Source: Whalleya microplaca
Taxonomy: Eukaryota; Ascomycota; Sordariomycetes; Xylariales; Xylariaceae
DNA length: 64,000 bases
NCBI GenBank assembly: GCA_022497155.1
Contig: MU385747.1
Coordinates: 62,001 to 126,000 of the forward strand
Reading direction: 5' to 3'
The notes beneath the pieces are model-generated. The model was not told where the DNA came from and did no database searches. It worked only from the letters and a program-made list of their open reading frames with translations. Both the position numbers and the translations under genes were made by a program. Below are positions 1-64,000 of this stretch, in pieces. Numbering within the stretch: position 1 is the first letter of the stretch; each line of letters begins with the position of its first letter.

Positions 1-908
1 CCTTATCAGTGCATCTTAGATGACACGATTATAGCTCAATAAGGACGGTTTTATTGCCTGTAACAAAGTTTCTTCGCAAATAGGAATTAAAGTCCCCAAG
101 CTTGGTCTGATGTTGTTATCGTAATAAACGTCAGAGGACTGCCGCAGTTATCCTGATAACCTCTCTTGGAGTATATCGGCGTGTGGGGTTAGGTCTTCTA
201 GTGTGCGGAGTAGTACACACGCATATCTAACATCGCCGAGATGTTCAGGTTATAATGTCTTTTTCTTAGTTTTTTACTAGGTACACATTTCAAACATGAG
301 CGAGAGATCATTACCATAGGAGGCGGCCAGGAGCTAGGACATCCGGAGGGGACTCAGAGGAGAGCAAGAGATCACCGGGGACTAGACAATTGAAATATAT
401 ACTTTGATGCTGCGAGTCATTGAATTATATTCATGGAAATGTGGCTCTTAAGCGTGTCTCCTCTACGGGTTGGGCTTGAATGAGGGAAACAAGGAACTAA
501 GGCCAATGACTTATTTTCCGGTTCATATATATGGCAATAGAGCTGTTCAGTGTGGATGGTTCATCAGATCAACCTGATAATGGGTTATCTAGATAGAGAT
601 TACACCGACATGACTTCTATATCTGTGATGATACATGTGCACGAGAATTTCATATTGGCAAGATGATACAAGCGAACGCTCAATAAACATCAACCCTATT
701 CCAAAAATCATTTTTCATGCATCTACATCTAATCATACCGTTCGTGATATCCTATACCATGCTATAACCAATCTACATGCAGTCATCACACCGACATATC
801 CTCGTATCCACATATGAAATTCATACCCAATCCTTAGCGCCTAGAACGCCTGATCAAAAGCTCGATGCAAATCTATAGTGTCGCCACACAGATTTTATCG
901 AATGGACG
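1..908. other. Gene-free flank
   Basis: No coding region, tRNA or repeat could be supported here. Short ORFs lack codon structure, splice context or any recognisable motif. It serves as the 3' flank of the membrane-protein gene on the minus strand. Confidence 0.5.
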
Positions 909-3028
909 TTATTTGCTTGGTTCGTCTGGATGATGTTGCCGAGCTGCCGAAGTCTCTGAGCTGTCCATCGTGCCATAACTTGTTCTTTTCGAGTGCTGAG
1001 GTCTCCGTGAAGGGCCATGCCATCTCTTCCGCTTGGGGACAGGAAAGCGAAATTCTGGTAAAATCTTTCTGGGGCCCAAAAGGGGTTCACCTTCTTCGAC
1101 ATCTCCTTCTCTAGGATATCTCCGCCCCTTGCCTTTTGCCAAAGGGCCAGGCCGGGCTACGAAGCCGTATAGAATATAAAGCAGCAGGCTGAGACCAAGA
1201 GCAGCAATCCCTATGTATGACATTGGGATCCCACCAAGGCCGTACAAAGTATCGAAGATAGCACCGGTCGACAGAGCGGCTGTAATGGCGGCAATCGCTT
1301 GGTAGGCGCATTGCATTCGGCTGCTGCGCGTAACCCGTTCTTCCACGATCATCCCCGCAAGAATGAATGTAAAGATGAGTAACGGTTGATACACAATGTA
1401 CCAGAATATTGTTTGCCAAAGAACGTCCGTGGTTGAGGGGTATCCAGGTACCTTCGGGAGGACAAGTAGCAAGACGATATGCAGTAGACTTGAAAAGCCA
1501 GCAAGAGGCACCGCAATGACAAACCACGGCGACGGAAGTGCCTTATAAATGTCCCTATAGGCTCCCATAAAGTCATTCCCGTCATGTTCCGGTTCATTCC
1601 TTCGGCGTAATTTGCTGCGCTCTGCGGCATCCTTGCCCTTCGCACCTACTGTAGAAGTTTGGGTACCTTTATCGCATGTTGTCGCATTGGGCTCTGGCGG
1701 TTCAGCCTGTCGTCTCCTGAAAAAGCCCAGACATCTGAGTATTAGCGCCTTGATCTGTCGGAAAAGACTGATAAGACCCAGCACAAGAGTGCTGCACACA
1801 TAATTCGCCACCGAGCTGAACGGCGCCACGAAAAACGCGAGTGCAACAATCTGACCAAAACTCCAGTGGTTCGCCTCGAAGCCGCCCAGGCGCAGTGTGT
1901 CAACGAAACGCATTACGACCCATGCGAACATTGCCATAGTGCAGAACACCTCAGACAGAACCGAGTTTATGAAGTCAGCGTACATGCGCAGGACTATCCA
2001 GAAGGCCAGAACCGGCCGGACAACGAGCAGCAAGTACCGTTGCTCACAGCGAATGCAGGTTATCATTTCTCCAAGGAGCGATTGCTGCATTTCACCTCGA
2101 TAGTGATCACGCCACTTGTAGATGACGCTTGCAGGTCTTTCACAGAGCCATAATATCGCAAACAGAGCAGCAGCAACAGCAACAGCGATACCCACAAGTA
2201 CAACAGCAGACCGAGGACGCACATCGAATCTTGGCCCATGTCCAGGCATATAACAAAGCACGTTCATTGCTAGTACCTCCCGAACATCCTCATGATCATT
2301 GGCGAGTATCTCCTTGATCCGGACGATCGGTATCATGGAGTAGGCGAGCATGATAATGAGGCAGACGAGAAGAAAGATTCTCCAGAGTCGCTCGCCGGTT
2401 TTCTTGGCGAAATAGGTGCGCAGATACGATGTTGTCGCTAGATTAGTCACGGCCGAGAACCAGCTGCTCCGTTAACTAGATCAGCATTTTTCGTATCTGA
2501 AACGAGCTGGTTACTTACGCCAGTCCAACAATTAGCCACCAATGATACACTGACAGGGCTTCAGGCAACGACACATAACCGTACACCAGTAATGCAAACC
2601 CCATTGCAAGCTGAATGTCGCCCAGAGCCAGAATACACTATTATAGTATCAGCAAATGGCCGCAGAGAGTTCGCATCATTCTTACTTGATCAAAAGCCGC
2701 TTGCCATTTGCGTTCCCGCCGGCGTGTACTCAACCAGCTGAACTTAATGCCCAAGCACCCGAGAAGCCTCCGCAGCCCGCCCAACAAGAGGACGTCGATC
2801 GGATTTACCCATGGCCGGATCTCACCCTGCGGAAGGTAGAGGAATAGGTACTGAAGCACTAAGGCCACGACCGCAAAGCAGGCGGAACCGGCGAAGGCGA
2901 TTAAGGTCTATTGTCTTGTTAGCAACTAGCGGGTGATGTCAAAACTAGGCTGGAAAACGCACCCCGGTGCCGAGGACATCGGGATCTTGCCCAGCCGGAG
3001 GCTGAGGGTCGTCACATCTCTCCCACAT
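909..3028 (-). CDS. Polytopic membrane protein, fungal-specific family
   Basis: Four exons join in frame: 2963-3028, 2686-2907, 2519-2637 and 909-2463, giving about 653 residues. All three introns have GT donors (GTGCGT, GTAAGA, GTAAGT) and AG acceptors. The start ATG at 3028 is the first Met after an in-frame stop. The N-terminus has the family signature DPDVLGTG, followed by a membrane helix (about residues 23-45). A second block, LALGDIQLAMGFALLVYGY, and the WFSAVTNLATTSYLR stretch mark the core of a conserved fungal membrane family whose members are mostly annotated as hypothetical. Roughly eight to ten hydrophobic helices follow, interrupted by a basic/acidic cytoplasmic loop (about residues 390-440) and ending in a hydrophilic, Arg/Ser-rich tail. 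The molecular function of this family is unknown to me. The reading of the exons is strong; the function is not assigned. Confidence 0.8.
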
Positions 3029-4352
3029 GGAGAATTGCTGGCCGAAACGACGGCATGAGAGAGATCCAGAGAGGAAGAAAGTATGTCACAGGAGATTAAA
3101 TTCTTTATTTCAATAACCCCCACCAAGCACTGATCGCCTTGGGCGACGTGCCATGTTGTACAACTGTCAAGCGGTGAAGTTGTTCTCTGGTACGCTCGCG
3201 ATGACCGGGGTTACGTCGACTATCGTTGGCGGGATCCATCGCGAGACGATCCATTGGTGGATAGGCTGACAGGTTGCAACGTCCCAGACTATCTTGCGAC
3301 CCAACAATGGCCGACTATGCCTTGAGCAGAATAAAGCGATCAATGAAGAGCCCAAGATTTGTCTCAGGACCCTGAAATTGTTCTGTCAAGTGGCCGCATT
3401 GCCACTACAGGCGTTTATCCGTTCGCCAGCGCGCTGCTCCGTCTCCACTACAGCGCCCTACGCCGATTAGTAGGGAATGCTGCAGCTTGCGTGTCTCATC
3501 ACGAGCCAAACCCCATGCCCAAAAATACATACACCAAAGACGAAGGCTGCTAACATCGGATTAATAATGGCACGACCTACGTGGCTATTGAATGCCCAGT
3601 CTACTTCATATGACCGAATTCGTGTCCACTGAACAGATTCGCAGCGTATGCCACCATTCGCCTTATCGTCACAGAGGCGTGCCGTTGCGGACAGTAAAAA
3701 AGATGTTTCGGAATTTCTTGCAATACTCACATATGTATGACACACCGATCGCCATGCTGCTCAATGTCGATGCAATGATAAATTGACATGGTAAATGAGT
3801 AAATTCCGGGACTGCCTAGTAGCTGGAACAATTACAGGGTGGCTGGCAGTCTAGGTGGCTGGTTAGTAAAGCCCCACAGATGTGGCTATACATTCGTATA
3901 AGTCAGGGCAGTGCACGAGTGCCCTGTTTGTGATGAAACCTCCATACCAAGAAGTAGTGTAATACTCATAAGCCCATGTCTACTTGAATCCTAGTCACTT
4001 CTCAACTTATCAAATAGTCATGTACGGATGTAGATTGAGCGGGTATGAGCTTAGAGAAACTAATGGTAAGTAGATGAAAAGCAGCACGGCTACATACTCC
4101 TATGTGGGTAACATGTGTAGTGTAATAATATCTCACAATCTAATACATTTCAAATACGTATATTATAAGGAAAATGGGGCGAGGTAGGTTTCAATGATTA
4201 TAAATAGCCTCACGAATATTTCTTAAGCAACAGAGACAGTATCGATTTAAAGTTAACTGTGACAGGCACATACGCATCCCCTCAGGCCATCTCTTCCCCT
4301 TCGCTCTTCTTACGGCGATTCCAAACCTACGTTTGCATTAAACGACGACCTT
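3029..4352. other. Intergenic, no supported gene
   Basis: Two minus-strand ORFs (3167-3355 and 3467-3745) include a short hydrophobic stretch but could not be joined into a recognisable protein. A segment at about 3833-3892 resembles 13757-13821 (see findings). Nothing else is supported. Confidence 0.4.
3833..3892 (+). repeat. Short dispersed repeat, copy 1
   Basis: The segment begins ATTACAGGG and contains AGGTGGCT, GCCCCACA and TGTGGCT-ATA in the same order as a segment at 13757-13821. Spacing differs by a few bases. The pair could be remnants of a small mobile element or LTR fragment; no target duplication was identified. Confidence 0.4.
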
Positions 4353-5380
4353 ATGCAAGAATCTATACCTTATTTTGAGAGGGATCCCGAACTAGTAGTT
4401 ACCTGTACTGAGACTGCCGTCAGTAACGATGATCAAGTGCTGTTCGAGACATATAGCTTACAGCCTAGCTCTTCCCCAGCTCAAGCGACGACAGAAGTTC
4501 GATTCTTCCTTTCTTCAAGGCACTTAGTTCTGGCCTCGGGATATTTCAAGAGCGTACTAGAAGGCCCTTGGAAAGAAGGGCACTGAACTTCTGCAGACGG
4601 CTACCGCTCTGTTTATGCTGAGGACTGGGATAGCACAGCCCTGCTGATCTTAGTGCAAGTTATCCACGGACGTCACTATAGCGCACCCAGGTCGATCAGT
4701 CTCGAAATGCTCGCTAAACTCGCTGTTATTGTCGATTATTATCAATGTCATCAAGCCATGACTATTTTCTCGGACATATGGATCGAGAAGCTGGCGTGCT
4801 TTATTTTCAAGACATGTACCAGGGAGCTTGTCCTGTGTATTTTTAACGCTTTCATATTTGAAAACCAAGATTTGTTCGCAGAGACTACAAAGGTAGCCCT
4901 GCAATATAGCATAAGGCCTTTGCTGACGTTAGGTCTCCTGATCGGGCAAGTGCTTGGTAAGTAATAACTACCTCTGGGTGTTTTGTCTTGTAAGTTCATC
5001 AAATAGATAGATAAGATTGATGAACGGAGACGGGAATCTATATGTCGAACGCTTACTGTCATGAATGAGCTTATGGAAAGCTACGAGACGATCACGCGGG
5101 GTGTTCATATGAGTGCTCATCTATATTGCTAGGTGCGCTCATCAAGCAGATACATACTCGAGGGGTTCTCGATTTGAAGCCAGATACTCAATATATTGGT
5201 CATAGTATCAAGATAACTGCAGAGATAGTTCGCAACTTTCGGTCTCCACAGTGGTGCGCAGGTCAGCGAAAGCGATGTTCATCACATTCCTGTGAGGCTT
5301 CGGACATGATAAATCAGAAGGTTGATGGCACGATGGAAGGCCTGTCACTGCGGGACTTCAAACCCCGGAAGAAAGCTTAG
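4353..5380 (+). pseudogene. BTB/POZ domain protein, disabled by a stop and a frameshift
   Basis: The frame from 4353 encodes the start of a fungal BTB domain protein, including FFLSSRHLVLASGYFKSVL, the typical 'no longer accessible after deposition' BTB core. An in-frame TGA at 4584-4586 interrupts it, yet the same frame continues with recognisable BTB sequence (LVQVIHGRHY, LAVIVDYYQCHQA). A GTAAGT..TAG intron at 4957-5010 then joins in frame to KIDERRRES. Around 5085-5100 the frame changes from phase 0 to phase 2, where YECSSILLGALIKQIH continues to a stop at 5378-5380. Two independent lesions make this a pseudogene, or an allele-specific null. The original protein would have been a nuclear/cytosolic protein-interaction protein of unknown partner; the family is large and expanded in fungi. 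Confidence 0.75.
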
Positions 5381-5953
5381 CTATACTACTGTCTTTTCTG
5401 GTACTGGTGCATATACTGATATGTTGGAGGAAATAGTGGGTGCAGTCTGGTTTGAACGGCGTAGAAGATCTATAGGAGGTATCGCGATCGCGTAAAGTAG
5501 GAGAATGAGTGCGTACCAGCTCTCACTTTTCGTAATCTTTATCGTTTCTCCCAGTGTCATTTTCCATGTGACTCTCGAAGTCGGCTCACCCACTTAATGG
5601 ATCAACCTGTCAATATGGGACAAAGTAATGAGGAGTATAGTGACTTGATTAGTGCAAGGTGAAGCTATAGGAAGGTGGCGTAGCCACCTTATATATACAT
5701 GTATAGGCGGCCGGCTATACGTAGGCCCGTACCTCCACTCAGCCCTATAGGGCGTATGTTAACACAACCATTACCACGACGTTTTGCAAGATCACGAGAG
5801 AAACATTATGCAGTTTATGCCCAATCCGAAATTGAAGATCGAGGATGTCTGACCGAGTACGAGATCAATCTGCACCCAATTTGTAGCAATAAAAATTGAA
5901 TTTATGCAATAATAAGGTCTCCTGTTCTTTCAAAGACGATCTTCAGGTTTGTT
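5381..5953. other. Intergenic between BTB pseudogene and NLR 3' end
   Basis: No supported gene. A small palindrome (GGTGGC-GTA-GCCACC type, about 5674-5688) precedes a TATATA tract; its role is unclear. Confidence 0.4.
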
Positions 5954-8900
5954 TCACGAGTCTCTAAAGTTCTTGAGCCTCTTCCTTAAGAAGACTGGGA
6001 GTGCATTTAGAACCACATCTCGGCGTCGACTCTTCCTCAGCTCGTGTTTATCATGTTGTATTGGAGGAGCATCTCCACCATGTTGATCATCTCCGCCATG
6101 CTGATCGTCTTCACCATCTGCCAATTAGTTAGCATTTAATATATATACATGTATATAAAAGATCGCAAAATGCCGACTCGCCTTTCATTTCCTTATCCAG
6201 CTTTAATAACAAATCTCGGGTATCCTGGACCTCTGTGTGTGACGGCCCAAGCATGGCTTCCAAACCAGTTTGCTCTCGTTCCAGCCATGACTTGGCTTCA
6301 GAGAGTCTGCCTTGCTTCCATCGCAACAATCCAAGGTTGTCAAAAGTGTTGAGTGCGGGGCGATGCGTCATTATAGCTCGTGGACCCATCGCCTTCTCAT
6401 ATCCTCCAAGAGCCCGTAAATACATGCCCTCGGCGTCTTGCAGATTTCCTTGCCTCTTGTAAAGGATTCCTAGGTTATTAACAGTATCTAATGTAGATGG
6501 GTGATCGGGCCCCAATTGTTTCTCATATCCTCGAAGCGCTTGTAGATACATGTCCTTGGCATCTTGAAGCTTGCCTTGGTCCATATAAAGGAGTCCGACG
6601 TTATTAATAGTATTTAATGTCGATATGTGATCGGGTCCCAATTCCTTCTTATATCCTCGAAGAGCTCGTAGGTACATATCCTCGGCACTTTGCACTTTAC
6701 CTTGATACGCGTATAGGAGTGCTAGGTTGTTAATCGAATTCAGTGTCGATCTGTGATCGTGTCCCAATTCCTCCTCATATCCTCGAACATTCCGTAAGTA
6801 CATGTCCTCAGCATCTCGCAGCTTGCCTTGGTCCCAGTAAAGGGTTCCTAGGTCATTAAGAATGTCTATTGTCGACATGTGGTCGGGCCCCAATTCCTTC
6901 TCAAATGCTCGAAGCGCCCGTAAGTACATATCCTCGGCGTCCTGTGGTCTAGATTGGTATTGACAGAGAAACCCTAGATTGCGAAACGCCCATCCCATAT
7001 TGCTGTAGCTATCCGATACTGTGGCGGAACATCTCAAAGCATGTGGCAGGGGCCGTCTTCCAAGTAGCCACATCGGAGGCCCATCTCTTGGATCTCTTGG
7101 TGGAACTTTTGATGCTACGCATTTCATGGAAAGCTCTGACAGGCTGGTATCCCACTCTTTATTTAAGACGTAAATAGTCCATGAATGTACGCAGGGGTGG
7201 ATGCTATATCCTCTTGATCCGATCAGATCCGGAGCTGAGGCGTGTGGCTCAACAAATCCATAGTCATGTAGCGTACCAATAGCGTTGTGAAAGCTGAGTT
7301 TATCAGATAGTTCGCACGCCCATACCGGCCTGTCTGGAATATCATTTTGTAGAAGTTCAAACCAAATATCTTCGTTGTCGAAATAAGCCCACCATCGTAG
7401 TAGGTGGGCGGCGAGTGGATGTTGTTTCTGAATTTGGACGAAGGAGAGCTCCCATGTTGAACAGAGCGTACGGTCTTGGTAAGAGCCTAAGTTTGGGGTA
7501 CTTGTCTGAAGCCTGCTCCACGACTCCTTGTATAGGGAGAGGTAATCAGAGAAGCTAATTGCGACGCGTCTCAGGTATGCCCCAGCTGTGGCAAGGGCCA
7601 GAGGAAGTCCGTCAAGTTCTTCCATGAGACTCTTAGCATCATCGCCTATAACAAGAGTTAAGGATGTTCTGCCTAATTCAAGTGTCAAAGATATGCCTTG
7701 CTTACTATATTGAAGGTCGTTTCGACCCGAGGTTGTTGCTAGAATTTGAAGGGCGTCGTCGATTGACTCAAGCTTTCTTATCCGCATGGGATGGCCTACA
7801 TCCAATTGTGATGAGCGTGTTGTGATGATGACCGAGCCTTGATACGCCTCAGGAAGAAAACGATTAATATCAATTCCAGTATCATCCGGCCCATTAGCTA
7901 GCTTTGGGTTGTCAAAATTGTCGTATATGAGAAGCCACCTGGTATTGCTTGGCAAGCTGAGCCAGGTCTTGACGGCGTTGATCGTCTTGGCACTGTCCTG
8001 GAGATCCAATCCACGGAGACAACTGGCATCTGGATGCTGCTGCATTATTTGCCTCGCCGCCTTCACAAAGCTTTGCTGGATAGAAGCCTCGTCTTTCACG
8101 CTTAACCAGATTACAGCCGAGTGTTCATCCCTGTATCGTTTCGCGTATGTAATAGCAAGCTGTGTTTTTCCAATGCCCCCAAGGCCATGGAGAACAACAG
8201 AGCGACGGGCGCCATCCGAGCCCGACAGCACTCTGTGTATCTCTACCAATTCTCTCTCTCTCGCGACGAAATTTTGTATTTCAGGAACGTCAGTAAGACT
8301 GAAGGTAATACAGAATTCCTCGTATTTAGCTCCTATTCGAGTCAGTCTCCAGACAGAATCTAGTCGTTGAAACTTGGAACCAATCTTTACCCTTTTTAGC
8401 CTTCTGGACCTCCTCTCGCAGTCTCTTCTGTGCATTTTGTCGCCCTTCGCCGTAGATGAGAGGCATATGAACGTCAAATATTCCGAACAAGGAATATACC
8501 ATGTCTTCTTCGTGTTTTGTCTGACGATTACGGACCCATGCTTCTCTTTCTACGATGAGGAAGTCAGATAAGGGGTCACCACGGAGTGCACGGACAGGGA
8601 TGCCTGTGATATTGCATAATTGATGCTCTAGAGACTTTTTGTCCCCTAAATATACCCCTTGCATTGAATAAAACTCGACCACGGCGGGAGCCAGGAGCTC
8701 CTGCAGCGTCCATCCACGACTATGCCATCTGCTATTTTGAAAGGCACCCTCCCAAGTCATTATTCCACCCGCATCGGCCGTGGTCGCGTCAGTCGGGATG
8801 TGGGAAACGTCAGAGAGATAAACGTAACATCTTTTCGCATCACGATACCACCGAAACATGCTGTTTATGGCAGTCTGAAGCTCAATGCTATCCGATTTAT

Positions 8901-9144
8901 CAATGCAACAGGTGTCGACCCAGAAATATCGCAACCCATGTTGTTTTGCCTTTTCGGCACAAAACCGAATCTTATTGTAGCCCACCTTCTGTTGCCAGCT
9001 ACTCGGCGCCTTGTCTATGTCTGCAAAGAGCACCTCTTCGGGTCCCCATGTGTGGGAAAGAATCGCATAGGAAGGAATGTTATCGGAAGGAAGGTCTGGA
9101 GTAAGGGTATAACCGCCATCGTCATTACGTTGTAATAGTCGCAT
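5954..9144 (-). CDS. HET / NB-ARC / TPR NLR-like protein
   Basis: Proposed exons are 8391-9144, 7706-8332, 6182-7645 and 5954-6117, about 1002 residues. The N-terminal HET domain (residues about 1-250) shows SYAILSHTWG, GLRYFWVDTCCIDK and SRGWTLQELLAP. A 58-nt intron joins KKG to AKYEEF. The NB-ARC ATPase follows, with P-loop GLGGIGKTQ (301-309), Walker B-like WLLIYDNFDN, GSVIITTRSS and LDGLPLALA. Six TPRs of about 42 residues (consensus LGPDHxSTLxTxNNLGxLYxxQGKLQDAEDMYLRALRGYEK) form the C-terminal sensor. A 60-nt in-frame segment (7646-7705) inside the NB-ARC has GTAAGC..ATAG ends and, if spliced, restores family length. The last exon uses a GC-AG intron (6118-6181) with a GCTAAC branch point. 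Such proteins act in heterokaryon incompatibility and programmed cell death. The start at 9144 is the usual HET start. Confidence 0.87.
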
Positions 9145-9956
9145 TGCAGCGGCCTTAGGATTAGGATGAGGGCGGGTTTGAAGGTCAGGTTTTGTGTCCG
9201 TAACTTATGAGAGACTTCGAGGCATTCCAACAAGCTGTATGTGGTAAGCGGACTGACAAATCGGAGTGTTGAGAGCTAACTGATTAATACCATCTCTCGT
9301 TCTCGCGTCCCTTGTTCTTGAGGAGGCAGGACTCTGGGTCAGAACACCACCACAGCTTCCTACCGAAAACGTCAAGAAGGTTTTGGCATCTGTCAAAACC
9401 GATAAAATAGGGTTTAACACACAAATATATTTAAAAGGGAGATGCTCGTCATTGAATAGCGCTGTGACTGTAGAAGGTTGCTTTACCTGATGAAGATAGA
9501 TATCCCCTTCGTCGTGAGAGATGCCTGATATCAGGCGATCGTGCGGGGTATAAGTAATCCCTGAACTGGCTCAGCCACAGAAAAAAACACATTTCTGGGC
9601 ATTTTGATGCCTGATAAGCCTAGCATTACCATCATCCTTCGAGTTGTCGCTACATTACAAATGCCTGAGTTTACTCGCGATGTTGGATCAAAAAAACTAA
9701 CGAGAAAAAAAGTCGTAGCTGAACTAGTGGACTGCGAATAATATTTTAAATATATATAAAATAAAATTTTTATAATTAATTTTTATACTAGCTACAGGGT
9801 CCCTTAAAAGCCCTATATCACTTTTATTAATTTTATAAGGCTTTTACAAGTAATTATATTGCTTATACGAGACTTAGGAGACCGTAAGACTAATCCCGTA
9901 CAGTCCGTAAGTGCGACTTATTTAAGTCCACAGCTACCCTCAATATTTTGTTTCAA
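9145..9956. other. NLR 5' flank and short AT-rich relic
   Basis: No gene is supported. The proximal part is the NLR promoter region. From about 9720 to 9860 the composition turns strongly AT-rich (runs of TATATAA, TTTATAATTAATTTT), like the RIP block at 34-54 kb, suggesting a short degraded transposon fragment. Confidence 0.4.
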
Positions 9957-11766
9957 TTAACTCCTTCGAACAGGGTGGAGTTTGACCCACAACGGGCTCT
10001 TCTCCCAAACCAAATATACCTTTTGGTCTAGCCAGTCGCCCTCCGTCGCATTTTCCATGTCAAAATGCCAAAGAATCGTTGCCATAACGATCTTCATCTC
10101 TACATATGCGAGATTGCGGCCGATACAGTTACGTGGACCATAAGAGAAGGGCTGAGAGGTTTCCCTCTTGTCACCTTCGAACTTGGCATCCTCGCCCATC
10201 CAGCGTTCGGGGATGAACTTTTCCGGTTCAAACCAGTTCACCGGGCTATTTGACGATGCATATATGGGGATGCTAACAATCGCACCCTCGGGAAGAAATT
10301 CGCCGTTGACCATCGCTCCCCCTAGCGGTATAACGCGATGATGAGGCTGTGGCGACGGGGGATAGACACGCAGTGCTTCCTCAATACAAGCTAGTAGGTA
10401 CTTGCAGTTGTTGACGCCAGTGATTGTGATATCGTCGCGGCTTTGGAAGTTGCCACGGATCTCCATAGTGAGCTTCTCGAGCACGATGGGATGTTGGAAA
10501 AGTAGGAAAGTAAGACCTATCGTTTATTCTTGTCAGCATCTGTTGTCGTATACTTGCGTATCGCCTAAGTAAGGTAATATCTGACCTGATAGTAATGTCG
10601 CCGTGGTCTCGCTACCGGCGCCAATTAGGATTGAGGCGTTACTCGTGAGCTGCTCGAATGATATTTTCCCCGACTCGTATGTGTCGATCAGCTTGTCCAT
10701 AAAGTCTGGTATTGTCGACTTGGTCTCCAAGCGATGCTTGGTTTTCGCCTTACGAATATTTCAGTATGAATTTAGAATGAGTGGTGCATCCGCAGTTACT
10801 TACCGTATTCAGCTGGCTCATCGTCTCATTATCAGACTTGACGGATCTTGGGATGACGGAAAGTTTCGCTGGGGCTTGAAGGAGGCGTGGCAGACGAGAA
10901 ATAGCCTGGTTCAAGGCTATGATCTTCAAGACCGCGAAAAAGAGCCCGACCCAGGTATGCATTTGGGAACCGTTCAGACAATCGAAAGATTCACCATAAG
11001 CTATACTTGGTTAGTTGGCAACTCACATTGGGAAGTTTAAGAGTAGCTTACTGAGGAACCCAATGAAATCAAATGTGAGGAACTATAATATGTCATAAGC
11101 AGAGGGCAATAAGCGCATAAGAGGGATTGATTGTTGACTAACATTATACCGTGACACGAGGTCTACAGGGATTGTCCCGTCCTGGCTGTTCTCGTGCAGC
11201 TTTTGTATCAACAGGCTCACATATTGCTGAAGGACAGGCTCCTGTTCCCTCAGGGCCTTGTCGGAAAAGCCATGGGCTAATGATTTACGTAGATGTATGT
11301 GGTGCTGTCGGTCAGAATTTAGAATATTGTCTACTTTCATACCCGAATGGTACTTTTTATCCTTTGTGAACTCAGGTGCTCCAGAGGGCCTGTGGCCGTA
11401 TATCTCTTTCCATTGGGGTTGATTTATGAAGGAAAGTTCGTTGGGAGAGGTTCGCACCACCGGGCCATACTGGTTGTGTAATTTCAAGTAATCCGCTGGA
11501 CCAGTTCCTCTGGCGTAGGAGAAAGCAATCCACCATGAAGTGGCAGCCGCAAGGCGAGGACCAGGATACTTAGAAAGGGGGTGGAAATAGAGGTTGTATA
11601 TAAAGAAACACGCATAGTAAAAGATAGGCTGTTATTACGTATTAGCAGAGAAGTATGCAAGCGACCTCAAGAAACGTACTAAGAGGAAAACTACCAGTGC
11701 GAGAATAAGACAGTAGCGGCTACTGAAGGACAAGACCGCAGAATGGATTATTTCTGCAACCGCCAT
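9957..11766 (-). CDS. Cytochrome P450 monooxygenase (CYP65-like fungal type)
   Basis: Six exons join in frame: 11680-11766, 11143-11628, 11052-11082, 10804-11000, 10586-10748 and 9957-10516, giving about 507 residues, normal for a microsomal fungal P450. Residues 10-40 form a membrane anchor, followed by the proline-rich hinge KYPGPRLAA. The protein then shows VVRTSPNELSF, the I-helix oxygen-binding motif AGSETTATLLSG, the K-helix EEALR, the PERW motif and the heme-thiolate loop FSYGPRNCIGRNLAYVEMK with the axial Cys near residue 452. All introns are GT-AG. The overall pattern (PNELSFI, GHR, KALREQEP) resembles the isotrichodermin C-15 hydroxylase-like/CYP65 group common in secondary metabolism. 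The substrate cannot be read from sequence, and no backbone synthase lies beside it. It would act on the ER membrane with NADPH-P450 reductase. Confidence 0.9.
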
Positions 11767-13919
11767 CGTGTAATGTGGTGATTCAAGCTAGCTTTCAGAG
11801 ATCAAGCCGCAAAGAAGTTCGATCAACTACAAAGACATGGACGACATCCAGATTTTATAAGTTTGACGAGATGGGAGAGGTGAGCTACATGGAATTCATA
11901 AGTTCCCCTCCCATTTGGACCAGTGATTATGCATTACTTATGACGAAAGTTATCCAAGGTTCATAGTCTTGTTATAATTATACACGACGACATAACATAA
12001 CCGGAGTTGAAGCCGTCCGGCCACATAATCCAATGCCGAAGCCGCTCATGTGAATAACCCCAATATCGGATTCCGATGTGGGTTGTCCGCTGCTAATCCC
12101 GCCGTGATTGGAATTGCTAGATTAGTCAGATATTAACCTCAACGCTATATAGCAACCCTATGTAGCAAGTAGCTAATCGGCCCCTGATATGTGGGAGAGA
12201 AGTATGTTTAGCTTAATTGAACCACTTTTTATAGATGTAGAAAATCTACTGATAAGTACCATTTGGGAAAATTGTCCGATAGTTTTCTACTAGCTACATA
12301 GAACTTACGTTGATACCGAATATTGACCTAGCCATTTAATCCTAACGGTCCTAAGAATTGCCAATGGTTCGCGGGTGCCTCTGTTGGTTGGAAGTCAAGG
12401 GACTGCCGGTCATATACTACATGAAAGCATACCGACAGCGGACCTCTCTCGCCTCTTCATGGATAGCCGAAACACATGTCAATCAAGCTTTCCAATTTTT
12501 CTAGCCAATTGTCCAGCATACATAAGTTGGAGACAGTGGTACGGCATAATTATATGCGTCGGGATGAATATATCCGGGTGTACTTCGTAGGATGGGTGCG
12601 GAGCTGATGTAACGGTGGATACGAGGAATCTGGGGACAAGATTCTACGGGGCGTTGAGGCAGCTATACTATCCAAGCCCATGATAATTCCATGGTCTATG
12701 TAATATAAATTAGCGAAGCTTTGACTCGTTGAAGTAGAGGAATAAGTGACTCCACCCCGTCCCGGAGCACGATGGTTGGTTCTCAAGCGAGTTCACCGAC
12801 TGTTCCCTCCACTGCAAGGACATATTTATCTAGGATAACAGGGGCATATGTTTCTTAATATCATTATAAGGTTTAGGGCCTCCGTGTATATGTTAAATCA
12901 GTCGTTTAGACATCTCTGTTTTGTTAAATCTTGCTATCGCGCACGGGGGGCTTCTCCGGTGACTAGCTAGTCCAGCATAGACCGGGTGGGTGTCATTACG
13001 TATTAATCGCTAATGTCCGCTACAACCATAGTCTCATGTAGACTTTGTCTATACAGATCACTCAACTAACGTTACTAGCAATGAATCAGATGTGATTATG
13101 CTCCTATACTCACAAGGCTACTGAAAGCCTTGTATGAGGCATGGCCCTATACATGAGCTCTTGGCATCGCTTTCTAATTTCTTTCACTATGAGTGCGTTT
13201 AAGCTTTGAAGTAACATGTTAGCTAGACGAGTACAGGACAGAATATACTATTAGTCTTAGGTATAGGTTTGACTGGGCTATGCCCTCTTCTTCAAGGAGC
13301 CAAACGTCAGGTCAACAAGTCTTATAACGTATTTTAGCAAAACTTACTGTTGTAGCATTTTGACTATCTAGTACAATAATTAAACCCGACTTGATTGTTT
13401 TCGTTTCGCGTGTCACCATATAGGAAACATTTACTTATTAAGAAATATTAGATGTCAAAGTTGATGAAAGCGCCAAGGACACTACACCAGTCCTAATGAG
13501 CCTCATGCTCGATCGAGACTAATCGAAACCAAAATGCAGAGATTGGCCGACGGAATCTCTCTAGTCTGACACTAGCACATGACGGTGCTCATCGCTCAAC
13601 TAACTCGATCCCTTCCTATCGGCATTGACTTCTAACGACTGAGGACGATATCATGCTATCTAACTGACAAGGCAAGTAGCTACAAAGTAGGTACAGCAAG
13701 AACTAGGGAGAGTATTTTTTTTTATAAGGAAGCAATTAAACTCAATCTGACGGATTACAGGGATGTGTGGCTGTGATAATTCAGGTGGCTTGGACGCCCC
13801 ACATGGCTGTGGCTTATATATGGGAGGCTTCGCCTCCTACTGACTCTAGTGATGATACTTCTCTAATAACAACTACTATACTACTCATAACCTGCGTATA
13901 TTTCATCACAATCGTTATG
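11767..13919. other. Long gene-poor interval
   Basis: No ORF shows a recognisable motif or codon structure. A dispersed-repeat copy lies at 13757-13821, followed by a small GGAGGC-TTC-GCCTCC palindrome at about 13826-13841. Confidence 0.4.
13757..13821 (+). repeat. Short dispersed repeat, copy 2
   Basis: It shares ATTACAGGG, TGTGGCTG, AGGTGGCT, GCCCCACA and TGTGGCTTATA in order with 3833-3892. Confidence 0.4.
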
Positions 13920-14331
13920 CTACTTAATTGATGCTTTCAATCCATTCTGCCAGGCATTGCCGGTTAAGAACTTGTCGCTGGCGGCTTCGATGTCATCGGG
14001 ACCGACGCCTTCGAGGTTGAAGTTGAGTCTCTGGACAAGTGAGGCAATGGCTATGCACATATTGACACACGCAAGGCTTGTAGAGGGATTTAGTTAGCAG
14101 TTGCTACTTGGTTGGGAAATCATGCGCGTGGCGCGGCCTAAAGACATGGATATTTCAACACCTACTGTTGCCCCAGACAACTCCTCGTGCCTCTGCCGAA
14201 TGACGCAAAAATCTTGTCCGCAGATTTTCGCATCTCGGACCCCATCCACTGTTCCGGATGGAAATACTTGTGATCTGGGTACAAATTCTTCTTCTGGTTC
14301 AGCAGGAGCATGGGCATACTAGAATCGAGCC
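13920..14331 (-). pseudogene. 3' fragment of a second cytochrome P450
   Basis: Two exon pieces, 14166-14331 and 13920-14076, separated by an 89-nt GTAGGT..CAAG intron with a GCTAAC branch point, read as a P450 C-terminus: YFHPEQWM (PERW region), FASFGRGTRSCLGQHLA (heme-thiolate loop, Cys ligand present) and SLVQRLNFNLEGVG, ending at a TAG at 13920-13922. The splice join restores CLGQHLA in frame, so the fragment itself is well preserved. The C-terminal pattern resembles the CYP58/CYP60-like group. Upstream, I found no ExxR, I-helix or N-terminal anchor between 14332 and 15900, so most of the gene is missing. It is not a duplicate of the P450 at 9957-11766; the heme loops differ clearly. Confidence 0.65.
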
Positions 14332-15928
14332 CCCCTCCCCTGTAAGTTAGGAGTCACGTTCGTCAAGCAGACGCAGAGGCGTATCATATATCCTTATATT
14401 TCACAGTATCTAACTAGTAGTTCGTATGTTTCTTAAAATTGACTTCTATTTATATTTTGGCGAAAATAGTTCCATGGTTCTGCGCCTTGGTGACCATTGA
14501 GTAATTCTTTTCTCCGAAATGCAGAATAGCCACTGTTGCTTCTCAGCCTGTAAGCTCCTTACACTGTGTTCACCTCTATGATAGTCCGTGTGCTACTCTT
14601 TATTAGTCCTAAGGAAATAAGATTAGTGAGTTTCCTTGGTGTTGGCCATGAATTAAAAAGCCGGCCTCTTTAAGGTTTAAGATGACAGGTATCCTGGGAC
14701 CCCTTATATTCAAGTTATGTCCCCGTAATCGCAATAAGATCTAAGGAACCCAGATAAATCCACCAGTTGCAAATTCACAGAAACCCCGTCATCGTTATTT
14801 TTGCGTAGATGCATTTGCTGTGAATACTTATTGATTTTCATGACGTATTTACCCATATAAACAAGTCCTCAGCCTCAGCTGAAATGGATCTTTCGGCCCC
14901 ACCGAAAGCCACCCAAACGTTACTAGAGTCGTCATGGTTTAACGCTATTTGGCATATAATAGCGAGCTCACTTGAAGTCGTAATCATCTAATGTTTGAAA
15001 TAGATCGAGTCCATATTAATTCTTTATAAGTGTAGGTAGTGAAGCAATCCACAGTCTTGGATAGTAACCTACCTATAATTGAATACTGTAGCCATAGGTA
15101 AGCAGGGCACAGTAACATGACAAAATTCTTACCTCATATCTATCAATCAATCGCCAGATGTTTACGGAGTAGCACAACATGCTCTCACGCTGTAAGCCAT
15201 TGCTGACTGCATTTTATGTAGCCACTAAGCATCCTCACGTGCCTGAATTAATATAATATGTAACACCTGCTATGTATGATTGAAGGCTGCAGTCAGCCTT
15301 CGTCTTTGCAAGTTGTTTTACGTTGAACAAGCGTAACTTCAGCCTCAAAATACAGCTGCGGGCGTTCTAGTTTGATTAAAAACGGTTGCACGGGAGTTTC
15401 TAATCATAGTCGATCGATGATTTTGTGGAGGGTCCCGTACTTACGTAATCGTTCCCTACTGGCTCTCCCACGCAGCCACGGCGGTGCTACCGTGCGGGAT
15501 CTCGTCATCTCAGCATGAAGGATTTAAACTCAAGGACTTAATCTACGGACACGGTTAGGATCGTCGCAAAGGAAACAAGATTAGGACACTCCCATGAAAT
15601 GTTTCTAACTTTAATCGCGTTATTCACCTCGCAGATCTGCCTTGAACCTGATGTCACCTGGCTGAATGAAGGACCTGTGCTTTTTAGGGGGTTTTTTTTT
15701 TCAGCTTGCCTCCCCCTTAAGACCACTTTGGTGGAAATGGAGGCGCAGATGTTGCCTCTTGTGCGATGATGTCGGGTCCCGGAAGCCCTACAAAGAAGGC
15801 CGTTCGCCGCTGGAAGTCATGAAGTTGTGTGGAATCCGATTCTCCCCCAAGGTCTTCTTAAACAACAGCAGAAAGCCTTGCCTACCTAAGTGATAGCAAT
15901 TCGTTTTTTCTACACTCCTGGTGACAAC
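14332..15928. other. Intergenic, no supported gene
   Basis: No coding or repeat structure recognised. It would contain the GH5 promoter at its right end. Confidence 0.4.
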
Positions 15929-17259
15929 ATGCTGTGCAAATCCATTACCACACCACTACTGGCCCTAGCTGGCGCCTGGGTTGCTAACTCTTCACGTAGG
16001 CATCACCATGCTACCCTTTTCGCGCAACTTGTTGACGTTCGCAATAGCTCTAGAGTCCTCTGTTAGATCCACCCCAGTTAGCAAGCGATGGTTGCCAGAT
16101 GGTAAGATCCGTGGCGTAAACCTGGGATCTCAATTTATCATCGAGAAGTGGATGGCGAACGATGAATGGTCCAAGAACATGGGCTGTGGTGATACCAGTG
16201 ATGAGTGGTCGTGCGTACAGAAACTCGGTCAGGAGGGTGCAGACAGTGTCTTTAAGAAGCATTGGGACAGCTGGATCACACAGGACGATATAAAACAGAT
16301 CAAAAGCTTAGGCCTTAACACTATACGGATTCCCGTTGGGTTCTGGATTAAGGAGGACCTCGTCCACAGTGATGAATATTATCCCAAGGGCGGCCTCTAC
16401 TATCTCGATCGCATCGTCGGTTGGGCCAGCGATGTAGGTCTCTACACCATTATAGACCTGCATGCCGCCCCCGGCTCCCAAGCCAAAAACGAAGAGTTCA
16501 CCGGGCATGGGGTGGATACACCTGGCTTCTACACTAAGGATAACTACGAGCGTGCCTACGAGTTCCTCGAGTGGATGACCGAGAGAATCCACCAGAACCA
16601 CGCCTACCGCAATGCTGGCATGCTGGAAATTGTAAACGAGCCCATCGACGGTTCCCAGGGGGCGGATATGGTTAAGAACTACTACCCAGAAGCCTGGAAT
16701 CGCATACGGGCCCGTGAAGCCAAGCTAGGCGTGAGTAAGGACAAACTCATACACATCCAGATGATGGTAAGTTGGTTATCATGATAGCAAACTAGTCTGC
16801 AAGTTTGACACAATGTTACAGGATAAGACATGGGGTTCTGGTGACCCTGTGAGCTCTCTTCCCAACAACAGGACGAATGCATTCTTCGACGACCACAGGT
16901 ACTACAAGTTTGACACAAGGGTGGAGGCTACCAAGGACGGCTATATCTCAGCTGCATGTAAGGATAACCGCGGTGGGGCCGACACCGTCGTCGGCGAGTG
17001 GTCGCTCTCGGTCGCCAGTAAGGTAGAACACAATGACGAGTTCGAGATCAACAATCGACCCGACCAGATCGATTGGTATAGGAAATGGTGGGCCGCGCAG
17101 GTGCAAACCTTCGAGAAGGCTGGCGGTTGGATATTCTGGTCTTGGAAGTGCAATTACATCGGTGGGTACGATGATTGGCGATGGTGCTACCAGTCCGCCG
17201 TCAAGGCTCAAGTTATTCCACAGGATGCGGGAAGCGCCTCAGCAATTAATGCTTGTTGA
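15929..17259 (+). CDS. Secreted GH5 beta-glucanase (endo-1,6-/exo-beta-glucanase type)
   Basis: Three exons, 15929-15995, 16048-16766 and 16822-17259, encode about 407 residues. I chose the ATG at 15929 because the first exon gives a good signal peptide (LLALAGAWVANS) and joins in phase across a 52-nt GTAGGC..ATAG intron. The alternative start at 16008 gives a weaker leader. The body begins KIRGVNLGSQFIIEKWM and carries the GH5 features NTIRIPVGFW, DLHAAPGSQ, the acid/base Glu in IVNEP (E220) and the nucleophile Glu in VVGEWSLS (E321), plus WIFWSWK near the end. The closest family in memory is the fungal ExgB group, annotated as glucan endo-1,6-beta-glucosidase. It would be secreted and act on beta-glucans of fungal walls, in remodelling or mycoparasitism. 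Linkage specificity is inference. Confidence 0.88.
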
Positions 17260-18051
17260 GTCTAAGCTTAAGCTTCCGCAGCGATTTCCACCCCATGTTC
17301 TCAATTAGTTCAAAGTTTTGTATAGAATCTGGCCTTATCATTTCGACATATTTTAAGTGATACGTGAATCAAAGCGTCCTTTATCCTTGCATCTAGGTGA
17401 TGTATATAGAAGCCGCATCAATGCATGTGTCCTAAAGTCAATAAATAGCAGCAATTATTGGTCTGAAGCAATTGGTACATAGCGGCCTATGGAATGCACA
17501 CAGCTCGACTTGTAACTAGACTATCGCTGTAAGAGAACTTGTAACTGCCCCTTTTCAATCCATAGTATTGAACTAGTTCATATGGCCACAAAGTTGGAAC
17601 ACCGATAATGTATAATGAAGCCCTAACGTTTCCAAAGGTTAACAATTAAGCAAGCGAGTTCATAGTAGTCACCTTCTCAGTAATTTCCTTGGGTGGTTCT
17701 CCGACTACAAAGGCTCGCCAACTATAACATTATTGACCATTTCTGCCCAACAAAGAGCTTTACTGAACAATGTCTTGAATTTCATGGTTCACAATTCTCA
17801 AAGACTAAGCATAATGGAACTGTTAAATGAAACAAACTATGGTTGATGGATATCTAAGAAGGCCGCAGCAATTACCTTGGACTCGAAGCTTCTCATAAAT
17901 TCTTGCATTTGAATGTGTTATTACTGTATGGGGTAGTCGTCTCTTTCCAGTGCTTCCCTTCCCTTCAGTCTTAATGTGCTTTGCGTTCGCTAGGCATCCG
18001 TATATATATATATATTAGCTTCGGGTTTATACTATAATATCTCAGATCTAA
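17260..18051. other. Intergenic
   Basis: A TA microsatellite lies at about 18000-18015. No gene is supported. Confidence 0.4.
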
Positions 18052-18930
18052 TTCTGCTCTGGAACCGCATTTCATTCGCAGGGTGATCGATCTATCAAGC
18101 CACGCCATAATACGATACTAGAACCAGGTTGGTCTTGGTGTAGAGTATTTAATAACGAACGATCAAGCACATTGAGATCTGTATTGTATACATCTCACTT
18201 GGAAATTTATTTTAAGGACGAAGAGACGGCATACGAGGGTATTTCAAAGATGTGTCGGAGAACTATTATCCACCAGATGCACCATGATGTGCGAAGACCC
18301 ATGATCATCGACCCCATGATCTCGAATGCTCCCATCTACGCCAACCCCCGACACACAAGCCACCACGTTTGCGAGTTAACATTGCCCATCCCGGGGCAGT
18401 GGCTTCTCAACAGCAAGCCCTCGTGCCAGTACCACAGTTGCTGTATACCGATATCTGAGGTGGAGTACTGCGCAGATCTGGAATGGCATCTCGCGGATTC
18501 AGGCTCGGACTCAGACTACGACGATATATTGATACCCGAGGAATGTGAGTACTACGTGCTAATGCATAAGCACGTCAGAATATCGTACCTCGGGAATGAT
18601 TCCGCATACACCGAAGAGTACCCAGCGACATGGGATTATCTCGAGGAGCTCAGCCCGGACTGGCTTCCTTGGTTTGCGCACGATGAACGGTTCCTCGTGA
18701 AGTGGGAGGAAGGGTTCTACTTTGAATGCGAGAGGCTTTACACCCTGGAACGGGACGTGCAAATCCAGTCTCAGGTCGTCATGGATTTAAGCCAGACCTG
18801 CTCGCTGTGGGACCGGCGGAGGGTGTATGCAGAACGTCGTCTCCTCCAAGCGGAAGGGGAGCTAAACCAGCAGAGGGCCGTAATATTTGGCCTGACAGAC
18901 TGGGCAAGAGAGCCCTGTTCGACTTGCTAG
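18052..18930 (+). CDS. Uncharacterised acidic protein, 5' end uncertain
   Basis: The frame is open from 18052 to a TAG at 18928-18930. The first ATG is at 18250, giving 226 residues. Sequence upstream of that Met (EIYFKDEETAYEGISKM) still looks coding, so an upstream exon is likely; an acceptor-like TTCATTCGCAG ends at 18081. The protein is acidic and rich in Tyr, Trp and Cys, with a central Asp/Ser cluster (SGSDSDYDDILIPEE) and a C-terminal segment that could form an amphipathic helix (RRVYAERRLLQAEGELNQQ). There is no signal peptide or membrane helix. I do not recognise a domain, and it has no operon-like partner. It could be a lineage-specific gene or a decayed one. Confidence 0.5.
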   Translation, partial: FCSGTAFHSQGDRSIKPRHNTILEPGWSWCRVFNNERSSTLRSVLYTSHLEIYFKDEETAYEGISKMCRRTIIHQMHHDVRRPMIIDPMISNAPIYANPRHTSHHVCELTLPIPGQWLLNSKPSCQYHSCCIPISEVEYCADLEWHLADSGSDSDYDDILIPEECEYYVLMHKHVRISYLGNDSAYTEEYPATWDYLEELSPDWLPWFAHDERFLVKWEEGFYFECERLYTLERDVQIQSQVVMDLSQTCSLWDRRRVYAERRLLQAEGELNQQRAVIFGLTDWAREPCSTC

Positions 18931-21900
18931 TCGTGGTACTTTCTCTTGGATTCATATTGACTGTGGTGCTTCACTTGCAATGACTGCTCAAGAGAACCCT
19001 GCTGTATTACCACTCTTGATTATTGACGACTACGAACACCATTTATGCACTCATAGCGGCAGAAGGATAGTCTGTGATGTCCAAGGCTGCTTGCAGTACA
19101 TATTACTGTACAACCATCACGAATATTGTGCCCAGGTAATAAGGTGTGTTCTGATTTCTCTTTGAACAACATAGGTCTTTTGTTGTAACTATGCTTGGTA
19201 TAGTTGAACCTGAGTTCGGAGAATGGAGTGTATGTTTACTCTTTGGTATATAGTGGAATGTTTATGAATGTTAAGATGTTTTATCTCTATAGCTGGCCTG
19301 ATGCTTTGTGAAAATGAGAATAACGAGCACATGACTTAATCGTCCGAGATTACACGTTACGGCTCCCTTGAGAAAACCTGACTCAGGGACGCGATTATAT
19401 AATACTTGATGGAAACCATATCAAAGATAACGTCTAGTAACGATACCACTAATCTCCATTGTGGTACCAAATGTGAATATGCATCGATAAGCTTTAATCT
19501 AGGTATGGCTGAATGTTGGCTTATACTCGTTAGGACTTTTAGTCGCCAAGAAGCCCAACACAAACAGCTCCATCGCCCCTTTTAATTCACCTCTTATAAT
19601 ATTTGATCAATATTACAATGTCACTTAGAGATACAAAGCTACAGTCAACCAGCAACGGTCTAACAAGATGACTATAAATAGCTTCACTAACACCTTGGAC
19701 GGAATAAACCCAATGAGCTACCGATATCTCGGGTACACGTATGCCTGAGATTTTCGCATATCCGTAGTCGGACCTCCTGCCTGTTCCATGTTTGAATCCT
19801 ATCCTCTCTTTGGCCCGCATTCGAATCATCACATTCTTGCGATCCCAGCAGAAGCCCAACGCCAGGTCCGCTGTGTTGGCGAAGATGAGAGGATATTGCA
19901 GACAAATCGGGGTCAGCCAGACCTGAAGAAGAGCCCATAGAACCGTCGACGACCGAAAAACGATCTCATCACTAGAAAGGGAATGAGACTAGCAGGTATT
20001 AAGTTGATAGGAAGCTCCGATTCGGCTAATTATCCTCCTAGAGAGTTGACGGCGAAACCACGGAGGGTAACTAGAATATGTCTCCGTTCCAAGAACCCAA
20101 AACTTGCCTTCGTGCAATGAATCGTTGCACATCCATTCGAGTATCAGAGAAGACGTGGCGACATGATGAGCTGATAGATGATGAGCATGAAACCGGGCAG
20201 CGCAGTCTTGTCCATCGCCAATCTTTCAACCTAGTTTTTCATAGACGTAGGGTAGTAAACGCCGCGTAAGCCTCATTGTGTTACATAGGCAGAGTCCTTG
20301 GTCAGGTTTCAAACGTCATGAGACAGAGAACTGCAACTTCATTAAACTAGGCTCTCTTGTTCATTGAGCCGCTTCTGAGGTGGCTTAATTTCATATATCG
20401 GCTGAATTTGAATGTCAATAATAGCAACCTGTGCCGCCTTCGCAAGGTGGGAGACTTCGATTTATATTACGTACTATTAATATTAGGTAAGTGATATACT
20501 CGATTTATAACTCTTTGATCGATTGGTAGAGTGGCGCCCTTTACCTATCAGTTTTTCTCCCCTCAACCCGTGCTGCATCTCATGCTGTACGGCCTCATCG
20601 TCAGCCAGAAAGTGACCCTGTAGACCCGCGAATTGCCGGAAGACAAAGCGCCCACGTTGTCACGAAAGACTTCGCGGTTTGCTGCCCCGAAATATTCTCA
20701 CCGAATATTTTCTATGTCAATATTTCGACAGTATTCATTCACTTCGCCCCTCATCTAGGACGCGTCGTCGTACGAGCATGAGCTGTCAAATTGATGTCAT
20801 GACCTGCCTACAAGGCGTGCTTCTAGCCAATATTTGATGATAAATGGTACGGGATGAACTTCCGTAAACATCCAACTGCAGCAATTGTCGCCATCTTGTA
20901 TTTTGACGTTGCTTTTGTGCTCAGGCACGATGCACCCCGCCACATTCCCATTGGTAGGGCGGTGGATAAATTGAACCATGTTGCAGGGAATCTAATGTGC
21001 GGCTCTCGGCATTGTGTCCACACCTTCCTTCGTCTCTTTCTCAGATACGCGATATTGCGTAATTTTGATGTATAGCAGACAAATATGCGGTCTGTCGATT
21101 TGCGCAGTCGATTCTGACTGTAAGTTAGGTCTTAATACTCTAGGTTCGTTCGATACTCACCCACCGGAAGTGCCCGCCACCAGTGGCAAATCCAACCAAC
21201 TGAAAGACCCTCGTGGTACACGCAATATGGATGAACGGCTTTCTCAGAGAAATTGGTTAGAGCAACACTGGCCCATACTTGCGTAAGCAGAATAGTATCG
21301 CTTCTGGAAACTTGGGAATCGGCGTCTAGGCCATAAGAGTCGACGATCTAGCTGATCATCGTCGATCGCCAACAGGGGAAATAAGCTTAAACCTCGGCAA
21401 CTGTGATCGTCAGGTCTTGCCTTGACGTCTTTGAGATATCCCTCGTAGTTGCGCAATCCCTTAATGAGTTCTGCCTCCTCAAACCTATGACATCACAATA
21501 CGTTCTGCAATGCATTGAATGCCGCACCGCAGTACAGCAATATATGCCAGAGCAACTTCGTATTGCTTCCCACACGGTCATATTTTGGGAGGCCTTGTCA
21601 AACGTGAATAACAGGACACGGAGTCAGGGGTAGGGCATCGGAACCAATGGCGAAGGAGGCCGCAACACCTTCATATCGTGTTCATTCAATATAACAGCAC
21701 ATCGTCGCCTATGCAAGATAATATCTATTGCCGGGATGTAAGAACCATTACTCGGGTTTCGGGCTGTTTATCCGTCGACGAGTTCCAATGCTGGAATAAT
21801 TTCCCAATGAGCGAGGGCCTCGATGTTATTGACAAGAGCTTGTTTTCTGGCGGGTAGGACCTGTTCAACCAGACTCTACTGCTTCATCCAAGATGCCAAT

Positions 21901-22259
21901 GGCGATCAACACCACAACTCCCGATCTTCCCAGTCCTGCAGAAGCGTTAACCGGGACATGTGGTTTAAACAGAAAACGAGAAACGGGGAATCTTGACGTC
22001 AGAACGTAGCAACATAGAAGTCGAGTGTTTAACGAAACAGGTAATTCTGAACGATCACCTATGCGCGAGAAATGATGATAGATTGAAGGCGTCGGGTAAG
22101 GAGGAGTTAGCCGAGGGCGAGGAAGAGATAAATAGAGTCGTTCGGCCCTCAAAGAATACTATCTCCCGTTCCTCATCAGCAGCAACAAATCCGACGACCC
22201 AGCTCTTCTATCCTCAGTATCCAAGTTTCGACTGTGACCTTGTCATCTTCGTCAGCACA
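18931..22259. other. Long gene-poor interval
   Basis: About 3.3 kb with only short ORFs lacking motifs or convincing splice partners. No tRNA or repeat unit recognised. Confidence 0.4.
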
Positions 22260-23013
22260 ATGAAGACTAGTATTTTCACTCTCTTTGCCTTTGGCGGGTT
22301 CCTCGCCACCAGCATCGCCAACCCCGTTGTTGCCGAGACCACCGTCCAGAAACGTCAAGATTATGACGGCATTCAGGTACAGCTCGAGACGCTCTTCGAC
22401 CAGATCAAGGAGCAGACTGCCAAGATCAGTAGGTGCTCATAGCCAGAATGAATCCCAAGCAAGACTAACACAAGGTAGACGAAACTTTGACTCCGGTCCC
22501 TGATGCCGCCCCTGAGGAGGAGGCTCAGGTCGCTGCCGATGCCATTGCACCTCAGCTCGAGGCCATTACAGAGCTCTTGGAATCTTCTGTCTCCATCGCT
22601 AAGCGAGCTCTCAAGGCCCGTTTCGGACCTGAGGATATCTTCGTGACTGTGTCTATCATCTTGTGGGAGCTTCTCGGCACCATCAAGTTCATCCTTTTCA
22701 AGCTCGGTCTAGGTAAGTAAAACCTAATGTCCATTGCCAGTGTAATTGTCGGCGTTAAATCAAATCAAATCACCATTTATTTTCTTGCGGATGCATACTG
22801 CCACTGGGCGTACTTGGACCTGGGACCCGAAGCTAACAGAGACATCAAAATCTAGGCCCAGTCTTGATCTCCCTGATCCCTCTGATTCTGTCGCTCGTCA
22901 AGTTGTTGAAAGCCCTCGACGCGGTCGTCACAGGTCTCCTTATCGCCGTCAAAGCCATCACCGACGAGCTGCTTACAGCTGTCGGCCTCGGTCTGCTTGG
23001 TCTCCTGCCATAA
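22260..23013 (+). CDS. Small secreted protein with hydrophobic C-terminal helices
   Basis: Three exons, 22260-22428, 22479-22712 and 22856-23013, give 186 residues. Both joins keep phase (A|AC gives Asn, G|GC gives Gly) and both introns are GT-AG; the second is 143 nt, long for this window. The N-terminus is a clear signal peptide (MKTSIFTLFAFGGFLATSIA), followed by a Kex2-type KR site near residues 34-35 (VQKRQ), so the mature form may start at Gln. The middle is predicted alpha-helical, with an N-E-T glycosylation sequon created by the first splice. The last 90 residues are markedly hydrophobic (PVLISLIPLILSLVKLLKAL, then AVGLGLLGLLP). No known domain is recognised. It could be a membrane-active or surface-binding secreted protein; this is inference from composition only. 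Confidence 0.75.
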
Positions 23014-24131
23014 AGAACGAACCACATCGACTGCAAAAGCCAACTCCAATCTTGGTCCAGGGGTGAACTGAGGATTGAGGATAATTGCTCCAGGGTGCAA
23101 CTGCTGTCGTTGGGAATTCTAAACCTTTGCTTCTCATTTGAGACGGATAATTGCCAGTACACGGGGGCCCACTGATAAGAGATATTTGGCTGCGGTGGGA
23201 ACAGCGAGTTCAGTAGTTAGCGATGTAAGAACCAGAAATGTGATTCCATAGTCAGTCCACTAGACCAGAACGATCACTTGACACATTACCAATCACCCTT
23301 CTTATTAACCGCATGAAAATCTCCATGAAAATCTCCCCAAATTTGAAGTTGTAAAAAGACGAAGTCGCGAAATCACGAAGTGGAAGCCCGAAGCGAAGAT
23401 AGACTCGACGTGGGGTCGCATGTGGCCTCGACCAGGACGGCGTAGATCACACAGGAGAACCCGTCGCTAATTGGCTAACCCCGACCATGAAACCCAGGCC
23501 AGTGGGGGTAGTGCACCCCTCGCCGTCGCAGAGCCCCCAAGCCCCTGATAAGGGATCATCATCGTATCGAGGGGATCACCATTGAGGCTCTTCGCCTCTG
23601 GGCAGGGAACCCCGGTCTTTGCCCAGATCTGGTCTCGTCGCCCGCGGTTGTACAACATGCGTGTATGTGGATCGTCGCAAAGCAGGCCCCGGCGCGTTGC
23701 GCTGGGGATGGGAAAGGAGGCTTGTCGAGTCTCACCAAACCAGCGTCGGCCGAACATGAGACGAGGTTCATAGAAGGCAGTTTTAAGGGTTCATCTTGGC
23801 TTCCTTAGCGGCGTTGTCAATTCGGCACTCGGCAGCACACCCCTGGGTTAGATGATGCTTGGCGGATTGCCATAAGATGCGCTCGTGGATTGGTGGTATA
23901 TCTATAAGAGCGCTGGAGATCCTCGTGTGATCGCCGTATGTACTGGTATTTCGTTCTTCATCTGCGTGATATCATCTGAACTTTTTTAAATCGTCCTTCT
24001 GGAAAGGGTCTTTCTTCCATTCGTTCATTACTTGTGTACATATCCGCGGAACATAATACACCAGTCCTTCTTTCCACCAAACAGAAAGACCTCCCAGAAA
24101 ACCAGATCGTACTCCCGGACAAACACCCAAG
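23014..24131. other. Intergenic, locally GC-rich
   Basis: At about 23460-23770 the sequence is GC-rich and open in more than one frame, but no frame shows a recognisable motif. It could be a fragment of an old element or an unrecognised exon. Confidence 0.35.
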
Positions 24132-24746
24132 ATGCACGCCTCCCTACCCCTAACGGCCTTCACCCTCATCGGGCTCAGCAGCGCCCTCCCGCGCACCGGC
24201 CCCCTCTCCCCCTTCGCCCCGATCCCAATGCAGGCGCGCCAGAGCAACACAAAGCTCTGCTCCGTAATCGGGTCGACCACGCTCCCCGCCGAAGTCTCCG
24301 ACGCGGCGTCCGCCCTCGCCAACTCCATAACCTGTTCCACCTCCAAAACCACGATCTCCGGCGTCCCCGACGTGACGTCCGGCAACGTGACCTACAGCAG
24401 CATCGACTTCAGCACGGCTTCGACCTCGCCGCTGAAATTCGCGCTCGACACCTTCGCCACCGCCAGCACGCTCGCGGACACGGACCTGAAGACGTTCCAG
24501 GACATGCGCGACGTGTACGTGGCGACGGAGGCGGGGATCCGCAGCGTCGGCGGCAGCCTGGCCATCAAGGCGCCCAAGTTCTTCCTCCAGATGCAGGTCA
24601 GTCGCATCCAGACCGCGCAGGGGAACCCGCCGGCGGAGGCGGGTTTGCAGGTCGATCATCTGCGGGATAAGGTCACGAAGAATGCGGGGACGGCCGATAA
24701 GGCGTTTGTGGACCAGGTTACGCAGTTGGCTGCGCAGACGAGCTGA
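24132..24746 (+). CDS. Uncharacterised secreted protein
   Basis: A single uninterrupted ORF of 204 residues starts with a signal peptide (MHASLPLTAFTLIGLSSA, cleavage near residue 19) and a short Pro-rich pro-region ending in ARQ. The mature part contains two cysteines (KLCSVIG and SITCSTS) that may pair, a sequon in SGNVTYSS, and a helical C-terminal half rich in Ala/Thr (FALDTFATASTLADTDLKTF). The third positions are strongly GC-biased, supporting real coding use and creating long shadow frames on both strands. No membrane helix follows the leader and no cell-wall anchor is visible. I do not recognise the family. Likely apoplastic or wall-associated. Confidence 0.75.
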   Translation: MHASLPLTAFTLIGLSSALPRTGPLSPFAPIPMQARQSNTKLCSVIGSTTLPAEVSDAASALANSITCSTSKTTISGVPDVTSGNVTYSSIDFSTASTSPLKFALDTFATASTLADTDLKTFQDMRDVYVATEAGIRSVGGSLAIKAPKFFLQMQVSRIQTAQGNPPAEAGLQVDHLRDKVTKNAGTADKAFVDQVTQLAAQTS

Positions 24747-25036
24747 GATAGTTAGGTGGTGGGAGGGGGGAGGGAGCTGTGTGTGAGGCTGAGTTTGGGT
24801 TGATGGGGATGGGGCTTGGAAAGAAGTGTGATAGTGACCGCCCACATAGCTGGTCGTCAGCAAGGCAAAGAACGAAGTTGAAATTTCGAAGAAAATCCTT
24901 CTATGGCTCCTGTTATTGCATATGCTCATTGTAGAGTAGTAGTAGTATATATCTTGCCAAATCGAACCCCGTCTAAACGCCGCTATATGCATACACAAGA
25001 TCTAGATACCTCTCTACCGCTGACCATCTATCAGAA
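24747..25036. other. Convergent intergenic spacer
   Basis: Short spacer between convergent genes; it would hold both 3' ends. No distinct signal. Confidence 0.4.
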
Positions 25037-27295
25037 TTACACATTGGGCGATAACAAGTCGTATTTGACACATCTTTCGACCTGCGAAAATCAAAGTAAG
25101 TATACCAATCATCATGGCACACAGCTATGTGCAGTGCAGAGAAAGGGGGTTTGGGTTTAGGGTACGGGTCTCAAACTCACATCCTCGATACTAGCCTGCA
25201 TGAACCGTCGGGCCTCCAACCCCGCCCATACGAAGAGCATAGAGAAATCGCCGCCCTTGACCATATCAGCACCGCTCTGGGCGCCGAGCTGCCTCAGGAT
25301 CGGCAGCGAGGAGCTCAGCAAATCCACATTCGGGTCCAGACTCCGCCCGATGCCCTCGAGCAACAAAATACTAATGACGACATTCACGAAGTCGCCCTCG
25401 AGGCGCACGTGGTGCGCGCGCACGAGGTCGAGCACGCGCTGCAGGATATCGCCGATGCGCACGTTGCCGAGCGCGAGCGTTCTCGCCTTGACGCCGAGCA
25501 CGAGGTGCTGCATCTGCAGCGCGAACACGTCTGCGCCCACCACCGCGTCCGGCTGGCGGCACCGCGCGCACATCAGCTGCCCGGCCTTGTACCCGTCGAA
25601 CTCCGCCACCGCCCGGAACAGGTCCAGGAAGTTGGCCCGGTTCGTCGCGTTCAGCTCCGTCACCAAGCCCGTGTCGATGAAGATCAGCTGCGGCCGGAAC
25701 CCCTCCTCGTCGATCTTCTTGAGTTCGGCCTCCCACGCGACCGTGTCCTTCCGCTTGCGGTAGGGGCGCAGTCGCGCGAGGACTTGCTCCGTCACGTCGG
25801 CCTGGTCCGCCGGGTGCGGTTTCTGGTTATTGACCCCCCGCGGGCGGGTGAGGCTGGGTAGGTCGGGCTGCTGGGACTGGTAGAAGCGCACCATGATGTT
25901 GCCGGGGTGCAGGTCGGCGTGGACGAAGTTGTCGATCAGCAGCATGCGCAGGAAGGCGTCGAGGCCCTCCTGCGAGATGTCGCGCTGGAAGACGCCGCCG
26001 CCGTTCTCGAGGAAGTCCGACAGCGGCATGCCCTGCGCGAACTCCTCGATCAGGACCTGGCGCGTCGTGAACTCCAGGTAGGGGAAGGGGAACCACGCCG
26101 TCGTGCGGTCCTTGAAGTTGCGGCGGAACTTGGCGAGGTTGGCGGCCTCGATGCGCAGGTCGAGCTGCAGCTTCATCATCTCCCCGAACTGCGCCACTTC
26201 GTCCGGCAGGGAGAGCCACTCGATGGTCGGGATCAAATTCAGCATTGAGGCGAAGAAGTGCATGATGCGCAGGTCGCGTCGGACGGTGCGCTCGACGCGC
26301 GGATGCAGGACCTTGATGGCGACGTACGACGAAGGGACGCGCTTCGGCGTGCTCTTCAGCACGGTGTTCACCTTCCGGCGGACGTTCTGCCGAATGTTGG
26401 TACGGGTATCGAAGACGTCCACGTCGCCCGGCACCGCGAGGTCGGGCTTCAGCTTGGCCTTGTACACCTGCGCGATGGCGCCCACGCCCAGGGGCGTCTC
26501 GTGGAACTCCTCGAATATGTCTTCGAAGTCTCTGCCATCGAAGGCGGCCTCTATTATTCGCTTCGTCGCGTGCAGGGAGTGCGCGGGCGCATTAGCATGA
26601 AGCTTAGACATTATATCGCACATCTCGCTAGGGAAGATGTCGGTCCTCGAGGCAGCCCATTGACCAAGCTGTCCGATGTATACGTAGGTTAGCCGATGAT
26701 GAGTTTAGGGATGGGGATGTCGCCGTAGGCACACCTTGATGAACGCCGGGCCCGCGGCCTCCATGCTCTTTACCAAAAAGCCGTACCACCACAATGTGCC
26801 CGATCTCTCGTCATCGTGGCTCGGCTGGCGGGGCCCAATCCATATTGCCGGCACGGACAGGATGACGGGCACGAATATGAAAACCAGCTGGACGAAGCGC
26901 ACGCCGGTGCATAGGGGCTCCCACAAGTAAACGTCCAGAAAGATGACGAGCTTGTGTCCAAAGCGAGACAGCCCCTTTTCGTCATCCTCCACCGTCTTCT
27001 TCAGCTCGTCCCGCGACACCTTGAGCATGCGCCCCTCGGCGGTATGTTCTGTGTTCCCATTGTCCTTCTCGGACAGCTTCACGAAGGCGGCGGTTCCGAG
27101 GGCGCCGCCGGTGGCAGCCGCTTTGAGAACTCTAGTTTTAACTCTAGAGTTCCGCCATGATGGTGCCGGACCGAATGACAGCCGGGATCGAAAGAAGGTA
27201 GAATGCCACCGGCCGAGGTTGGCGGCGGTCTTGTTCGCTTTCAGGACACTCCGGGGCGCGCAGAACCGGCCGAGGAAGACGGCCGGCCGCATCAC
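25037..27295 (-). CDS. ABC1/UbiB-family atypical kinase, mitochondrial (ADCK2/Cqd1-like)
   Basis: Three exons, 26735-27295, 25181-26668 and 25037-25081, encode about 697 residues. The N-terminus is Arg-rich and lacks acidic residues, a mitochondrial presequence, followed by a hydrophobic segment near residues 135-155 (FVQLVFIFVPVILSVPAIW). The first intron falls exactly inside the family signature and splicing creates FIK-LGQWAASRTDIFP (KxGQ motif). Then come the Ala-rich nucleotide loop GVGAIAQVYKA, the ATP-site lysine in YVAIKVLHP (about K306), HADLHPGN (about 437-444) and the metal site IFIDTGL, with DTG in place of DFG. DTG and the KLGQW form point to the ADCK2/yeast Cqd1 branch, linked to coenzyme Q distribution and mitochondrial lipid homeostasis. 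The short last exon ends in VERCVKYDLLSPNV. The gene is divergent from the heme lyase. Confidence 0.88.
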
Positions 27296-28037
27296 TGTTC
27301 TATAATAACTGAGGATGGGAGCAGAACGAAGGAGTTAGCATGATGGGCAAGTCTAATCTCAGCTACAGTATTATGTAGTCCAATTGCACGATATCAACAA
27401 CACAGGGAACTTGAATTAATTCATTGCCTTCCTGGAGTTGGAGATGCACGTGCTGATGGTGTTCCTGGAAAGCTCGGAAGGCACGCGAATTGGCGATGAG
27501 AATCGCGAACAGTGACGTACAGTATTCTGTACGTGCTTATCTGGGCGATAACAGATCCCGGTCGAGCTGATCATGGAAACCGGTACAGTGGTAGGAGTGG
27601 ATACGCTGGTATGACTGTAAACCGATGTAATTCCACTTATATCATGCCCTTTGGAGCATAAAGTTCAACATACAGATGACACACGGATTAGATGATATTA
27701 TTGTCTTAAAGAGTTCCGGCAGATATGCGGCTAAGCATGTGCTAGTCCATTGCAGGTGGTTTATAGTGGAGTGGGGGCGGTCATTTTCGCTCTGCCCGAC
27801 GCCGTCTTTTGCCATCAACCTTGACGATTACATACATACTCGCCGTATAAAAAAAAGAAGAAAAAAAGAAGAAAAAAAGAAGAAAAAAAGAAAGAAAAAA
27901 AGAAAGAAAAAAGGGTTGCGACGTCCATGACGATAACCTAGATTTTCCAAGATTTTTCCATATCAACTATATCAACTACTCATCCTCAGTGTCCCTCTCA
28001 TACGTCTACATCATCGTAACACTGTCCCATCATCACC
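27296..28037. promoter_or_regulatory. Bidirectional promoter region of two mitochondrial-protein genes
   Basis: About 740 bp separate the start codons of the divergent ABC1-kinase and heme-lyase genes, so both promoters lie here. A purine tract at about 27848-27913 (repeats of A7GAAG) lies 125 bp upstream of the heme lyase start. No specific factor site is claimed. Confidence 0.5.
27848..27913 (+). repeat. A/G microsatellite (A7GAAG type)
   Basis: Runs of A interrupted by GAAG or GAAAG form an imperfect 11-12 nt repeat on the heme-lyase side of the divergent promoter. Confidence 0.8.
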
Positions 28038-29261
28038 ATGGGCTGGTTCTGGGCAGACGGATCCTCCAATACAAAATCCCAATCCGCTTTCTCACACTAT
28101 TCGTTTTCCATACCACAAGATGGGCCGAGATCACCACCGGTAAGTGTGTAATCCATCGCCAGCACTCTCTCCGGCACATTCTAATTGTTCTGATTGCCTC
28201 CAGCCAGGATGTCCGATGCACAAGCACCAGAATGCCGCCAACGCGATGGCTCCCCCTCCTCTTCCTCCCAGTAGTTGTCCGGTAAAGCACAATAGTCCGT
28301 CCGCATCCTCATCCGTCCCTCCTTCTCCTCCCTCAGCGTGCCCCGTACCGCACGAATCACGAGCCGCCTACATCACTTCCACAAATACCGAAGACCCGTC
28401 GGAGTCGCACCCGCAATCGGCCTTCTCGCGCCTGAACCCGCTGAACTACATGTTCCGCGAGCTCTCGCAGGCCCCCGCGCCGCACCAGACGCAGGCGCTG
28501 CCGACGTCGCGCGAGCCGTCGACGATCCCGCGCGGCGACGGCGACGGCAACTGGGAGTACCCGAGCCCGCAGCAGATGTACAACGCGCTGCTGCGCAAGG
28601 GCTACACCGACACCGACGTCACCGCCGTCGAGAGCATGGTCTCCGTCCACAACTTCCTCAACGAGGGCGCCTGGGCCGAGATCATGGACTGGGAGCGCCG
28701 CTTCGCCGGCGGCCTGTACCGCGGCTGGCGCCTGTGCAGCCGCGGCGAGCAGCACTTCGAGGACATGGCCAGGAAGTACGGATGCGAGAGGGAGATTGTC
28801 GAGCTCAGCCCCAGCCTCGTTCGCTTCCAGGGCCGGCCTAGCGAGATGACGCCCAAGGCTGCTATGATCCAGGTTATGGGGTGGCTGTACCCGGGAGCGT
28901 TTGCGTAAGTTTTACAACCCAAGTCAAATGTCTCCTCTTGAGTCTTCTCTAGACCGAAGTATTTGCTGACGGATGTTACGATTGCAGCACCGAACCCCCC
29001 TTCGACCGCCACGACTGGTACGTCTCGCGCGAGACCGACGGCCAACGCAAGGAGGTCCGCTACGTCATCGACTACTACTCCGGCCCGCCCGAGCCCACCG
29101 GCGAGCCCGTCTTCTACCTCGACGTCCGGCCCGCCATGACCCCGAGCGGCGCCGTCGAGCGCGCCGTCCGCTGGGGCTGCGACGTCTGGTGGCGCGCGTC
29201 CGGCGGCGACGTGCGCGAGCGGGCGAGGCTGGAGAGGGCGCAGCAGAAGCTGCAGGCGTGA
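28038..29261 (+). CDS. Holocytochrome-c synthase (cytochrome c-type heme lyase)
   Basis: Three exons, 28038-28139, 28204-28904 and 28988-29261, give 358 residues. The start MGWFWAD is the typical fungal N-terminus. Three Cys-Pro heme regulatory motifs follow (GCPMHK, SCPVKH, ACPVPH); the first sits right after the first splice join. The conserved catalytic part contains [78 protein letters not shown] and FYLDVRPA. The enzyme attaches heme to apocytochrome c (or c1) by thioether bonds in the mitochondrial intermembrane space. Which apocytochrome this copy serves is not clear: the N-terminus and three CP motifs suit the cytochrome c enzyme, but the c1 enzyme is close. No cleavable presequence is seen, as expected for this family. 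Confidence 0.92.
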
Positions 29262-31038
29262 GAGGGCTAGCTGCATGTAGCTCGCGAGGGCAAGAAAGAA
29301 AGAAAGAAAGAAAGAAAGAAAAAAAAAGAAAGGGGTAGGTAAAAGGGCTGTCGCTAAAGCAGACCAATGACCAACTAGGGTATATACCTCATACCACACC
29401 ACACCATACGGGAGAAAGCGGCGATCAGGCGTTGTGCGGAGTTTTCAGGTGGGTTTTCGACGTGTAGGAACTATACAAGTAGGTCCCTACAGAGAGGTAG
29501 AGGTTTTGGCATATAATACTGTGTATTTTACAGCTCGGAGGCGGAGAGCAACGCACCTCGGTAACGCGTGATGATTTGAAAGAAATAATAAATACACTCG
29601 CCTATCTATTGCGACGGTTCTGGACTATTGATTTTGGCTTTTTTTATGAGAGTGTGTGATATACATGTAGATGGTGTCGAGAAGAAGGATTCTGCGTGTT
29701 TTGCATTGCTTGTGTAATGGATTGTCGAGTGCTCGGGTATGTAAATACAAGACTAACCTAGGACCAAGTTCATGGGAGATAACTTGAATATGTGTTCGTA
29801 ATAACAATTGAGTAGCACATCTTGTTGGCTTATTGCAGCCCCTGATCCACGAGAGGAGTCCAAGAAATCTCTGTCTTCTCCTTTCCAAGCGTTTACTGGA
29901 TCGTGGTATTGCTTCTGAAACTCTTTTCCTAGGGTTATCCTTTTATGTCCAATCTTGCCAAGTCTTTTTTATGTTCTTTCTCGAGACATCCAGGTCGAAA
30001 TATACAAGTGTCATAATCTTGGTCGTATTGTCCTCCTCCAAGTGGCTTTTCCAACAACACCAGTAATCTTAATAACCAATATCAATGATAGTATACGAGG
30101 AATTTTCAGCTGACGTGAAGCATGTTCTCGTCCTCATCAAATGAGGCATTAGGCAATTAGGTCCATATCGACAAGTCACTTGATCGAGGGCCAAGCACCC
30201 ATTTTGGCCATCACGCCTCGCCTCAGGGGTACGTATATCGCCTTGCTAGGCTGGACATCACGCGCATTCAGAAAAGTACTTTGCATTCCCCTAGTATTGA
30301 GGCAATACTATTGAGGCAATACTCAGATAGTGTTCCTTCCTGAAATTTTTTTGTTTCAGGCTCAATGATTTAATACAAGTCGCCGCAGGACTTGGAATAT
30401 GAAATGCTGCTGCTTTCTTCGCCTTCCGTATCTCATCCACAGACAAGTTTAACCCGAGTCAACGATTCCTCTTCTCATTTCAGACCTTGCAGGTAGATAG
30501 ACAGAGAACCTTGGAGACTCGATGTGCTAGCTCAGCCCGTTATGACTCAATGTTCTTACTTGCCTGGCCGTACCTAGACATGTTTAACTGTGACTCTGTG
30601 ATTGTCATTTCTATACTTGATTTTAGACTGATTCTCATCCGCCCAGTGCCTCCTAATTATTGCATCAAGTCAAGGACTTACTATAGAGGCTGATAATGCA
30701 CAATTCAATATGAGGTTGCGCCTCATCACCATGGAATATTTAACCTAGTCACTATCGGTGAATTCTCAATTTCAATCAAGGTGGCTCAGTGGCCGACCAG
30801 CATATTCTTCACAACCTTTGCAGGCCCTCCCTCAAGTAAACCTACTGCGCAGTTTCTTCTATGCACTCGGTGAAATCTCCTCTATCAATTGGTAAGTGGT
30901 CTATTAGAAGACATTCACCAAAGTAAGCTCTATCTGTGTCCTCATTGACATATCCATGGCGGTCGCAGAGCGATCAGAGCTTCTATATCAATTATCGCGA
31001 TCAACATTCCATCAGCGAATCCTGGTTCGTCTAGCTCG
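29262..31038. other. Intergenic, no supported gene
   Basis: Begins with an (AAAG)n tract; the remainder has only short motif-free ORFs. Confidence 0.4.
29292..29331 (+). repeat. (AAAG)n microsatellite in heme lyase 3' flank
   Basis: About eight AAAG/GAAA units plus an A-rich end lie 30 bp after the stop codon. Confidence 0.85.
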
Positions 31039-31142
31039 GGCATTTGGTCTAGGGGTATGATATCTGCTTCGCACTTAGATACACGCTATCTAAACATATA
31101 GTGTCTGCAGAGGGTCCTGGGTTCAATTCCCAGAATGTCCAT
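31039..31142 (+). tRNA. tRNA-Ala(CGC), intron-containing
   Basis: The acceptor stem GGGCATT/AATGTCC folds with the G3-U70 wobble that identifies alanine tRNAs. The D-arm/A-box is TGGTCTAGGGG and the T-arm CTGGG-TTCAATT-CCCAG contains the B-box. The anticodon stem TCTGC/GCAGA encloses the loop TTCGCA..T with anticodon CGC at 31071-31073. A 32-nt intron (about 31075-31106) occupies the canonical 37/38 position. A T5 terminator follows at 31145-31149. Confidence 0.9.
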
Positions 31143-31144
31143 CT

Positions 31145-31149
31145 TTTTC
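31145..31149 (+). terminator. Pol III T-run terminator
   Basis: Five T residues lie directly after the first tRNA-Ala gene, followed by a second T5 nearby. Confidence 0.7.
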
Positions 31150-31565
31150 TATTTTTGCTAGATTATGGTTTTCATTTTGACCGAGTTGGAACGGGAAAAC
31201 TCTGAATATTTAATTTTTTCTAGTCCGGTCTGTCCGATGTGTTCTTACATCGCTTTATGTCAGCTAATTTTGCTACACTTTAGTTGAATATTAACTGTTA
31301 TTTAGCCCCTCTCGCATGTCTAAGTGAGTTTCACAGCAGAACTTGTAAATGTTCACAGTCTATGCATCTTAAGCTTACTCTCATTTTAGATAATTCGAAT
31401 CGAATCGCTTAGTATATGCTTTAGTGAGAAGTCGCCGAGCTTCATTAATAACAGTTGGGCCGGATAAGATTGGGTAGTAACAGTCTCCTTCACGATCTCT
31501 TAAGCCAGCAGGGCTTATCATAAGAGCAGTGTTAGACAACCGTCTTTTTCATAGCGCATCTGGTC

Positions 31566-31712
31566 GGGCAATTGGTCTAGGGGTATGATATCTGCTTCGC
31601 ATTAGACGATCAATAGTGCATGCAGAGGGTGTAAGTCTAGGTCCAGACAAACTATGTTGAAATGATTGGCTAACAGAAATACTTAGCCTGGGTTCAATTC
31701 CCAGATTGTCCA
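31566..31712 (+). tRNA. tRNA-Ala(CGC) with an additional intron-like insertion in the variable loop
   Basis: The acceptor stem is GGGCAAT/ATTGTCC, keeping G3-U70 and showing a compensated T6-A67 to A6-T67 change against the first copy. The anticodon is CGC at 31598-31600. A 19-nt canonical intron (31602-31620) sits between positions 37 and 38. After GCAGAGGGT the gene is interrupted at 31631-31686 by 56 nt starting GTAAGT, containing GGCTAAC and ending CTTAG. Removing it restores GGGT-CCTGGG exactly as in the first copy, followed by an intact T-arm. A T7 run lies at 31740-31746. It could be a functional gene with an unusual second intron or a recent pseudogene. Confidence 0.8.
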
Positions 31713-34205
31713 CAGCATCTCCTTAGAATTTAGGAATTCTTTTTTTGCTTCTTCTCTGGCTTAGTCGAGTCTTCTATGTTGTCAAGTAATTGTAGACATG
31801 ACTGATGGTGGAGAATTCCCGTGTCGCCAAGATGATTACAGTACGGTAGGCATAGTATCAGATGGCGGATTTACCCCTCCATAAAAGCACAACTCATTCA
31901 GTGTTCTTTTTCATTCATGTTCCTATTTATTGCTAAATTTCTACAACTTCTTGACCCACTTACAGCGTTGAAGACCCGGAAGCCCAAGACACTGGTAATC
32001 AATATTGCCTCCAGCGCCAGCAGGCCGATCCAGAGTTCATCCACAAGAGTCGCCTGGTGACCGCCGAGTATGAAACCCTCGAAACCCCGCAAGAGCGGGG
32101 TGTGAGATGTGTTGTGAGGTACGCGCAGCATCCAGAATGAGTCTGCTGGGGCGTGCAACGTGCTATGCATACATAATAGCAGATTGGCCTGGACTGTCAA
32201 TACCTATTGCGAACATCTTCGCTTCATGGATCGAGGTGAAAAAGTCAAATTTGGTTGGTTCGGGAACACTTACATGTCATAGAAGTGGATGCGCTTCGAA
32301 ATCACAAGCCAGTCAGCCAGGTGCTAGTCAGACTTGGTGGGATTTAAAGCTCAGTAGACCAACAGATCTGTAAGTTTGCAGCGGATGTCGCTTGCCTTCA
32401 TGGTTACAATTCCGTGGGTCGTATGTATTGGCTCCGAGCAGATCTTGGGGCTTAAGTATCCCGCATCCCCGGATTGGACACGGTGGCGCATCGCCGGATC
32501 TCGACAGGATCTGAACACGTTACGCCAAATCTCGATAATATGGGATCGTGGGATTGCAGTCATGCAACCCCATCCATCGCACAAACACAAACGCCCCCTC
32601 CCCCTCTTATTAATGTCATAAGTCCGCTCTCAGCTGAAGGATATCACGCGCGGGATGTGCAGTTGTGTTACTTTAACCGTCTAGTTTGCTGCATACGTCA
32701 GATTCACCATGACTGTTTCGTGTGTCCTGTGCCAGGGTCTGATTGTCTATGCTATCCTCAATCCCAAATCCTAAGTTAGGTATTGGTTAATTTCATTGTG
32801 GCTAAGTTCCATGTTGTGGCTTAATACCACGTATCTGACCCTTTGCAAAAGAAGCTGGCCTGATAACCCACAATCCTGTCATCGTCATTTCCAACGAAGC
32901 TTAGAACATGAATCACATTATCGTCCAAAGCAAACCGATCCCTAAAGTTTCTTTCTTGCTCTTCTACTCAAGGGAATGCGGTTTTCACCATTGATAGATA
33001 GAATAAAATGATTAGCATAAAGGCACCCTACTCCGTACACATGACTATATTGGGGGACTTAGGAACTTTGGTTATATATCAATATGTATATTGTATACAT
33101 CATTCAAAGCGTTCACTAAGGCAATTATCTCTTTCTGATTTGTTGTGATATCTATGTTCTGGCATAGCAGATTGACTACCTACTAGCATATCAGCATAGT
33201 AGCCATTCCGTGGCTATCTATAACACATTACTAAGTGTTTTCTATAAAACACCATGCTCTCAAGGGTGTCATAGACTGCTTGATAATATAATTGGTAACC
33301 TGGAGCCTTTGTTCCATTGACCACTGTTTAATAATACCTGGACTCTAGTGCTATATCATGAAAACAAACCGTAAGCCCTCTAAGTGGCAAGGTCCTATCG
33401 GAGGCCAGCTGCGATAAAACGATGTAGAGATATGCTCGTTAGAATGAGCTGGAACCTGATGTATCATGAATATTCACTCCGATTCATAAGAAATCCCTGG
33501 TTGACTTCTTTTTCTAGGTGAACGAGGGGGATGACTGAAATGATTCGTAACAGATGCGCGCGTGTTAGTTGCTATGTTGTAAATTTCCTAACGCTCCAAA
33601 TTTGCACAAACTTCATTCAAGTATGACTCAATATGAGCCCTTTGACTAAGCCACCCTATGTATAACATGTGAAAGTGCGTTAGCAAACATTTATCTAGGA
33701 AGATAGTTTGCGATTTATTTATCTCCGTCCTCTCCAGCCATGTTATTGCATGATTTAAAGAGAGGACTCACCAACTGTTTGGAGTCGCATCGAATTGGAA
33801 ATGGCCACCAACGCAGTCATTGTCAGAAGGCTAAGTGACTCATATGTAATCTCCAGGCTTATATGCTATTTCTCGTTATAAAACGCCGTGGATTTTCCTT
33901 TTCTTGAGAGGATCTTGGATCGTAGAGCTCTGTAATCACAAAGCAAGGCGGTGCTGTATTAATTGTACCCAAAATATACTCTTAGGCTCGACTAGGATCT
34001 AAACAGCCTCTCCTATTATTACCAACTCGGGCTATCATCGAGACCTTTGATTAAAATAACGAGGCCTTCCACGCAATCTGGCAACTATTCTTTTCTACAC
34101 AGATCATTCCAAGTTTAGACCATGTGCCAAGAATAGAAACATAAGGTTACATGCGTGGGATGCGGGAAGACCCGTCTGCCAAGGATCAAGTTCTATAAAT
34201 TGGGT
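31713..34205. other. Gene-poor interval left of the AT-rich island
   Basis: A minus-strand ORF at 31898-32200 has one hydrophobic segment (ELWIGLLALEAILITSVLGF) but no recognisable family and no joinable exons. Otherwise nothing is supported. Confidence 0.35.
31740..31746 (+). terminator. Pol III T-run terminator
   Basis: Seven T residues 28 nt after the second tRNA-Ala gene. Confidence 0.55.
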
Positions 34206-34499
34206 CGTTAACGGAGCACCTATTCATATACGGCACAGGGCAGATTTTGACCTTTGCGTAATATATTGGCTATTTCGCTACTCCACCAATTTTATACGGT
34301 AATTAAAAGCCGGAAGCTCCGATTGGCTAGGTAATTGCCTTTTTGCGCTTATATTTACTAATATAACTAGAAATAATATTATTTATATAATATAATTTAA
34401 ACGCGAATTTAATACGGGAGCGTTTAAAGTAATTAAACTATTTAGTTATTTCTTATTTATTATTATTAAATTAAAGTTGTTAGGCTAATAAATTATATA

Positions 34500-34735
34500 T
34501 ATAATTATATATATTATAATAATTTAACTATATAAATATATTATTTAATTACTGGTTTTAATTATATATATATATAATTATATATATATATAATAATTCG
34601 GCTATATATATTATCTAATTATTAGTTTTATTATATATATATATACGTAATTATATATATATATAGTTATTCGGCTATATATATTATTTAACTACTAGTT
34701 TTATTATATATATATATATGTAATTATATATATTA
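34500..34735 (+). repeat. About 3 copies of a 65-70 bp AT minisatellite
   Basis: The phrase CGGCTATATATATTAT-TAA-TA-TAGTTTTATTATATATA recurs with intervening GTAATTATATATA. Unit length is approximate. Confidence 0.5.
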
Positions 34736-34986
34736 ATTTATTATTTTCGCTATCGGAATTTATATATATAATTGCGTATATATATAATATTAAAGTAATA
34801 AAATAAAATATAAATATAATTATATATTTATTAGACTTAAACCTACTAATTATAACCTTTTTAAACTAATTTTATTGCCGCTATTATTATTATTACTACT
34901 ACTATTACTATTATTATTATTATTATTATTATAGCCGCTATTACCGACCTTTATAATATTCTTTTTTCGGAAAATAATATTCCGCG

Positions 34987-35196
34987 TGTCACGTGTTACA
35001 AGGGTCAAGGTGGCTTGGCGACCTAATTCCTGTGTATTTTGTGAAATACTAAGATAAAGGAGAAAAGAAGGAATCTAAGCTAAAAGGTCGGCCGAGAAAT
35101 TTACCATACATGTCAGGTGTGAGGCTTAAGCTGTGATTACGTAACATGCGCACAGACCACACCTTAAATCCCGTACCTAATCCCTGTGCCATAACA
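34987..35196 (+). mobile_element. Solo LTR, 210 bp, with CCGCG target duplication
   Basis: Starts TGTCACGTG, ends GTGCCATAACA, and is flanked by CCGCG on both sides (34982-34986 and 35197-35201). Its composition is near normal while the sequence around it is heavily AT-biased, so it escaped RIP or arrived later. No internal domain or second LTR is adjacent. Confidence 0.8.
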
Positions 35197-35963
35197 CCGC
35201 GTTCCCGTTATTGCGAGCGCTAATGCCGCGTAACCTTTTATATATATTTATAAATTTATATCAAATAATTAAATATATCCGGATATAATTAATTATATTA
35301 TAGGCCGCTAAATAGTATAAAAAGCTATTTCGGTAGTTTATTTATATCTCGTTTTTTACCCCCGCTTAAACTATAGCCTTATCGTAAAGTTATTAGATTT
35401 AGTCGCTAATAACCTCTTAATTACAAATTTAAAACGATTAGTTAATTTTTGCCCTTTCGCTATTATTAAAAGCCGCGCTAACTATAAGTATAATAAGCCG
35501 CTTTAATTATATCTTATATATTAATTAAAAGTTTATAAAAAAACATTTTAGTTATATATATTTAAGCTTGCGGCCCGGTGTAGCGAAGTAACGCCCGATA
35601 TAGTAATTATATTAAAAAAAAAGGTTTTTAAGCTTTTTATATACGTAAACCGGCTTTTCCTAACTGTTAAACCGATATATTAAGTAATATTTATGTTTAT
35701 TACTATTATAATAAATAAGGAAGTACCTACTTTCTATTAACGTATATATATAGTTATTAGAATTTATAAAACTCGAATATAAAGTTAATAATAAATAGTT
35801 GTTATCTTTTAATATATTGCCGCTTTTACGCCTATTATAGTAGTAATAAATTAAATATTTTTAAAAGTAGCAGTAGTAATAGCAGTAGTAGTAATAGCAG
35901 TAACAGTACTAATACTACTGCCGCCTATTATATTTTTTAATTCTGCCGGCCTAAAATTAGTAA

Positions 35964-36195
35964 TGTCTTAGGACAGGGTATTAGGGTAAAGGAGGTGCTA
36001 CTTTATGGCTTTAGCTAATCGGAAGTAATTAAGGCGACGGAATAAAAAAGTTACTTATAATAGCGATTGATCGAAAAAAAAGATATGTCTATTATCGGCG
36101 ACGAGGCTGTTTAAGCTATATATATTTTATTTGAGAGTAAAAGAAAAAAAAAGACAAGCGATATATATATATTACGGCACATTAGCCCTATAATA
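35964..36195 (+). repeat. 5' LTR of the large element
   Basis: 232 bp, matching 49037-49268 along its full length. Confidence 0.8.
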
Positions 36196-37874
36196 TTTTT
36201 TTTAAATTTTATTATAAATATTTTTATTATAAAAAAATCTAATTAATTAATATAAACGTAAAAAGTATTTACTTTATTTATTTTTTAAAAGCTTTTGCTT
36301 TAGGCTTAACTGCTTTTTTTTTTATTTAGTTTTATATACTTTCTAATAAACCTACGTTATTTTATATATTCTAATCGATTAGGCTTAATAAAAAAAAGAG
36401 TTTTTTATTAATTAATAATAGTTATACGTCTTTCGTAATTTGCCCAACTATTTTATTTTATAAAAAAAGTAAACTATAGTTATTTTTTTAATATAGTAAA
36501 TTTATTTTTTATCTATTTATATAAAATATAGGCCTTCTTATTTTAATAAGTAGTTTTTTATTATTCTCTTAAAAGGGATTAATATTAATCGAGATTTAGA
36601 AAACTTATATAAGCTTTATATAATTTAAGCTAGCGTCGGGATATCTTTTTTGCTTAAAATAAACTAAAGGTAAAAGTAAACTTAGGTTCGGGTTTTTATT
36701 TTAGTTTATTAAAGCTATTAGGTTAATTAATAATTTTATAAACTACTATTTGCTTTATTTTTATAATTTAGCTTTTTATTTCTCGTTTTTTATTAATAAA
36801 ATAAAGATTTTTATAAAGGCGAAAAAATATAATAAAAAAGCGAAAAAAGCGAAAGATTAAATAAACTATTTAAAAGCTGTAATTAAATTTATTTTATTAT
36901 TATATTATTTAAATAAATTTAATATAAGTAGGAATTATATTATTTTATTAAACTTAAACCTAACATAGTTAATTAAAAATAGCCTAAGTTTTTTTTTTAT
37001 TACAAGTATTTATAGAATTAAATAAAAAAGTAATACAAGTTCTTACTAATATAATAATTAAAAAGAAGTAAAAGCTCCCTTTCTTTTTAACGTTAATAAT
37101 TATAGGGTTACGTAAATATATAAATGCCGTTAATATAAGGAACCGGAAATTATTTAAGACAATTCGAAAAAAAAATTAGTCGTTAATTTAAGTAACTTTT
37201 TAATTAAGTTTTATAATAGTCTTAAAATAAACCTCCGTTTTAATAAGTCTTTTTTTAAAAGTAGTAATATTTATTTAAATTATAGTAGCCATAAAAATAG
37301 TATTATAATATTAACGTCTATAATAAATAAAAAAAGTATTATATAAATTTAATGTTTTATTTATTTTTTATTTATTTTTATTATAATTAAAAAAGACGTT
37401 TTAATTAGAAGTAATTTTAGGTACTTTATTATTTCTAATTAATAAAAAATTTATTTTTAAGGAATCGATAATTTATTTAATTTTTTATTTTAAATATTAT
37501 AGCTTATTTTTAGTCTAAAGTTTAAATTTATATATCTTAATAAAAAAGCCGCGAAATTAATTAATAATATAAAAATTAATATTAGCTGCTATAATAAACG
37601 CATTAAAATTTAAAAAGGGAAGTTACTTTTATAAAAGCGAATTAATAAATAAGATTATTTTAGCTTTATATTTAAAGTCGGAATTAGCCGCAAATTTAAT
37701 TTTAGCCTTATTTTTAGATATAGCCTTAAACTTAATATTAGCTTTCGAAATAAGCTTAAAGTTTTTACGGGCCGCTTAATTAACTTTTTTATTTTTGTTC
37801 CGGTTTTTATGCCTGTTTTTCCTTTTTTAGGTGACTTTTTAAATTATAATAGCTATAACGATATTTTAATATAT

Positions 37875-38173
37875 TGTCTTGGGACAGGGTGTTAGGGTAA
37901 AGCGAAAGTGAAATATATCAAGTTAAAAATGAGTGTATATTAGCTGCCAGAGCTATATGTGTGTAACTATTTGACTATTTAGTAATATCTATAGTAAAAA
38001 AATGAAAAAAATGTGAGAGAAAAGGTCAGCTAAATATAGGTATGTGATCCACTGTAAATTGCCTTATGGAGTGCCTTATAGATACCCTGTGAAATGCTTT
38101 ATGACGTGGCTTTAGGAGGCTTTTAGTGGCTTTTAAGCTGCTGTTAATACCCGTAATCCCCTGCCTTATTATA
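37875..38173 (+). repeat. 5' LTR of nested element
   Basis: 299 bp; less RIP-mutated than its partner at 39217-39515. Confidence 0.75.
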
Positions 38174-38182
38174 TCCCTCCCT

Positions 38183-38217
38183 GATTTTTTAGCTAGCGTT
38201 TACGCAGCTGAAAAATC
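38183..38217 (+). repeat. Short hairpin next to 5' LTR
   Basis: GATTTTTTAGC and GCTGAAAAATC can pair across a 13-nt loop; an A22 run follows at 38218-38239. It could be a packaging or dimerisation signal of the element. Confidence 0.6.
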
Positions 38218-38309
38218 AAAAAAAAAAAAAAAAAAAAAATGAAAACACGTCCCACACTTGAATGCCTGACCTTTAGATCTGAAAAAAAAAACTTTTTACC
38301 CCAGGGACC

Positions 38310-38670
38310 TTAGGGTAATAGGTTAAATAGCCACAGCTATTAGTAGCAACAGCAGCAAGTCAAGTTAGGTAGCTATAGCTTATAGCTAATTAGTAGCAAG
38401 TTAGGTAACAGCAAGTGATAATAGGTTAGCTAGCTATAGTTAGCCACGGCTTTTAATAGGTTAAATAGCTACAGCTATTAGCAGCAGCAGCAGGTCAGGT
38501 GATAACAGGTCAGCTAGCCATAGCTATTAGTAGCAGCAGGTTAGGTTAGGTAACTTTCCTGTAAGCCTCCCTAGCAGCTGATAGTAGGTCAGCAGGTGAT
38601 AGCAGGTTAGCAGGTGACAGCAGGTCAGCTAGCCATAGCTATTAGCAGCAGCAGCTGATAGCCTCCCTTG
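38310..38670 (+). repeat. AGC-rich imperfect tandem array inside nested element
   Basis: Repeated words AATAGGTTAAATAGC, AGCTATTAG-AGCAGCAG and CAGGT-AG-TGATA recur several times with variable spacing. CA dinucleotides are largely intact, unlike the flanking RIP block. Confidence 0.7.
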
Positions 38671-39216
38671 CTACTAAAGGTGGCATTTAAGTGATAAGGT
38701 GTATTAGGGTGTGTAAAAAAGTATCATCCGATATTGTCGTCTATATAAATTATATACGTGTTAATAGCTGGCTACATTTAGCCATATATTAATAGTATAA
38801 TTAGCTTATTACCGTTGCCTATATAAAAATAGACAGGTTTATATATAAAAATATACGGTCTAATATCTCTAGTATTATCGCGCTTTATATTTCTGGTGTT
38901 TTATATAAAAAAAAAGAAAATTCGTAAATCGTAAGTAACAAGTGATATAAATGTAATATATAAATAAAACAGCTGGCTAGCTATCGATTAAATATATAGC
39001 TTAGTTCGATTTATATAAAAGACAGGTAGTTATCGGACGAAATGGAATAATCGCATATAATATATCGGATAAAGATAAAATAAGCTTGACAATATATACT
39101 TTAAGTAATTATTACTAGTAAATTTTATGCCTCCGTAACTTGTAGTATAAAAAGGACTATTTTACTCGATTGATTAAAAGGCAAGGAAATTAAGGCTTAT
39201 CCGGGAGTAAGCTAAA

Positions 39217-39515
39217 TGTCTTAGGATAAAGTGTTAGGGTAAAGCGAAAATGAAATATATTAAGTTAAAAATAAGTGTATATTAGCTGCCAGAGCTATAT
39301 ATATATAACTATCTAATTATTTAGTAATATCTGTGGTAAAAAAGTGAAAAAGATATGAGGGAAAAGGTCAGCTAAATACAGGTATGTGATCCACTATAAA
39401 TTGCCTTATAAAATGCCCTGTGAATACCTTGTGGAATGCCCTATAACGTGGCTCTAGGGGGCTTCTAGTGGCTTTTAAGCTGCTATCAATACCCGTAATC
39501 CCCTGCCCCATTATA
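39217..39515 (+). repeat. 3' LTR of nested element
   Basis: 299 bp; differs from the 5' copy mainly by transitions (e.g. GGACAGGG to GGATAAAG). Confidence 0.75.
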
Positions 39516-42500
39516 ATATAAAAAGTAAAGTTTAAAGTATAATATTATAGCAATAAGCTAATATAAAATTATAGAAAAACTGAATTAATTAATTAAAAAT
39601 AATAAAAAAAAAAAAAAGTTAATAAGTAGTTAAGTAAAAGTTATTAATAAGTTGGTATAAAAAAAACTTTTTTACGTTAGGTTTTAATTTATAATAAATA
39701 AAAGTAAATTAGGAAGTCTTTTTTATTTTTAATTAGTTATTTAAATTTATAATAAGTTAAATATTAAATATAATAAGGCATTTAAGTTATTGTTGCTGAT
39801 TTTAAAAGTCGGCTTACTCGATCTAGCTTTAATACACTTTTTAAGCTATTTATTATACTTTTTACTTATTTTATTCTTATATTTTATATTTTTTTTTTCC
39901 TTTTAATAATTACTAACTTAACTATTTATTCTTTATTTTCGCTTTATAGTATTTACTTAATTAATTATTCGTAATTATATTATAAAGCTTATTATTATAT
40001 AGGGGGCAAAAAGGAGAGAAGGGAATTTTTTTTATCAGATTTTTACATAAGTCGTCTATTTCCTTTTCTTTTATAAAGGGTTTTATATTTGGGAATTAAA
40101 TCTTTTATTATAATAACGTTAATTAAGAGTTAAATAATTTTAAACGTTTTTATCGGGTTATAATAATTCGTTAAAATCTAATAAATATTTAGGACGAAAC
40201 ATATATTAATAATCTTTCTTTTAGAATTTATAAAATAGGTATTAAATTCCCGTTATTTAATCGAGTTAAATTTTATTAAAATAATTCTAGTTTTTATAAT
40301 TTTTTTTTTCGACTTTTTTATCCCGTTTTATTTTATTATCGCTTTTTTTCTAAAGTAGGTAAATCGGTTATATAAATAATTAGGAACTTTCGTTATTTTT
40401 TTTTTATCGATTTATATTTTAGCGTTAAGTTCCTTTTACGTTCTAGGTCTACTGTTTTTAAGCGATTAAGAATTTTTAATTCGATAATAAAAAACGTTAA
40501 TTATATTTCTAGTTTTTATTTTAGTATTAAATTTAGTTATTTTAATTTAAAAATTAATAAAAATAAGCTGTTTTAATTCTAGAAGAATAATATAAACTAT
40601 TATTTTTTAAAGGCTAATATAATAAATAAGTTTATTTAGGTAAGTTTTTTTTTTATTTAACGTATGTAATTTTTACTAATTAATGTAAGATAATTTAATT
40701 AGTGGAAATTAGATTTTTTAATAGTTTTAGGGAAGGTTAGTATTATATTTGGGAATTTATAGCCTCGAAATTTTATTGTAAAGGTTAAATATAAAAGCCT
40801 GCCCTAAAATATATTAAGTATTTTAAAGTAACGAAATACTTTTTTAATTAACGATATCTTTTTTTTATCAAGATTTATAAAATTAACCCTATTAATAACT
40901 TAATGTTTCGCTTAATTAAAAATTACTGTATATAATTTAGAGTTTTTATTTAAAAATATAATATTTATAATAAAGTTTTTTACTAGCTTTACAAGAATCG
41001 GTTTATTAGTTTTAAAGATAGGCGTTATAATAAAATATAGCTATTTTATAAATGTCGATTAATAAAAAGCTGGTTTAAAGGTTTATATAGAAATTATATA
41101 GTCGGTATTTAAGTAAATAAATATTTATTTCGGGATAAAAAGTATATATATTTACAAGTTTATCGATCGAGAGATTTTTTTTTAATAGCGATATTAATTA
41201 CGATAATTCTATTTTAATAAGTCGTTTTATAAGTAATATATATTTAGGCTAAATTATTAAGGAAATCTGTTTTTTTTTACCAAAATTATAGACGGCTTTA
41301 TTTATAATTTGCAATAGTTTTTTTCGTTTAATTAATTAATTATATATTAGAGTTTTCGATTATATTTTTTAATTTAAGCTTCTTTTTTTTATTACTTCTT
41401 TATATTTGTTGTAACTTTATAAAACCCTGTTTTTATAAAATATTAATTTATATAAAACGTAAAAAAAAATAATTTAATCTGTTAGTACTATTTTTTTAAT
41501 ATTCGATTATAGGTTTTTCGCTCCGCTAATAATATTTTAGGTAATTTAATTTTAATTATTTTTTTAGGTATTCTATCTTTTATAATCCTTTAATTTTTAT
41601 TAGGCTTAATTTTTTTAGTCTGGCTATAGGTTACCGGGCCTTTTTATATATTCTTATTTTAATATAATATATTATTATCTACTAGTTTAGGGCTTTTTTA
41701 ATTATCCCCTATTTTATTATAGTTACCTGGCTAATAGTTATTATAAGGTTTATTAAATTTTTAATACTTTTTTATATTTCGAATAAATCCTTTTAATCGA
41801 TTAGAAAAAAATATTCCTTATAATATTACCCCGTTTAATTTTTTAAAAAAAATTTGTTTTATTTTTGTTTTTTTATAATTTAATAGGGCTTAGTTTATTT
41901 ATATTTTAGCTTTTTGTTTTTAGATATATCGATATCCCGTATTATATTATAGAGTAAAATTAGGCTGCTTTATTTTAATAATTCCAACTATTTTTTTAAT
42001 AGGTGTTATCGATTATTTTATTCCGCCGCTTTGTTTTGCTTTTTTGTCAGGATTTATATTATTTTTGCGACATTTTTGTCTTATTATTTAAATATTTTTA
42101 TTTTTTTAATAATAAGATTTTTTTTATTATAAATATCCGACTAATTAAGGACTTATTAAAATGGTAAAACTATTTTAATCGGTATAATAGGTTTTTTATT
42201 ATAGACTAGTTTATATAATATAAACTTATGTTTTTATATGGACGTTTGATTAGTTTGAAATATAGTTTTAAATTTTTTAACTTATAATTTATTAGTTTTT
42301 TCTGTTATATATATAAGGGATTTTATAATTAATTAATGGCTTACCTTTATTTATCCTTATGTCTGAAAGTAATATACGGGTTTAATTTATACTTTAATAC
42401 CTAGCTATATAATATTTTTAGTTATTTCTGCCTTATTTTTTAAGCCTTTATTATATTTAATTATTATAGGAATATTATAGTTAGTATAAATATAGTTTTA

Positions 42501-45500
42501 AAGAAATTTCTATATTTTAATTATTATTATATTTTTTAATGCTTTAGCTTTAGGTTACCCTAATAGCTTATCTTTTGTTTTAATAATAGCCGAATATTTA
42601 TTATTATTTAAGAAAAACTAAATATTAATAATTTAAATAATTAGTAACTATTTTAGCGTTAAAAAAAGTTCTTGATTTTTAAATTGTCTATCCGCAAAGG
42701 GCTGGCATTTTAGGCAATATTTAACGACAGTTTGGATTTTTTAATATATCTCTTTTTAATAGTAAAATTTAATTATTTTATTATAAGTTGATTCTCGTTT
42801 TTAATATATTTTAACTCTCGAGTAATAATTTTTAATAATACGCTTTCGTTAATTAATATTATTAACGATACACTATTAGCTATATTTTTTATAAAGTTTT
42901 TGTTATAGAATTTTTTTTTAGATTATATATTTAATAGTTTTATTTCGGAAGCTTATTTTCGTATAATGTTATTTTATTATATTAGAACTTTTTAATCGAT
43001 TAAGTAGCTTTAAGGTATTAAGGTATATTGCGATTTTTTAGGAAGTTTTGGACCAGTTTTTTAGCGGGTATAAAATAATAAATAATAGGGAGAATTCCGG
43101 TATTTTATATATTAGTTTATTTGATTAAGGTATTTTTATTATAAGGATATTAAGTTAGATATTAATAAAATTGTCGACTTTTTTTTTCTATTAATTATTT
43201 AGTTTATCGGACGGCTTTAATAATTTATATAATAAATTATTTACTATTTAATATCGTTTCTTAAAGATATATTTTATTTTAAAATTAAATATTTTAATAA
43301 AAATTATTTACCGGATTAATGCCGCGTTAGGTAGGCTGGAGAATCTATTATTTAATTAAGCGATTAAAATTTTAATATTAGTTTTAAAAATAAATCTCGT
43401 ACTATAAAAATAATTTCGCAATTATTAAAAAGACTTAATTATTTTAAGGCATTTTTGTTTTATAATATTATAATTAAGTTCTGGCTTTTTTTATATATTA
43501 GATTTAAATTTTATAAATTAAATATATTTATTAATTTCTTATTTTAATATATACTTTTATTTAATGTTTAATATATTAACTTTAAATTAAATAATATATC
43601 CGTTTATATAATTAAAAGTAATTAAATAGGGTATATTAATTAACGCTATTTTAAGTTTATTTATAGCTTATTATTATTTTATTTTTTATTTTTAATTTAC
43701 GTTTTTCCGGAGAAGTTTTATTAGTAATAAAGTAATTAATATATAATATACGATTTATATATAATAATAAACTGTAATTTTTAGGAATGCCTGCATTTTA
43801 GAAATATTGCTATAAGGTATTTATTTCGTAATTTTAATAACTTTAACTTAATTAAAAGAACGACTATTAATACTATATAAATAGCCGATAATAACGGTAG
43901 CGTTTTTATATTAATTACTTTTTTTTATATTAGCTATAGTTTCTACTAGTTTAAAATTAAATAAGATATTATTGATATTTTTTAAATATTTATAGATAAA
44001 TTGTTTTATTTCTGGTGTAATTTTTTAATTATTATATTTCGTTTTTAGCCTTTTAATATTAATATTATTAAAGAATAGTTTGTATTTATCGGATATAAGA
44101 TCAAATAAGATCCGGGTAATAATATATAAAAATTATACTACCGAATTAATCTTTTCTTATAACAAAATCGTTATTTGAAAAAGCCCGATCGGCGTTAAAA
44201 ATATAATATAATCTTTACTAAATATAAATAATAATATTTAATTATATCTTAAAAAAAAATCTACTATAGAAATTATTATTTATATAATAAATTTCTCCGT
44301 AAATTTGTTATAATTACTCGAAAAAAAGACGTTTCGTATTTATATAGCGTTTAATTTTATAGCCGAATTAATTAACCAAAAGTTTTTATTTTTTTTTAAT
44401 TATAAATTAAGCATTACGGTATAAGGTATAGGATTTTTTTAATATTTTATTTTTGAGCTAATTTTATAAAATATTTAAGACCCGTATTTTGAATAACGCT
44501 AGAATAAAAATTAATTTAGCTTATTATATATTATATAATATTGTTTTGATTTTATACAAAAAAAATATTTTTTCCCTAATTTAGCTGATTTTTATAAAAT
44601 CTTAAGCTAGTGTTATTTTTTATCGATAAAAAATTTCGATTAGTATTGCTTTTTTTTAATTTGTAAGCTTTATATTTAGTAGTTTTATTTTAATAACGTT
44701 TAAGCGTTTTTTTATTAATTTAATATCTCGTAATGCGGAAACAAAACGCGGAATAATATTTTTATATTTTTTGTTTATTTTAAATATATTTTAGGGTTTA
44801 AAATTTGGCTTTATATTTTATAATATCGCTTGTTTTTAATTAATTAATTTTAGAGGGACTATATTATCCGATTCGGTATTATCGATTAAGTAAATTTTTT
44901 ATATTTTTAGTTTATATATTATATATAATTTGATTTCGTTTTTCCGTAATATTTTTTTACGATATAATGTTATATACCGTATTATTTATTTGGATTTTTT
45001 TCTAATGGTTTTTTATAATAGGCTTAATAAATAATTATTAGATAGCAAGGCTTATATTTGATTGCTATTTTAGAGTATTTTATCGATAGTAATTTTTATC
45101 TATTTACCGACTTATTTTAAACTTAAGTTATTTTAAATTATATTTTTAAATTTCGCTAAATTTATTATTACTGTAATATTTTAAAGTTTTTATTTATTAT
45201 CGACCTGGCTTTTAGTATCGGCGGTTATTAATTTTCCGAAAGATTTATAACGTCGGCTAAGGTTCGTTTAGCTAGCTTATTATATATAAAGGGTATTACA
45301 ATTCTAATATTTCCGAAAAATATCGAAACTATTAATAAACCTTTTTTAAAGTAAATGATTATATATAATTAGAAAATAAAATTAAAGCCAAAAAATAACG
45401 GGAATATAGTTTTAGAGTTTCTAACTATATAAATTAATAACAGCAAGCTATAGTTTACTAATTATATAAGTCTTTTAATTAGGCTAAAATTTTTAGTTCT

Positions 45501-46550
45501 ATTATTTATTAATATATTAAAGCCGGATTACGTAATTTTAATTTTTCGTATAAGTATTTAATATTTAAAAATATATAATTATATAATAATATTTAATTAA
45601 ATATTTATATTAATAATTATAGTAATTAAGTTCTTATATTTTTTAAAGCTAATTTTTATAATTAATCGGGATAATAATTAGATATATATTTTAATATCCC
45701 AAATAAATACCGGCAAAAGTGCTATAATAATTTAGGTAGCGTTATTAGATATTATAAATATATTATTAATCGATATATTCGTAAGGCTATTTTAAAATTT
45801 ATTAGGCGTAAAGACTAGCTATAATACGTTTGGTATAGGATTAGATTAAAATTACTATTTTTATTATTATTAATAAATTATTTCGGCTAGAAAGATATAA
45901 ATCGTTTTATAAGGTTTTTAACTTATTTTATTTATTTTATCGAATAAATATTAGAGTAATATTTTATTAAATCCCGTATAATATTTAATTAGATTATTTT
46001 ATAAGACTTTAAATTTTTTCGTTACATTTTTAAAGATCTTTTTTTTTTAGTATTCCGAAGTTAAAGCTGAGGCTGGTTAATTAAATATAATGTTTTTTGG
46101 TATATTAGCCTGGGTTTGTTTCGGCGTTTTTAAGATTATTAAAGGTAGAGGGTTTGGTTTTAGTAGTATTTTATCGATCGTTTTTTTTACGGATATATTA
46201 CTGTCTATATTTTTATGCCTTTTTAATATTAAGACGTTAATTTTATTTTTGCTTTTATATTAAAACAGCTTAATTATTATTTTATATATAGAATTCCCGC
46301 TTTTATTAATAGTTAGTTTTTTTTAAAAGTAATTTTATAGGTTTATAAATTTATAAAAGGTATTATTTTTTAGGCTTTTTATTTTAATATTGTTAACTTT
46401 TAAATCTATAGCTAATATCGTTTCCGGGTTGTAATTTTATAAATTAATTATTAATCGAGTAAAATTATAGTTTTATTTAAACTTTATATCTTTTTCGATT
46501 TTGTTATATTTATAAAAGTAATAATAAGTTAATTTCCGAATTTAAGTATT

Positions 46551-46724
46551 TAATATAGAATGTATAGGGTGGAGTAGTATATTGTACGAAAGATAGAGAT
46601 CTAGCATTTAAGTTGCAGCGGAGCTGCACCTTAAATGCTTAGGATCTCTTATCTTTCTTATCTACCTTATCTTATCTAAGCTAAGCTAGCCCTGAGGGAT
46701 AGGGGCCCGTAAGGCCCCGTATCA
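46551..46724 (+). mobile_element. Solo LTR, 174 bp, with large internal hairpin
   Basis: GTATT flanks both ends (46546-46550 and 46725-46729). The element starts TAATA, which would be TGATA before one RIP-type G-to-A change, and ends TATCA, giving matching inverted ends. The interior is almost free of RIP. It contains an inverted repeat of about 30 bp (GATCT-AGCATTTAAG-TGCAGC against GCTGCA-CTTAAATGCT) that would form a long hairpin. Confidence 0.65.
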
Positions 46725-49036
46725 GTATTATATATTTTTATTTTATATAAAAATTATAGGCAGGCTTAAATAATATTTTTTTTATTTATTTTACTTGCGG
46801 TAATTATATATTTAAAGAATAAGATATTTCTAATTTCGGGAGTAGTTTAAAAATTTCCGATAAAATATCTCTTAAGTTAATTATTATATTATATTATGTT
46901 ATCGCGGCTTAACGATGCTATTAGGGAGTAAGTAGTAAAAAAGTGGCTTAATTTTCCGCAAAAGAAATAAATATTTCGATTATACCCTTGGAATAATATC
47001 GGTTATAATATATATCGACTGTTTTAATTTTATCGGCTATTATATTTTTTATATTTTTTTTTATTTAAAAGCCTGGTGTAATAAATATTAAGAGATATAT
47101 TTTTTGCTTTACGTTTTTAAGTATTTTATTAAATAGAAGTTTTTTTTTATAGGATATAGTATTTTAATTTCGGTAATATTAATTAAAGTTTTTTTATAAA
47201 TATAGTAAGATTTTCGTTAGTTTTAAGTTATGCGATAGATATTTGTTTTATAAATTTAATTAGGTTTTTTATTTTATCTGGCTGGGAAAATGGACTTTTT
47301 TTTTTAGAATAACTTTAGGCTGTTTTAGGTTTGCTGGTAGTAAGCGGAACCGAACCGAACGTTAACGATTAACTAATTTATTTTTATGCGGTCGATCGGG
47401 TAAAACCTATCGGATATTGCAGCTATTATGGTTTATTAAGCCGACTATAGTATCCGTTTATATATATATAACGTTTTAGGTTTTTTTATAATCTAATTTA
47501 AAAAGTTTGTTATATAATTTCGAATAAAATTATATAATCTGCTTAATAACTTTTTGATTGATTTTTTGTTATAAACTATTAACAAAAATGGCGTTTTATT
47601 TTTTAATTTTCCCTTATTTCCGGACGTTTTTTACCCGAACCGAATGATTTAAAATATAATAATAAATTTTTGTTAGTTCGAATAATCTGTTACCTTTTTT
47701 TAGGTTTTTTAATTATTTTATAGGGGTTTTTGTTTATTTTAGGTTATTAATTTTAAAATATCGCTTTAAAATTGCTTTTGTTTTTTTTAAATAGTAATAC
47801 CTTTTAGTAAAGTTTCGATTTGTCGTTTATTAGTTTAATTATCCGTTTAATATAATATTTCCCTAATTTTAACATTATTTTTTAAGCCGTATTTATTAAA
47901 TATATATATTATATTTTCGATTTAATTTATAATATTATTTTTATCGAATAAAAGCTATAGGTAGTTTTAAGGGTTTAGTAACGTAGCTGTTATTGTGAAT
48001 TTAATTTTTCCGATTATAGTAAGTCGTTTTTAATCGGAAGCTATATTTTAATTTGTAGGCTTTTTATCGATTTATATATTTTTTATTGTATTAAAAAATA
48101 AAGTTTTTTAGCTAGTTGTTTTTAATTAAGTGTTTTAATTATATAATGCCGAGTTTTTTTTGTTTTACTGGTATTTTCGATTAGTAGTAAGGTTAATAGT
48201 CCTTTAATTATTAGTTAGTCGGAAGGATTTCTTTTTAGCTGTATTTGGTATAGTTTAAGATGTTTTATTATTTAGCTGTTTTAATTTTTTAGTTATACTT
48301 GATTTTAAAGGAATATATTCTATTTTTTTTAATCGTGCTAGGTTATAGTTTTATAATATTTTAGATATAAGATTGTAATTATTTTTTAGGATGTTAATAA
48401 TAGCCTTAAAGATTAGGAAATTTTTAAAGAGGATCTCGATAATAAGTCGCTAATTTAGCTATTATATTATATTAATTAATTAATTACGTAATAAGATTAT
48501 TTATAGGCTAATTAAAAGCTCGGATATTATTTTTATTACTTAAATTTTACTTTAGTTTATTTTATAAGTTTAAATTGTAGCATATTTTTATATATTATTT
48601 GCTATATATTTTATGATTTTTTAATTTTTCCTAATTTTTTGTGCTGTTAATCTTCTCGTATTTAACTTGTTTTATTGGAACTTATATTTTTCTGTATTTT
48701 TATATTACTATATTTTCGTGTTTTCTGTACTTTATATTTTTTATATTTTTATATTTTTATATTATTAGCTTATTAATATATGTTATAGGTTTTTTATAGG
48801 TTTTTTTATTAATTTATTTATTTTTGGCATTACTTTTTTATTTTAGATAATCGTTTATTGTTAGTTCTTTTTTTTAGTTAGTGCTTTTTTTTTATAAGTT
48901 CGGTTAGTTTAGTGGTTTTAGGAGTTTTATTAAAGTCCTTTTCTTTTGGTTTTATTTTATTGCTGCCTTTATTTAGACTGTTTTTTTTGATTAATTAAAA
49001 AGGCGAAAAAGTTAAAGCTTATCCGGGAGAGCTAAA

Positions 49037-49268
49037 TGTTTTGGGATAAAGTGTTAGGGTAAAGGAGGTGCTACTTTATAGCTTTAGCTGATCGGAGGTA
49101 ATTAAGGCGACGGAATAAAAGAGTTACTTATAATAGCGATTAATCGAAAAAAAAGATATGTTTATTGTCGGCAATAAGGCCGTTTAAGCTATATATGTTC
49201 TATCTAAGAGTAAAAAAAAAAAAAAGACAAGCGATATATATGTGCCACGGTATATTAGCCCCATAACA
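49037..49268 (+). repeat. 3' LTR of the large element
   Basis: 232 bp, preceded by the polypurine-like tract and followed by GTAA. Confidence 0.8.
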
Positions 49269-49590
49269 GTAATATATTATAAGTTTTTATCCGAAACCGA
49301 ATAAGCCGATACTTGTATTAATTTAAAAGTTCGGTTAGCCGCTTTTATAAAAGCGGAAGCGGAAATAAAAGCGGAAAAAGAAGAAAAGAAAAAAAGAAAA
49401 GAGGAAAAAAAAAAAAACTTACGGTTTCGGCCGTTTAAAGAAATTTTAAATAAAAAAAAAACGATAATAATAATAACGATAACGAGGTTTTAGCGGAATT
49501 AGTAGCCGGGTTAGCCGAATAAATATAAATTTATTTTATATATAGTTTATATATTTTTAATATAATATATTTTATATATGTAATTATATA

Positions 49591-50058
49591 TATAAAATCT
49601 GAAATATTTATTTTAAATATATAGATTTACGTATATAAATCTGAAATGTTTATTTTAAATATGCAAATTTGCGTATATAAATCTAAAATGTTTATTTTAA
49701 ATATATAAATTTACGTATATAAATCTAAAATGCTTACTTTAAATATGCAAATTTGCGTATATAAATCTGAAATGTTTATTTTAAATATGTAAATCTGCGT
49801 ATATAAATCTGAAATGTTTATTTTAGGTACGTAAATTTGCGTATATAAATCTGAAATATTTACTTTAGGTACGTAAATCTGCGTATATAAATCTGAAATA
49901 CTTATTTTACGTACGTAAATTTATATATATAAATCTAAAATGCTTATTTTAAATATATAAATCTATATATATAAATTTAAAATGTTTATTTTAAATATAT
50001 AAATTTATATATATAATATTTATATAAATTTAAAATGCTTATTTTAAGTACGTAAGTT
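49591..50058 (+). repeat. 42-bp minisatellite, about 11 copies
   Basis: The unit reads approximately GTATATAAATCTGAAATG followed by TTTATTTTAAATATG and CAAATTTGC. Copies differ by transitions, consistent with RIP after amplification. Confidence 0.75.
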
Positions 50059-50086
50059 ATATATATATAATATATAAGATTATTTT

Positions 50087-50330
50087 ACCTAATAGTAGAG
50101 TTATTTATTCCGTAATATATTTTACTAATAAATAAATATATATCTTTTATATAATAAATTTTAATACTGTTAATTAAATATTATAATACTTTTTTAATAA
50201 TATAAAATAAAAATAATTATATTTTATCTAATAATAGAGTTATTTATCCCGTAATATATTCTATTAATAAATAAATGTATATTTTTTATATAATAGATTT
50301 TAATACTTTTAATTAAATGTTTTAATAATT
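50087..50330 (+). repeat. Two-copy direct repeat, period about 138 bp
   Basis: TAATA-TAGAGTTATTTAT-CCGTAATATATT and the following TTATATAATA-ATTTTAATACT-TTAATTAAAT recur once. Confidence 0.6.
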
Positions 50331-50354
50331 TATAATAATATTTAATAACGTTTA

Positions 50355-50490
50355 ATTCTTTTAAAACTGCAATAATATTTAAATATATACGTTTTTTTAT
50401 TTTAGCTTATTTAATTTATTTGTTAACTAAAAATTAATTTTTTTTACGCAAATTGGATTTTTTAGGGATATTATAACTTAACGCTTTTTT
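50355..50490 (+). repeat. RIPped copy of the repeat at 62930-63060
   Basis: TTTTAAAACTGCAATAATATTTAAAT and GCAAATTGGATTTTTTAGGG correspond to less mutated versions near 62.9-63.05 kb; the differences are mostly C-to-T and G-to-A. Confidence 0.55.
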
Positions 50491-53400
50491 ACCGGCGTTA
50501 ATTCGTTTACCGATCGAAAGGTAACTTATATTTATTTTTTTAACGCTTTTATTTTTTTTTATATATAGACGGCGCTTATAATTTATTTTATAGCTTATTA
50601 TAATATTTATATATTTTTTTCTAAAACTAGTTAATAATTTTCTTAAAGTTTACTTTTATTTTTGGGGGGATATTATATACGTAATTATAACTACTTTTAT
50701 ATACCGGCCGTTTGAAATGCTCGAATATCTCGAAGTTATTACCTTTTTATTTATAAATAAAACTTGCGAAAGTTTTTTTAAATAAAAGGCTATATAATAG
50801 TTAATAAAGGAAGATATATTTATAAGGGAATAACTATTTTTAAATTATAAATAAAAGCAGAAAAAAGGTTCGGGCTTATTAAATATATTCTTATTATTGT
50901 TATTATCGTTATTATTATTGTCGTTATTATTATTATTATTATTAGTAAGTTTTTTAATATTATAAATAACGATATTTTTATAGTAGTTAATTGTTATATC
51001 GTTACTTTTGTTATAAGTTTTTTTAGTTTCGAAATATTGCTTTTCGATAATAGCTTATACCTTAAAAGGCAGATTTTCAAATCCCTAGTCCGGAAAGCTT
51101 TAAATAAAAAGTAGTGTACTTTTTTTTAGTTTTATTTGTAATAGATTCGGCTTTTGTAAGCTTGTTTTTTTCCTTATGTTATATAGATATAACGCTAGTA
51201 AATAAGGTTCCGTAAGTAGCTATTTAATACTTTACGCCGTTTGTTTTTAATATTAAATGCTATAATTCGACCGCGTTTGTTATAAAGTATTAAAAAAGCA
51301 GTAGACTTTTTACTCGAGTATAATATGCCTATGCTTATGATTTCGGAGCGTAATTTCTAGTAATATATTCGGCGTTTTTGGGGCTCCTGTATTTCTTATA
51401 GATTATAATAGTTTTATTTATAGCATTATAGCAGCTATTAAAGGAGTTATGTATATATAGCGTAACTATAAGATATTTATATACTTTTAGCGGTAGGCTT
51501 TTGGCTTTAATACGCCGTATTAGAGTTTTTTTAACGTAATGTATATAAAGAAGATAGATGATTTTAGCTGGCTAATTGTTGCTTAAATCGGCGGTAGTAG
51601 GAAAGGCCTTATGGATAGCTTTTTATTTGGCATTATTATTATTTGTAAATATATATCGCGGTTTTTAGTTATATTTAAAGCTATTAAACTATTTAATAAT
51701 AATCTGAAGATATAGGCGAATTATTATTGAATTTTGATGTTTGGTATAAAAGAATGTATAAGGGATTTAGCTATTAAAATTATTGCGTATTAGGATATTA
51801 AATAAATATTATTTTTATTTATATATTATTATATTATGCGTAAAATTTATTAACGTAATTATATTTCGTTATATAAGGATATTAAGGGAATCTTTATATA
51901 ATTAGACAAAAGCCTTAGATTTTACGCTATTTTGTTATTTTATAAGACGTTTGTAATAATATATCTGTTATTTTGGACGGCGGAATTATTTATCGACTTT
52001 TTTAAACTAAATATTTTTATTAAGATTATCGATATAGGTATAGAAAGTTAGAGTTAGTTTTAAATTATTCTCGCGGTTTTTTTTAAAGCATTACGGATAT
52101 TTTTAATATTTTAAGTTTTAATATATCTTATTCCGTAATTTTAAAGTGTTAATTAAATTAATAGGTCCCTTTTTTTGCCGTTAAGTAAATTCTTAATTTA
52201 TTTCGGGGTTTATTAGTTTATTAGTTAGGTTTAAATTTAAAAACGAAAGCTATTATAAAGTTTTATACGGTTTATATTTTTCTAATTATTATAAGAATGT
52301 TTTATATTATTGCCTTAAAATTTAATAGTTCTATTAGGTTATAAACGGGCGAAAAATCGAGTTTTATAATTTACGGGCTAATAAATGGTTTGTTTTTTAT
52401 GTTTAATACGTTAATTAGCTTTAGATTTTTATGTTTTGTTTTTATAATAACGATAATAAAAAGACAGTTTTATGCCGTTTAGCTGATTTTCGGCTTTAAA
52501 TTATTAGTAATAAGTCGGAAATTATTATAGCTTAAGTTTTTCGAATTTGTTTTATGTAATAAAATCCGGCTCGTTATAAAAGACTTTTTTATAAAATCGA
52601 AATATCCGTTTCTGTCGTTTTATAAGATTTGGGGGGAAAGGGATAGGAATAGGGAGTATTTATTACGTAGCCGGAAGCGTTAGATTTAAGGGCTTTTAAT
52701 TAAATCCGTTAAAATTTTTATTATTATTAGAGATAGAAATTTTTAAATTTAAGGTCCGAAAACGGGATTAAGATCGAAATTATAATCGTTTTATTTTAAC
52801 GGCTGCCTTTAAGTAATTAAGAATTAAAGGTTTTATAATTTATTTTTTAACGTAAATAAGACCGTTAGGTAAAAACGGAGGAGAAATATAGAGACTTTAA
52901 TTTTTATTAAAGCGCTAAATACGAAATTTTTTATTATACCGTTCCTTATATTATATCTAAGTTTTAATTGGTATATCTGAAATAATAATAAGACTTTAAG
53001 GCAGTTGAAAAACTAGTACAATAGGTTTGTTAAAGCTTTATAGAGGGTTTATTATATATTAGTATAATAGAAAAAGGTATTTAAATAGCCGATAAATCTA
53101 TTATATTAGGTTTAAATATAGCTTAATAGTAAGGAATTTAAGTAGTTGATTTAGGGGGTTATAAAAGTTAAAAAACGTTAAAAAAGCTGAAAAACGTTAA
53201 GAAAGCTTATAGTTATAAATACGTAATTATATATATAATATTAAAAACTGATATAATTTAGTATATAATTATATATATAATAATTAAATTTAAGTTTAAA
53301 GTTATGTAGCTCGAAGTTGCGTAAGTTAAAATTTCAAGAAATTAATATAATATTTAGTATTATATATAATTATATATATAATTTTTTTATATAGTGCGTA

Positions 53401-54482
53401 ATTACGTATATTAAATATACCTTTTATTATTGCTAATAAAATTTTAATTTTTTTTTTTAATTGCTAATAAAATTTAAGCTATTTCCTCCCGATTACTAAT
53501 AAATATAATATATAATTATATATATTAAATATACCCTTTATTATTTCTAATAAAATTTTAATTTTTCCTTCCCGATTACTAATAAAATTTTAACTTCTAA
53601 CGTGTTTTTTTTTTAAAAAATCGATAGTTATTTATTTATATACGTAAAAATCCGCTATATTTTTCTATAAAAAACTAATATAATAAAGCCCGATTTATAG
53701 GATATTTATAACAAAAAGATTATTAAAAAATCTGTTTCGATAGGCCGTTAGTATTTATTTAAATAGTTTAAAAAAAGGATATTTAATAAGCTTAATTATT
53801 ATTAGCGTAAATTATTTACTGCCGGGCATTTTTAATATTAAAATTTTCCCAGATTTAAAGCCGTATGATTTATAGCTATATAATTTATAGCTATATAATC
53901 TAAAGCCGTATAATTTATAACGTAAGATCGGAATTTAAAGCTAAGTTAGTAATTATTTATAGATACGTTAAAGCGGCTAAAAGTAGGCCGGAAAAAATAT
54001 ATACGAATTAAAATTAAAATTTCGAACGAGATCGAGATCGAGATCGATTAAAGCTATAAAATCTAAAATCGAGTAAGTAGTTATTTGTAAAAAATACGTT
54101 AAAAGCGGCTAATAGTAAGCTTAATAAAAGGTATATATATAAATTAACGCGCCGATAAAAGTAGCAGACGGAAAACTATAGTTATATTAATAAAATAGCG
54201 GTAAAAAAAAAGGCTTATAAAACTTTAAAGTTATTAAAAATATTACTAAAGGTTATATTAAAATAGCTTTAATTCTAATTATTATAAAAAGAGGTTATAA
54301 ATAGAAGGGTTGAGAAATTTTAATATAGCGTAATATATAAATATTTTACGTATAGATATATATTTTTAATCTTTATATTAAATAGTCGCGAAGCGCGGGT
54401 AGGGTATAAAGGGTATAATGTCTTAAAGTTACGGGAAGCTAAATAAGTGAAACGAATAAGTGCTCCGTTAACGAAGCCCTTT

Positions 54483-56182
54483 ATAAATGCCTATACGCAA
54501 ATAAGATCGGAAAGGCTGACTGCGATAATGTGGTTAAAAATGATGGCGTTAATATACAGGAGGGGGAGTGCTTGGAGTGCGCAGCCAAATAAATGACCAA
54601 ATAATCTGGACTTTTAACGGCATCCGTTATTAAGGCTGTTTTTTTCCCCTTGTCGGATTATTTACCGACGTGAAGCACACACTCCTTTATATTTCAACTT
54701 TATAATAACGAATACACTCCTTTATACTTAATCTCTTTCCTGTGGGATAATGGAATGGGGTTAGGGTATTACTAGGTAATAAAGGGTATAAAATATGCTC
54801 TTTTTTCTTTCTTTCGGAACACGCACTTCCATAATATAAGACACACATGATTCAATGAAGTTGCCTTCGATCAAGAGACTATTTTATTAGTTTTAAAATT
54901 ATAAGCCTTTGATTAATATGTGTTGGCTCCTTCCATACAGTTATGTGTTACACTTTACCACACGACACTAAGTCTTCACCTTACATCCTTTTACTTCTCT
55001 CCGCCTCACTATGGTAGCATAAATGAAGCCCCAAGTTGGAATTTCAGTCATGGCGACCATGAAGTTTAGTGTTTTTCGATGGTTCAGAGCCATGTCGGTC
55101 CCGAGACATGTGGCCTTGCCAACCCCTTTTGCTTGGATACCATACTATGGAACAAAGGGAGACTTGGCATGGATAAATAGGTTCAGAGTTTGTCCTAGGA
55201 AGCATGGTTGACGGAATGAAGAGAGATTCCTGGATGGTGCAACTGTGTTTAGAAAAAAACTCAGTTATCTGGCCGTGAAAGTGAGGTGGCTAATACGGTC
55301 TACACTGTTTGTTTATATTTATACATTACTCTATTTGCTCCACCAACATTTTTAGCGGAGTGAATGGACCTTAGCTCACGATAGAGTCAAGTGAGATAGA
55401 TTTATCTTTAGTTAAGATATAACAGGTGTTTATTAATGAGATATATTTTAAGTATTATTACAAGTTATAATATATAATGACTACCGGGATAAAGGGAATA
55501 ATAGTAAGAAAAAGGACAACTTTTTTAGCACCTATTAATTATATTAAAATGATAGCTCCTTATTTGGCTCAAGCGTTAAAGCTTTGCGCTCTTTCACATA
55601 TCTTCGTATTTTACGAAATTACATTTATATCTAAAGGTATTATAACCTCATTTTACTTTTAGTATATAAACACCATTTAAAGAGATATTTATTATACTTG
55701 TATCACAGTTACAGTATATGCAATAATCATTTAAGTGCTGCCGTAATCACTCTAGTAAAACTGTATAAAGATTTAAGATCCGAAGGATCTTCTAATTACA
55801 GAAGATCTTTAATATCCCTATTATCGTGACAACTTGGTTTGGGCTTAGAGCGCTTGTCGAGTAGGATTCTTTCTAGTTATACTCCAGGGTTAAACTTATT
55901 CGTGTTGAATATCCTGGCTTGTATGGCATGAGGAGTGTAAGCACTTGGCCAGGATGAATTAGCGAGCCAACCAACGGTTACACAGAGCCATACCTGCAGC
56001 GCATGACACCCAGTCCAGGCTGCTTACCATGGGTCAATGGATAATATTATGGCATCTTGGAGTTTTCATAAACTTATGTATTTTTTGCTCCATACATACG
56101 TTTAAGCATCGAGGGAAATCAGCTACTGTAAAGCACATCTACTTCGCCTGATTATTCACAAACTTCCATCTACGTTAACATT
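54483..56182. other. Right border of island and lipase upstream region
   Basis: Composition returns to normal by about 54.5 kb, with a second mildly AT-rich patch at 55.3-55.75 kb. ORFs at 55023-55211 and 55477-55662 have no recognisable features. Confidence 0.4.
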
Positions 56183-57640
56183 ATGCTAAGTCAGTCCAGC
56201 ATAGACCACAGACACATGGCAGAACCCCCCACCGGTTCCGCTCCCGCGGCTATTCCTACTTCTGCTCCTGCTTCCAAACACAAAGGCCCACACACGTCCC
56301 TCCTCAGCGGCCTCTCATCTTCCCTTAATGACTTGGACAGCAACAATCGTCCCCTGAGCTGGCTTTTTGGCCTCTGTGCCGTGCCACAGTCATCAGGCGC
56401 CACCACATCCCATGATATCAGCTCCGTATCTCAGCCGCTACCTCCAAGCCAAGACCCGTGGTACATGGCGCCGAATGACTTTGAGTCTAAGAATTCCGGT
56501 ACCATCCTCCGGATACGCCCCGCACCAGGAAACCTTACAGTCATTATTGGAAAGAACGCTACGGCAGCTTATAATATCCTTTTCCGCACTACCGACTCCC
56601 GTTACCATCCCTCTTGGGCTGTGACTACACTATTCATTCCTGCATCCTTCTATATTTCACCCTCTGGTAACACTGCTATGCTGTCTTACCAGTTCGCATA
56701 TAACTCGGCCAACCTCGACTCTAGCCCATCTTACGGCCTGTACTACAGAATGGCCCAATCTAACCCTGACCTCGGCATTTCCTCAAGCACCTCCCTTATC
56801 AACGAGCTCCTCGGTCAAGGCTGGATTGTTAACACTCCCGATCACGAAGGTCCCACCGCTGCCTTCGGCGCCAGCGTGCAGGCCGGACATGCTACACTCG
56901 ATGCCGTGCGAGCAGTTCTTAACCTGGCCCAGCTGACTGGTGCTGCTAATTTTACCGCTGCTATATGGGGTTACTGCGGCGGCAGTATCGCCACTGAGGC
57001 GGCAGCTGAGCTGCAGGTGCAGTACGCTCCCGAGCTTAGACTCTGTGCGGCCGTGCTAGGCGGCCTCGTTGATGACTTTTCCGCGGATTTTGAACTGATC
57101 AACGAGAGCCCTATTGCGGGCGCTCTAGTCGCCGTATTGCTGGGTGTGACGGCGCAATATCCTGAGGCGGAGGCGTACTTACGCAGTCGACTGCGACCCG
57201 AGACCGCAGATGAGTTCTTGAGAGTTAGGGATATAGATGTCGGCGAGACCGTGAAGTTTTTCGCAATGAGAGATGTCTTCAGCTACTTCATAGGCGGTGC
57301 GGCAGATCTACAGGCGCCGGTGCTGCGGAAGGTGTATAATGTAGAGATGAAGCTTGGGTATCATGGGGTACCCGCCATGCCTATGTTCCTGTACAAGGCT
57401 ATTGGCGATCAGTTTTGCCCAGTAAGCCAGACGGACGCGCTGGTCAAGAAGTTCTGTGACGTGGGCGTGGACATTACGTACGAGAGGAACACCGTAGGCG
57501 GGCACGTGGCTGAAATTGAGAATGGAAAGGCGAGGGCGATAGAATGGCTCTGGAGCATTTTTGATGAATCACATGTACCATCTGCATTGAGACATACGGT
57601 CAAGGATGTTACGTTGAACTTCTCTCCTTTGACCACGTAA
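56183..57640 (+). CDS. LIP-type (secretory lipase family) alpha/beta hydrolase, Cys at nucleophile position
   Basis: Single-exon ORF of 485 residues with an alpha/beta-hydrolase of the fungal LIP lipase family (residues about 85-465). Family features are NTPDHEGP, the elbow WGYCGGSIATE, AIGDQFCPV (candidate Asp, about D409) and VGGHVAEI (candidate His, about H441). The expected nucleophile Ser of the G-x-S-x-G elbow is Cys here (C265, TGC at 56975-56977). No signal peptide is evident: the first 80 residues are Pro/Ser-rich and hydrophilic. Secreted members have an N-terminal leader, so this protein may be intracellular, or an upstream exon is missed. Relatives hydrolyse triglycerides or deacetylate secondary metabolites; the substrate here is unknown. 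It is the first gene to the right of the TE island. Confidence 0.82.
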   Translation: MLSQSSIDHRHMAEPPTGSAPAAIPTSAPASKHKGPHTSLLSGLSSSLNDLDSNNRPLSWLFGLCAVPQSSGATTSHDISSVSQPLPPSQDPWYMAPNDFESKNSGTILRIRPAPGNLTVIIGKNATAAYNILFRTTDSRYHPSWAVTTLFIPASFYISPSGNTAMLSYQFAYNSANLDSSPSYGLYYRMAQSNPDLGISSSTSLINELLGQGWIVNTPDHEGPTAAFGASVQAGHATLDAVRAVLNLAQLTGAANFTAAIWGYCGGSIATEAAAELQVQYAPELRLCAAVLGGLVDDFSADFELINESPIAGALVAVLLGVTAQYPEAEAYLRSRLRPETADEFLRVRDIDVGETVKFFAMRDVFSYFIGGAADLQAPVLRKVYNVEMKLGYHGVPAMPMFLYKAIGDQFCPVSQTDALVKKFCDVGVDITYERNTVGGHVAEIENGKARAIEWLWSIFDESHVPSALRHTVKDVTLNFSPLTT

Positions 57641-59272
57641 TAAAGCCTGTCTATTCCACCACTCTATGCTTATCAGATTCTCGAGCAAAGGGGCGAATGG
57701 CGGTAGTGATATTTGAGCAAAGAGAAGCATCCGCAGATCCATGAACAGTAGCTGTATCGACGACTTCGTTACATTGCAAGTTACTGTTGAACCTAAAAGA
57801 CGTGGACCATCTTAATCGGTAGGCTACGAAATTCATGCCGGGGCTAGCATCTTAGAATTAGGATCATATGAATCCAATATTGTGCATCTGTATAGGATGC
57901 AATTATGAAGAGAGTTAGCCCACATAGAATACTCCTCGGAAATTCTATTCTTACGACAATGAGAAGGAGAGGGTGGACTTCAGATTGAGCGAGATCACCA
58001 AAGCCCTCTTACACACAGAATTTAACATATATTCGCTTAAGAAAGGACTACATCAAAGCTCGAAGTGACTTCTGCTTCTCACCAAGCGCTCTTGAATTGG
58101 CTCAACTCGCATACAGCCACTGGGATAAATGCTTGGATCCCCTGTTCCAGGATCGTTGAAGAGTCACAAGTGATTAAACACTGACAAGATACAAAAGTAC
58201 CGTAGCCATGTCTCTCATCCCTAAGGTGACACAATGAGGTCGCTTCGAAAGTTTGATAGGCTATCTACTTACTACTTAGTCAGGCTCTGTGTTTTACACC
58301 TCACGTGATGACTGCAATGCCATTAAAAAACGACCGTTGGCCACGATAGCCTTCCTTGAACAACACGGCGGGTTTCTTGTGATATATCAGCGGGATTGAG
58401 AAATGATACCTCAGACCTGCGGGAAAACCAACACCCACAAAGTAAATGTCTAAATTTTTACAACGCATCCAACGTCCTGGTTCCATGTAGCGCTTTGGTT
58501 ATAATCATCCTGTGCTAAGCAGGTAAAATGCCCAAGTGAGTGGACTTTAGGTCTTACTGTAAGGGATTGATGGGAAATATCAATTGGCTCCAACATACTT
58601 GGTTAGTCTCCATACCGGAGTTAACCGGAATATATGTCATTTTCGAGCGGGGCTCTTGTTGTCGTCCCTACATGAAATCTTAAATTCTCGATATATTATC
58701 AAACTCATCGGTTATAATTGTTCAACCAGTCTCCGGACTACTAGTTCTGTTGCTGGCTTTGCAGACAAATATCCTGTCAAGCCCGTATGTAGCAACGAGT
58801 GGCATAGTGATCTATTAGATGGCTTTCCCCGATTTGAGGTATCATTGCATCATTGCCAAGTTGAGTAGTGTTACCCACTTAGAGCCCTTATTAGTTGAAA
58901 TGGCTCGGATGACCATGATACTACTTATAACTACATTGACTATGTCGGCTGCCGAAGAAAACTCGCGAATGGCGAATCGCGAAGTGCACATGTACGAACC
59001 AACATTTGAACCCCGCACGCAGCGGATCTATCTTTTCAGCTGCTGATAAATAGATCAGAGGACTGGAATCGATCGTCCTTGGCGCTGTACTGTGAAGCCA
59101 ACTACATATATATATCCTCGTCGCTGTTGGTATTCATAAACTATAACTACCGTCCAACCAACTGGAACCCCTGGCATCTGACAACTTGCAATTCTTTCAT
59201 GAGTTCCATCTTTTGGTCGACGCATATTGATACTAACACAGTATTGTACTTGTATGCCGCGTAACTATAGCC
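57641..59272. other. Intergenic, no supported gene
   Basis: Only short ORFs without motifs or splice partners. The right end is the amidohydrolase promoter region. Confidence 0.4.
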
Positions 59273-60914
59273 ATGTCCTCTTCCGTTCTCCTCTCAGGCG
59301 GAACGATCATAGCGTTCAACAAAGAGACTGAAGAACTCAACGTCATCCGCAATGGCGCCCTGTTGATAATCAACGACCGCATTGCTGGGATCTACGACAC
59401 GCCGCACCCGAGCGACGTGCCGGCAGACGCAGAGGTCGTCGATTGCACCCACAAGATCATCACGCCAGGCTTCGTTGACACTCATCGTCATGGCTGGCAA
59501 ACGGCGCTGAAGACGCTGTCGCCCAACACGACCCTGGCCGACTACCTGTTTCGATACAGGGGGCAGGAGGCCGCCGCCGTCTACACGGCCGAGGATGTGT
59601 ATATCGGGCAGCTCGCGGGCTTGCTCGAGGCTCTCAACGCCGGCGTCACTACGACGCTTGACCACGCCCATCACCTGTGGTCTTCTGACAGGATGAAAGC
59701 CGGCCTGCAGGGGTCCATCGACAGCGGCGCGAGGGTCTTCTGGAGTCCGGCCTTTGGCACCGTGAACGAGTACACGATCTCGGACCAGATCGCCGACTTC
59801 AGGAAACTGGCGGCTACGAAGTCCAAAGAGGATGATCTCACCACCCTCGGCATCGCGTACGATTATTGGACTTTTGCGTCAGAGGAGGAGACGCGGGCAG
59901 TCATTTCATTGGCCAAGTAAGCCACCATCCATTGGATCTTGTTTTTGTGCATCGGCTCACTGCATATCAGGGAGGTGGAGATCCCGGTTCTCACCACACA
60001 CTACGTCGGAGGTGCCTGGGGACCTTGTACGTCTGCCCTCCTAGAACTCACAGCTCACATATCTTCACACCTATACACCCCTACAAACCTACCTATCCGC
60101 ACAACCCCAACCCCAAACTAACAACAATGCAACCAAAACAGTGGGCGACTCCTCGCCCGAGCTCCTGCACTCGCTCGGGATCCTCGACGTGCCCTCCGCC
60201 GTGGTCTTCTCTCACGGCGCGGCGCTGACGCCGAACGGCGCGCGCCTGCTGCGGAGCACGAACCAGTACATCTCGATCACGCCGGAGTCGGAGATGCACT
60301 ACGGGCACGGACACGCGCACGCGCACCTGGCGCAGGACCAGTCCGCGCTCGGCGTCGACACGCACCTGACCTTCAGCAGCGACGTGCTGACGCAGACGCG
60401 CCTGTGGCTGCAGCGCACGCGCTCGCGCCTCTACGACGAGGTCCTCGAGCACTGGGAGGTCCCCGCCAACAACCCTATGTCCGTCAACCAGGCCTTCCAG
60501 CTCGCGACGCGGCAGGGCGGGCTGGCGCTCCGGAGGCCCGACCTGGGCGTGCTGGCGGTCGGCGCTAAGGCCGATGTCGTGGTCTTCGATGGCAGGTCGC
60601 CCGCGCTGCTGGGCTGGGTTGACCCCGTTGCGGCGGTGATCCTGCATGCGGGCGTCGGGGATATGGTGCATGTGCTGGTGGATGGGAAGTTCCAGAAGCG
60701 CGACGGGAAGTTGACGTTTCCGGGCTACGAGGGCGTTGTGGAGCGGTTTTTGAAGAGCGCCGAGAAGATTCAGGATGCCCTGACCCAGAATCCGGCGCCG
60801 GTGCTGGAGGGCGCCATGTTTGGAATCAGTCCGTATGGCCGAGCGGTGGAGGTTAATGCGCAGAGGGGCGAGAGTACAGGGTATGGGACTCAATTCACTG
60901 ATAGGGGCAAATAA
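59273..60914 (+). CDS. Metal-dependent amidohydrolase (cytosine deaminase/chlorohydrolase-like)
   Basis: Three exons, 59273-59916, 59971-60026 and 60142-60914, give 490 residues; all phases agree and introns are GT-AG. The N-terminal beta-sandwich strand SVLLSGGTIIA and GALLIINDRIAGI lead into the metal site FVDTHRH (H71, H73). The remaining ligands are H225 (TTHYVGG, on the 18-codon middle exon), H258 (FSHGAAL) and D314 (TFSSD). The C-terminus returns to the sandwich with VGAKADVVVFDG. This is the amidohydrolase superfamily branch that deaminates or dechlorinates heterocycles (guanine, 8-oxoguanine, atrazine-like). A His-rich stretch GHGHAHAHLAQD lies just before the last ligand. All ligands are intact, so activity is expected; the substrate is not deducible. 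Cytosolic. Confidence 0.88.
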
Positions 60915-61382
60915 AATGGAAGGGAAAGAGGTGGACCAAAAAAGCTTTCCAGGAGGGCTGATTAATGGCACGGTGAATTAAGCATGTCTATTGTCTACTC
61001 CTGTTTACAAACTTGCGTGGTACATTTTTTTCTGACTGGAAATAGTCGTATGGTTCTTCGTTCATGATCTTACGAAATTCTAGGCTATGCCGGGGTTATC
61101 AAAAAGCAACATTACCCCTTTCTTGTTAACTAGGTTCAAACAGCAAGAAGGCAATGGTTGAATAAGTGTGTACCGAATATGGAGATTGGAGCTCTCTTTA
61201 TGCAACGATTAGCTGTTTCGAGTATAACTATGTCCTCAGCCATCTCTTGGCAATAGCTCCCTGCTCGAATGGTTCGCATAATCTCAGTTTGTCTTACATA
61301 GCAGTGAAGAGGCAGTAGGATATCTACTCCGCCGGCTAAATTGGCTGCACTACTCTTGGAGACTCGAAGCTCTTCGTCTCAT
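60915..61382. other. Convergent spacer
   Basis: Holds the 3' ends of the amidohydrolase (+) and LPMO (-) genes; no further signal. Confidence 0.4.
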
Positions 61383-62242
61383 TCAGCATGCAAGAGCCGA
61401 TGGCCCGGGGATTTGGTACTCCTTGCCGCCGCCATTAGGGTTGCCAGAAGAGTCGTAAATAGACAGCAGAATGCCGGGGTCGCTGGCGCTGTAAGCACCG
61501 GGGAAGCTTACGAAGTCAGAGCCAGTGTTGGTGCCGGAGCCAGAGATGCGAATTCTAACACAGACGAGTTAGTTGATTCTGATAAGATGAGAGTTGGGAA
61601 GTGTGCGTGCGTCACTTACTGCGCGCATTCCATGTAGAACTGAGCCTGTCCTTGCATTGTGGCACTGTGGAGGGCCAGCAGCTCAACTCTCATGAGGTAG
61701 TCCCCTGGGGCAACACAGGTCGGCATCGTGAAGTAGTGCCATCCGTCGGCGGCGATCATCTTGTCAACGGCCCATACGCCGTTGTTCAACCCGTCCTCAG
61801 CAACCTTGAACCACTTTAGACCGGTAGTTCCAGCCGTAGCAGCATCGTCAACCTTGGCGAGGTACACCATGATAGGCCCTAACATATGCAAGTCAACAAA
61901 CCTGTTGCACCTCGAACTTGTATGACTCGTCGACTTACCCTTATGGCTCGCCGCAATTGGATTGTCAGCATCGTTGGCCCCCTGAGCGCCTCCGATGACA
62001 TGACCCCACCAGGCACCGACTTTGGATCCGGCGGGCACTTCGATCACAGTGGTATCTTTGTGGGTGAGGCCCTTGTTGCAGGCCATGTCGGCATCGGTGA
62101 CATCTTGGATGGGGTAGTCGCTGTCAGGGGCACGAACACCCTTGAGCTGGCCCTGGTCCACTCCGTCAACGGAAACTTTCTGGAAGATGGTATGGCCGGA
62201 CGCCAGCGCCGCAAGAGCGATGATAGCTGAGGGAACCTTCAT
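61383..62242 (-). CDS. AA9 lytic polysaccharide monooxygenase
   Basis: Three exons, 61939-62242, 61620-61878 and 61383-61554, encode 244 residues. The signal peptide ([16 protein letters not shown]) ends exactly before His17, giving the mature N-terminal [11 protein letters not shown] that forms half of the copper histidine brace. The second brace His is H81 in [10 protein letters not shown], and the axial Tyr is Y183 in [12 protein letters not shown]. Cysteines in DMACNKGL and PTCVAPGDY fit the conserved disulfide. The C-terminus ends soon after the catalytic domain, with no linker or CBM1. The enzyme is secreted and oxidatively cleaves cellulose or related glucans using H2O2/O2 and an electron donor. 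Regioselectivity cannot be read from sequence. Confidence 0.93.
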
Positions 62243-64000
62243 GATTTCTCAAACATGCGATTTAGGACACTTGAGGCGAGCTAGCGAGGGCGTGGTGTCG
62301 TCGCGCGCTCATATGAGAAGGCGTCCATCGACTTATATGTTGAATGCTACCAAACCAATCAGGGCACGCGGGATGTACTGGTCCGCGATAATATAGCATA
62401 TCAAGGAGTTTACCCCGTACGAACCAACCACAGCTTGAGGCCACATATTACCGTACCGTGTTTCCGTCACTCTACTTCCCCATGGGGTCGGTAATCGATC
62501 TTACTGACTTACCTAGTACACCTTGGCCATGCTGGCGGCGCGGGATGTCTACGCCTTCCTAGAAACAGAGCCACAATATAAATTGTCCAGTGCGTGTGAC
62601 CGGACGGGATCCATCACGATGTTTCAAGTCGGACCGAGTTGACTTATATTCCGTGATGTTGAAAGTGTAGGTTCTTTTACTTGGCTCTGGTATTCAAACT
62701 CGAAACACCTAAAGTCACCGTGTTCCTAACCAAAGCCACTGTATTATGATACTGTGTACATTAAACTCAAGTTTGTTAGATAGAGTCGGTACCTCCCCCG
62801 CAGTACTTCTTACTCGTAGATGAATGTACATACCTCTCCTACTTTCCGAACCCTCACAGTCACTCAAGGTGCTGCAGATCTTCAACAACAACTAACAACA
62901 AAAGACTCAAGGAGCTCCCATTCCTTCAAAACTGCATTGATATTCAAATGCACGCATTTTCTTATCTAATGTGGTCTAATCTAATCTCCAATAAGGAATA
63001 AAACTTTTTTCAATGCAAGTTGGATTTTTCAGGGTTGATACAATTCAGTGCCTGCCTTGTCTCCCCCTGATCTCCCTGACCTCCTTATACTCTGTGCCGG
63101 AGCCGTTGATTGAGGAGGCATAAAGCCGTTTATAGTCCGCCGTGTTGCTCGGCCTACGTCAACAGTCACTGGCAGCTGACCTGCTTGCCGCTGCTGTCGA
63201 GGAGGCTCATTGTAAGAGTGATCCCGCCCTGTGCTGATATACTCCCAAGCCGGTTGCGTCGAGGGTATTACCGCATCACACGCAATTGGGCATACCTAGC
63301 TTGATGAAAGTATTTCTCGACTACATACATAGCAGGCTCTTGGAACTGGAACTTATATCTGGTAAGTAGTAGTTTATATGATCTTGTATAATAGAATTTG
63401 GAAATCAGTGGTTTTTGTTGATAACTCTTTCATGGTGAGACATTGAGACATCGAGACTCCAGAGACAATGGGAAGTTTCCAGTACTTGATCAGTGTGCGA
63501 CATATTCACAGGTGTTTGAATCATACAGAGACGCTATCCTATTTGATCCAAAAAAGACCTGTTGAAAGAAGGTAACAAATAGTCGGTTTGATTCACAGAT
63601 ACAAGCGGATGAATATTGTTTATTGAGTATAGATGTCGCCTGTGCTCAATCTTATAGTAAAGATCATCTACATATAGGCGAGGTTCGATTCCTGACAGAG
63701 CTATATGCTTTCCAAGTCCATAACTTTAGGTACGTATCCGACATTGGCAGATTGGGCGGTCGGCACGGACCATACAAACCGCCGATATTTACCCAGGTAA
63801 CAGCAGCTGATTGGTCTATAGCCCAGCCTAACGACGGATTAGGGTTAGTACCATCAAACGCACGGTTGCTCACCTTATCCCGCCATTTGCAGATTACCTT
63901 AATTGAATCCTGCCCTCGTCACATTCTCATCGTCTTCGGAATTCCATGATGAAAGTGTGCGCATCTTGGAATATTCCTCATTCTTTCCCTCATCACCAAT
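62243..64000. other. Right flank, no supported gene
   Basis: Contains the LPMO promoter region and a repeat fragment at about 62930-63060. ORFs at 63110-63304 and 63623-63949 lack motifs. Confidence 0.4.
62930..63060 (+). repeat. Unmutated fragment of an island repeat
   Basis: TTCAAAACTGCATTGATATT and GCAAGTTGGATTTTTCAGGG match, with transitions, a RIPped stretch at about 50355-50490. It is short and has normal composition. Confidence 0.55.

Follow-up and report, generated by a model that had tools for sequence, protein, structure and literature searches.

The tRNA-Ala(CGC) gene at positions 31566-31712 of the window, the whole stretch of 64,000 nucleotides of the Whalleya microplaca genome that was analysed (contig MU385747.1, positions 62,001 to 126,000), carries a 56-nt insert in its variable loop. 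Judged from its sequence, the insert is probably a U2-type spliceosomal intron residing in a nuclear Pol III tRNA gene, and this gene would be one of at least three of its kind in the genome. The interrupted gene is accompanied by an intact gene of the same anticodon, both on the forward strand and 528 bp apart from start to start. The features of the pair are as follows.

31038..31141, forward strand: intact neighbour tRNA-Ala(CGC), with a 37/38 intron of 32 nt at 31074-31105 (Rfam tRNA, ARAGORN)
31566..31712, forward strand: interrupted copy of tRNA-Ala(CGC), discriminator base included (Rfam tRNA and model R1)
31573..31583, forward strand: A box TGGTCTAGGGG of the interrupted gene
31602..31620, forward strand: canonical 37/38 tRNA intron of the interrupted gene, 19 nt (comparison with the intact copy, model R1)
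31631..31686, forward strand: spliceosomal-type insert, 56 nt, at tRNA positions 47/48
31631..31636, forward strand: 5' splice site GTAAGT of the insert (sequence)
31670..31674, forward strand: branch-site-like CTAAC of the insert, the branch A being followed by 13 nt to the end
31683..31686, forward strand: 3' splice site TTAG of the insert (sequence)
31691..31701, forward strand: B box GGTTCAATTCC of the interrupted gene, 107 nt after the A box
31740..31746, forward strand: T7 run, a likely Pol III terminator, 27 nt beyond the end of the interrupted gene

The intact neighbour scored 49.6 bits against the Rfam tRNA model. The interrupted gene was missed by the ordinary Rfam scan of the window; a permissive scan of 281 bases gave it 37.1 bits (cut-off 29), with the 56 nt treated as a single insertion. 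The score was 64.8 bits with model R1, our own tRNA model, which was built partly from the cores of the interrupted Ala and Pro genes. Without the insert, the 72-nt core matches the intact gene (31038-31141) at all but one acceptor pair, T6-A67, which is changed to A6-T67, and the G3-U70 pair is kept. An earlier note on this DNA had described the insert with GTAAGT, CTAAC and TTAG, the second intron at 37/38, the covariation in the acceptor stem with retention of G3-U70, and the restoration of the neighbour's sequence upon deletion. All of these were seen again, with exact coordinates and unique boundaries, the restoration being complete but for the one compensatory pair. Outside the cores, the two copies have diverged in their flanks and anticodon introns: apart from short low-scoring matches, only the tRNA pieces are still similar. 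ARAGORN fitted the interrupted gene with a single 70-nt anticodon intron; this fit was rejected because it would break a 10-nt block, TGCAGAGGGT, that is identical to the neighbour.

A whole-genome search for A and B boxes lying too far apart, in which the patterns contained no splice signals, was then run. Five A/B-box patterns gave 3, 1, 0, 2 and 1 matches, seven altogether, and the reversed-pattern controls gave four. In three of the seven long-gap matches, a tRNA gene is interrupted at a place other than the anticodon loop; one is the Ala gene of the window, which was the starting point, and two are new. Both new inserts were found by their A-box/B-box spacing.

L068 1514-1567: insert of 54 nt in the D loop of a tRNA-Pro(AGG) gene, with GTAAGT, CTAAC and AG
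L060 (= L069) 253-314: insert of 62 nt in the T stem of a tRNA-Lys(CTT) gene, with GTAAGT, CTAAC and AG

Similar to the Ala gene, the interrupted Pro gene also has a 37/38 intron. The Lys gene scored 45.2 bits against Rfam tRNA. The Pro gene as a whole was not recognised by the Rfam tRNA model, a permissive scan of 281 bases returning only the T arm at 14.4 bits, and model R1, to which it had contributed, gave it 54.4 bits. Its identity as Pro follows from the match of 67 of 72 core bases to an intact Pro(AGG) gene. The remaining matches were rejected as interrupted genes: L075 is a gene for tRNA-Gln whose 37/38 intron is long, L074 contains no convincing tRNA, and L066 and L067 belong to another tRNA-like family, whose anticodon region includes a long stretch. 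This family comprises three tRNA-like genes of 110-128 nt (L066 1490-1617 and 1049-1158; L067 1490-1610; minus strand) that are followed by T-runs; they have similar acceptor stems which still pair, and all share a one-base bulge in the T stem.

The count of three interrupted genes is a lower bound, since the search cannot see genes whose A box differs or whose insert lies anywhere but between the A and B boxes. ARAGORN fitted the 59 other tRNA genes with at most one anticodon-loop intron, and it mis-fitted the window gene in the same way, so these fits are no proof that the others are free of inserts. A concatenated-tRNA query, which is no census, gave 69 candidates, 40 of which were scored and yielded 41 matches, most of them genes in full length. 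Five places were new with respect to the genome list of 61 tRNA matches (three Ser-like genes and a Thr pair), and a 5' portion of the interrupted Lys gene was recovered; the window Ala pair and the interrupted Pro gene were not recovered. The list of 61 is itself incomplete, an intact Pro(AGG) gene being absent from it. The idea that Pro(AGG) has no intact copy was dropped when a further search found that gene. By ARAGORN anticodons, Phe, Cys, Trp and Gly(GCC) are absent among the 61 matches of this incomplete list, for which interrupted genes could be one cause.

The three inserts have splice signals in common. GTAAGT stands at the 5' end of each, and the branch A is followed by 13 nt in Ala, 12 nt in Pro and 13 nt in Lys; the 3' ends are TTAG, CCAG and GAAG, respectively. 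The Lys insert departs from YAG with its AAG and has a second CTAAC further upstream. In a register test, the Ala and Pro inserts could not be slid, and the Lys insert could be slid by -1, +1 or +2 with the product unchanged, so that GT-AG is one of four equivalent registers. Each of the three has a putative U2-type 5' splice site (for Lys in one of the four registers) and a putative branch site at the usual distance, and its excision restores the tRNA exactly. Chance rarely produced such signals. In 100,000 shuffles of the Ala insert, the strict signals appeared 0 times and the relaxed fungal consensus once; with a model of local base composition the figures were 0 and 10 in 200,000. Shuffling of the Pro insert (100,000 times) gave 0 strict and 0 relaxed, and of the Lys insert (100,000 times, the four registers not being allowed for) 0 strict and 2 relaxed.

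The cores of the interrupted genes are well conserved. The Ala core differs from its intact paralogue at 2 of 72 positions, the Pro core at 5 of 72 (against L071), and the Lys core at 3 and 2 of 73 in comparison with two intact sequences (of the three intact Lys genes, two are identical). All of these differences affect acceptor-stem pairs, and pairing is kept in each case, sometimes as G-U. The acceptor-stem changes indicate long service as a tRNA, a period that may pre-date the insertion. Minimum free-energy folding with the insert removed gave a full cloverleaf for Lys, whereas the Pro fold lacked the D stem and the Ala fold was no cloverleaf; these two genes were judged against the intact ones. 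Intact promoter boxes, core and terminator are found in the sequence of all three genes. The A and B boxes are kept throughout, and T-runs follow at +27 in Ala, at +4 in Pro and, late, at +50 in Lys; among the 59 other tRNA genes, 58 have a T4 within 49 nt, and the Ala (+27) and Lys (+50) runs are counted as distant.

The chief rival to the splicing reading is that the three are dead copies, that is, redundant tRNA genes which received spliceosomal-type introns too recently for decay and are now silent or give RNA that stays unspliced or is degraded. All three interrupted genes do have intact isoacceptors (one for Ala, at least one for Pro, three for Lys), and for this reason none of them is shown to be essential. 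However, all three cores differ from their paralogues only by pairing-preserving acceptor changes and retain full splice signals, and a search of the genome at E up to 10 found nothing else that resembles any of the inserts, which speaks against very recent copying. A real pseudogene looks different: in an inverted duplicate of Thr(AGT) (L076, 123-209 on the plus strand and about 540-607 on the minus strand) one arm, read by eye and serving as the single control, is a pseudogene that has kept its intron, with a changed T arm and a lost 3' acceptor strand. Taken together, we consider it unlikely that the three genes are dead.

The earlier note had also raised transcription of the locus by Pol II. 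The loci would then be parts of longer RNAs which the introns serve, and the tRNA would be carved out later or never. Spliceosomal introns do normally reside in Pol II transcripts, but no positive evidence for this proposal emerged. The A and B boxes are kept with T-runs downstream, TTTT is absent from all three tRNA inserts, and removal of the insert yields a tRNA three times over. We regard Pol II transcription as the explanation of the inserts as quite improbable.

Non-canonical tRNA introns, cut by the endonuclease at a bulge-helix-bulge as in archaea, nucleomorphs and Cyanidioschyzon, offer another account of the inserts. Such introns exist (PMC4090602, in the part available), and in Pro a central helix of four pairs can be formed in 2 of 49 registers. 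However, both of these registers have only one of three pairs in the exon helix, and Ala and Lys reach at most three of the four central pairs in 49 registers each, a weak test given that shuffled sequences reach four in 358-567 of 2000. Within the same limits (49 registers per insert, with four central pairs in 358-567 of 2000 shuffles), the full motif was not found in any insert. In addition, the spliceosomal signals would have to be coincidence. We hold this account to be very improbable. Catalytic introns were also considered. An intron of 54-62 nt is too short to be a self-splicing group I or group II intron, and Rfam scans of the Ala, Pro and Lys loci gave no match to a group I or group II family.

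Spliceosomal-type introns are the preferred reading of the inserts, and support for it comes from a second class of Pol III gene. The genome search found a sole match to U6 snRNA, a count that is a lower bound, and this U6 gene appears to be interrupted by 53 nt.

L070 1484-1536: U6 intron of 53 nt, with GTAAGT, CTAAC and CAG, between GATAC and AGAGAAG

In the Rfam U6 alignment the 5' half runs into the 53-nt stretch and the 5' exon is not displayed. When the 53 nt are taken out, the match to the Rfam consensus letters rises from 40 to 48 columns and the score from 56.0 to 71.9 bits, and a GCC-TTCG-GGC hairpin stands at the 5' end. The proposed 5' exon is our own reading from the extended consensus match and this hairpin. 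The branch A is followed by 11 nt, and the intron contains GGTTCAACTC, which resembles a B box; a B-box-like sequence in a U6 intron has been reported for Schizosaccharomyces in a paper cited in PMC10484740. If the genome has no other U6 gene, the survival of the cell depends on splicing of this Pol III transcript.

Candidate introns in open frames were sought in 168,823 bases as GT-AG stretches, 45-90 nt in length, that join two such frames. There were 23 candidates, surely a mixed set, in which 7 of 23 start with GTAAGT, 5 of 23 have CTAAC near the end and 2 of 23 have both; the branch A of two predicted introns is followed by 13 and 12 nt. Exon joins were read through for nine candidates, and three of the products were scanned with Pfam: the junction at 266 falls inside a GH5 domain (residues 97-375), while those of the other two products lie outside their spermine-synthase and ABC1 matches. 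The putative splice signals of the tRNA inserts are therefore of a kind present in this genome, and they are closer to consensus than those of the mixed candidate set.

Introner-like elements have been reported in fungi (van der Burgt 2012, as cited in PMC8476143), and the earlier note had named an introner-like element as one possible source. However, a search of the 48 Mb genome at E up to 10, which skips words very common in the genome, gave only the self-match for each of the three tRNA inserts and the U6 intron, and the four have only words of 7-8 nt in common with one another. Of the claim that an introner-like or retro-spliced intron had entered a Pol III gene, the spliceosomal-type intron is well supported by sequence, on the signals and on three tRNA genes plus U6, and the introner is not supported, no second copy being found at that sensitivity. 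We give the least credence of all to the inserts being copies of such a mobile element; an extinct and diverged introner family is possible. If the three tRNA inserts derive from other introns, the lack of any similar sequence at E up to 10 would mean that this did not happen recently or that the donor has been lost. Reverse splicing is a possible origin, by which an intron would have entered the tRNA gene. It has been proposed for the fission-yeast U6 intron, which lies near the catalytic nucleotides of U6 (PMC10484740, in the part available). There is no such closeness for a tRNA, and the tRNA cases would therefore require a more general route of intron gain.

Based on these comparisons, we propose the following maturation of the Ala tRNA. 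Pol III, directed by the A and B boxes, would transcribe the gene as far as the T-run. The spliceosome would remove the 56 nt in the nucleus before end maturation, as would be required for U6, and once the insert is gone the T arm could fold. RNase P and RNase Z would then trim the ends, and the tRNA endonuclease would presumably act last on the 19-nt intron at 37/38. In wider terms, we lean towards a class of nuclear tRNA genes that need the spliceosome (for the D loop, variable loop and T stem) together with the tRNA endonuclease (for 37/38, in Ala and Pro). The spliceosome would then regularly process uncapped Pol III RNAs whose 3' exons measure about 20-70 nt, and spliceosomal introns could colonise any class of RNA, including classes that do not come near the spliceosome.

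Spliceosomal introns in fungal U6 snRNA have been described by Tani and Ohshima and by Canzler et al. 2016 (cited in PMC5832005 and PMC10484740). Similar to these, the tRNA inserts are GT-AG introns with a branch site in a small structured Pol III RNA gene, as is the U6 intron of this genome. Unlike them, their host is a tRNA and no part of the spliceosome, so that closeness to the catalytic centre cannot explain the site, and the Ala and Pro hosts carry an endonuclease-type intron as well. The introns of fungal U3 have GTRWGT, RCTRAC and YAG, with a mean distance of 15 nt from branch to acceptor, in the part available of Canzler et al. 2017 (PMC5832005). The signals and distances of the tRNA inserts fit these, except for the AAG of Lys, whereas the U3 introns cluster in one 5' stem-loop and the tRNA inserts lie at three unrelated places. 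According to the same text, frequent interruption by an intron was known at that time for no small structured RNAs other than U3 and U6. As for tRNA introns, the inserts resemble those of archaea, nucleomorphs and red algae (PMC4090602) in being extra introns outside 37/38, sometimes beside a canonical one; the archaeal and red-algal introns, in contrast, need a bulge-helix-bulge, and the present inserts have spliceosomal signals and gave no full motif over the 49 registers tested for each. Canonical fungal 37/38 introns are present in the Ala and Pro genes, from which the inserts differ in place, length and signals. Non-canonical introns of eukaryotic tRNA genes were assigned to nucleomorphs and Cyanidioschyzon, and other insertions were held to be likely pseudogenes, in the available part of Yoshihisa 2014 (PMC4090602). 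No paper on tRNA genes with spliceosomal introns came up in a search of titles and abstract openings that had limited coverage of subscription journals and preprints. The non-canonical intron step of tRNAscan-SE 2.0 is described for archaeal tRNAs in the part available of PMC8450103, and an interrupted fungal tRNA gene could therefore go unannotated. If the reading is true, spliceosomal introns would extend from U3 and U6 to the core RNAs of translation, and splicing would work on short uncapped Pol III transcripts. The genes would also be clean test sites for intron gain, with a fixed host sequence, a known pre-insertion site and intact sister genes as controls.

Elsewhere in the window, an AT-rich block at 34001-55000 starts 2-3 kb from the tRNA pair, with a GC content of 16-36% per kb and a GC skew that is positive along the greater part of the block. 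It looks like a repeat region mutated by RIP. Pfam matches show that HET and AA9 genes are present; together with the candidate short GT-AG introns and the AT-rich block, they indicate a filamentous ascomycete. On the minus strand, an ORF at 6129-8549 with NB-ARC and TPR domains overlaps a second minus-strand ORF, at 8326-9204, which has a HET domain.
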